Shown here: piece after piece, positions 1 through 36,005 of the stretch
Position numbering within the stretch: position 1 is the first letter of the stretch
Layout: each line of letters begins with the position of its first letter
Source: an uncultured Clostridia bacterium
GTDB taxonomy: Bacteria > Bacillota > Clostridia > TANB77 > CAG-508
NCBI GenBank assembly: GCA_949388605.1
Contig: CASKJV010000019.1
Location: forward strand, 1 to 36,005
Direction of reading: 5' to 3'
DNA: 36,005 bases
Made by a program: the position numbers and the translations under genes
The notes under the pieces: generated by a model
Told to the model about the DNA's origin: nothing
The model's database searches: none
The model's input: only the letters and a program-made list of their open reading frames with translations

Positions 1-138
1 GGAACTGAATATGAATAATATAATTTTGTTAATAATTATGATATTAAGTAAAATTATATAAGAGCAATAAAATTTTTATATACAAACTTATAATCTTTAA
101 AAATATAATCTCCCTCACAAATTGCAATTTCATTAACT

Positions 139-1497
139 TTAACAATTTTCTCTTAATTTATTTTTTAAAATCTTTTCAAATTCCTCTGGAACATTATTAT
201 TTTCATTATAAAATTTAAGTAAATTTTCATTTGACAGTTCAAAATTATCTTTATAATATTTTAATAAATAAGGTAATTCTTCTTTTTGAAGCTCTAAATT
301 TTGTATAGTTTTAGTAACTGCAAATCTAATTTCATCATAAGTACCAACACATTCAAATGGTTTATTTTCAGAATATCCACAAAGTTCAATAAAAGTTTTT
401 AATAAATTTTCCTTTTCAAATAAATCTTCTCCAAAAATATCTATTATTCTTTGCTTATATAAAAATGGACTCAAAATTATAAAAACAAATAAACATTTTG
501 GACAATCGCAACACCAAACCCATGGTTCTGATTTACTTCCTACATTACAACTCTTAAATATTTTATGATACTTTTCTATTTTAGAAAAAAGCATTGCAAT
601 TTGAAGTTCACTAATAGGTCTTAACATACTAAAATATTCTACTTTAGCTTTTAAATATTTATTTGCATATTCTCTGAAATCATTTTCAAATTCTATTGTT
701 TTAGAATACTGATGATTAATATTATCTCCTTCAACATTACTTTCATTCGCGCTATCTTCATTAGATAAAGCAATATATTTTTTATCTAAAAGATATGAAA
801 CTAAATATGAAATAAATGCAACTATTGCAGAAAATGGAGTATGCCCATTCAAAAATCCTTTTTTATTTAAATCTAACAAATTTTTGTCTATTATTCTTTT
901 TATTTCAATAATTTGATTATCAGTATATCCAGCTTCCTTTGCACAATCTAGAGATACATTTTTACTTCCTATTAGAAATACTAACGAATCCTTTTTATAA
1001 TCTTTTAGCAAATCTAAAGTTACATTAGAATCTTTTCCACCACCAACAGGAATAATAATACCGCTTGATGCACTTTGGTTTTCTTCAACTTCTATTTTTT
1101 CTCCCATTGATATGAACTCTACTAATCCTTCTTTTTTTACCTCTATATTATTTATATATCTAAATTCTCCTAAACCTAAATAAAATAATTTTTTAAACCA
1201 ATTTTCTTGAAAACTATCTAGTTTTCCACATTTTATACAAAAATGTGGAGAACATGTTGCTTTAAAATAACTTATAGATTCAATCATTCCTATATTAAAT
1301 ACTATATTTTTTACCATTTTAGAATTTATATTCTTGAAGTTAAATTCCTTTTTCAAAATTTCTATTCTTGGATTAAATTTTGCTAAATTTTCTATTTCAA
1401 AATTATATTCAATAACTAATTTATCATTTAAATCAGTTATTTTATAATCATTATATATAAAATTAGGATATTCTTCTCTTAATTTTCCAAAATCCAT
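139..1497 (-). CDS. murL: MurL-type UDP-MurNAc-L-Ala-L-Glu epimerase (PP-loop family)
   Basis: The 452-residue product matches what I know of MurL, the ATP-dependent enzyme that epimerises the terminal L-Glu of UDP-MurNAc-L-Ala-L-Glu so that D-Glu enters peptidoglycan. It carries a PP-loop ATP site (PVGGGKDS, residues 150-157), then the family blocks NGHTPFSA (about 218), LSNEDSANES (about 243), NHQYSK, LRPISELQ and a paired-Cys motif CCDCPKC (about 332-338) followed by the KPFECVG block. Length is normal for the family. The ATG has a good site (AAAGGA, about 8 bases upstream). It is transcribed alone: no murD2-like ligase, which partners MurL in Xanthomonas, is in the window. MurL was described in Gammaproteobacteria, so its presence in a low-GC Firmicute is notable. 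Substrate is inferred from family resemblance only; a related PP-loop epimerase acting on another glutamyl compound is possible. Confidence 0.8.
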   Translation of the reverse strand: MDFGKLREEYPNFIYNDYKITDLNDKLVIEYNFEIENLAKFNPRIEILKKEFNFKNINSKMVKNIVFNIGMIESISYFKATCSPHFCIKCGKLDSFQENWFKKLFYLGLGEFRYINNIEVKKEGLVEFISMGEKIEVEENQSASSGIIIPVGGGKDSNVTLDLLKDYKKDSLVFLIGSKNVSLDCAKEAGYTDNQIIEIKRIIDKNLLDLNKKGFLNGHTPFSAIVAFISYLVSYLLDKKYIALSNEDSANESNVEGDNINHQYSKTIEFENDFREYANKYLKAKVEYFSMLRPISELQIAMLFSKIEKYHKIFKSCNVGSKSEPWVWCCDCPKCLFVFIILSPFLYKQRIIDIFGEDLFEKENLLKTFIELCGYSENKPFECVGTYDEIRFAVTKTIQNLELQKEELPYLLKYYKDNFELSNENLLKFYNENNNVPEEFEKILKNKLRENC

Positions 1498-1669
1498 ATT
1501 TGATTTCCTTTCATATTTTCATAATATATTATATGCTATTTTACTAATTTTTTATAGTACTTTTTAATATTCTTATATTTTACTTCAATTTATTTATTTT
1601 GTAAACATTAACAAAATTCTTCTATGAAACATAAAATTTAATATAGACAAATTTGAAAGGAGTATAAAT

Positions 1670-2080
1670 ATGGAATTTGATAAAAAAGTCATAGTTGACG
1701 TTGATGGAAAAATAGAAAAAGGAAAGCAATTTGATTTAGAGTTAAACCTTCCAGAAGATTTTAGAAATGTTGTATACGGTATTGTAAAAGACCCATGTGG
1801 TGAACCTATTTCAGATGCTGTTGTAAAATTAATAGAAGTATGTAAAGATGAAAGAAAACCAGTATCTCATACTTTTACTGATAAAGAAGGAGAATTCGTT
1901 TTTGGCCCTCTTTGTCCTCATAAAACTTATAGTATTGAAATATGGGTAAACAGAGTAAAACATGTAAAAATTTGCAAAATATGTGAACATGAAGGAAAAT
2001 GTTTAAAAGGTGTAGATCTTTGTTGTGAAAAAGAAGATATGCCTAAACCAAAAGTATTCTTTAATAAAGAAGAAGAATAA
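1670..2080 (+). CDS. Small Cys-rich protein with a carboxypeptidase-regulatory-like domain
   Basis: This 136-residue protein has a central beta-sandwich segment resembling the carboxypeptidase regulatory-like fold (about residues 30-95: VYGIVKDPCGEPISDAVVKL ... TDKEGEFVFGPL ... TYSIEIWVN). That domain is a non-catalytic, transthyretin-like module. The C-terminal third is rich in cysteine (KICKICEHEGKC, then DLCCEK), eight or so Cys in total. There is no signal peptide or membrane segment. Similar small proteins occur in spore-forming clostridia and I would guess a spore-coat or envelope structural role, but nothing here proves it. It is monocistronic, with a strong GAAAGGAG site, and is followed by a clear hairpin terminator shared with the convergent gene. 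Function unknown beyond the domain. Confidence 0.75.
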   Translation: MEFDKKVIVDVDGKIEKGKQFDLELNLPEDFRNVVYGIVKDPCGEPISDAVVKLIEVCKDERKPVSHTFTDKEGEFVFGPLCPHKTYSIEIWVNRVKHVKICKICEHEGKCLKGVDLCCEKEDMPKPKVFFNKEEE

Positions 2081-2143
2081 AATTGTATGGAAATTATATT
2101 AAAAATTTTATAGAATAATATTCTATGAATTTTATATAGCAGG

Positions 2144-2193
2144 ACAAAAGAGCCACTTTTAAATTTTAATTTATTTAAAACATGGCTCTTTGT
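2144..2193. terminator. Bidirectional hairpin terminator
   Basis: AAAGAGCCA (2147-2155) pairs with TGGCTCTTT (2183-2191), and the inner TTTTAAA/TTTAAAA arms extend the stem. It lies between two convergent genes, the Cys-rich protein on + and the 47-residue protein on -, with A-rich and T-rich flanks suitable for both directions. Confidence 0.7.
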
Positions 2194-2202
2194 TCTTGTT
2201 AG

Positions 2203-2346
2203 TTACATAGCTGTTTTTATTCTTTTTACAAGTTGTCTTCCTTTTTTCATAACTTTTTTCTTGTTTTCATCAATACTTTCTGAATACATCATTAATGTTC
2301 CTGCTGTTATTAAACTTCCTATCATAACACCTTTCGTAAAACTCAT
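2203..2346 (-). CDS. 47-residue basic protein with a short N-terminal hydrophobic segment
   Basis: Reading the minus strand from ATG at 2346 gives 47 residues beginning MSFTKGVMIGSLITAGTLMM and ending in KRIKTAM. An excellent ribosome binding site (AAAAGGAGGT) sits 7 bases upstream, which is the main support. The first 20 residues form a short hydrophobic, Gly-containing helix, followed by an acidic turn (SESIDEN) and a strongly basic tail (KKKVMKKGRQLVKRIK). The layout resembles YtxH/YvlB-like small membrane-associated proteins of Firmicutes, but it is too short to assign. It ends into the shared terminator. I am fairly sure it is translated and unsure what it does. Confidence 0.65.
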   Translation of the reverse strand: MSFTKGVMIGSLITAGTLMMYSESIDENKKKVMKKGRQLVKRIKTAM

Positions 2347-2446
2347 TGTATTTACCTCCTTTTATAATTTTTTTAATATAATTTCTCTTTTCTACGTTTT
2401 TAATGCATATAACTTATTTTTTACTTGCTTGACTCGAAAAACTAAG

Positions 2447-2512
2447 AGATGTGCAATTTTTCCCGCAGACTTTCTATAATAGGAATTGCGGAGCAATTTC
2501 CTGTTATGAAAA
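2447..2512. repeat. Copy A of an intergenic hairpin element
   Basis: A GTGCAA box (2451-2456) is followed 14 bases later by a long hairpin (2471-2512): left arm TTTCTATAATAGGAATTG, loop CGGAG, right arm CAATTTCCTGTTATGAAAA. The right arm has one extra base, and a U-G pair replaces A-T in the middle of the stem. Two further copies with the same architecture are at 5547-5617 and 16284-16353. Here it lies downstream of the minus-strand TauE/SafE genes. Confidence 0.7.
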
Positions 2513-2548
2513 TATTATATTTAATTTTGTCAAGTTTATTTTTCTATA

Positions 2549-2932
2549 TTAAGTATTATTTTCTTTTTTATTTTTTATATACTGGGTAAAAAAATCATAT
2601 ATTTCAAAAATTGCTATACCTAGCAAAAAAATTCCAAAATATTTTTTTAAATTTTGACTTTCGATATTAAAAGAGACTTTACAACCAACAATTGCACCTA
2701 TTATTCCTGATATAATTATTACAAGTGCATTTTTATAATTTATTGTTTTATTTTTAATATTCATTATAATTGCTACAATTGAAGTAGGAATAAAAAATAT
2801 TAAATTACTTCCTTGAATTATATGTTGATTTAAATTTGTAAAAATTCCTAATAATAAAATTAAAATAGTTCCTCCACCCATTCCAAGGGCTGCAACCATA
2901 CCTGATACAATTCCAATAACAACTTCTACCAT
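2549..2932 (-). CDS. TauE/SafE-family permease, half-size subunit 2
   Basis: This 127-residue protein has about four predicted membrane segments and the family's glycine-rich start, SGMVAALGMGGGTILILL (about residues 10-27), which repeats in the N-terminal half of every TauE/SafE sulfite/sulfonate-type exporter. Full-length members have two such repeats in about 250 residues; this gene encodes one. The companion half-size gene lies 7 bases upstream in the same operon, so the two probably form a heterodimeric permease. The substrate (sulfite, other sulfur-containing anions or small organic anions) cannot be read from sequence. No taurine or cysteine metabolism genes are adjacent. The ATG is preceded by TTAGGAGAATT, and copy A of the hairpin element follows the stop. 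Confidence 0.8.
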   Translation of the reverse strand: MVEVVIGIVSGMVAALGMGGGTILILLLGIFTNLNQHIIQGSNLIFFIPTSIVAIIMNIKNKTINYKNALVIIISGIIGAIVGCKVSFNIESQNLKKYFGIFLLGIAIFEIYDFFTQYIKNKKENNT

Positions 2933-2939
2933 AATTCTC

Positions 2940-3332
2940 CTAAATAATCATCTTTATAGATGCATATATTAAAAATATAATAAATAAAATCTTTAATATA
3001 TTTTTATCTAATTTTATTAATAATTTTGAACCAATTATTCCTCCTATAATTCCACCAATAGCACATTTTATTGATGTATTCCAATTAATAGAATCTTGTT
3101 TAAAATAGAAAAAACTACTAGTTAATACCATAAAAAATATACACATAATTGTTGTTGCCCTTGATGAAACTTCTTCTTCTTTTAAAATAAGTGTCATAAA
3201 AGGAACTAATATCATTCCTCCACCTGCACCAAAAAGTCCACTAACTATTCCTGCTAAAAATCCAGCAATTATAACTAAAAAAATACTCTTTTTCATAAGA
3301 GTATTTTTTGCAAAATTTACAAATTTATTCAA
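2940..3332 (-). CDS. TauE/SafE-family permease, half-size subunit 1
   Basis: This 130-residue membrane protein contains the same signature as its neighbour: AGIVSGLFGAGGGMILVPF (about residues 27-45), then hydrophobic segments around 60-75, 88-103 and 112-129. It is one half of the usual two-repeat TauE/SafE transporter. The stop is 7 bases before the start of the second half, so the pair is translationally close-coupled. An extra N-terminal stretch (MNKFVNFAKNTLMKKS) precedes the first helix; an internal Met at residue 13 is a possible alternative start. Substrate unknown; a paired, opposite-topology dimer is inferred. Confidence 0.8.
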   Translation of the reverse strand: MNKFVNFAKNTLMKKSIFLVIIAGFLAGIVSGLFGAGGGMILVPFMTLILKEEEVSSRATTIMCIFFMVLTSSFFYFKQDSINWNTSIKCAIGGIIGGIIGSKLLIKLDKNILKILFIIFLIYASIKMII

Positions 3333-3370
3333 TTTAATCTAAGTATTCAATTTTCTTTGTATTAATTTAC

Positions 3371-3403
3371 AAAGGAGCCAGTAATAAATTACCAGCTCCT
3401 TTT
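3371..3403 (-). terminator. Probable terminator after the 574-residue protein gene
   Basis: AAAGGAGC (3371-3378) pairs with GCTCCTTT (3395-3402), with a second inner stem GTAAT/ATTAC beyond two mismatches. The T tract on the minus strand is short, so efficiency is uncertain. Confidence 0.5.
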
Positions 3404-3515
3404 GAAAAATAGTTTTTAGTTTCTGTTCTGAATATTAGTTAAGTATTATTGCATTTTCTTCATCAGTATAAGCATTCATAAATCTTCATTTGTCTTAGAC
3501 TCTAAATCAATAATC

Positions 3516-5240
3516 TCATTTTTTTTCTGATTTGATAGCAGATGTTCCCTTATCAAGCTCATTTCTCTCTTCCTGTTTATCAGATATTTGTACTGCAAAT
3601 GCTACATTTTCAAATGAAACAATATCAACTGTTCCATTAGAGTCATCAACATAATAAACTTTTACTGTATCTCCTTCACGAGTGATAGCTAATTCATTGG
3701 AAAGGCTATATGGTGCCATAAAAATTTTGTTAGGCTTTCCATCAAGAATAAGATAATAATATGTTGATCCATCTTCTACTACCGCAGAAATCCTTTCTAC
3801 AATTCCTTCATAATTATACCCATATGCTTCATCAGATCCAACTACATATGTGGAACTATTTTTGGAAACTGCCTGAATATATGCTCTACTGGCCTCCTGC
3901 AATGTTGTTCCTTTAGCAGAAATATTATAGTTGTCAATATTAACCATAGCATAATTTTTATTCAATCCTTCTGCATCTTTAAGTGCCATAACATATGTTG
4001 GAATTCCATTAACGTTTATTGGTAATGGTTCAGTTGATGTATATCCAAAATTAGACACTAATCCTTCTGCCGACTTCATAGCTGCTGTCTCTGTTGCACC
4101 AGTCATGTAACATATCTGACTTTTCTTTGTTCGTGTATTAACCATAATAAATCCTGAACACGATTCATCTGAGCCAACACTGGTCATTCCTGTGAAGTAA
4201 TAACAATCTCCTTCCATATAAACAGTTAATGTTAAATCTGTTTTTTTAATCTTATCTTCATTTGAAAAATTTAATACTCCATGAACTAATTTGCCCCAAT
4301 TATCAATCTGAGACTCTATAAATTTTTTTGGCTGTACAATATCTACCCATCCAGGAATATCATCTTTCATACCAAAAAAGTTTGTTTCACCAGTCTGAGC
4401 ATCAACTATAACAACTCCTATCGCCTCTCCATTACTCCATACTGTTTTATTTTTATAGGCTGTTACTACCCAATATGGTTTTCCAGCATCATCAATTTCA
4501 AAAGTATATTCTGTTAAAGCAAAATTTTTATACCCTTCATTTCTAATATGTCGTTTTAAATTATTTCCGAAATATGATGAATTAGAATACTTAATCTGAA
4601 GATCTTTTCCATCAATCTCACTAACATATTTTACTTTATTAGGGTTAGAAGCTGATACAGTTATATATCCTGGTGTAGAGTGGAATTTAAACCATTTAAA
4701 AATGTCAGTGTGTTCTAATGGAATAACCCATAATATTTCTCCATTAACTTCCTGAATAGCAGCATCTCCTAAATCTATTCGAGAACCAAGTGCAATATCT
4801 TCACCAATTTTTTTATCAGCCTGCTTTTTAGCAAGCTCTTCGTCTACAATAGGAATCTGTGCAACATCAATTTGATGAATCATTTCATCAAATTTAATTT
4901 TTTTTGGTTCTCCAAGTTGTGAGCGCAATGTTTCTTCATGAAATAGCGCTGCTCCTGCTATTTTCCCAATACCTATTACAATTATAAGTATTATCGAACC
5001 TATTGCCAAAGTAATTCCAATATGAGTCATTACCTCTTTTTTTGAACTCCACATCACAATTACGGAAATTAATATTATAGTGGCAAATCCAAAAAATACT
5101 ACTCCTTCAACATATGCCAGAGAGAGTGGTGGACACAATAAAAAGTAAACCAACCATAAAACAAATCCCATAAAAACTGTTCCTACCACTTTTCCTACTT
5201 TCTTCTTTTTCTTTTTTTGGATATCAAATTTTTCTTTCAT
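3516..5240 (-). CDS. 574-residue membrane-anchored protein of unknown function, probably acquired
   Basis: The N terminus is a lysine-rich cytoplasmic stretch (KKKKKK) followed by three or four hydrophobic segments (about residues 17-35, 42-62, 73-100). The remaining 470 residues are soluble and appear to be exposed outside the membrane: two or three PepSY-like beta-rich stretches that recur as 'YITVSASNP', 'VVIVDAQTGET' and 'GFIMVNTRTKK', and a C-terminal small beta domain (EGIVERISAV...). I do not recognise a catalytic motif or a named family. Codon use differs from neighbours: 11 of its 15 Gln codons are CAG, against 2 of 10 in the adjacent rarA, which suggests transfer. The reading frame ends in an A8 run; one base fewer would replace the final Lys with about 14 more residues. 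The ATG has an AAAGGAG site. Confidence 0.75.
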   Translation of the reverse strand: MKEKFDIQKKKKKKVGKVVGTVFMGFVLWLVYFLLCPPLSLAYVEGVVFFGFATIILISVIVMWSSKKEVMTHIGITLAIGSIILIIVIGIGKIAGAALFHEETLRSQLGEPKKIKFDEMIHQIDVAQIPIVDEELAKKQADKKIGEDIALGSRIDLGDAAIQEVNGEILWVIPLEHTDIFKWFKFHSTPGYITVSASNPNKVKYVSEIDGKDLQIKYSNSSYFGNNLKRHIRNEGYKNFALTEYTFEIDDAGKPYWVVTAYKNKTVWSNGEAIGVVIVDAQTGETNFFGMKDDIPGWVDIVQPKKFIESQIDNWGKLVHGVLNFSNEDKIKKTDLTLTVYMEGDCYYFTGMTSVGSDESCSGFIMVNTRTKKSQICYMTGATETAAMKSAEGLVSNFGYTSTEPLPINVNGIPTYVMALKDAEGLNKNYAMVNIDNYNISAKGTTLQEASRAYIQAVSKNSSTYVVGSDEAYGYNYEGIVERISAVVEDGSTYYYLILDGKPNKIFMAPYSLSNELAITREGDTVKVYYVDDSNGTVDIVSFENVAFAVQISDKQEERNELDKGTSAIKSEKK

Positions 5241-5312
5241 GCATATTCTCCTTTTTGATGCTATAAAATTAGTTTACAGTTACAATCTAAAAACTATCCT
5301 CCTTCCTAGTTA

Positions 5313-5331
5313 AAATGATATTATATCATTT
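5313..5331 (-). promoter_or_regulatory. Palindrome overlapping a TATAAT box upstream of the 574-residue protein gene
   Basis: AAATGATAT-T-ATATCATTT is a perfect 9-bp palindrome about 75 bases before the start codon. On the minus strand its centre reads GATATAATATC, containing a consensus TATAAT -10 box; the matching -35 is weak. This looks like an operator placed on a promoter, but could be chance in AT-rich DNA. Confidence 0.4.
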
Positions 5332-5416
5332 CACATTATGATTTGTTACCAAAAAAGTATATCACACTTTACATAATATTACAAGCGTGTTAATATTATT
5401 TATTTAAAATAAATAA

Positions 5417-5451
5417 TCACTTAAACATATCTTTTAAATATATTTAAGTGA
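5417..5451. repeat. 9-bp inverted repeat in the 5241-5641 intergenic stretch
   Basis: TCACTTAAA (5417-5425) pairs with TTTAAGTGA (5443-5451) across a 17-base AT-rich loop. The 400-base gap between the 574-residue protein gene and rarA contains this, the palindrome at 5313-5331 and copy B of the hairpin element; I see no gene in it. Confidence 0.4.
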
Positions 5452-5546
5452 CATATCTTAATTATAGCTTTTTTTATTTTAATTAAATTGATAAAACATT
5501 TACTAAATAGTCCACGTATTTGTTCGAAGCTCCGATTTTGTTATAC

Positions 5547-5617
5547 AAAATTGTGTGCAAAAATTAGCGAAGCTTTTATTTAGTAGAAAGTGCAGAGCAC
5601 TTTCCTGCTAAATAAAA
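5547..5617. repeat. Copy B of the intergenic hairpin element
   Basis: The box AAAATTGTGTGCAA (5547-5560) is followed 13 bases later by a hairpin at 5574-5617: left arm TTTTATTTAGTAGAAAGTG, loop CAGAG, right arm CACTTTCCTGCTAAATAAAA. The right arm again has one extra base, and the mid-stem U-G pair is in the same place as in copy A, while the outer stem bases differ from copies A and C on both arms. It begins 25 bases past the rarA stop codon on the minus strand. Confidence 0.7.
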
Positions 5618-5641
5618 AAGTTAATATTTTATATAGTTTAA

Positions 5642-6883
5642 CTATTCTATATTTTCATCTTTTATGTAATACTTGGTTCCAAGCATTTTATCTGGAAGAT
5701 ATTGCTGTTCAACCCAATGTCCAGGATAATTATGCGGATATTTGTATCCTTCTCCATATCCAAAATCTTGCATTCCCTGTGCTGGCGCATTTCTTATATG
5801 CATTGGAATTGTTCCTGTATCTTTTGTGGAAACATCTTCTATAGCTTTATTTATTGCATTATAAGAGGCATTTGATTTCTTTGAAGTTGCAACATATATT
5901 GCTGCTTCTGCTAAAATAATTCTTGCCTCAGGCATTCCTACCATTGTTACTGCTTGCATTGCAGATGTTGCTAAAATTAATGCATTTGGATTTGCCATAC
6001 CTACATCTTCTGCAGCCGCAATTACAATTCTTCTAGCTAAAAATACTGGATCTTCTCCGCCATTTAATGCTCTTGCCAAATAAAAAACCGCTGCGTCAGA
6101 ATCGCTACCTCTCATAGATTTTATAAAAGCACTAATATTATCGTAATGACTATCTCCTGATTTATCAAACATAGCCTTTCTTTTATTTAAGCTTTGACTT
6201 GCAATTTCATTAGTTATTTCTATAACTCCATCAGAATTCATTTTTGTTGTTAACACTGCAACTTCTAATCCATTTAATGCTGTTCTAACATCTCCACCAG
6301 AAACTTCTGCAATTGTTTCTAATGTTTCATCTGAAATTTTTATATTATAATTTCCAAGTCCATCTTTATTTATAAGTGCATTTTTTAAAACTTTAAAAAT
6401 ATCTTCTTTTTTTAAAGGTTCTAATTTTATTACCATAGATCTAGAAATTAAGGCTTTGTTTACTTCAAAGTAAGGATTTTCTGTTGTTGCACCAATTAAA
6501 ATTACAGTTCCATCTTCTACATAAGGAAGTAATGCATCTTGTTGAAGTTTATTAAATCTATGTATTTCATCTATAAATAATATACATTTTCCACTTGGAT
6601 TTAATAATGGGTTATCTGCCTCTTCTATTGCTTTTTTTATATCACCAACACCAGATGTTACAGCATTTAATTTTGTAAATTTATATTTAGTTGTTTCACT
6701 AATAACCTTTGCAAGTGATGTTTTGCCACACCCAGGTGGTCCCCATAAAATTAAACTTGATAGTCTATCTGCTTTTATTGTTCTATATAATAATTTATCT
6801 TTTCCAACTACATGTTCTTGTCCAACAAACTCTTCTAAAGTTTTTGGTCTTATTCTAAATGCTAATGGTTGATTTAAGTCCAT
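5642..6883 (-). CDS. rarA: Replication-associated recombination protein A (RarA/MgsA AAA+ ATPase)
   Basis: RarA is a clamp-loader-like AAA+ ATPase that acts at stalled replication forks and DNA ends. The sequence has the family start (RPKTLEEFVGQEHVVG), Walker A GPPGCGKTS (about residues 48-56), Walker B LFIDEIHRF (about 104-112), sensor 1 GATTENP, and the C-terminal MgsA tetramerisation region including GEDPVFLARRIVIAAAEDVG and the terminal GYKYPHNYPGHWVEQQYLP block. Length (413 residues) is normal. I chose ATG at 6883 rather than 6895 because GGAG lies 7 bases before 6883, while 6895 has no site and lies 2 bases past the ruvA stop. It is the second gene of a ruvA-rarA operon. Copy B of the hairpin element lies just after its stop. 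Confidence 0.95.
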   Translation of the reverse strand: MDLNQPLAFRIRPKTLEEFVGQEHVVGKDKLLYRTIKADRLSSLILWGPPGCGKTSLAKVISETTKYKFTKLNAVTSGVGDIKKAIEEADNPLLNPSGKCILFIDEIHRFNKLQQDALLPYVEDGTVILIGATTENPYFEVNKALISRSMVIKLEPLKKEDIFKVLKNALINKDGLGNYNIKISDETLETIAEVSGGDVRTALNGLEVAVLTTKMNSDGVIEITNEIASQSLNKRKAMFDKSGDSHYDNISAFIKSMRGSDSDAAVFYLARALNGGEDPVFLARRIVIAAAEDVGMANPNALILATSAMQAVTMVGMPEARIILAEAAIYVATSKKSNASYNAINKAIEDVSTKDTGTIPMHIRNAPAQGMQDFGYGEGYKYPHNYPGHWVEQQYLPDKMLGTKYYIKDENIE

Positions 6884-6897
6884 AATTTTCTCCATTT

Positions 6898-7497
6898 CTA
6901 TCTTGCTAATATTGATAATCCCTTCTTTATTAATTCTTCAACAGATACATCTGTATTAGCGATTTTTTCAAATGCTTTATCAATTTCCTTTTTATTGTAT
7001 CCAAGTATTTGTAATGCCTGAATTGCCTCATTAACATTTTCATTATTAGCAACACTTATTTCTGTTTCTTCACTATTTTTATTAAGTTCTTCTTCTGATT
7101 TTAATTTATCTTGTAATTCTAATATTATTCTTTGAGCAGTTTTTGGGCCAATTCCTGGAATCTTTTTTAATAGTGCAACATTATTTGAAATTATTGCACA
7201 AGCAAAACTCGCAGGAGTAATATTGGAAAGCATTGATATTGCTGATTTAGCTCCTATTCCGCTAACTGAAAGTAAAAGTTCGAACATTTTTAATTCGTCA
7301 TGATTTAAAAAACCATATAAACTAATTACATCTTCTCTTACATAATAATATGTATGTACTTTTACAATTTTTCCTATTTCTCCTATTTCATTTATTGAAA
7401 TATTAGACATAAATATTTTATACCCAATTCCCCCAACATCTATAACTACATAACTTGTAGATTTTTCTTCTAATGATCCTTTTATATATGCAAACAT
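6898..7497 (-). CDS. ruvA: Holliday junction branch migration protein RuvA
   Basis: RuvA is the tetrameric junction-binding subunit of the RuvAB branch migration motor. The 199-residue product has the N-terminal OB fold (MFAYIKGSLEEKSTSYVVIDVGGIGYKI), two helix-hairpin-helix motifs (LLSVSGIGAKSAISML at about 76-91; LLKKIPGIGPKTAQRIILEL at about 109-128) and the C-terminal three-helix domain III (NEAIQALQILGYNKKEIDKAF), which normally contacts RuvB. ruvB usually follows; here rarA follows instead, and ruvB is not in the window. The ATG has a GGAGAA site. Upstream is a 370-base AT-rich gap where its promoter must lie. Confidence 0.96.
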   Translation of the reverse strand: MFAYIKGSLEEKSTSYVVIDVGGIGYKIFMSNISINEIGEIGKIVKVHTYYYVREDVISLYGFLNHDELKMFELLLSVSGIGAKSAISMLSNITPASFACAIISNNVALLKKIPGIGPKTAQRIILELQDKLKSEEELNKNSEETEISVANNENVNEAIQALQILGYNKKEIDKAFEKIANTDVSVEELIKKGLSILAR

Positions 7498-7867
7498 CTA
7501 TTTTTTCTCCTACTCACTTATATTTTATTATCTATTATAATATTTTTAATATATGTTTATTATTACTATTTATTACATGATATTTTACCAAACATATTTT
7601 TGCTATATTTTATCACAAAATTATTATTTTGCAATACTTTTAATAAAATAATTGAAATTTATCCCGTATATGAATTTTACTTTTTAAGTAAAATAATTCA
7701 ACTTTATAATACCTTTCTATTACAAATATTATAAAGTTATCTTAATATTCTATTTATTACAACAACTTATAATTTTACAATTATATTTCTTTTTTATAAA
7801 AATATATAATTTGAACATTATTTAAATTATAATAGTTATATAATAATTATCATTTTAAGGAGTAATT
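7498..7867. other. Intergenic stretch with two inverted repeats; no gene seen
   Basis: This divergent region between ruvA (-) and the 434-residue protein gene (+) is very AT-rich. It holds a compact hairpin ATTTTACTT-TTT-AAGTAAAAT (7674-7694) and an 11-bp inverted repeat AACTTTATAAT ... ATTATAAAGTT (7700-7738). Neither is followed by a convincing T tract. No open frame with a ribosome binding site is visible. Promoters for both flanking genes must be here, but the composition gives too many TATAAT-like matches to choose one. Confidence 0.5.
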
Positions 7868-9172
7868 ATGGGAACAATTGCCAAAAGTTTACAACCTACA
7901 TTTGAAAATGTAACAAAAGAATTTATACCATATACTATGTATAAATTCTTATTAGATAAAGAATTACCAAACTTCAGATTTAAATTTTTAGAACCTGAAG
8001 CTATAGAATTTATAAAAAAAATTTTAAATGAAAATTCAAAAAAATATGAATCTTGCTATACAGATCCTAGCACCTTATATCAACGCAATAACATTGTATT
8101 AGAAAGTATTATGGAGCAAGACAACAATAATAGTGAAATGCCTGTAATGATAGTACATGATTATAAAACATTTTTTGAATTACTTAGACAATACTATGAA
8201 GAAAGTATAAAATTATTTTTTCAAAGAACAAATTTTTCTGCATTTACTACTTACGAGCAAAAAAATTGTTTTGAATTAATTTGGTTAAGGGCAACACCAG
8301 AAGATTTTAATCATCCCGAAGAATTTTTAAGAATAAGTGTAGCTATGTTAAAAGATAACACATTTTCTAAATACGATAAAGAAACTTATATAGGAAAACT
8401 TGATAGATTAGAAAATCACCAAATTTGTGTACAAAATAAATTAGCACACCAATGGGACGAAGCAGGCAGGGAATTTAGAATAAGAATTTATGATAAAAAA
8501 TATTATTATAATACTCAATTATTTAATAGACCTCATTATACTCTCCCTGTAATAAGATATGGAATTTATGAAAAAGACGGAAAAAAGATTTGTCATATTG
8601 GATCTATTCAAGATAAAAATTTCGAAGAAAATGGTGATAAAAATCTACATGACTCTATAAAATCAACTAGAGCTGATTTAAATAAAGGTAAATTGAGGCA
8701 TGAAAATTATAAAGAAAAAGTTGAACCAGCCAAAACTTTAGCGTTGAGTATATTTGTTAATTTTTTACATAAAGAAGGAATTACAGAAATTGAAGCTCCT
8801 GGAATGCTAGTACTAGATTATGAATATCATAAAAAAAGAGGTCAATCAATAAAAAACAAATGTGATTTACATTGGACAGAAGAAAAACAGAAAAGATATC
8901 CTGAATTATATCAAAAAGAACTTGAATTTGTAAAAATGAATTATCAAATGGAAGATACTATTAGTGAAATAAAAACAGAACGTTTAGTATATACTGTAAA
9001 ACGATTATTATCACATTATCCAAATGGAAGTATACATAGTTTTCCTGGTGATGTAGATAGTCTTTTACGCTTAACACTTCCTAAAATACGTAATAAAAAT
9101 GATATTAATGGAGATATTTTACAACAAATGTATTCTTTAGTTGATGATTTATATGTAAATCAGTCAAGATAA
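7868..9172 (+). CDS. Uncharacterised 434-residue soluble protein
   Basis: I do not recognise this family. The protein is soluble, with no signal peptide or membrane segment. An N-terminal helical part (1-130, including a Gln/Asn-rich linker EQDNNNSE) precedes a middle region with conserved-looking polar strings: KLAHQWDEAGREFRIRIYDK (about 190-209), RYGIYEKDGKKICHIGSIQD (about 224-243) and KVEPAKTLALSIFVNFL (about 279-295). The last third is charged and helical. The middle strings alternate like beta strands and include several His, Asp and Glu residues, so an enzyme is plausible, but no catalytic motif is identifiable. It has an AAGGAG site and is followed after 25 bases by a C26-type hydrolase with its own site, so the two are probably one operon ending at the terminator near 9925-9996. 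The pairing suggests a role around a gamma-glutamyl or amide substrate, which is inference. Confidence 0.85.
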   Translation: MGTIAKSLQPTFENVTKEFIPYTMYKFLLDKELPNFRFKFLEPEAIEFIKKILNENSKKYESCYTDPSTLYQRNNIVLESIMEQDNNNSEMPVMIVHDYKTFFELLRQYYEESIKLFFQRTNFSAFTTYEQKNCFELIWLRATPEDFNHPEEFLRISVAMLKDNTFSKYDKETYIGKLDRLENHQICVQNKLAHQWDEAGREFRIRIYDKKYYYNTQLFNRPHYTLPVIRYGIYEKDGKKICHIGSIQDKNFEENGDKNLHDSIKSTRADLNKGKLRHENYKEKVEPAKTLALSIFVNFLHKEGITEIEAPGMLVLDYEYHKKRGQSIKNKCDLHWTEEKQKRYPELYQKELEFVKMNYQMEDTISEIKTERLVYTVKRLLSHYPNGSIHSFPGDVDSLLRLTLPKIRNKNDINGDILQQMYSLVDDLYVNQSR

Positions 9173-9197
9173 TTATTATTATAAGGAGAAAATAAAT

Positions 9198-9866
9198 ATG
9201 ATATTAGCAATTACTTTAAGATATGATTTTTATGAAAATGATAAACATTTTAAAGAACGTTTTTACTTAAGCAAATGTTTTAAGGATATTTTTGAAAAAT
9301 TAAATATCTTACTATTACCTGTTGTATCAACAACAGAATTAAAAAAGTTAGTTAAAATATGTGATGGATTATTAGTAACAGGTAGAGCTATAGATATTAA
9401 TCCTAAATATTATAATGAAGAAACTACAAATGAAACAAATTTATCAGATACTTACAATAGTGAAGATGAACTAGATTTCACTCTTATTAAAGCTTTCCAT
9501 AAAGCAAATAAACCAATTCTTGGAATTTGTGCAGGAATTCAAGCTATAAATGTATGTTTTGGTGGAAGCTTGTATCAAAATATTGAAAATCACTCTAGTA
9601 AAAATAAAGAAAATGTAACTATGCATACAATTAATATTGAGCCAAATTCTTTTTTGGAAAAATGCTATAATACTAATCAAATAAATGTAAATTCTTTTCA
9701 TCATCAAGCAATCAAAAAAGTAGCAAATAACTTTAAAATTACAGCAACTAGTGATGACGGGATTATTGAAGCAATAGAATATAATAACATTGTTGGAGTT
9801 CAATGGCATCCTGAAAAATCATATGATATGGATTTTTTCAAAAAATATTTTGATATATATTTTTAA
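9198..9866 (+). CDS. Class I glutamine amidotransferase-like gamma-glutamyl hydrolase (peptidase C26 family)
   Basis: The 222-residue product has the alpha/beta fold of the PuuD/C26 group, which hydrolyses gamma-glutamyl amide bonds (for example gamma-Glu-GABA) or glutamine-like substrates. The nucleophile elbow is GICAG with Cys111, and the catalytic His-Glu pair is in QWHPEKS (His204, Glu206). The preceding CDGLLVTGRAIDINPKYY block corresponds to the family's oxyanion/substrate segment, normally GG.D..P. It lies 25 bases after the unknown 434-residue gene with a strong AAGGAGAAAA site. No polyamine catabolism genes are nearby, so the physiological substrate is open. The strong Rho-independent hairpin after it closes the operon. 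Confidence 0.85.
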   Translation: MILAITLRYDFYENDKHFKERFYLSKCFKDIFEKLNILLLPVVSTTELKKLVKICDGLLVTGRAIDINPKYYNEETTNETNLSDTYNSEDELDFTLIKAFHKANKPILGICAGIQAINVCFGGSLYQNIENHSSKNKENVTMHTINIEPNSFLEKCYNTNQINVNSFHHQAIKKVANNFKITATSDDGIIEAIEYNNIVGVQWHPEKSYDMDFFKKYFDIYF

Positions 9867-9924
9867 ATATCTTTATTAATCTTAACATACTTTATCCTAA
9901 ATAATATTAGGAGTATACTATACA

Positions 9925-9996
9925 GATGTCCCCCATGGAATAGTTGTAAAAATCATTCTTACCATTGGATATATTTTAATAGGGGATGTTTTTTTC
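9925..9996 (+). terminator. Rho-independent terminator of the 434-residue protein/C26 operon
   Basis: ATGTCCCCCAT (about 9926-9936) pairs with ATAGGGGATGT (about 9979-9989) with one C-A mismatch and two G-U pairs, and is followed by TTTTTTTCT. The loop is long (about 40 bases) and has its own weak pairing. Confidence 0.65.
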
Positions 9997-10024
9997 TAAA
10001 AATTAATATAAATTATAATTTTCC

Positions 10025-10065
10025 TTGATTTTTTATGTAAACAATGTTATACTATTAATATTGTT
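10025..10065 (+). promoter_or_regulatory. Sigma-A-type promoter with overlapping dyad, upstream of the zinc-ribbon protein gene
   Basis: TTGATT (10025-10030), a 17-base spacer and TATACT (10048-10053) make a good vegetative promoter. AACAATGTTA (10040-10049) and TAATATTGTT (10056-10065) form a 9-of-10 inverted repeat across the -10 box, a typical place for a repressor operator. Confidence 0.6.
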
Positions 10066-10094
10066 TTTAATAAAATATATTAGGAGGAATTTGC

Positions 10095-10313
10095 ATGAGG
10101 AACAATAAGATTCGGTATTGCAGACATTGTGCACAATACACAAAACAACTCTTTGTAGGAAAACCAGAATTAGATTCTGGGGATAAATTTATGCTGACTT
10201 GCGGAGTCGTTTTAACTGGAGGTTTATTATTACCTTTTTTACCTTTTATGGATGAGCGCCCAAAGTTCTGGGAATGTTCTAGATGTCATCAAATAATTAA
10301 AAGTAATAAATAG
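10095..10313 (+). CDS. 72-residue zinc-ribbon protein with one membrane segment
   Basis: Two CxxC pairs, Cys9-Cys12 (YCRHC) and Cys61-Cys64 (ECSRC), bracket the protein and would form one zinc ribbon. Between them lies a hydrophobic segment (about residues 33-51, MLTCGVVLTGGLLLPFLPFM). The arrangement puts both half-sites on the same side of a membrane hairpin, or else folds the hydrophobic part as a core. No family name can be given. The TAGGAGG site is strong, the promoter upstream is good and the gene is followed by a perfect terminator, so it is a well-formed single-gene unit. The dyad over its -10 box suggests it is repressed under some condition. Confidence 0.8.
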   Translation: MRNNKIRYCRHCAQYTKQLFVGKPELDSGDKFMLTCGVVLTGGLLLPFLPFMDERPKFWECSRCHQIIKSNK

Positions 10314-10345
10314 TTTCTTCTACATGCATATTAGTATTTATACAT

Positions 10346-10385
10346 AAAACAAAGGCATTATCAAAATTGATAATGCCTTTGTTTT
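10346..10385. terminator. Perfect bidirectional terminator hairpin
   Basis: AAAACAAAGGCATTATC and GATAATGCCTTTGTTTT pair over 17 bases around a 6-base loop. It lies between the zinc-ribbon gene (+) and the end of rplM-rpsI (-). Confidence 0.85.
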
Positions 10386-10465
10386 ATATTATAAGAAATA
10401 TCACGTGACATGCAACATGAGATTTATGTAAGTATATTCTGTGTGACTTCAAAAAGCAAGAAATA

Positions 10466-10506
10466 TTAAAGAAGAAAAGCAGTAATCTAAATAGATTACC
10501 GCTTTG
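10466..10506 (-). terminator. Terminator of the rplM-rpsI operon
   Basis: On the minus strand AAAGCGGTAATCT pairs with AGATTACTGCTTT (one G-U), followed by TTCTTCTTT. It lies about 45 bases after the rpsI stop codon. Confidence 0.8.
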
Positions 10507-10547
10507 TATATAGGCTTCCAGCCTTCTCTGCCCAAATAGGCTTGTAA

Positions 10548-10952
10548 TTATCTTTTTGAGAATTGTGGAGCTTTTCTAGCTTTTTTAAGACCGTATTTTT
10601 TTCTTTCTTTCATTCTTGGATCTCTTGTTAAGAATCCGTTTGATTTTAAAGCTGGTCTAAATTCATCATTAGCTTTTAATAAAGCTCTTGAAATTCCATG
10701 TCTAATAGCTCCTGCTTGACCTGTTAATCCACCACCAATAACTTTAATTATAACATCATATTTTCCAATAGTGTTTGTTACAGCAAATGGTTGGTTAACT
10801 ATAACTTTTAATATTTCAGATCCGAAATATTCATCTAATTTTTTTCCATTAACAACTATTTCACCTTTACCTGCCATTAATCTAACTCTAGCTATTGATT
10901 CTTTTCTTCTACCTGTTCCTTGGAATACTATATTTTCTGTTTTCTTTGCCAT
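10548..10952 (-). CDS. rpsI: 30S ribosomal protein S9
   Basis: S9 is a small-subunit protein whose basic C-terminal tail reaches the P-site tRNA. The 134 residues include [21 protein letters not shown] near the start, the [23 protein letters not shown] block and the canonical end [18 protein letters not shown]. It is downstream of rplM with one base between stop and start, the conserved L13-S9 operon. The ribosome binding site GGGAGG overlaps the end of rplM, so the two are probably translationally coupled. Confidence 0.98.
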
Positions 10953-10953
10953 A

Positions 10954-11391
10954 TTATTTTACCTCCCAAACTTCTGGTTTTTGAGCTGCATTTTCATGTT
11001 CGCTACCTGCATATACTCTTAACTTTTTAACCATTTTGTTTCCTAATCTTGTATGAGGAAGCATTCCTTTTATAGCTAAGAACATAGCTTTTTCAGGAGT
11101 TTTGTCCATCATAACTCTAGCTGATGTTTCTTTCATTCCTCCAATATATCCTGAATGATGTCTATATACTTTTTGATCTAATTTATGACCTGTTAAAACA
11201 GCATCTTTACAATTTATAACTATTACATAATCACCTGTATCTTGGTTTGGTGTATATGTTGGTTTGTGTTTTCCTCTTAATAGTCTAGCTGCTTCAGTAG
11301 CTACTCTACCTAAAGATTTATCTGCAGCATCGATTATATACCATTTTCTTTCGATTTCGCCAGCTTTTGGGCTATATGTAGTATTATTCAT
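10954..11391 (-). CDS. rplM: 50S ribosomal protein L13
   Basis: L13 is an early-assembly large-subunit protein. The sequence shows [53 protein letters not shown] and [23 protein letters not shown] start it at ATG 11391 ([11 protein letters not shown]), 145 residues, because a GGAGGG site lies 10 bases upstream; the ATG at 11409 overlaps that same site and would add six residues that family members lack. A sigma-A promoter (11527-11555) and a hairpin leader precede it, so autoregulation through an L13 leader is likely. rpsI follows. Confidence 0.97.
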
Positions 11392-11461
11392 GGTACTAAT
11401 ACCCTCCATTTCAAATTTTAAAATATTTTAATCTCTTATGCAATTAGATAAAATTTCTTTG

Positions 11462-11496
11462 TTAATAACCACCGGGGAGAAGTTATTGTACAAACA
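11462..11496 (-). promoter_or_regulatory. Putative L13 leader hairpin
   Basis: On the minus strand AATAAC pairs with GTTATT around a GC-rich loop (TTCTCCCCGGTG), an unusual GC island in AT-rich DNA, about 25-60 bases after the predicted transcription start and 70 bases before rplM. L13 leaders are known in Firmicutes; I assign this by position and the CCCCGGTGG core, from memory of the family. Confidence 0.45.
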
Positions 11497-11526
11497 ATTT
11501 TATACCATTACACATAATGCTTAATT

Positions 11527-11555
11527 ATTTTAATATAAATACAATTAAAAGTCAA
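11527..11555 (-). promoter_or_regulatory. Sigma-A promoter of rplM-rpsI
   Basis: On the minus strand TTGACT (11550-11555), a 17-base spacer and TAAAAT (11527-11532). It precedes the leader hairpin at a proper distance. From here to 11712 I see nothing else. Confidence 0.7.
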
Positions 11556-11712
11556 GCATTCTAAGGATTTTTTTAGAAATTTGACAAATTTTATTTAAAT
11601 TTCCATTTCAGTATAAAAAACTTAAATAAATCTAATAGATTAAATATTTTTAAATCATACTTAATTAACTATACAATTTACATATTATTTTTTATAAATA
11701 ATTTATACTTTT

Positions 11713-11838
11713 CTACCCAAATATTTTTTTCAGAAAATTTTTTATTTTTTCAAATATATTTTTATTTACTACTTGCAAAGAATTTTCTTCTTCATTTTTT
11801 AATTCTATTTTTTCTTCTTTGCTTTCCTTATTAGGCAT
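11713..11838 (-). CDS. Possible 41-residue charged peptide
   Basis: An open frame from ATG 11838 encodes MPNKESKEEKIELKNEEENS followed by a short linker and an amphipathic, basic C-terminal helix ending in FEKIKNFLKKIFG. The ribosome binding site is weak (AGAAAG about 10 bases away) and no promoter or terminator is obvious. The tail resembles the basic amphipathic ends of membrane-associated or PSM-like peptides, or the decayed end of a longer protein. It sits alone in the 650-base gap between rplM and the GH30 gene. Low confidence that it is expressed. Confidence 0.3.
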   Translation of the reverse strand: MPNKESKEEKIELKNEEENSLQVVNKNIFEKIKNFLKKIFG

Positions 11839-11999
11839 TGGTATAATTATCTTTCTAAATTATCTATTGTTAAAAATAAAAAATTTTTATTAGATTTTAA
11901 GAATTTTTTAATATTCATTATTAATATTTTATAATATAATATTATTAGAAAATCTTTGCTTTATGTTATTAGTTATATACATATTTAAATATAATATAT

Positions 12000-12026
12000 A
12001 ATTTTACTCATAAGATGAGTAAAATT
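12000..12026 (+). promoter_or_regulatory. Perfect 12-bp inverted repeat directly before the GH30 ribosome binding site
   Basis: AATTTTACTCAT-AAG-ATGAGTAAAATT pairs perfectly and ends 4 bases before AAGGAG. With no T tract it is not a terminator. It could be an operator for a sugar-responsive repressor or a 5' mRNA hairpin that tunes translation. Confidence 0.6.
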
Positions 12027-12040
12027 AATAAGGAGAATTT

Positions 12041-13366
12041 ATGGAAATTACAAAATTTGAAACAAATTACAAAAGAAAATTATTTTTTAATAAGTCAAAA
12101 GTAAAATCAAAAAAATATGAAAATAAAATTGAATTTCAAGTTATAAATATATATCCTGAAATTACATATCAAACCATAATTGGTTTCGGTGGTGCTTTTA
12201 CTGAAGCTACCGGATATGCTTTAAAACAATTACCAGTTGAAAAACAAAGTAATTTATTATATGATTATTTTTCAAAGGACGGATTAAATTATAATATGGG
12301 TAGACTTCCCATTGGAAGTTCAGATTTTTCTCCAAAATCCTATTCATATTCTTATAAAGAAGATTTATCAGATTTTAGCATAGATAAAGACAAAGAATAT
12401 ATTATCCCAACTATAAAATCTGCACAAGAAATTAATCCTAATATACTTTTTGTGTCATCACCATGGAGTCCTCCAAAGTTTATGAAAACTAACAAAATGT
12501 TAACTTTAGGTGGAAAACTTCAAGAAAAATATAGGCAAACTTGGGCAAAATATTTTGTTAAATATATAAAATCTTATAATAACGAAGGAATTGATATAAA
12601 ATACATAACAGTTCAAAACGAGCCAAATGCTACACAAATATGGGAATCATGTTTATATACTCCTCAGCAAGAAGCTGATTTTGCAATAAATTATCTTTTT
12701 CCTGCTCTTCGTCAAAATAATATTAACTCAAAAATCTTAATATGGGATCATAATAAAGAAAAATTACTTACTCGAAGTAAATCGGAACTAACTAATAATA
12801 GAGCATTAGAAGCAATTTCAGGAATTGCTTATCATTATTATACAGGTGATCATTTTGAAAATATTCAATTAACACATGAAGCATTTCCTGGAAAACTTTT
12901 AATACATACAGAAGGTTGTACTGGATATTCAAAATTTAATCCTAATGATGAAGTTCATAATGGTGAGATATATGGTCATGATATTTTAGGAGATCTAAAT
13001 GCTGGTGCCAATGCATATATTGATTGGAATTTAGTATTAGATAATAAAGGTGGTCCAAACCATAAATTAAATTATTGTAATAGTCCTATTATGATAAATA
13101 AAGATGGTTCTAATTATATAAAAAATCTAACTTACTACTATATAAAACACTTTAGCAATATAATTATGCCAGGCACGAAAAGAATTGGTTTTAGCAAATA
13201 CACTTCTGATATTGAAGTTACAAGTTTTAAAAATCCTGATAGCAGTATTGCTATTGTTCTAATGAATAGAAATAATTTTAGTAAAGAATATACTATTTGT
13301 TTAGGTGATATATCAATTCACGATAATTTGGATAGTCATGCAATTGTGAGTTATTTGATAAAATAG
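12041..13366 (+). CDS. Glycoside hydrolase family 30 enzyme (glucosylceramidase / beta-1,6-glucanase type), cytoplasmic
   Basis: GH30 enzymes are retaining (beta/alpha)8-barrel hydrolases with a fused beta-sandwich. The 441-residue product begins the catalytic region with GFGGAFTEATGYAL (about 48-61) and YNMGRLPIGSSDFS. The acid/base is Glu194 in VQNEPNA and the nucleophile Glu291 in IHTEGCTG; SSPWSPPKFMKT (139-150) and WNLVLDNKGGPNH are also typical of the GH30_1 group. There is no signal peptide, so it should act inside the cell on imported beta-glucosides rather than on extracellular polymers. No sugar transporter is adjacent. The perfect dyad at 12000-12026 sits between promoter and start and suggests local control. 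A terminator follows. Exact substrate is not readable. Confidence 0.9.
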   Translation: MEITKFETNYKRKLFFNKSKVKSKKYENKIEFQVINIYPEITYQTIIGFGGAFTEATGYALKQLPVEKQSNLLYDYFSKDGLNYNMGRLPIGSSDFSPKSYSYSYKEDLSDFSIDKDKEYIIPTIKSAQEINPNILFVSSPWSPPKFMKTNKMLTLGGKLQEKYRQTWAKYFVKYIKSYNNEGIDIKYITVQNEPNATQIWESCLYTPQQEADFAINYLFPALRQNNINSKILIWDHNKEKLLTRSKSELTNNRALEAISGIAYHYYTGDHFENIQLTHEAFPGKLLIHTEGCTGYSKFNPNDEVHNGEIYGHDILGDLNAGANAYIDWNLVLDNKGGPNHKLNYCNSPIMINKDGSNYIKNLTYYYIKHFSNIIMPGTKRIGFSKYTSDIEVTSFKNPDSSIAIVLMNRNNFSKEYTICLGDISIHDNLDSHAIVSYLIK

Positions 13367-13390
13367 TTCCATATAAACTTCGAGTAGCTG

Positions 13391-13477
13391 TAAAAAGTAT
13401 TATTATTGTAAATTATAACAATAAAAATCATTGAAAATACGTATGTAAATTCAATGATTTTTTAGTTTTTTACAGCC
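13391..13477. terminator. Nested bidirectional terminator hairpins
   Basis: The inner hairpin AAAATCATTGAA (13424-13435) / TTCAATGATTTT (13450-13461) runs into TTTTTT on the + strand. Outer arms CTGTAAAAAGT and AGTTTTTTACAG can also pair. It separates the convergent GH30 (+) and superoxide dismutase (-) genes. Confidence 0.75.
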
Positions 13478-13490
13478 TCTCAATTTAGTT

Positions 13491-14090
13491 TTAACAGAAA
13501 TTAATTTCTAAAAATCTTTTATTAACCTCTTCCCAATTAATTATATTCCAGAAAGCAGATATATAATCTGGTCTTTTGGTTTTATATTGTAAATAGTAAG
13601 AATGTTCCCACATATCTAATACTAATAATGGTTTACATCCCCATAAAGTTAAATTTTGATGTTTTTCACATTGCAATATTTCTAATTTATTAAAACTAGG
13701 TACCCAAACTAATAAACACCAACCAGAAGCTTCTACTCCCGCGGCTGCTTCTGAAAATTGTCTTTTAAAACTTTCAAAACTTCCAAAGTCTTCTACTATT
13801 TTTTGTACAAGTTTACAATCAACTCTTGTTATATATTTTGCTGGTTGCATATTTTGAAAAAACATTTCATGTAGTATAGCGCCAGAACCTTGAAAAGATA
13901 ATTCCTTCTCTAAGCACTTTATATTTTTAAAGTCATTTCTGACTCTTGCTGTTTCTAAATTACCTAATACTGTATTTGTTTTGTCAACATATCCTTTATA
14001 TAAAATATTATAATGCAAGTCTAAAGTTTCTTTTGAATAAAAAGGTTCCAAAGCATCTAAGCTATATGGAAGTTCTATCATTTTTATCAT
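13491..14090 (-). CDS. Fe/Mn-family superoxide dismutase with altered second shell
   Basis: The 199-residue protein is a Fe/Mn superoxide dismutase, which dismutates superoxide to oxygen and peroxide. All four metal ligands are present at family positions: His26 (LHY), His74 (AILHEMFF), Asp159 and His163 (LDMWEHSYY). Tyr34 and the RPDYISAFWNIINWEEV block are normal. Gln145 in the CEKHQN segment with Gly70 before His74 points to the Mn type. Oddly, the usual HH at positions 30-31 is Leu30-Tyr31, so the His30 gateway residue is missing. In clostridia one such enzyme is a spore-coat component; the nearby sporulation genes make that possible here but not shown. The GGAGG site is strong. It ends at the shared terminator. 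Confidence 0.9.
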   Translation of the reverse strand: MIKMIELPYSLDALEPFYSKETLDLHYNILYKGYVDKTNTVLGNLETARVRNDFKNIKCLEKELSFQGSGAILHEMFFQNMQPAKYITRVDCKLVQKIVEDFGSFESFKRQFSEAAAGVEASGWCLLVWVPSFNKLEILQCEKHQNLTLWGCKPLLVLDMWEHSYYLQYKTKRPDYISAFWNIINWEEVNKRFLEINFC

Positions 14091-14116
14091 AAATTCCTCC
14101 TAACAATTTTTATTTA

Positions 14117-14140
14117 ATTTTATGAAAAAATTCATAAAAT
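14117..14140 (-). promoter_or_regulatory. 10-bp inverted repeat just upstream of the superoxide dismutase gene
   Basis: ATTTTATGAA-AAAA-TTCATAAAAT lies 27-50 bases before the start codon. Position and symmetry fit an operator or a 5' mRNA hairpin; AT-rich chance is not excluded. Confidence 0.4.
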
Positions 14141-14234
14141 ATGAAAGTGAGAAATTTTCAATTTATATAATGCTTATTTTCTTTAAACCTTAATTTTCTA
14201 TATTTTTTAATTTTACTATAATAAAATCTTATAT

Positions 14235-14606
14235 TTATTTTAATAACTCTAGTAAATCTTTATAATTACCTCTTATAATTTCTTTAGTAACTTCTTTGCC
14301 TTTTTCTTTAAGAATTCTATAAACTCCAATTCTATACAATCTGTATCTTAAATTCATTAAGACTTGTAGACCTGCATCTTCAAAATTCTCGTCTAATATT
14401 ATATTATTTTCACGTTCTAAATTCACAAAAAATGCTATTTCAATTGAATATTTAGATTCAAGTTCTACAACAAGCTCTTTATCATAAAATTTATTATCTA
14501 TCATATCTTGAACTGTATTTATATCTTTTATAATATCTTCCATATCTTTAACATATTTATATTTTTTAAAACAATCAATTAATTCCTGCATTCCCTCTTC
14601 TTTCAT
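14235..14606 (-). CDS. Uncharacterised 123-residue helical protein
   Basis: The protein is predicted to be almost entirely alpha-helical, acidic in the first half (KDMEDIIKDINTVQDMIDNK) and basic near the end (LRYRLYRIGVYRILKEKGKE). It has one Cys and no membrane segment or signal peptide. I recognise no family. The site TTAGGAGG before the ATG is strong, so it is a real gene. It is separated from the superoxide dismutase gene by 144 bases including an inverted repeat, so co-transcription is possible but not certain. No function can be suggested. Confidence 0.7.
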   Translation of the reverse strand: MKEEGMQELIDCFKKYKYVKDMEDIIKDINTVQDMIDNKFYDKELVVELESKYSIEIAFFVNLERENNIILDENFEDAGLQVLMNLRYRLYRIGVYRILKEKGKEVTKEIIRGNYKDLLELLK

Positions 14607-14700
14607 AATTTCCTCCTAAATATCTTTTTTACTATATATCTGTATTGTGTCTGAATTTTGGAAAATAATACATATACTTTATTAATATTTATTAATTAGC

Positions 14701-14740
14701 TATAACTCTATTTCTAAATCTATTCATTATCAGAGTTATA
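14701..14740. repeat. 9-bp inverted repeat in the divergent region upstream of the flippase gene
   Basis: TATAACTCT (14701-14709) and AGAGTTATA (14732-14740) pair across a 22-base loop, between the divergently transcribed 123-residue protein gene (-) and the SpoVB-like gene (+). It may be a regulatory dyad serving either promoter. Confidence 0.35.
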
Positions 14741-14849
14741 TTATTCTCACATTACAAAGTTTTTTATCGCTTTCATTTAATTATATTTATTTTTCATTTT
14801 TCTAAAATTCGTTCATATAATCAATAATAAAACTAAAAAAGGTGGCTAT

Positions 14850-16190
14850 ATGAAACGTTTTAAATTTTTCATATTTAATACATCTTTTCTTATAATAACA
14901 TCATTAATTTTTAGAGCAATTGACATATATTTTACAGCTTATATTTCTCAAAGAATTGGTTCTGAAATGGTAGGAATTTATCAGTTAGTTATGACAGTAT
15001 ACCTATTTGGAATTACTCTTGCAACTTCTGGAATAAATTTAGCTGTAACCCGTGTAATATCTGAAGAACTGGCTCTAGATAATATTGGTGGAATAAAAAA
15101 AGTAATGAAAAGATGTATTTTTATAACTTTAATTACTAGCATTTCTACTAGTTTGATTTTTTTTGTAAATTCTGATTTTATAGTAACTAAATGTCTTCAT
15201 AATAAAGTAGATAAATCTGTAATATATCTTTTTTCCTTAGCATTACCCTTAATTTCAATGTCTTCTGCAATTTCTGGATATTTAGCTGGAGTACGTAGAA
15301 TTTATAAAAATGCTATAGGTCAATTTATTGAACATGTTGCCAAAGTCTTTATTAGTGCATTTTTAATTAGTTTGTATTTGCCTTCTGGATTAAATTATGC
15401 TTGTTTTGCTTTAATTTTAGGAGATTTAATTTCAGAAATAATTTCTTTTATATTTATATACATAGTATATTTATTTGATAAAAATAAATATAGCGATTAT
15501 CCCGAAATTGCAACTAATAATAACTATACTCATAAAATATTACGAATTTCAATTCCTATTGCAATTACTTCGTATATTAGATCTGGACTATCTACTTTTA
15601 AGCAATTAATTATTCCATCTAGTTTAGAAAAAAGTGGTATACATTGTAGTGAATCTCTTTCAAAATATGGAATAATAAATGGAATGGCTCTTCCTGTTAT
15701 AATGTTTCCCGATATTCTAGTAAAATCATTTGCAAGTTTATTAATACCAGAATTTTCAAGATATCATGCAAAAAAAGATTATAAAAGAACTAAGCAAATG
15801 ACAACATTATTACTTATTACAATTTTAGGAGCATCTGTTCTATTAAGTATATTTTTATTCGTTTTTTCAGATATCTTGGGTAATTTACTGTATAAAGATT
15901 CAAATGTTGGCTACTATATAAAAATATTTGCACCTCTTGCAACTTTAATATATGTAGATACAGTAGTTGATAGTGTTTTACGTGGTTTAGATGCACAAGT
16001 TGGAGTAATGATTATAAATATTTGTGATTTAGTAATAAGTACTAGTTTTATATATTTCTGTGTTCCAAAACTTGGATTATTAGGATATATTTTAGCTATT
16101 TATATAAGTGAAACTTTAAATTTTATAGTTAGTTTATTCCAATTAATAAAAATTGTATATATGGAAAAAAAACAAAAAAGCGAATTTTAA
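14850..16190 (+). CDS. SpoVB-like polysaccharide/lipid flippase (MOP superfamily)
   Basis: The 446-residue protein is an integral membrane protein with about 12-14 helices and the MOP (MATE/oligosaccharidyl-lipid flippase) layout. Family-like blocks are RAIDIYFTAYISQRIGSEMV (about 22-41), SGINLAVTRVISEE (about 66-79), ISGYLAGVRRIYKNAIGQFI and PVIMFPDILVKSFASLLIPE. SpoVB proteins are thought to move lipid-linked precursors across the membrane during cortex synthesis, and the sporulation genes in this stretch support that assignment over a housekeeping MurJ. The start has AAAAAGGTGG. Transcription ends at the strong terminator at 16355-16396, with copy C of the hairpin element before it. Paralogues of SpoVB are common in clostridia, so I give no symbol. 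Confidence 0.85.
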   Translation: MKRFKFFIFNTSFLIITSLIFRAIDIYFTAYISQRIGSEMVGIYQLVMTVYLFGITLATSGINLAVTRVISEELALDNIGGIKKVMKRCIFITLITSISTSLIFFVNSDFIVTKCLHNKVDKSVIYLFSLALPLISMSSAISGYLAGVRRIYKNAIGQFIEHVAKVFISAFLISLYLPSGLNYACFALILGDLISEIISFIFIYIVYLFDKNKYSDYPEIATNNNYTHKILRISIPIAITSYIRSGLSTFKQLIIPSSLEKSGIHCSESLSKYGIINGMALPVIMFPDILVKSFASLLIPEFSRYHAKKDYKRTKQMTTLLLITILGASVLLSIFLFVFSDILGNLLYKDSNVGYYIKIFAPLATLIYVDTVVDSVLRGLDAQVGVMIINICDLVISTSFIYFCVPKLGLLGYILAIYISETLNFIVSLFQLIKIVYMEKKQKSEF

Positions 16191-16283
16191 AGCACAAAAG
16201 CATTTAAATGTCTCTTTTTGTAAAAAGTACATATCAATTTGGTGTGTGAAATTTTTGGATTTATATAAAAATTAATGGCTTGT

Positions 16284-16353
16284 AAAATTGTGTGCAATAT
16301 TTCCTGAAAGGTTTCTATAATAGGAAGTTTGGAGAACTTTCCTATTATAGAAA
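16284..16353. repeat. Copy C of the intergenic hairpin element
   Basis: The box AAAATTGTGTGCAA (16284-16297), identical to that of copy B, is followed 14 bases later by a hairpin at 16312-16353: left arm TTTCTATAATAGGAAGTT, loop TGGAG, right arm AACTTTCCTATTATAGAAA with one extra base. The outer stem resembles copy A, and here the mid-stem pair is A-T. It abuts a separate terminator. Confidence 0.75.
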
Positions 16354-16354
16354 A

Positions 16355-16396
16355 AAAGTGAGATTCAAGTTATAGTTTTAACTTGAATCTCACTTT
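16355..16396. terminator. Perfect terminator between convergent flippase and DHH genes
   Basis: AAAGTGAGATTCAAGTTA pairs with TAACTTGAATCTCACTTT over 18 bases with a 6-base loop. T-rich and A-rich flanks serve both strands. Confidence 0.85.
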
Positions 16397-16440
16397 GGCA
16401 TTTTTTAATAATGTTAGTTATTATTCTATTTTATACATGT

Positions 16441-17346
16441 TTAATTTGTCTCTGATTGTTTTATAATCTCTTTTCTAAGCCATACATCTTCACATTCCAA
16501 ATAATATTGATTTATATTCCCATTTAATAAATTTTTGATATCTTGTAATACTAAATCATTTGAAGCTATAATATAACTTTTTCCTTCTTCTAAGCATATT
16601 AAATTTAATATCCAGTTATTTCCAAAATTGTTTAAAGTATCAAATATCAGTTTTTTCTTATCTAATATGTTATTCTTGTTCCATACTGCTAATTGAGAAA
16701 AAACATTTGGTAATTTTTTACTTACTATACCAATTTTAGTATCATTTTCTAAAGCTTTTTTTAAATCTCTTTCTATAATTTCTTGGCACTGTAAAAAATA
16801 TTTACTAGCATAATTTTCTGAATCTTCTATAATCTTTTCTAACTTTTGATATGCAATTATATCTCTATTGTTTGTTACCTTTGCTTTAAAATTTAATGTA
16901 TTATCTAAAATTGCTGACATCATTAAATAAGCAATATCTTTCGTTATTTTATCTTGTAAATTTTCTTTTTCATATAATTCAAAAATTATTGTTACAACAG
17001 AACCTATAAATTCTATCTTTGAATTATTCCCTAATCTTTGTTTCCAATAATCTTCAAAACCAGTATGGTGGTCTATTACTTCTGTAATTTTATTTTCTTT
17101 TACAATATTATCAAAAAAATTTTTATCTGATACATCAATTATAATAAATTCATCATCTTCTGTTGGTTTATATTTATTCAATTTTATATCTAATTCTAAT
17201 AATTTTTTGGTAATGCTTTCATTTAGTTTTGCTGTACTAACTGCTTTGCTTTGTATTCCTTTAAGATTTAATAAATAACTATATGATATGCAACCTGCAT
17301 AAGCATCAATATCTATGTATCTACTTCCAGATGTTACAATTTTCAT
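16441..17346 (-). CDS. DHH-family phosphoesterase (exopolyphosphatase / class II pyrophosphatase-like)
   Basis: The 301-residue protein has the DHH motif set: motif I RYIDIDAYA (Asp12, Asp14), motif II FIIIDVSD (Asp71), motif III VIDHHTG (Asp92-His93-His94) and motif IV MMSAILDNT (Asp about 157). These bind two Mn or Mg ions in polyphosphatases, class II inorganic pyrophosphatases and related enzymes. The spacing and a C-terminal DHHA2-like region resemble PPX1/PpaC more than RecJ or NrnA. Motif I lacks the usual leading His-x-x-Pro (SGSRYIDID here), so it is not a canonical PpaC. Substrate unknown. GAAGGAA precedes the ATG. It ends at the shared terminator. Confidence 0.8.
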   Translation of the reverse strand: MKIVTSGSRYIDIDAYAGCISYSYLLNLKGIQSKAVSTAKLNESITKKLLELDIKLNKYKPTEDDEFIIIDVSDKNFFDNIVKENKITEVIDHHTGFEDYWKQRLGNNSKIEFIGSVVTIIFELYEKENLQDKITKDIAYLMMSAILDNTLNFKAKVTNNRDIIAYQKLEKIIEDSENYASKYFLQCQEIIERDLKKALENDTKIGIVSKKLPNVFSQLAVWNKNNILDKKKLIFDTLNNFGNNWILNLICLEEGKSYIIASNDLVLQDIKNLLNGNINQYYLECEDVWLRKEIIKQSETN

Positions 17347-17584
17347 CTAAAATTCCTTCTTTCCTTAATTTTATAATTCTCTTAATATTTTTGATAAATT
17401 GTAAAATTATTAAAATCTTATATATTTTTTCATATTTTAGCATAATTTTTATAATTATACAAGCAACATCAATACTTAATTATAAATGTTTTCTAATTAA
17501 AAATACACCGAAGTATATCACTCCACATATGTAATTATTTATATATAGTGATTAAAGCTCTTATATAAATAATTTGATATAATT

Positions 17585-18281
17585 TTACTCTATAAAATTA
17601 AATGTTTCCTCTGGGTTTTCCATTCCTTCTAAATTATAATATGTGTCTGGAACTTCTCCTACAATAATTCCTTCCGTAATCAAAATTTCTGTATTAATTT
17701 CTTTTCTAAAAGTATCGAATGGTGTTAAAATTCCAACTCTAGATTTAATATCCAAATATATTTTATGATGAGTTTGATTAATACCAATTGCACTAAATTC
17801 TGTTCTAGTAGTTGCTTCTATACTTCCAGCACTTTCAAGTTCCACTTCAAAACTTGGTTCTAAATTTTTTAAAATACTAATTCCGACTAACACTTCCCAT
17901 ATTAATAAAAACATTAATTCTAGGCATTTTATCAAATTCTTTTTGAATATTAGAAATAATATTTGTAACAATGTCATTAATACAAATAGAATCAGCTCTT
18001 ATAAATGTAATTCTTCCATCTTGATCCTTTTCAATATTTATTAACTTATCATAAGAATAATTCCTCATAACTTTATTAACTTCATCATTAACTATTTTAG
18101 TTCCTTTAGAAGAAGCTGATGTTTCACATGTTGCTTTAAAAACAGGATATGCTGTATAGCAAAATATTATCAAACTTAAAATAATAGTAAAAAATAAAAT
18201 TAGCATAATAGCTTTAATACTATTTAATTCTTTCAAATTAGGAAGCTTAATCGTTCTTCTCGAATATAAATTGCCTCTCAC
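17585..18281 (-). pseudogene. yunB: Sporulation protein YunB, broken by a one-base insertion
   Basis: Two overlapping frames together give a complete YunB, a membrane-anchored sporulation protein under mother-cell control. The first part (GTG at 18281, site AAAGGAG) holds a basic N terminus, one membrane helix (about 24-45) and the domain up to INVFINMGSVS. The second part carries the typical C-terminal block GISILKNLEPSFEVELESAG ... SAIGINQTHHKIYLDIKSRV ... IIVGEVPDTYYN. Removing the single G at 17885 on the + strand joins GSVS directly to GISILKN and gives about 231 residues, the normal length. So the break is a one-base insertion, either a true mutation or a sequencing or assembly error. 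It lies downstream of sipL, separated by a terminator. Confidence 0.85.
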
Positions 18282-18333
18282 ATTTCATCTCCTTTCTAAT
18301 TTTAAAAATAAAAGAAAACAATATATAATATTA

Positions 18334-18356
18334 GAAAAAGACGGTATTCCCGTCTT
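18334..18356 (-). terminator. Terminator overlapping the sipL stop codon
   Basis: On the minus strand AAGACGG-GAATA-CCGTCTT is followed by TTTCTAATATT. It starts within the TAA stop of sipL and separates sipL from yunB. Confidence 0.75.
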
Positions 18357-19827
18357 ATCTCATAATATATAATCTCTGTCCAATATCAACTTGGTTGTTC
18401 TCTAAATTGTTAAGTTTAATAATGTCTTCCATACAAACTTTAAATTTTTTAGCAATTTTCCAAATGCTATCTCCTGGTTTTACAAAATACATAAACATTT
18501 TATACTCGTTTTCCTCTTCTAATGGAGTAACTTCTATATTATCCATAATACTAATTTTTTTCAAACAACTATCTAATTGTTTTGCAGAAATTTCAATATC
18601 ACAATCTACATTTTCATTATTAATCGAGAATTGTTTTTTTATAACTTTAAATTCAAGATTACTTTGTTCTCCTTCAAATTTAACCATAAATGGTAAATCA
18701 ATATTCTTTACATTTAATCCATTTCTATTATCTGCTTCATAGTAGAACTCTAATTTTAATTCGCATTCATAGTTAGAATAATTTCCTGCTTGATTTATAT
18801 TAATAATATTTACTCTATATCTAACATCTAAAATATTTAAAACATCTTCTATCAGAACTTTTTCATTCATATTTACATTTTGACACTTCTCTTCTTTTGC
18901 CACTTGGACTAATATATCTTTTCTAGTAAAGTTAATATTATTTTTAGTGTCATACATATCTTGTATTATATCTAAATTTTTTCTTTGATAAGCTTCACAA
19001 GAAACATCAAAATCTACTTGGCAACTAATTGAATGCATTTCTTTTGAATTTACCTTAAATAACATATTCTTTATTGAATAGCTAATGTCACAAATATCTT
19101 GATCTGTAATATTATTAATATCTATAAAGCTCATTATTGGAATTTCAGCATTTGCTACTCCTATTTTATTATCTTCTGTTAAGAAAATTAATTTTACCTC
19201 AGCATCTGCTTTTGCTAAAACTTTATTATAGCTAATTTTATTTTCTAAATTTTTAATTTCTATATCTGCCTTTAATATTTCAGCAACTTCATAAGAATTG
19301 TCTACTGATATATCTTCTTTAATAGATGTTCTTACTCTGTTAACATCTATTAATGATTTTACTTCACAATTTTCTTTTAATACTTCCACATTTAATGTAT
19401 CTAAAGAATTTGGAATTTCAGCTTCCTCTTTTTCAAAAGCTTCTATCCTAATATTTACTTTCCCTGTGATTGAAATTTTTCTTTCATTTAATACTTTGGC
19501 TTCAATACTTTGTAATATAACTTCATGTTTAACATACGAATTTTCGTTCACACTACTATTTTCGATACTTTCAGAAAATGTTAATGTATTTTGAATACTT
19601 CTTGTTTCACCATTATCTGCTAAATATACAATATATGTATCAATGTTTCCATCAACCCTTACCCTTCCAGTATTCAAATCTTCCTTATAGACATATCCTA
19701 TACCATTTGTATTTATAACACTAACAATATCTGGCTTTATATCTGGAACAATAATGTCTCCATTTACTTCAATTGTTTTTGTTTCACTAAACAGCCTTTT
19801 ATTTATAACTACTATATTTTTCTCCAT
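18355..19827 (-). CDS. sipL: SPOCS-domain / LysM spore morphogenetic protein SipL
   Basis: SipL, the clostridial functional counterpart of SpoVID, tethers the spore coat to the forespore by binding SpoIVA. The 490-residue protein contains repeated DUF3794/SPOCS units, for example TIEVNGDIIVPDIKPDIVSV (17-36), followed by further copies around 150-260 and 290-430, and ends with a LysM domain (MYFVKPGDSIWKIAKKFKV ... IGQRLYIMR, about 446-490). That order and length match SipL of Clostridioides difficile. The ATG has AAGGAGG. It lies alone between two terminators, between veg and the broken yunB; SpoIIID, encoded nearby, is a mother-cell regulator active at the same stage. Confidence 0.9.
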   Translation of the reverse strand: MEKNIVVINKRLFSETKTIEVNGDIIVPDIKPDIVSVINTNGIGYVYKEDLNTGRVRVDGNIDTYIVYLADNGETRSIQNTLTFSESIENSSVNENSYVKHEVILQSIEAKVLNERKISITGKVNIRIEAFEKEEAEIPNSLDTLNVEVLKENCEVKSLIDVNRVRTSIKEDISVDNSYEVAEILKADIEIKNLENKISYNKVLAKADAEVKLIFLTEDNKIGVANAEIPIMSFIDINNITDQDICDISYSIKNMLFKVNSKEMHSISCQVDFDVSCEAYQRKNLDIIQDMYDTKNNINFTRKDILVQVAKEEKCQNVNMNEKVLIEDVLNILDVRYRVNIININQAGNYSNYECELKLEFYYEADNRNGLNVKNIDLPFMVKFEGEQSNLEFKVIKKQFSINNENVDCDIEISAKQLDSCLKKISIMDNIEVTPLEEENEYKMFMYFVKPGDSIWKIAKKFKVCMEDIIKLNNLENNQVDIGQRLYIMR

Positions 19828-19877
19828 AGAAAAAATCCTCCTTAATTGTTCTCTTTTTTACATTTATATGAGGATAA

Positions 19878-19908
19878 TAAAAAAAAATTCCTAATTTATT
19901 AGGAATTT
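19878..19908 (-). terminator. Terminator overlapping the veg stop codon
   Basis: On the minus strand AAAATTCCTAA-TAAA-TTAGGAATT runs into TTTTTTTTT. The left arm contains the last codons and the TAA stop of veg. Confidence 0.85.
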
Positions 19909-20219
19909 TCTATTGTAGCTACTGGAGCTTTTGTTTTTTTCACTTCTATTTGTGGCTGTACTAATGGTTCATAGTCTTCTCCATTGTACATACTTACTTC
20001 AACTGATCTAGTAAAAAGATCAGTATAATTGTATGAACCTACTCTATCAACATTTTCAAATTTTACTCTAAAATAACTTTGGTAAACATTTTCAATTATT
20101 GCTGATTTCTCTTGTGGTTTACTTCTTTTCCCTGGTGACTCTTTTATAATAATTTTTTGTCCTATGTTATTTCCAATACTTTTTCTTAAGTCTGCTATGT
20201 CTGATCTGTAAATTCCCAT
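19899..20219 (-). CDS. veg: Veg protein
   Basis: Veg is a small, highly expressed Firmicutes protein; in Bacillus subtilis it stimulates biofilm gene expression, apparently through the SinR circuit, and its biochemical activity is unknown. The product shows the family pattern SDIADLRKSIGNNIGQKI, KRSKPQEKSAIIENVYQSYF and the FSY/GSYNYTDLFTRSVEV block, and is 106 residues from the start I chose. I chose ATG 20219 (MGIYRSDI) since AGGTG lies 10 bases upstream and family members begin this way; the ATG at 20285 would add 22 residues of non-conserved sequence. A small structured region (20311-20337) precedes it. Transcription ends at the stop-overlapping terminator. Confidence 0.92.
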   Translation of the reverse strand: MGIYRSDIADLRKSIGNNIGQKIIIKESPGKRSKPQEKSAIIENVYQSYFRVKFENVDRVGSYNYTDLFTRSVEVSMYNGEDYEPLVQPQIEVKKTKAPVATIENS

Positions 20220-20310
20220 TTTCCAATCACCTACTTCTTTCGCTTTTGATGTATTTTTTATATCACAGCATTTATAAAAAGTCAAAAGTTATGAAGTTTT
20301 GTATTTCGGC

Positions 20311-20337
20311 TGTAAGCCTTAGGAATAAAGGATTACA
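20311..20337 (-). promoter_or_regulatory. Hairpin upstream of veg
   Basis: On the minus strand TGTAATCCTT and AAGGCTTACA pair with one mismatch around a short loop, about 90 bases before veg. Without a T tract it is more likely a 5' leader structure than a terminator for spoIIID, though either is possible. Confidence 0.35.
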
Positions 20338-20425
20338 TTCGTTATTTCACCTTTTTTATCTTTTAGATTACATGTTTATTTCATTTTTGTAACATTTTAT
20401 TTTACAATTATTTTGCCTTTCTATT

Positions 20426-20710
20426 CTAAAAAACTCTTCTCTTTAATTCATTGTCTTCATGTATATGACTATATTTTAATTTAGTTGCCATTCCCCCTCT
20501 AATATGTCTTTCTGCTTTATTCTTATCTAAAACTTTTCTAACATCCATTGCTAATGCGTAATTTATATTTAATAATCTCTGACTAACATCTTTATGAATA
20601 CTACTTTTACTAATCCCAAATTTTTTAGCAGCTCCTCTTACAGTATCTTCTGTTTCAATTATGTATTGTGCAACTTTTACAGCACGCTCTTCTATAGATA
20701 AATTTCTCAT
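20426..20710 (-). CDS. spoIIID: Sporulation transcriptional regulator SpoIIID
   Basis: SpoIIID is a small DNA-binding protein that activates and represses SigE-regulon genes in the mother cell. The 94-residue product has the characteristic start LSIEERAVKVAQYIIETEDT, the helix-turn-helix TVRGAAKKFGISKSSIHKDV (about 25-44), the RLLNINYALAMDVRKVL block and the basic HIRGGMATKLKY tail that contacts DNA. I start at ATG 20710 because GGAGG lies 11 bases upstream; the ATG at 20728 lies before that site. Upstream is a small inverted repeat (TGAATAC/GTATTCA, about 20726-20748). It proves a sporulation programme, since this regulator has no other known role. Confidence 0.96.
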   Translation of the reverse strand: MRNLSIEERAVKVAQYIIETEDTVRGAAKKFGISKSSIHKDVSQRLLNINYALAMDVRKVLDKNKAERHIRGGMATKLKYSHIHEDNELKRRVF

Positions 20711-20777
20711 AATAAAGAAAACCTCCAAATGAATACTTTTTTTAAAGTGTATTCACTTGAAGGTTGTATTAGAACTG

Positions 20778-21188
20778 TTAATATTCTTCAACTTTTACTA
20801 ATATTTTTTCTTCTTCTCCATATATTTTTTCAATTTCTAATTTAGTAATTTGATTATCATCTTTAAAAGCCATTTTATTTAGAGCATCTAAAATAATTTT
20901 TACAATATTATCTATATCTGGTTTTTTGGTTGGAGATATACTTCCTTTTAACATATTCTCTGCATTTTTTTTACTAGTATTTTTAGGTATTTTAAAATAT
21001 GCAACAATTTTTACAGAAACTCTATTTTCTAAAGGAATATATTTAGGGTATTTTATTTTAAAATATTGTTTTATTAGTTCTTCATAATCTTTAGTATTAG
21101 TTGGTGTATAAGCTTTACATGTATATGTATTTACCCTAGGTCTTGCTTTCCCCTTTATATCTCCTATAACTTCAAATTCATATACCAT
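20778..21188 (-). CDS. RusA-family Holliday junction resolvase
   Basis: RusA proteins are small dimeric nucleases that resolve Holliday junctions; most are phage-encoded. The 136-residue product matches the fold with FEVIGDIKGKARPRVNTYT at the N terminus and the catalytic Asp-rich block KPDIDNIVKIILDALN (about 94-109), followed by DDNQI; the conserved Asp residues there bind Mg. It lies between an S66 peptidase and spoIIID, in a housekeeping/sporulation context, with no other phage gene in the window. It could be a domesticated phage gene or a chromosomal resolvase. The AAAGGAG site is good. spoIIID starts 67 bases later. Confidence 0.88.
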   Translation of the reverse strand: MVYEFEVIGDIKGKARPRVNTYTCKAYTPTNTKDYEELIKQYFKIKYPKYIPLENRVSVKIVAYFKIPKNTSKKNAENMLKGSISPTKKPDIDNIVKIILDALNKMAFKDDNQITKLEIEKIYGEEEKILVKVEEY

Positions 21189-21221
21189 ATTTTACTCCTT
21201 TATTTGATTAAGGATATATAT

Positions 21222-22208
21222 TTATCCTTTTATTAATAATTTAATTTCTCCGTCTAGAGCCTCTAATTTTGCATATCCTCCTATTGGAAATGCAAATATT
21301 GGTGTTGTATGTCCAAAATCAGCTCCTGCAATTACTGGTATGTCTTTTAATTCGGGTTTATTTTTTATCATCTTAATCCATTTTTCTTTAGTCATATTAC
21401 AACTCTTTTGAGCTCTTCCTATTACTATTGCTTTTATATTTTTAAATTCTTTTGTATGAATTAATGATTGTAAATCTCTATCAAATTCCATTAAGTATAC
21501 TTTTTCTGCCATCTCGTCATCTTCTAAAAATAGAATTTTCCCTTCTATATTAGGCATATATTCTGTTCCCTGTAATAAATTAAGAGTACATAAATTTCCA
21601 CCCACAATATTTCCTTCTGCTTTTCCTTCGTTTATTATATACATTCCTTCGTTTTTAATAAACTCTCTATTTTCCTGATCCATAAACCACAGATCATCAC
21701 TCCATTCTTTTGAAGATTCTACTTCAATTTCTTCTGATTGTAAAAACATTTTCTTGAAGTACTCTAATTCATATTCAAAGCCTTTAAGCATCCCGAAACT
21801 TGAATAATGTGGTCCAGAATATGTTACCAACCCTGTTTTTGCATGTATTGCATTGGAAATAGCTGTTATATCTGAAAATCCACAAAATATTTTTGGGTTT
21901 TCTTTAATTAGTTCATAATCTATATAATCTAGAATTTGATTAGAATTAAATCCACCAATTACAGTTAAAATTGCCTTAACATTTTTATCTCTAAATGCTT
22001 CATTTAAATCTTCTACTCTATGTTCTACAGATGTACACATATAATCTTCATCAGCTTCCATTACATATTTTCCAAATGTAACTTTTAACCCTAATGCTTC
22101 TAATCTTTCTGTTGCTATTTTCTTGCAATCTTCCCCTAATATTACCATACTTCTTGATGGTGCAATAATTCTAACTTCATCTCCTGGATTTAGTTTTTCT
22201 GGTATCAT
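21222..22208 (-). CDS. S66-family serine peptidase (LD-carboxypeptidase / MccF-like)
   Basis: The 328-residue protein has the S66 layout: start EVRIIAPSRSM, the nucleophile elbow CGFSDITAI with Ser112, a Glu in LFLEDDEMAEK (about 229) and the His in GADFGHTTPI (about 303). S66 members either cleave the tetrapeptide stem L,D-bond in cytoplasmic peptidoglycan recycling (LdcA) or detoxify microcin C-like acyl-adenylates (MccF). The insert around 155-185 (SSKEWSDDLWFMDQEN) resembles MccF-type proteins, but the role cannot be settled from sequence. The site AAAGGAG lies 12 bases before the ATG. It is downstream of, but separated by a terminator from, the zinc transporter operon. Confidence 0.88.
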   Translation of the reverse strand: MIPEKLNPGDEVRIIAPSRSMVILGEDCKKIATERLEALGLKVTFGKYVMEADEDYMCTSVEHRVEDLNEAFRDKNVKAILTVIGGFNSNQILDYIDYELIKENPKIFCGFSDITAISNAIHAKTGLVTYSGPHYSSFGMLKGFEYELEYFKKMFLQSEEIEVESSKEWSDDLWFMDQENREFIKNEGMYIINEGKAEGNIVGGNLCTLNLLQGTEYMPNIEGKILFLEDDEMAEKVYLMEFDRDLQSLIHTKEFKNIKAIVIGRAQKSCNMTKEKWIKMIKNKPELKDIPVIAGADFGHTTPIFAFPIGGYAKLEALDGEIKLLIKG

Positions 22209-22249
22209 TAAAAATCACTCTCCTTTACATTGTTCATTATAACACTAAG

Positions 22250-22295
22250 TAATAAAAAAACAACTAGGAATGAAATTTTAATGTTCATTCCTAGT
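22250..22295 (-). terminator. Terminator of the zinc-type ABC transporter operon
   Basis: ACTAGGAATGAA (22263-22274) pairs perfectly with TTCATTCCTAGT (22284-22295), and on the minus strand is followed by TGTTTTTTTATT. Confidence 0.88.
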
Positions 22296-22330
22296 AATAA
22301 TTTTAAACTATATCATATATAACGAATTAA

Positions 22331-23146
22331 TCATATTCTTGCTAGCTTACAACATATTGAACTTATTGCTAAAAGTATTATATATACTAAAACGATTCCA
22401 GCTCCAGTTGGCATATTTAAAAAGAAAGACACAAATATTCCTATTAAAAAACATAGTATTGATGTTAGTCCAGACATTACAACAAGTCCTTTAAAGCTTG
22501 TTGTGAATTTTTTTGATATAATTGCAGGAAATACAATTAAACTAGATATAAGTAATGTTCCCATCATTCTCATACCAACAACAACTACTAAAGCTGTTAT
22601 TAATGCAATTAGAAATTGATATACTGAAACATTTATTCCTGAAGCTTTGGCATATTTCTCGTCAAAAGTTATTAAAAATAATCTATTATAAAAAATTATA
22701 TATATTACACTTGATAAAATTGTAAGAATTATACTTAAAATAACATCTGATTTTGTCATTGTTAAAATACTTCCAAACATATAATTATAACTATCTGTTC
22801 CAAAACCACTTGTAAATGCTGTAATAATTACTCCTATTGCTAATGCACCTGTTGCAACTAATGCAATTATAATATCTGCAGATTCTCCTTTTTTTTGGCT
22901 TATAAACATTATAATTATTGCAGCAACAATTACTATTGGAATAGAAACTGCAATTGGTGGTAAATTACATGCTACTGCTAAACATAAAGCAGCAAATCCT
23001 ACTTCTCCCAGTCCATGTCCAATCATAGAATAATTCTTTAAAGTAAGTATTACTCCAATTAGTGCTGCCGAAAAAGATATTGCTATTCCACAAAGAATTG
23101 CTCTTTGCATAAATGCATAAGATAACAAATTTATTATTTCGTTCAT
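22331..23146 (-). CDS. znuB: Metal (probably zinc) ABC transporter permease, ZnuB family
   Basis: This is the integral membrane subunit of a ZnuABC/AdcABC-type importer. From ATG 23146 it has 271 residues and about eight to nine helices, including the family's block LKNYSMIGHGLGEVGFAALC (about 35-54) and VVVVGMRMMGTLLISSLIVF. I chose 23146 because AAAGGA lies 8 bases upstream and the start is one base after the ATPase stop; the earlier ATG at 23182 lies inside that gene. The pair is therefore tightly coupled. The operon ends at the terminator at 22250-22295. Mn or Fe cannot be excluded, but the His-rich binding protein favours zinc. Confidence 0.9.
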   Translation of the reverse strand: MNEIINLLSYAFMQRAILCGIAISFSAALIGVILTLKNYSMIGHGLGEVGFAALCLAVACNLPPIAVSIPIVIVAAIIIMFISQKKGESADIIIALVATGALAIGVIITAFTSGFGTDSYNYMFGSILTMTKSDVILSIILTILSSVIYIIFYNRLFLITFDEKYAKASGINVSVYQFLIALITALVVVVGMRMMGTLLISSLIVFPAIISKKFTTSFKGLVVMSGLTSILCFLIGIFVSFFLNMPTGAGIVLVYIILLAISSICCKLARI

Positions 23147-23147
23147 T

Positions 23148-23810
23148 TTAAAATCCTTTCCAACCTTCAATATTTCCATCATATTTAACTGTTTTTGCTA
23201 AAGAAATTATTCTAGGTTTTATTTCGTTTACTTCATCTAAATCATGTGTTGCCATTATTATGGTCATTCTATTTTCTTTATTTTCATATTCTAATATTTT
23301 ATAAAGTTCTTTTGTTACATTGTAATCAAGTCCTGTTGCTGGTTCATCTAATATTAAAAGTTTTGGTTTTCTAATTAGTGCTCTAGCAATTAAAACTCTC
23401 TGTTTTTGTCCACCTGATAAATCACCTATTCTTCTATTTTGTATTTCTTCTATTTTCAATTTTTTAACAATTTCTTGATAAATCTCTTTATCTTTTTTTG
23501 TATAAAATGGTATTTTATTATGTTTTTGAACTCCAGACATTATTATTTCCTTTGATGTTGCTGGAAAATTTAAATCTTTCAAATTTGTTTGTGACAAATA
23601 TGAAACTTCGTCTAGAGATATATTTAACGAAATTTTTCCTTCATCTTGTTTTAACAAACCTACTATTGTTTTTACTAAAGTACTTTTTCCTGAGCCATTC
23701 TCTCCAACTAAACAAACATACTCTCCTTCTTCAATTTTAAAATTAATATTTTCAAGAGCGACATGATTTGAATATGAAACTTTTAAATTTTCTATTTCTA
23801 ATATAGTCAT
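23148..23810 (-). CDS. znuC: Metal (probably zinc) ABC transporter ATP-binding protein, ZnuC family
   Basis: The 220-residue ATPase powers metal uptake. It shows Walker A GENGSGKST (about 37-45), the Q-loop YLSQTNL, the ABC signature LSGGQKQR (about 133-140), Walker B LLILDEPATGLD (about 151-162) and the switch His in ATHDLDE. It is the middle gene in a binding protein - ATPase - permease order. A nested hairpin (23848-23904) lies between it and the binding protein gene, which would lower expression of the membrane parts relative to the binding protein. The ATG has AGGAGAA. Confidence 0.93.
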   Translation of the reverse strand: MTILEIENLKVSYSNHVALENINFKIEEGEYVCLVGENGSGKSTLVKTIVGLLKQDEGKISLNISLDEVSYLSQTNLKDLNFPATSKEIIMSGVQKHNKIPFYTKKDKEIYQEIVKKLKIEEIQNRRIGDLSGGQKQRVLIARALIRKPKLLILDEPATGLDYNVTKELYKILEYENKENRMTIIMATHDLDEVNEIKPRIISLAKTVKYDGNIEGWKGF

Positions 23811-23847
23811 TTTACAATTCTCCTATTGTGAATTTTAGATAAAATTT

Positions 23848-23904
23848 AGGGATGGTTCTTTAATTTCAGTTTTCGTGTTTTCCTGAAATTCAAGAAAAAT
23901 CCCT
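23848..23904 (-). terminator. Nested hairpin between binding protein and ATPase genes (attenuating terminator or stabiliser)
   Basis: Three stacked arms pair: AGGGAT/ATCCCT, TTCTT/AAGAA and AATTTCAG/CTGAAATT. There is no long T tract on the minus strand, so it may protect the binding-protein mRNA end or terminate partially. Confidence 0.6.
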
Positions 23905-23909
23905 TCCTT

Positions 23910-24881
23910 TTATTTTAATCCTTTTTCTAAATTTTCTAAATTTTTATTCATTAAAGATACATATGTATCTTCTTCTGGATTTCCATTATGAATTGAATAT
24001 AAAACTAGTGCTTCTGCATTGGTTTCTTCTGCAATCATTTTTGCTACAGTTCCTTCACTTAATTCTTCATAATATACAACTGGCATATTATAGTTATTTA
24101 TATAGTCTATAACTGATTTTACTTTTGTAATACTTGGATCCTCGCCTTCTCCGCAATTATTATATACACTTACAAAATTTAATTTATATTCATTTACAAG
24201 ATATGCATATGCAAATTCTCCTCCAACTGCAATTTCTTTTCTTTCTGAGTTATCTATTATTTCTTTTAGATTTTCATCAATATTTAATATCTTTTTCTTA
24301 TAATTTTCTGCATTTTCTTTATAATAGCTACTATTTTCAGAATCAATTTTACAAATTTCTTCTAAAATATTATCTATCATAGTAATTGCATTTTTGGGGT
24401 TTAACCATATATGTTCATCATAAATCTCTTCATCATGATTATGGTCTTCATGTTCTTCAAAAATTATTTCTGAATTCATATGATTTTCTTCAAATTCTTC
24501 TATTGTTATTAATTCTATACCTTTAGAAATATCTACTGGTATACATTCACTTCCATTTAAACTTGATACAATCTTCTCTGTCCATGGTTCTAAGTCTGTT
24601 CCAGTATATAAAAATATATCAGAATTATTTAATATTGTTACCATATCTTTGGCTGTTGGCTCATAGTTATGTGTTTCAACTCCAGAATTCAATAATAATT
24701 TTACATCTATTTTACCTCCACCTATTTGCTTTGCAAAATCATATTGTGGAAAAAGTGTTGCCACTATTTGAATTTTATCTTCGTTTTTTATTATTGATTC
24801 TGTTTTAAAGCACATAACCATAACAACCATTATTATTATTAATATAAAAAAGCTCATAAAAGCTATTACCATTTTTTTCAT
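23910..24881 (-). CDS. znuA: Metal (probably zinc) ABC transporter substrate-binding lipoprotein, ZnuA family
   Basis: The 323-residue protein starts with a signal peptide whose hydrophobic core ends at VMVMC (Cys24), a plausible lipobox, so it is likely anchored as a lipoprotein. The cluster-A1 fold follows, with metal ligands at HNYEPTAKDM (His about 76), a His/Asp/Glu-rich loop around 143-160 (HEDHNHDEEIYDEH), the HIWLNPKNA block and EGEDPS. Such a His-rich loop is typical of zinc-specific members (ZnuA/AdcA) and argues against manganese. It is the first gene of the operon, with a strong sigma-A promoter upstream. No obvious Zur or AdcR palindrome could be picked out. Confidence 0.9.
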   Translation of the reverse strand: MKKMVIAFMSFFILIIIMVVMVMCFKTESIIKNEDKIQIVATLFPQYDFAKQIGGGKIDVKLLLNSGVETHNYEPTAKDMVTILNNSDIFLYTGTDLEPWTEKIVSSLNGSECIPVDISKGIELITIEEFEENHMNSEIIFEEHEDHNHDEEIYDEHIWLNPKNAITMIDNILEEICKIDSENSSYYKENAENYKKKILNIDENLKEIIDNSERKEIAVGGEFAYAYLVNEYKLNFVSVYNNCGEGEDPSITKVKSVIDYINNYNMPVVYYEELSEGTVAKMIAEETNAEALVLYSIHNGNPEEDTYVSLMNKNLENLEKGLK

Positions 24882-24933
24882 AATTTCCTCTTTATCTACA
24901 TAGTATTTTATATTTTCTATTTACGCATACTAT

Positions 24934-24962
24934 AGAATACTATATTTTACAGCTTTTGTCAA
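24934..24962 (-). promoter_or_regulatory. Sigma-A promoter of the metal ABC transporter operon
   Basis: On the minus strand TTGACA (24957-24962), a 17-base spacer and TATTCT (24934-24939). The -10 region sits in a near-direct repeat (ATACTATAG / AATACTATA) that could be a regulator site. Confidence 0.75.
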
Positions 24963-24980
24963 CTTTATGTAAATTGTAAA

Positions 24981-26042
24981 TTAAAAATCACTCAAGAAGT
25001 TCCTTACTGCTTGTAATAACCATCCTGTATTAGAAAGTTGCAACATTTGTTGATTTCCATCAATTGCTTCTATTCTTTGTATTGTATTATTAGTAATTAC
25101 TTCATTGGCCAAATCTATTAAATTGATATTTGATTTATTACTATTTTTATAATTTTCATAAATATCTTTTTTTTCTGATGACACAATTTCTAATACTGGT
25201 ATATTTTCTTTCCATTTATAATCTTTCATATTATACATATTTTCTTCTAATTTATTTGCTTCTCTAACCATAGTTCTGCTTAAATAAGAACTTCCAATTC
25301 TATTTCTATAAATTGAAATATCTTCTTTTGTATAAACATCTGTCATCTTCTTCATTTTATCTATATAAAATACTTTTGGTGAAACATAACTTACAATTCT
25401 TTCAAACCCTGTTAGTTCAAAAATTGAATTTATATTTATATTAGATACTCTATTTCTTATATTACTCAAAAGAAATTCATCATTAACTTCTGCTGGATAA
25501 ACTCCATCAATAGAAATTATTCCTTGTACTAATTCTGGATACTTTTCTTGAAAGCGCATAGCATAAATATTAGAAGTATCTGCTGCAATAAATACGTATG
25601 GTCCATATATTTCTCTATATTCCAATACTTTCTTTACTTCATCTACAATATTATCATTTGTTCTTTCATGATTTTTCATTGACATACTAAAACCATAACC
25701 GAAATATTCAATTACAACAACTTTATACTTATCTTTTAATCCGTTTACTAAAGCTTTATATTGAATTATAGGTGATTGTGATCCAAATTCAGGAAGTATA
25801 ACTATTGTTTTTTCTCCTTCACCAACAGTATAATAATTCATAAATTTGTTTTCTTTTTCATACACTGGAGTTAAGTTTTTATATTCTCCTGTATATCTTG
25901 AAGAAATCTCTCCTATTTTTATAACATTATGTATAATTATTAAAACAATAATAGCCACTAATGTTTTTAATCCCCAATTTACAATAAAATCTCTTATTTT
26001 TTCTAAAACACCTAATAATTTTAAAAAAATTTCATTTACCAT
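24981..26042 (-). CDS. Membrane-anchored alpha/beta-hydrolase-fold protein lacking the catalytic motif
   Basis: The 353-residue protein has a membrane helix near the N terminus (about 25-41, LKTLVAIIVLIIIHNVI) and then an alpha/beta-hydrolase fold: TIVILPEFGSQSPIIQYKAL (79-98, oxyanion region), VVVIEYFGYGFS (108-119) and a strand-elbow at 150-158. The elbow is FIAADTSN where active hydrolases have GxSxG; Ser is replaced by Thr and both Gly are lost. The segment that should carry the catalytic His reads IDGNQQMLQLS and has none. So it is likely a non-catalytic member or one with a changed mechanism. It is transcribed alone, with GGGAG before the ATG. Ligand and role unknown. Confidence 0.8.
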   Translation of the reverse strand: MVNEIFLKLLGVLEKIRDFIVNWGLKTLVAIIVLIIIHNVIKIGEISSRYTGEYKNLTPVYEKENKFMNYYTVGEGEKTIVILPEFGSQSPIIQYKALVNGLKDKYKVVVIEYFGYGFSMSMKNHERTNDNIVDEVKKVLEYREIYGPYVFIAADTSNIYAMRFQEKYPELVQGIISIDGVYPAEVNDEFLLSNIRNRVSNININSIFELTGFERIVSYVSPKVFYIDKMKKMTDVYTKEDISIYRNRIGSSYLSRTMVREANKLEENMYNMKDYKWKENIPVLEIVSSEKKDIYENYKNSNKSNINLIDLANEVITNNTIQRIEAIDGNQQMLQLSNTGWLLQAVRNFLSDF

Positions 26043-26344
26043 TTCTTTTGTCTCCCTACTTTAAATAACTTATTAGCTACGTTTATTTTAAGCTACACAT
26101 AACTTATATGTACAAATTAAAATTCTATATCTAAGAAATGTAATTCGCTTTGTTCAAATAGCTAAAAAGTTTACACATCTTACTAAAATTTTATATAATA
26201 AAAAATTACACTACAATTTCTATTATATAAAAACTATATCATATAAATATTTTTTTATCAATACAACAAAAAAGCCACTTTTAAAGTACATCAAATTTTA
26301 AATAAATTTAAGTGAGTTGTCGTTCCTCTGTATAACTTATTATA
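26043..26344. other. Intergenic stretch with no gene seen
   Basis: This AT-rich gap between the hydrolase-fold gene and the rplL terminator holds the former's promoter, which I cannot place, and a weak inverted repeat (CACTTTTAAA ... TTTAAGTG, about 26276-26314) that shares the string AGCCACTTTTAAA with the terminator near 2150. No open frame with a ribosome binding site is visible. Confidence 0.5.
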
Positions 26345-26378
26345 GAAAAAAGACTTTGCTTTCGCAAAGTCTTTTTTG
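26345..26378 (-). terminator. Terminator of the rplJ-rplL operon
   Basis: AAAAAAGACTTTGC-TTTC-GCAAAGTCTTTTTT is a perfect 14-bp hairpin with T tracts on both strands, 17 bases after the rplL stop. Confidence 0.92.
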
Positions 26379-26394
26379 TTTATGTGAAATTAAA

Positions 26395-26763
26395 TTATTT
26401 TAATTCTACTGTAGCACCAGCTTCAACAAATTTAGCTTTCATAGCTTCAGCTTCGTCTTTAGCTACACCTTCTTTAATTGTTTTAGGAGCTCCATCAACT
26501 AATTCTTTAGCTTCTTTTAATCCTAATCCTGTAACTTCTCTAACAACTTTGATAACAGCTATTTTATTTCCACCAGCTTCTGATAATACAACATCAAAGT
26601 CTGATTTTTCAGCTGCTGCTTCTCCACCAGCAGCTCCTGCAGGTGCTGCAACTGCTGCTGCAGTTACTCCATATTTTTCTTCAATTCCTTTAACTAATTC
26701 TGATAATTCAACTACTGTTAAGCTATCGATTTCTTCTAACATTTTATCTGTTTTTTCACTCAT
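26395..26763 (-). CDS. rplL: 50S ribosomal protein L7/L12
   Basis: L7/L12 forms the multimeric stalk that recruits translation factors. The 122-residue product has the N-terminal dimerisation helices ([20 protein letters not shown]), an Ala/Gly-rich hinge ([18 protein letters not shown], about 35-53) and the conserved C-terminal factor-binding domain ([20 protein letters not shown] ... [13 protein letters not shown]). It has an AGGAGG site and follows rplJ by 131 bases, as in the standard rplJL unit. A strong terminator follows. Confidence 0.98.
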
Positions 26764-26894
26764 TTTTTAATCCTCCTATATATTTTTTATTATTTATTTC
26801 GATAGATATTACTATCATTTTAAGTGAATTAGTAACTTATATGTTACTATAAAATTTAATTTATGTTTTGACTCTTTAGTCAGCATTCAAAAGA

Positions 26895-27398
26895 TTATTC
26901 TTCTGATTCTTTTTTTACTCTAACTGCATCAAGTGTAGCAGCAAGTTTTGAAACATTTGCAAGTAAGCATCCAGCCAATTTTGCAATAAGTTCTTCTCTT
27001 GATGGTAATTGTGCAAGAGTTGTTAATTCTTCTACTGTTGTAACTTTTCCTTCTAATACTCCACCTTTAATTGTATAATAATCATTTGCTTTAGCAAATT
27101 TATATATTGCTTTTAAAGCTGGTAAGTATTCTTCTTTAGCTATAATAACTGCTGTTGGTCCTTCTAATGCTTCATCTAAAGTATCGATTCCACATTCTTT
27201 TAAGGCTCTTCTTGTAATGTTATTTTTGATTACAGTATATTCTGCACCAATTGCTCTAACATCTTTTCTTAAAACAGTATCACTAGCTACATTAATTCCT
27301 CTGTAGTCTACTAAAAGTACTAAACTAGCATCTTTCATTTTTTCAGCTAATTTCTTTACTTCCTCTTCTTTTGCTTTAATGATTTTTTCACTAGCCAA
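26895..27398 (-). CDS. rplJ: 50S ribosomal protein L10
   Basis: L10 anchors the L7/L12 stalk to 23S rRNA. The 167-residue protein shows LVLLVDYRGINVASDTVLRK, YTVIKNNITRRALKECGID and LEGPTAVIIAKEEY, and ends with the helix that binds L12 dimers. The start codon is TTG at 27398: GGAGGTG lies 8 bases before it and no ATG is available at that position. It is preceded by a well-preserved L10 leader, so expression is expected to be fed back by the L10-L12 complex. Confidence 0.97.
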   Translation of the reverse strand: MASEKIIKAKEEEVKKLAEKMKDASLVLLVDYRGINVASDTVLRKDVRAIGAEYTVIKNNITRRALKECGIDTLDEALEGPTAVIIAKEEYLPALKAIYKFAKANDYYTIKGGVLEGKVTTVEELTTLAQLPSREELIAKLAGCLLANVSKLAATLDAVRVKKESEE

Positions 27399-27562
27399 TT
27401 TAATTTCACCTCCACTTATATATATCTTAATTTAATTATTAATATTTTAATAAATATAATATTTCTACTATATTTAATTTATCTAAAATTTTATATAGTT
27501 CTATGTATAAACTATATAATTTTTATCTTATTTTCTTTTAAATATTATTTTATAATCAAACA

Positions 27563-27680
27563 TCTATAAGAAAATAAGCCTCTTTGACACCTAAAACCCG
27601 AGTAATCAAAGAGACTTTATCCGCTCTAAAATTTGCCTCGGTAGGATTTACTTTTTAACCTACTGTCTTAGGTATCTATA
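27563..27680 (-). promoter_or_regulatory. L10 ribosomal protein leader (autoregulatory) with terminator-like hairpin
   Basis: On the minus strand ACCTAAGACAGTAGGTT and later ATCCTACCGAGGC are the hallmark strings of the Firmicutes L10 leader that binds the L10(L12)4 complex. Downstream, TCTCTTTGA pairs with TCAAAGAGG and is followed by TTATTTTCTT, a possible attenuator. The whole element lies between rplA and rplJ. Confidence 0.88.
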
Positions 27681-27701
27681 TTTAAAATTTAAACTTCTTA
27701 A

Positions 27702-28385
27702 TTATTTTTGATTGATGTAAACGCTTGGTCCCATAGTTGTAGTTAAGTAAACACTCTTCATATATTGTCCTTTAGCAGCAGCTGGTTTAGCTTTAATTAT
27801 TGCATCAATAATTGTTTGATAGTTTTCAGCTAGTTTTTCAGCACCAAATGAAACTTTACCTATTCCTAAGTGAATGATATTTGTTTTATCTAGTCTGTAT
27901 TCAACTTTACCTGATTTGATTTCAGAAATAGCTTTTGTAACATCCATTGTTACTGTTCCTGATTTAGGGTTTGGCATTAATCCTTTAGGTCCTAATACTT
28001 TACCTAATCTTCCTATTACACCCATCATATCTGGTGTAGCAACTATAACATCATATTCAAACCAATTTTCTTTTTCGATTTTTGGAACTAATTCTTCAGC
28101 TCCTACGAAATCTGCTCCAGCAGCTTCAGCTTCTTTAGCTTTATCTCCTTTTGCAAATACTAAAACTCTTAATGATTTACCAGTACCATGAGGTAATACA
28201 ACTGTACCTCTAACTTGTTGATCAGCATGTTTTGAATCAACACCTAATTTAACATGTAATTCAACTGTTTCGTCAAATTTTGGTTTTGGCATTTTTTCAA
28301 TAATTTCTAAAGCTTCTTTAGCTTCATACATCTTTGAGCTGTCTACTAATTTAGCAGCTTCTTGATATCTTTTTCCTCTTTTCAT
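27702..28385 (-). CDS. rplA: 50S ribosomal protein L1
   Basis: L1 forms the mobile stalk beside the E site. The 227-residue product has [40 protein letters not shown], the [12 protein letters not shown] block and [16 protein letters not shown], all canonical. Length is normal. It follows rplK by 80 bases, with GGAGG before the ATG, and is followed by the rplJ leader region. Confidence 0.98.
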
Positions 28386-28465
28386 TTCTTTCCTCCCGTG
28401 GTATTAACGAATAAAAACAATTTATTCTCCCAAATTTAATTTATTATAAAATGTAATTTTATAAA

Positions 28466-28894
28466 CTAGTCTACAACTACAACACCCATAGATCTTGCTG
28501 TTCCAGCAACCATGCTCATTGCAGCTTCTATAGATGCAGCATTTAAATCTTCCATTTTTTGTTCAGCTATTGCTCTAACTTGATCTTTAGTTATTTTTGC
28601 AACTTTATCTTTGTTAGGTTTTCCTGAACCACTTTTAATTCCAAGTACTTTCTTTATAAGAACAGCAACTGGTGGAACTTTAGTAACAAATGTAAATGAT
28701 TTATCTTTGTAAACAGAAATAACAACTGGTATTATCATTCCTGGTTGGTTAGCTGTTCTATCATTGAATTCTTTAACGAATTGCATGATATTAACACCAC
28801 TTGAACCTAATGCTGGACCTACTGGTGGAGCTGGTGTAGCTTTACCTGCTTCTATTTGTAATTTGATAACGTTTACAACTTCTTTCTCTGCCAT
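28466..28894 (-). CDS. rplK: 50S ribosomal protein L11
   Basis: L11 binds the GTPase-associated centre of 23S rRNA, the target of thiopeptides and the sensor for RelA. The 142 residues show [53 protein letters not shown] and the end [12 protein letters not shown]. It lies 23 bases after nusG with a strong AGGAGG site, in the standard order. Confidence 0.98.
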
Positions 28895-28917
28895 TTTTTT
28901 CTAGCACCTCCTTCTAA

Positions 28918-29451
28918 TTAACTTTTTTGAACTTGTGAAAATTCTAATTCTACTGGAGTTTCTCTCCCAAACATAGAAACTAGAACTTTTACTTTTTGTT
29001 TTTCTGTATTTATTTCTTGAACAGTACCAACAAATCCTTCTAATGGACCATTAACAACTTGTACGTTGTCTCCTACTCCATAATCAACATTTACTGGTAC
29101 TTCGTCAAATCCCATATTTCTTATTTCAGAATCTGTAAGTGGAATAGGATCTGTTCCTGAACCAACGAATCCTGTAACTCCTCTTGTATTTCTAACAATA
29201 TACCAAGATTCTTCTGTAACAATCATTTTTATTAGAACATAACCTGGAAAAACTTTTTTTAAGTTAGTTTTTCTTTTTCCATCTTTTATCTCTACTTGTT
29301 CTTCCATTGGAACAACTATGTTGAAAAAGAAATCTTCTAATTCTCTATTTCTTATTGTTTTTTCTAAGTCTGTTTTTACTTTATTTTCATAACCAGAATA
29401 TGTATGAACTACATACCACTTTGGCTCTAATTTATTCTCTTCTTGAGACAT
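28918..29451 (-). CDS. nusG: Transcription termination/antitermination factor NusG
   Basis: NusG binds RNA polymerase and modulates pausing and termination. The 177-residue protein has the NGN domain (PKWYVVHTYSGYENKVKTDL near residue 10; KVFPGYVLIKMIVTEESWYI near 65; VRNTRGVTGFVGSG) and the C-terminal KOW domain (VGDNVQVVNGPLEGFVGTVQ). Length is normal. It sits between secE and rplK, with GGAGGAGG before the start. Confidence 0.98.
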   Translation of the reverse strand: MSQEENKLEPKWYVVHTYSGYENKVKTDLEKTIRNRELEDFFFNIVVPMEEQVEIKDGKRKTNLKKVFPGYVLIKMIVTEESWYIVRNTRGVTGFVGSGTDPIPLTDSEIRNMGFDEVPVNVDYGVGDNVQVVNGPLEGFVGTVQEINTEKQKVKVLVSMFGRETPVELEFSQVQKS

Positions 29452-29493
29452 ATTTTAGCCTCCTCCTAATTTCATTTATTAGTATTCTCGTTA

Positions 29494-29949
29494 CTAATTA
29501 TTTTCTTCTACAGAACTTACATTTTCATCAGAACTTGCTACATTATTTAAATCAGTATTATCTGTAGAACCTTCTACATTATTTGAAGCTGATTCGTCTG
29601 TAGTTTCTCCTGATGTTTCTTGATTTTCAGTAGATTCTTCTTCAGTTTCAGGTATATTAGTATCTTCTGTATGATTATGATCATCTGAATCAATTTCTTC
29701 ACTTGAGCTAGATGTAACTATGGCTTTTAGTTTTTCTACTCCGAATTTATTTAAGTTCTCAAACACTAAATCAAGAACAAATACAATTACTGCTATTACT
29801 ATAACAATAGACAATACAGCTATTGTATTATTAATTAATTGTTTTCTAGTAGGCCAACTAACTCTTTTTAATTCTGCTTTAAATTCTTTGAAAAATTTTT
29901 TGTTTTCCTTTTTTTCTTTTTTACTTACTTTCTTTACTTCTTTAGCCAT
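29494..29949 (-). CDS. secE: Preprotein translocase subunit SecE with long acidic C-terminal tail
   Basis: SecE clamps the SecY channel. Residues 20-65 are a typical SecE: FFKEFKAELKRVSWPTRKQL then one membrane helix (about 43-63, TIAVLSIVIVIAVIVFVLDL). Gram-positive SecE usually ends shortly after this helix at about 60-75 residues in all. Here about 70 further residues follow (roughly 80-151), made almost only of Glu, Asp, Ser, Thr and Asn, which would be disordered and lie outside the membrane. The frame is uninterrupted and fits the codon style of its neighbours. Function of the tail is unknown. It has a GGAGGAG site and the order rpmG-secE-nusG is standard. Confidence 0.95.
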   Translation of the reverse strand: MAKEVKKVSKKEKKENKKFFKEFKAELKRVSWPTRKQLINNTIAVLSIVIVIAVIVFVLDLVFENLNKFGVEKLKAIVTSSSSEEIDSDDHNHTEDTNIPETEEESTENQETSGETTDESASNNVEGSTDNTDLNNVASSDENVSSVEENN

Positions 29950-29976
29950 CTTAACTCCTCCTAATAAGGTTTTATC

Positions 29977-30141
29977 TTATTTTGTTTCTTTATGAGTTGT
30001 ACGTTTTTTGCAGAATTTGCAATATTTAACTACTTCTAGTCTTTCAGTATTATTTCTTTTATTTTTAGATGTCATATAATTTCTTCTTTTACAGTCTGTA
30101 CATTCTAAAATAATATTTTCTCTTGGACCTTTTGCTGCCAT
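29977..30141 (-). CDS. rpmG: 50S ribosomal protein L33
   Basis: A 54-residue frame from ATG 30141 encodes [20 protein letters not shown] and ends in [16 protein letters not shown]. The CxxC pairs (Cys14-Cys17 and Cys41-Cys44) make this the zinc-binding form of L33, a small 50S protein. A strong GGAGGTG site precedes it. It heads the rpmG-secE-nusG transcript, 27 bases before secE, with a sigma-A promoter 100 bases upstream. Confidence 0.97.
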
Positions 30142-30243
30142 TTTTTTACACCTCCGTTTTGCTTATAAATGAAGCCTAAATTTTTTTATATTTTTATATT
30201 TTAACGATGTGATTGCATATATTTCTTAAATACATGCTTATAT

Positions 30244-30272
30244 AATTTATCACAAAACACATGATATGTCAA
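30244..30272 (-). promoter_or_regulatory. Sigma-A promoter of the rpmG-secE-nusG operon
   Basis: On the minus strand TTGACA (30267-30272), a 17-base spacer and TAAATT (30244-30249), about 100 bases before the rpmG start. Confidence 0.7.
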
Positions 30273-30346
30273 CTATTTTATTACATTTTTATTAAAGTTT
30301 TAAAAGGTAAATTCACTTATATTTCTCACTCATATTTGGCTTCAAT

Positions 30347-30949
30347 TTAACTTCTATTTCTCCCTTTAATATTCCTTTTCTTCTTGTTTGTCTTTTTCTC
30401 TACAGAATATCCAAATTTTCCAATTTTCTTTCCTAATGCATAATATCCTCCATTGGCATAAGCAATTAAATCACACTTTGATATATCAAATGCACCTTTT
30501 TCGTTAATATATTTTTCATCAGCATCTATTGAAAGAACTTCAGCAACAAACATTGTATGGCTTCCATAATTCTTTTCTTCAATAACTTTACATTCAACTG
30601 AAACTGGACTTTCTTTTATTAATGGTGCTTTTACAAATTCTGCTTTTTCCTTAGTTAAATTCATTTCTTTAAATTTATCATACTTAGCTCCACTTCTAAC
30701 TCCACACCAATCAGTTGCATACGCTAATTTTCCATTTGTCAAGTTTATAACAAATTCACCAGATTCTTTTATTAAATTATATGAATATCTTTCAGGTCTT
30801 ACTGATATATATACTATTGCTGGATTAGTATTTATAATACCTGTCCAGGCTACTGTTAATATATTAGATTTTTCCATATTTCCACAACTTACAAGTACAG
30901 CTGGTATTGGATATACAAAAGTACCTGGTTTCCAAATTTTCTTTCCCAT
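30347..30949 (-). CDS. Flavin reductase-like FMN-binding split-barrel protein
   Basis: The 200-residue protein fits the flavin-reductase-like family: NILTVAWTGIINTNPAIVYI (about 29-48) and SVRPERYSYNLIKESGEFVI (about 49-68) form the flavin-binding barrel, and DWCGVRSG matches the flavin/nucleotide loop. Members either reduce flavin with NAD(P)H or hold FMN for another redox job; which one is not readable. The last 20 residues are a Lys/Arg-rich tail (KKTNKKKRNIKGRN). It has AAAGGAG, follows the MBL gene by 23 bases and ends the co-directional run. Confidence 0.85.
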   Translation of the reverse strand: MGKKIWKPGTFVYPIPAVLVSCGNMEKSNILTVAWTGIINTNPAIVYISVRPERYSYNLIKESGEFVINLTNGKLAYATDWCGVRSGAKYDKFKEMNLTKEKAEFVKAPLIKESPVSVECKVIEEKNYGSHTMFVAEVLSIDADEKYINEKGAFDISKCDLIAYANGGYYALGKKIGKFGYSVEKKTNKKKRNIKGRNRS

Positions 30950-30972
30950 TATTGCTCCTTTATTTATTATTA

Positions 30973-31782
30973 CTAATCAAGTTCTATTATTTCTAAATCA
31001 TCTGGAACATATATCTTTCCAGTAAAATTTTCTTTAGCCTCTTCTATATATTTATTTTTTCTATCTTTACCTAAGTTTTCTTGTGTATGCCATAAAATTA
31101 GATTTTTAACATCTAATTTTTGAGCTTTTATACTTGCTGTTTTTACTGTATCATGATTTTTCTCTCTTGGTTTAAATTTTGTAGCTTCTGTTTCCAAACA
31201 AAATGCTTCATGACATAAATATTCTGAATTTCTTACGTCTTCATATAATTCATCTGCTAATGGTTCATCTCCCAAAAATGCAAAACTTTTTCCATTATTT
31301 AATATTGTTTTAAATCCATATTGTTTATCACTCTTAGCTTTAATATCTAAAAATTCCAAATCATAATTTAAAACTTTGATTTTTTCATGATTATTTATAA
31401 TGTTAATAAATATTCTTTTATCTAAATTTTGCTGTTGACTTTCTCTTAGTAATGTATGTATTTGATCTCTAATAATTTTTGCTACTTCATCATAACAATA
31501 GATATTTAGTTTTCCTTCATATTTACCTTTTTGTATTGAAATTTCTACAAATCTATATATCCACAATAAACCAAATAGATGATCTATATGTTTATGAGAT
31601 ATAAAGATATTGTGAATTCTATTTATATCTATATCAGCTTTTCTTAATTGTTTTATAATACCATTTCCTCCGCCAGTATCCACTAATAGTATTTCTCCTG
31701 AATTATTCTCTAACGCAAAACAAGTATTATAATTTTCGATAGCTCCTGCCGAACCAGTTCCTAAAACAATTATTTTTTCCAT
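30973..31782 (-). CDS. MBL-fold metallo-hydrolase (RNase Z-like)
   Basis: A metallo-beta-lactamase-fold hydrolase with the metal motif SHKHIDHLFGLL (His63, His65, Asp67, His68 from the start I chose), an N-terminal strand IIVLGTGSAG and a late His in LILWHTQENLG. The overall shape resembles RNase Z and arylsulfatase-like MBL proteins acting on phosphodiesters, but it is too divergent for a substrate call. I start it at ATG 31782 since GGAGAG lies 6 bases upstream and family proteins begin at this strand. An ATG at 31833 overlaps the stop of the HAD gene and could be used by translational coupling, adding 17 residues. It is probably co-transcribed with the HAD gene. Confidence 0.82.
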   Translation of the reverse strand: MEKIIVLGTGSAGAIENYNTCFALENNSGEILLVDTGGGNGIIKQLRKADIDINRIHNIFISHKHIDHLFGLLWIYRFVEISIQKGKYEGKLNIYCYDEVAKIIRDQIHTLLRESQQQNLDKRIFINIINNHEKIKVLNYDLEFLDIKAKSDKQYGFKTILNNGKSFAFLGDEPLADELYEDVRNSEYLCHEAFCLETEATKFKPREKNHDTVKTASIKAQKLDVKNLILWHTQENLGKDRKNKYIEEAKENFTGKIYVPDDLEIIELD

Positions 31783-31825
31783 TCTTTTCTCTCCATCATT
31801 TTTATATTGTAGCTTATCCAATTTA

Positions 31826-32401
31826 TTAAGCATTATTTTTTATGATTCTATATATGTCTCCCCAATTATTTACTTCTGTTATATATTCATTTTCTTTTAG
31901 TTTTATTAAATTGGTATCTCTAAAATACAATGTTTTTATTTTATTATCAGCTAATTTTTTTATAATGTGGTAATTATCATCAATCATTATATCTATATTT
32001 TCTTTTTTGCATATTTCTAATTTATCTTCAACTTGCCAATAATACTTATCAAATTCTACTTTATTCTCTTTTAGTAATCTTATGGCATCATCTTTCATTT
32101 CTTTTACAAATCCACCTCTTGCAGTAATAACTACAAATTCATGTCCTTGTTTTTTTAATAAATTATACACTGCAATAAATCCAGACATTAAATTACTTTC
32201 CTTTGATGCTATAAGAAAATATTTTTTTATGAATTCTTCTTTCTGACCTTTTGTCCAATTATATCTAAATTGAAAAAAAGGTTCTTCTTTGTTTATTAAG
32301 TTATTTCCATTTAAAGTATCAATATCAAATATCTCTGTATAAGTTTTTAATGTTTTTTCGCTATCTATAACTACTCCATCTAAATCTATTCCTATTTTCA
32401 C
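31826..32401 (-). CDS. HAD-superfamily 5'-nucleotidase-like protein (NT5C type)
   Basis: The 191-residue protein has HAD motif I GIDLDGVVID (Asp6, Asp8), motif II VITARGG (Thr about 92) and motif IV IMIDDN (about 137-142), with a small helical cap between I and II. The set resembles NT5C-type nucleotidases, which remove phosphate from mononucleotides. Start is GTG at 32401 with AAGGAG 10 bases before. The last codons overlap the upstream ATG of the MBL gene. HD, Ppx/GppA-like and PnuC genes lie upstream, all minus strand, consistent with nucleotide or NAD-precursor turnover, but that is inferred from context. Confidence 0.82.
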   Translation of the reverse strand: MKIGIDLDGVVIDSEKTLKTYTEIFDIDTLNGNNLINKEEPFFQFRYNWTKGQKEEFIKKYFLIASKESNLMSGFIAVYNLLKKQGHEFVVITARGGFVKEMKDDAIRLLKENKVEFDKYYWQVEDKLEICKKENIDIMIDDNYHIIKKLADNKIKTLYFRDTNLIKLKENEYITEVNNWGDIYRIIKNNA

Positions 32402-32442
32402 TTTATAAAATGCTCCTTATAAATACTAAAATTGCTCTTTTA

Positions 32443-33519
32443 CTATATTGTTTTATATGGTTTAAAATTGAAATCAAAACTTGTATATTTACTAAGTTTA
32501 ATATTTAAATAATCTTCTATGTCTTTACTAGCTGATTTTGAAATTTCATTTATTCTATATACTTTATCATTATATTTAGCCAATGGAATAACATATCTTC
32601 TTTTTCCTTTAACACTTATACAATACTTATCATTTATTGGAGTATCACTTCCATAAACAGATGTTGCATTTTGAAATTTAATAAAATTTTCTTTTATATA
32701 GTTATCATCGCAATTTAATATTTTCTCAATTACTTCTTTTTCTGATAAATTGTATAAATCATCAATTGTTAAATATTCCTTAACATTCATAGATTTTACT
32801 ATATCGGCTAAAAACTGCATAACAGTTCTATCTTTATCACTTATCCACTCTGGCCATAATTTTGAAATAATATGTATATACTCTTCACAAATTTTAAAAT
32901 CTTTAAATCCTAATTCATCAATTCCCTCTTTATTTGTTAAAATAGTAACATTATTATATATTTCTTTTATTTTATTAAGTTCCCATACTCTATGAAAAAC
33001 TAATCCACTTGAAAAAGTATATTCAAATCTATCTGCACTTAACTGAGGGGTATCATTATCTGCAATTGGATAAATGTGATAGTCAGATACTTCTTCAACT
33101 TTTATTCCATCTCTATGTAATAGTGACATGATTTCTTTAGAGTCTCTTATTATTTGCTCTGTTCTTTCTTCAGTTGATTCTTGATGTTCTGAGTCTCCAT
33201 TCATAAAATCTATACAATGTTTAAAAGTTGGAGTTGCTATATCATGAAATAATCCTGCTAAAGTTTGTTTTTTATCTTGTGTAAAATGCCATACTATTAA
33301 AGCAACTCCTACACTGTGTTCTAAATTAGAATACCAATATCTAATATTAAAAACCTTAGAATAATCAGTTCCACAACTCATACTTGTACCAGATATTCTT
33401 TGCATTTCTGGAGTATTAATATACTCCAATAGCCATTTAGGAAATTCTGGCGATAAAATTTTAAAATATTCTCTTACTTCTTCATTTAATGTATCTAGAT
33501 AATTTTTCATTATATACAT
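32443..33519 (-). CDS. HD-domain phosphohydrolase (dNTPase/SAMHD-like)
   Basis: The 358-residue protein has the HD metal site: His68 in NLEHSVGVAL, His92-Asp93 in LAGLFHDIATPTFKH, and a later Asp about 161 in LSADRFEYTF. The pattern H...HD...D with ATPTFKH following is typical of dGTPase/SAMHD-like HD enzymes that hydrolyse nucleotides. The C-terminal 150 residues are a helical region with no motif I know. Two ATGs (33519 and 33510) are 9 bases apart, and the AAAGGA site lies 3 or 12 bases before them, so the start is uncertain by three residues. It follows the Ppx/GppA-like gene by 58 bases and precedes the HAD gene by 41. Confidence 0.82.
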   Translation of the reverse strand: MYIMKNYLDTLNEEVREYFKILSPEFPKWLLEYINTPEMQRISGTSMSCGTDYSKVFNIRYWYSNLEHSVGVALIVWHFTQDKKQTLAGLFHDIATPTFKHCIDFMNGDSEHQESTEERTEQIIRDSKEIMSLLHRDGIKVEEVSDYHIYPIADNDTPQLSADRFEYTFSSGLVFHRVWELNKIKEIYNNVTILTNKEGIDELGFKDFKICEEYIHIISKLWPEWISDKDRTVMQFLADIVKSMNVKEYLTIDDLYNLSEKEVIEKILNCDDNYIKENFIKFQNATSVYGSDTPINDKYCISVKGKRRYVIPLAKYNDKVYRINEISKSASKDIEDYLNIKLSKYTSFDFNFKPYKTI

Positions 33520-33577
33520 TATTCCTTTCTTTTATTAATCTTTGTTACTTTAATTTGCCTTTTATATACTATTTAAT

Positions 33578-34450
33578 TTAAACTTTATCTAAAATTCCAT
33601 ATACCATAGCAATATCTGTTGGTACAATATATTTGGCACCTATCATTTCTGCAACTACTAATACAAAAGCACTCATTGCTCTTGTAGCATACCACCAATC
33701 TGGATCATCTACCTTATTTCTTATTTCATCTAAAGAAATTGCTTTATAATATCTTTCTGTCTCACTTATTCTTGTTTCTATATCCATCATAATAGGTGAT
33801 GATTTATCTATATATAAAGTGTTTTCTTCATATTTTATTCCAGAATATCTTGCAAATTTCTCATGTCCCCCTCCTGCTAATATTAATATATCAGCCTTTT
33901 CATTTGGTAAATTTAATCTTTCTTTTATAAATGCCTTTACTTTTTCAAGATCAGTTTTAGCAAAATTTTCTGCTAAATCTGGGAATTCTTGCATTACATC
34001 TATAACACCAATTTTGGTATTGACACTTTCCTTTATTCCATTATCATAAATTGTAATCTCAGTGGATCCTCCTCCACCTATAAATACACATACTTTGTCT
34101 TTTACATATCTAGTTGTCCCAAAAACAGTCAATTCATTTTCCATTTTTTGTGAAATAATATCAAATTCGTATCCTGTTTCTTTTTTAAATCTATTTAAAA
34201 AATCATTTTTTTCATTTTCATCTAAAGTTCTAAAAATACTTGTACCACATACATATATATCTTGAGATATATTTTTTAATTCTTTTATACTACTTATTAA
34301 CTTTACAATATCACTTTCTCTCAATTTTTTATCTTCATTATAATGTTTTTTTAAATGTATTGTTTTTCCATTTAATTTTTCTACATTAATTCCATCAAAT
34401 TTATCTACTTTCGTACAAGTTGATCCCACTTCAACTACTATTTTATTCAT
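33578..34450 (-). CDS. Ppx/GppA-like phosphatase family protein
   Basis: The 290-residue protein belongs to the ASKHA fold: phosphate 1 loop VVEVGSTCTK (5-14), phosphate 2 loop VCVFIGGGGSTEITIY (about 135-150) and adenosine-side motif ILILAGGGHEKFA (about 198-210). That order and length fit the Ppx/GppA domain, which hydrolyses polyphosphate or pppGpp. Compared with typical members the usual Asp of the first loop (DIGS) is changed to Glu-Val-Gly-Ser, and the C-terminal HD-like domain is missing, giving the short form; interestingly an HD protein is encoded by the next gene. The ATG has GGAGAA. Substrate unknown. Confidence 0.78.
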   Translation of the reverse strand: MNKIVVEVGSTCTKVDKFDGINVEKLNGKTIHLKKHYNEDKKLRESDIVKLISSIKELKNISQDIYVCGTSIFRTLDENEKNDFLNRFKKETGYEFDIISQKMENELTVFGTTRYVKDKVCVFIGGGGSTEITIYDNGIKESVNTKIGVIDVMQEFPDLAENFAKTDLEKVKAFIKERLNLPNEKADILILAGGGHEKFARYSGIKYEENTLYIDKSSPIMMDIETRISETERYYKAISLDEIRNKVDDPDWWYATRAMSAFVLVVAEMIGAKYIVPTDIAMVYGILDKV

Positions 34451-34545
34451 TTAATTTCTCCTTCAAATTATTAACTACTTTGCATTTGGGTATAAAAATT
34501 TTATTTACTTATAGTTAAGAAATATTAGATTTATTCTTTCATTCA

Positions 34546-35241
34546 CTAAATAATTCCTTTTTCTTTTTGATTACTTTTTAGTCTTTTCCAATTATAACTT
34601 CCATAAATATCATTTATTAATAATAACATAGGACCAACTAATACTGAAATTAATTCTGTTTGACCATTTAATATTGGTATTAACCATAGTGTTATTATTA
34701 CTAAATCATTAGCTATATAACAAAATAATGAAAGTTCACTTCTTCTTGCTTCAAAGTAACTTGCCAAAACACTTGTTAAAACAGAAATTGAACTTATTAT
34801 TAATAAATCTGTATTAAAAGTTTTTAATAAAATATAATATATCCAAAATAGTAATAATTGTGAAAGAAAAACAATAACTATTTCTCTTTTAGATAATGAA
34901 TTTATAATAATTGTATCTTCTTCTTTATCTTGATTTCTTAACCAAGAAATAATACCTATTATCATTATAGGAAAAGTTAGAAATATCGTAATAATTAATT
35001 CACCATAATAACCTTGATTATATGATACTATTCCATAAAAAAATACACTAACAAATCCTACAAAATAAGATTCTACTTTTCCTTTTGACATTAGTAATGC
35101 TGTAATAAGATAAAGTGATGTATATAAAGTATCAATTATTGTCCCACTAAAAATAATTGATGATGTTATTGATATAATTAATCCACATATTAAAAATGAT
35201 AGTTCAAATTTATTCCAATCTTCAAAGTACTTTTTTATCAT
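34546..35241 (-). CDS. pnuC: Nicotinamide riboside/mononucleotide transporter PnuC family
   Basis: PnuC carries nicotinamide riboside (or a related vitamin B precursor) across the membrane by facilitated diffusion. The 231-residue protein has about seven helices, the segment GFVSVFFYGIVSYNQGYYGE (about 62-81) that carries the family's N-terminal substrate residues, the ITIFLTFPIMIIGIISWLR helix and the ending LINDIYGSYNWKRLK. No nadR-like kinase or NAD riboswitch is next to it, so the substrate could also be another vitamin (thiamine and riboflavin PnuT/PnuX types look similar). GGAGAA precedes the ATG. It heads the run of nucleotide-related genes. Upstream 35242-35426 is AT-rich with no recognisable element. 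Confidence 0.88.
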   Translation of the reverse strand: MIKKYFEDWNKFELSFLICGLIISITSSIIFSGTIIDTLYTSLYLITALLMSKGKVESYFVGFVSVFFYGIVSYNQGYYGELIITIFLTFPIMIIGIISWLRNQDKEEDTIIINSLSKREIVIVFLSQLLLFWIYYILLKTFNTDLLIISSISVLTSVLASYFEARRSELSLFCYIANDLVIITLWLIPILNGQTELISVLVGPMLLLINDIYGSYNWKRLKSNQKEKGII

Positions 35242-35426
35242 AAAAATTTCTCCTATACAATTTACTACTTATATATCGTTATTTACATACAAACTATAAT
35301 TTAAATTTGCTCTTGTTCATTTACTACAATATGCATGCTAACATTATATTTGTTCTAATGTTTTATCTCTATCTGAATATATTGTATGCAAATACAAATC
35401 CAGCATAGTTCTCTTCAATCGTTTTT

Positions 35427-35753
35427 TCATTTATTGTATTTTACCATAAACATCAACTTTTTTAAATACTTTTTGACATAAAATAAGTCCAACTCGTATA
35501 GTTGGACTCGTTTTTGAAATTCAGTTATATAAATATTTTCATAGCTTTCATAATTTATATGACCTGCATCTCTCATTAATATTGAATCTGTTGCTACTTT
35601 ATCTCCAATTATTATTAATATATTCTGTCTGCCAAACAAATGTACAAGGCATAACAATTACATTGCTTACAGGTTATATATGATATATTCTTTTTTCTAG
35701 AAATGTCAAAGTATCCTCTTTCAAGAAATATCCAAGCATCCTCAAAGCTATAT
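35427..35753 (-). pseudogene. Possible decayed gene fragment in two frames
   Basis: Two overlapping minus-strand frames read like protein but are interrupted. The upstream frame (about 35753 to 35615) gives AWIFLERGYFDISRKKN and a Cys-rich string CKQCNCYALYICLADRIY before its stop. The other (35657 to 35427) gives FGRQNILIIIGDKVATDSIL and RDAGHINYESYENIYITEF, but starts only at a TTG without a ribosome binding site and runs through a strong hairpin at 35485-35515. Together they could be a frameshifted remnant. I do not recognise the parent and would not call either frame a live gene. Confidence 0.25.
35485..35515. terminator. Hairpin terminator between pnuC and the tRNA gene
   Basis: AGTCCAACT (35486-35494) pairs perfectly with AGTTGGACT (35500-35508) around CGTAT, followed by CGTTTTT on + and TATTTTAT on -. 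Confidence 0.65.
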
Positions 35754-35764
35754 ATTTTTTATAA

Positions 35765-35816
35765 ATCTTAAAAAATAATAAAAATTAAGGATTTTCGATA
35801 GTTTTGAAAATCCTTA
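35765..35816 (-). terminator. Terminator of the rRNA-tRNA operon
   Basis: On the minus strand TTAAGGATTTTC pairs with GAAAATCCTTAA and runs into TTTTTATTATTTTTT, just after tRNA-Asn. Confidence 0.88.
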
Positions 35817-35820
35817 ATAT

Positions 35821-35896
35821 TGGCTCCTCTTGTTGGACTCGAACCAACGACCTATCGGTTAACAGCCGAGCGCTCTACCAACTGAGCTAAAGAGGA
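35821..35896 (-). tRNA. tRNA-Asn (anticodon GTT), CCA encoded
   Basis: On the minus strand a complete cloverleaf: acceptor TCCTCTT/AAGAGGA, D-loop TAGCTCAGTTGGTAGAGC, anticodon loop CTGTTAA with GTT, T-loop GGTTCGAGTCC, discriminator G and a genomic CCA (35821-35823). It lies 8 bases after the 5S gene, so it is probably the last gene of the rRNA operon. Confidence 0.97.
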
Positions 35897-35904
35897 ATAT
35901 AAAT

Positions 35905-36005
35905 CTGGCGATGTCCTATTTTCCCAACAAGGTAACTCGTAAGTATCTTCGGCACTCAGGAGCTTGACTTCTGTGTTCGGCATGGGTACAGGTATTTCCT
36001 CCTCG
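35905..36005 (-). rRNA. 5S ribosomal RNA, 3' part (cut by window edge)
   Basis: On the minus strand the conserved strings ACCCATGCCGAACACAGAAG, CTCCTGAGTGCCGAAGATAC and the end GTTGGGAAAATAGGACATCG identify 5S rRNA; the 3' end CCAG is near 35905. About the first 15 bases of the gene lie beyond the right edge. The rest of the rRNA operon would be to the right. Confidence 0.95.

Follow-up and report, generated by a model that had tools for sequence, protein, structure and literature searches.

A mobile, non-coding element of about 158 nt that usually lies beyond transcription terminators in uncultured gut Clostridia

Our analysis of a 36,005-nucleotide stretch of DNA from an uncultured Clostridia bacterium (contig CASKJV010000019.1, positions 1 to 36,005; the whole of it is called "the window" here) shows that three short intergenic hairpins in it are the decayed parts of a larger mobile element. 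The intact element is non-coding and about 158 nt long, its + strand folds into a row of four hairpins that covary in every helix, and it usually lies just past an intrinsic terminator in one fixed orientation. We consider it likely that the element is non-autonomous, and that an enzyme supplied in trans reads its folded + strand and joins that strand to the T-tract of a terminator.

Anatomy of the element and covariation of its hairpins

The genome to which the window belongs (G000; G-numbers denote genomes, L-numbers loci and C-numbers contigs) has 2.13 Mb in 56 contigs, and the G+C content of the window is 25.7%. An earlier note on this DNA described three copies (2447-2512, 5547-5617 and 16284-16353), each with a GTGCAA box and a hairpin with one extra base in its right arm, all in the same orientation and each downstream of a minus-strand gene. 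All of this is borne out, and the U-G pair that the note placed at the same position in two copies is correct by reading (copies 1 and 2). The copies are real, but they are not complete; copies 1 and 3 miss more of the full element than does copy 2, which lacks the 5' part of the first hairpin (Table 1). The bases between box and hairpin, previously taken for unrelated spacer, turn out to be a small covarying hairpin (AGC GAA GCT in copy 2, CCT GAA AGG in copy 3, and degenerate in copy 1), and what was described as a 5-base loop is better read as three bases (mostly AGA, AAA, GGA or GAA) closed by a pair. Copy 3 sits immediately past the terminator of its minus-strand gene, and no terminator-like stem is present in the 60 nt adjoining copy 1 (best score 5). 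The gene order around copy 2 differs in relatives. The window also carries a ribosomal protein L10 leader (Rfam RF00557) on the minus strand at 27564-27690, and a tRNA and a partial 5S rRNA at 35824-36005.

Table 1. Parts of the element and adjoining terminators in the window
Feature	Position	Strand	Remarks
Copy 1, decayed	2447..2512	+	GTGCAA box, degenerate mini-hairpin, final hairpin HP2 (about 2472-2511)
Copy 2, 3' part of first hairpin	5494..5529	+	GTCCACG-TATTTGTTC side; 5' part missing
Copy 2, core	5518..5615	+	HP1 (GCTCC...GTGTGC), mini-hairpin AGC-GAA-GCT, HP2; covariance-model match of 107 bits
A-tract and weak terminator-like stem adjoining copy 2	5616..5641	-	minus-strand gene ending at 5642; stem score 6 (cut-off 8)
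Copy 3, left-truncated inside HP1	16280..16352	+	HP1 3' arm, GTGTGCAA, mini-hairpin CCT-GAA-AGG, HP2
A-tract and intrinsic terminator	16353..16397	-	minus-strand gene 16441-17346; stem score 18
Decayed module fragments	26099..26347	+	end in CTTATTATAGAA ahead of a terminator-like stem
Extra HPB module fragment	26099-26141	+	decayed
First-hairpin fragment of another type	26298-26340	+	decayed; region extends to 26347

Full-length copies (29 of them, from 14 genomes) are 145-160 nt long, with a median of 158. Reading along the + strand, they consist of the left end AGAACAAA; a long first hairpin closed by GAACAAA/TTTGTTC, with inner stems that include GTGGACGAT/ATCGTCCAC, GAGGACATT/AATGTCCTC and GAGCCAC/GTGGCTC, among others; a second hairpin, HP1 (GCGCC...GTGTGC); a mini-hairpin of three base pairs, whose loop is GAA in 21 of the 29 copies and GTAA in 5 (for example AGC-GAA-GCT and GGC-GTAA-GCC); and HP2, the hairpin of the earlier note, which occupies the right end and is followed by an A-tract. 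The HP2 triloop takes the forms AAA, AGA, GGA, GAA, GTA, TTC and others, and because it varies so much the CsrA-type binding site that had been suggested for it is not supported. An extra T is constant in the HP1 3' arm and in HP2 (29 of 29 copies each) while the stems around it change, its position in the T-run of HP2 being set by the aligner, and a conserved G.T pair is present in 27 of the 29.

The element is modular. Some copies in G000 have an additional hairpin module between the first hairpin and HP1, tandem arrays occur with a period of 152-155, either the left or the right half is missing from a number of copies, and several left-end copies without HP2 exist. The left-end motif is missing in 17 of 60 copies by a loose count (at least two of the 17, L011 and L038, have a variant left end, and some truncated copies pass as complete), and the right end is constant. 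No longer version that bears a gene was seen by eye among 20 loci. A few individual copies carry rearrangements: the apex of HP2 is inverted (TCT for AGA) above an unchanged lower stem in L016:446-543, L076, L080 and L085, like a flipped palindrome tip; in L138:1767-1835 part of the first-hairpin loop is repeated downstream in a manner that resembles a template switch; and L009:1038-1203 (G000 C7:34037-34207) contains a 53-bp tandem repeat made from the spacer and the left arm of HP2.

The earlier note read selection on a folded structure from the paired differences between three stems, and this is supported by covariation in every helix of the 29-copy alignment, judged against shuffles and slid controls; the outcome that the note named as refuting it, no further copies and no covariation, did not occur. 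This full-length alignment (A2) holds 29 of 34 candidates (excluded were three without a recognised left end, L325 as a near-duplicate, and L234, whose HP2 holds an insertion). Both sides have changed in 23 of its 50 pairs, with at least one such pair in each helix; 97.3% of the cells are paired against 84.6% in shuffles (0 of 500 shuffles), and there are 169 double-change cells against 59.5, figures to be read with the fact that shuffles ignore the kinship of the copies and that the covariation may partly be inherited from few active lineages. The same structures slid by 1-3 columns pair at 40-51%, and RNAalifold, unaided, recovers from A2 HP1, the mini-hairpin, HP2 and, of the first hairpin, the closing stem with three inner pairs. 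A core alignment (A1) of 36 copies, in which the mini-hairpin was added by hand to an RNAalifold structure without it, shows for 21 of 33 pairs a change of both bases in one copy or more. Its cells are paired at 94.8% against 83.8% in shuffles, none of 500 reaching any of five measures; this score is favoured, since A1 consists of 29 of 39 non-redundant cores plus 7 near-duplicates and the ten most diverged cores were excluded.

Which strand folds is indicated less strongly. Among the 94 GT or AC cells of A1, 66 are GT and 28 AC on the + strand, but 25 of the GT cells belong to one conserved pair, without which there are 41 GT and 28 AC, and in HP2 and the mini-hairpin the numbers are 23 and 21. 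This wobble test weakly favours the + strand; with a single conserved pair supplying most of the surplus of GT, it is chiefly HP1 and the extra T that speak for that strand. Folding of two DNA pieces leaves the strands undistinguished, since both fold far better than shuffles.

Copy number, host range and mobility

A covariance-model search of the genome and its relatives, as the earlier note had proposed, found many more copies: at least 77 matches in G000 (78 candidates scored). By blastn at E<=1e-3, with 40 of 111 candidates scored, copy 3 has at least 47 matches there; for a composite of the commoner type, with 40 of 70 scored, there are at least 80, and both lists hold antiparallel matches because the hairpin is palindromic. 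Within the genus the covariance model matches 22 of 53 genomes, the window's own included, and finds nothing in the other 31; the next highest counts are at least 76 in G048, at least 67 in G023 and at least 60 in G051. An order-wide sample, with stricter filters and at most 17 candidates scored per genome (so that its counts are floors), has matches in 72 of 238 genomes and 19 of 40 genera. All 72 of these belong to the window's family, a statement about the matching genomes, the family make-up of the others not being given; a smaller blastn sample had matches in 0 of 13 genomes from other families of the same order. Most of 19 loci from other genera that were read by eye show the same plan as the window's element (in L332 and L341 the element escaped the script, and L331, L337, L344 and L347 were displayed reversed). 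The best 80 of 234 relatives reached through a neighbouring RarA gene are uncultured Clostridia, and the element is present in 8 of those 80 stretches, including assemblies from rabbit, goat and water-deer gut. Two exact patterns, which cover two sequence types, had 0 matches in viral contigs.

The element is mobile. The mobile palindromic unit that was one of the earlier note's candidates is supported by an orthologous empty site and by near-identical copies that are dispersed. A search with the end of prfA, which lies beside one copy, matched 52 of the 53 genomes of the genus and found nothing in G018 (in G041 and G062 the best match is weak and probably a paralogue). Among the 30 prfA loci listed, the element is present only at G000's own and absent from the other 29; one of these, in G063, is an empty site with the same left gene, terminator and prfA and no element, its DNA matching the whole prfA query at 88%, and is the sole empty site demonstrated. 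Genome G002 has four copies at four different terminators; three of its contigs start within a copy and have their first 140-141 nt, a stretch that reaches into the A-tract, in common, and the fourth copy has one visible difference from those three. Two loci from different assemblies, L173:7354-7454 and L175:12268-12369, carry the element with the same right flank. Because that flank is common to the two assemblies, some insertions look old and inherited.

The terminator target and the search for a mobiliser

Terminator-like stems with an A-tract adjoin 68 of 110 copies, against 2 of 61 control gene ends (Fisher p ~1e-15). A copy was counted as adjoining if at least 3 of the first 4 nt of its right flank are A, the stem score is at least 8 and the stem starts within 8 nt; the controls are other gene ends in the same loci, with windows at matched distances. 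The 110 copies are the 124 right-intact ones minus 14 whose match starts at model position 44 or beyond; these are mostly antiparallel palindrome matches by eye, although some, for example G000 C2:59160 and C6:27631, look like genuine copies with a truncation. Taken separately, at least 3 A are present in the first 4 nt of the right flank in 99 of the 110 copies, and a stem score of 8 or more is reached on the right in 78 (73 starting within 8 nt) and on the left in 19 (10 within 8 nt). In a second set from other genomes (38 of 97 matches, with duplicate loci, antiparallel and weak matches excluded) the score is reached on the right in 22 of 38 and on the left in 5 of 35. The right-hand stem falls below the cut-off in 32 of the 110 and 16 of the 38, and copies 1 and 2 of the window are among these. 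The mean folding energy of the 55 nt to the right of 124 copies is -11.5 kcal/mol, compared to -4.4 on the left and -4.3 in shuffles.

Orientation follows the same rule. With ORFs taken from a simple script and 7 duplicates from overlapping loci removed, 91 of 101 hits have their right-hand gene on the opposite strand (97 of 108 before; two more hits without a right-hand gene are outside the 101). The figure for the second set is 33 of 38. Read along the strand of the gene, the order is thus usually gene, terminator stem, T-tract, and the element reversed. Since the element sits past the terminator wherever one is seen, the 3'-UTR element that had been proposed is unlikely. No target duplication is obvious by eye at 16 junctions, where the right flanks are A-tracts and one empty site is available.

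No mobiliser was found among the Y1 transposases and reverse transcriptases (RTs) of the genomes of the genus. Of the 22 genomes with the element and the 31 without it, 15 and 14 respectively have Y1 genes (p=0.16), and 10 and 13 have RTs (PF00078; Fisher p=1.0). There is no Y1 match in G002 (89% complete, with recent copies), G007 (86%) or G051 (96%), and in G051, which has at least 60 element matches, neither of the two Pfam families was matched. The single Y1 gene found in G000 scores 63.6 bits against Pfam Y1_Tnp (cut-off 23) and 61.5 bits against NCBIfam REP_Tyr_transpos, below the cut-off of 80; it is RAYT-like. This gene (L112:3640-4680, on C5) has its own REP-like GGGGACG repeats on both sides, which differ from the element, and a RAYT was rejected as the mobiliser on that ground. 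The link to a TnpA_REP-like protein that the earlier note had recommended looking for is accordingly not supported, the Y1 genes as a whole not tracking the element. Y1 genes lie beside GGGACG-type repeats, by eye, in G015, G018, G011, G003 and G024 as well.

Neither of the two RTs found in G000 has the group II maturase domain GIIM or reaches the group II cut-off. A group II intron RT is present in G002 (411 bits, cut-off 300). A locus in G016 (L088:1010-2539, on C38) contains an RT gene, then the element, then a convergent gene end that resembles a variable region. This RT has, by reading, the look of a diversity-generating retroelement, and the element there is probably a chance insertion at the 3' side of the RT gene; the link was rejected for that look and because RTs do not track the element. 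The mobilising enzyme may have been lost or have escaped sampling.

Mechanism, alternatives and relation to known elements

The mechanism that we favour would run as follows. An enzyme supplied in trans would recognise the folded single + strand (5'-AGAACAAA...HP2-3') by the extra T of HP1 and HP2, the conserved G.T pair and the mini-hairpin with its GNA or GNAA loop. It would join this strand to the T-tract end of an intrinsic terminator, and the new copy would then lie just past the gene's terminator in one orientation, where it should do little harm. That the folded + strand is what the enzyme reads, and that the enzyme is already gone from some hosts or yet to be named, we infer from the patterns above. 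We slightly prefer single-stranded DNA as the moving form, at a little under even odds; an RNA copy that is reverse-transcribed into place is less likely, and double-stranded DNA or some other form slightly less likely again. A constant extra T in stems that otherwise change may be likened to the signals by which folded single-stranded DNA is recognised elsewhere: extracts of PMC8266576 describe such recognition by REP transposases, by the integron integrase and, through an unpaired T, in IS608, as well as a stem bulge that is required in the REP of E. coli. An A-rich 3' end of an RNA primed by the terminator T-tract would give the same junction.

This last route, RNA-templated insertion, would have a + strand RNA ending in ...AAATAA(AAAA) anneal to the terminator T-tract and an RT extend the 3' end of the DNA; this would be the bacterial counterpart of a SINE, or akin to group IIC retrohoming. 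The A-rich right flanks, the constant right end beside a left end that is sometimes missing, the junctions without obvious target duplication, the same choice of target by group IIC introns (PMC8919778, in extract) and the group II RT of G002, a genome with recent copies, are all in keeping with it. We nevertheless think it unlikely, given that RTs do not track the element and none was found in G051, that the RTs of G000 lack the maturase domain, and that several left-end copies have no HP2. Movement as a REP/BIME by a RAYT or an IS200/IS605 Y1 transposase is less probable again. The element does present folded, bulged hairpins on one strand and is intergenic, high in copy number and modular, the parallels with IS608 and the E. 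coli REP (PMC8266576, in extract) apply to it, G000 has one RAYT-like gene, and Y1 genes are somewhat commoner in element-bearing genomes; but that one gene is flanked by different repeats of its own, three genomes (G002, G007 and G051) have no Y1 match, and there is no conserved GTAG foot.

The strong covariation in A2 might also be expected of a host-beneficial structured RNA, a 3'-end element or small RNA selected at many loci. One copy together with its terminator (L018) has a sub-threshold likeness to the Streptococcus sRNA SpF25 (SpF25_sRNA, 35.1 of 48 bits, E=0.051), and two copies, including L193, have one to mir-4679 (best E=0.013); we take both as chance resemblances of hairpins, no Rfam family reaching threshold over the element in 11 sources. 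A single genus in which 31 of 53 genomes have no match and one has at least 77, the absence of the element from the 29 other prfA loci listed, the many deleted or truncated copies and a position usually beyond terminators make such a function very improbable. A classical MITE of a DDE transposon, with terminal inverted repeats and target duplication, would likewise be short, AT-rich, non-coding and intergenic, and is the least probable reading of those considered: the ends AGAACAAAAG and TTATTTAGTAGG (the second being the right end read as its reverse complement) do not form inverted repeats, the 16 junctions show no target duplication by eye, and a fixed orientation to terminators would be unusual. 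Beyond the trans-acting enzyme and folded strand that we favour lies a broader proposal, in which the element represents a separate class of mobile element, a protein-free folded strand that finds terminators, inserted by machinery other than a Y1 transposase or a known RT, its stems evolving almost freely within a persisting structure and the whole persisting across an entire family of gut Clostridia; taken together, these claims are speculative and on balance unlikely.

Several hundred matches in dozens of genomes make a natural data set on terminator hairpins as landing sites, and the same data set serves the question of which enzyme moves the element. They are also a warning for annotation, as hairpins that flank terminators in these genomes can be mobile elements and not regulatory RNAs. 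The element joins a group-IIC-like habit to several covarying hairpins and a constant extra T in 158 nt of non-coding DNA; a search of the literature at the level of titles and abstracts turned up no terminator-directed MITE or REP in Clostridia.

Terminator-adjacent insertion in a fixed orientation is known mainly for group IIC introns. These (bacterial-C) introns share target and orientation with the element (68/110 vs 2/61, and 91/101, above) and are far larger. They differ in that the element has no Rfam intron match (11 sources searched at E up to 1 gave no group II family) and encodes no RT, and neither RT of its G000 host qualifies as a group II RT/maturase. According to extracts of PMC8919778, group IIC introns insert immediately after rho-independent terminators, and a few related intron types are named there as having terminator-adjacent insertion. 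The small structured repeats BOX, RUP and SPRITE of the pneumococcus are like the element in kind, and BOX shares its modularity, having a variable number of internal modules (PMC3049150, in extract). In BOX and RUP there are target duplications and terminal inverted repeats; the latter are absent from the element (the ends of 29 full-length copies were compared by reading, with the DDE-MITE type also in mind), and the extracts of PMC3049150 describe no terminator-directed orientation for the three.

IS200/IS605-type ends, of which PATE-like elements are derivatives, are folded single-strand hairpins with an unpaired T, as in the element; they differ in that no Y1 gene is tied to the element and that HP2 reaches right to the end, where a guide sequence could not fit. 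With REP/BIME and their RAYTs the element has in common a high copy number, intergenic position, imperfect palindromes, strand-specific bulges and modular combinations. It is set apart from them by its length of about 158 nt, its four hairpins, its terminator target, the Y1 gene of G000 with other repeats around it in place of a RAYT gene flanked by the element, and its lack of the GTAG (or CGTC) foot of the REP palindrome (GTAG lies inside the HP2 stem of one type only, other types having ATAATAGG, TTAATAGG or TTATAGG). We file the element as a non-autonomous palindromic mobile element that is a member of none of the REP/BIME, group IIC and BOX families: it acts like a REP or MITE with the targeting of a group IIC intron, and fails the defining tests of both.
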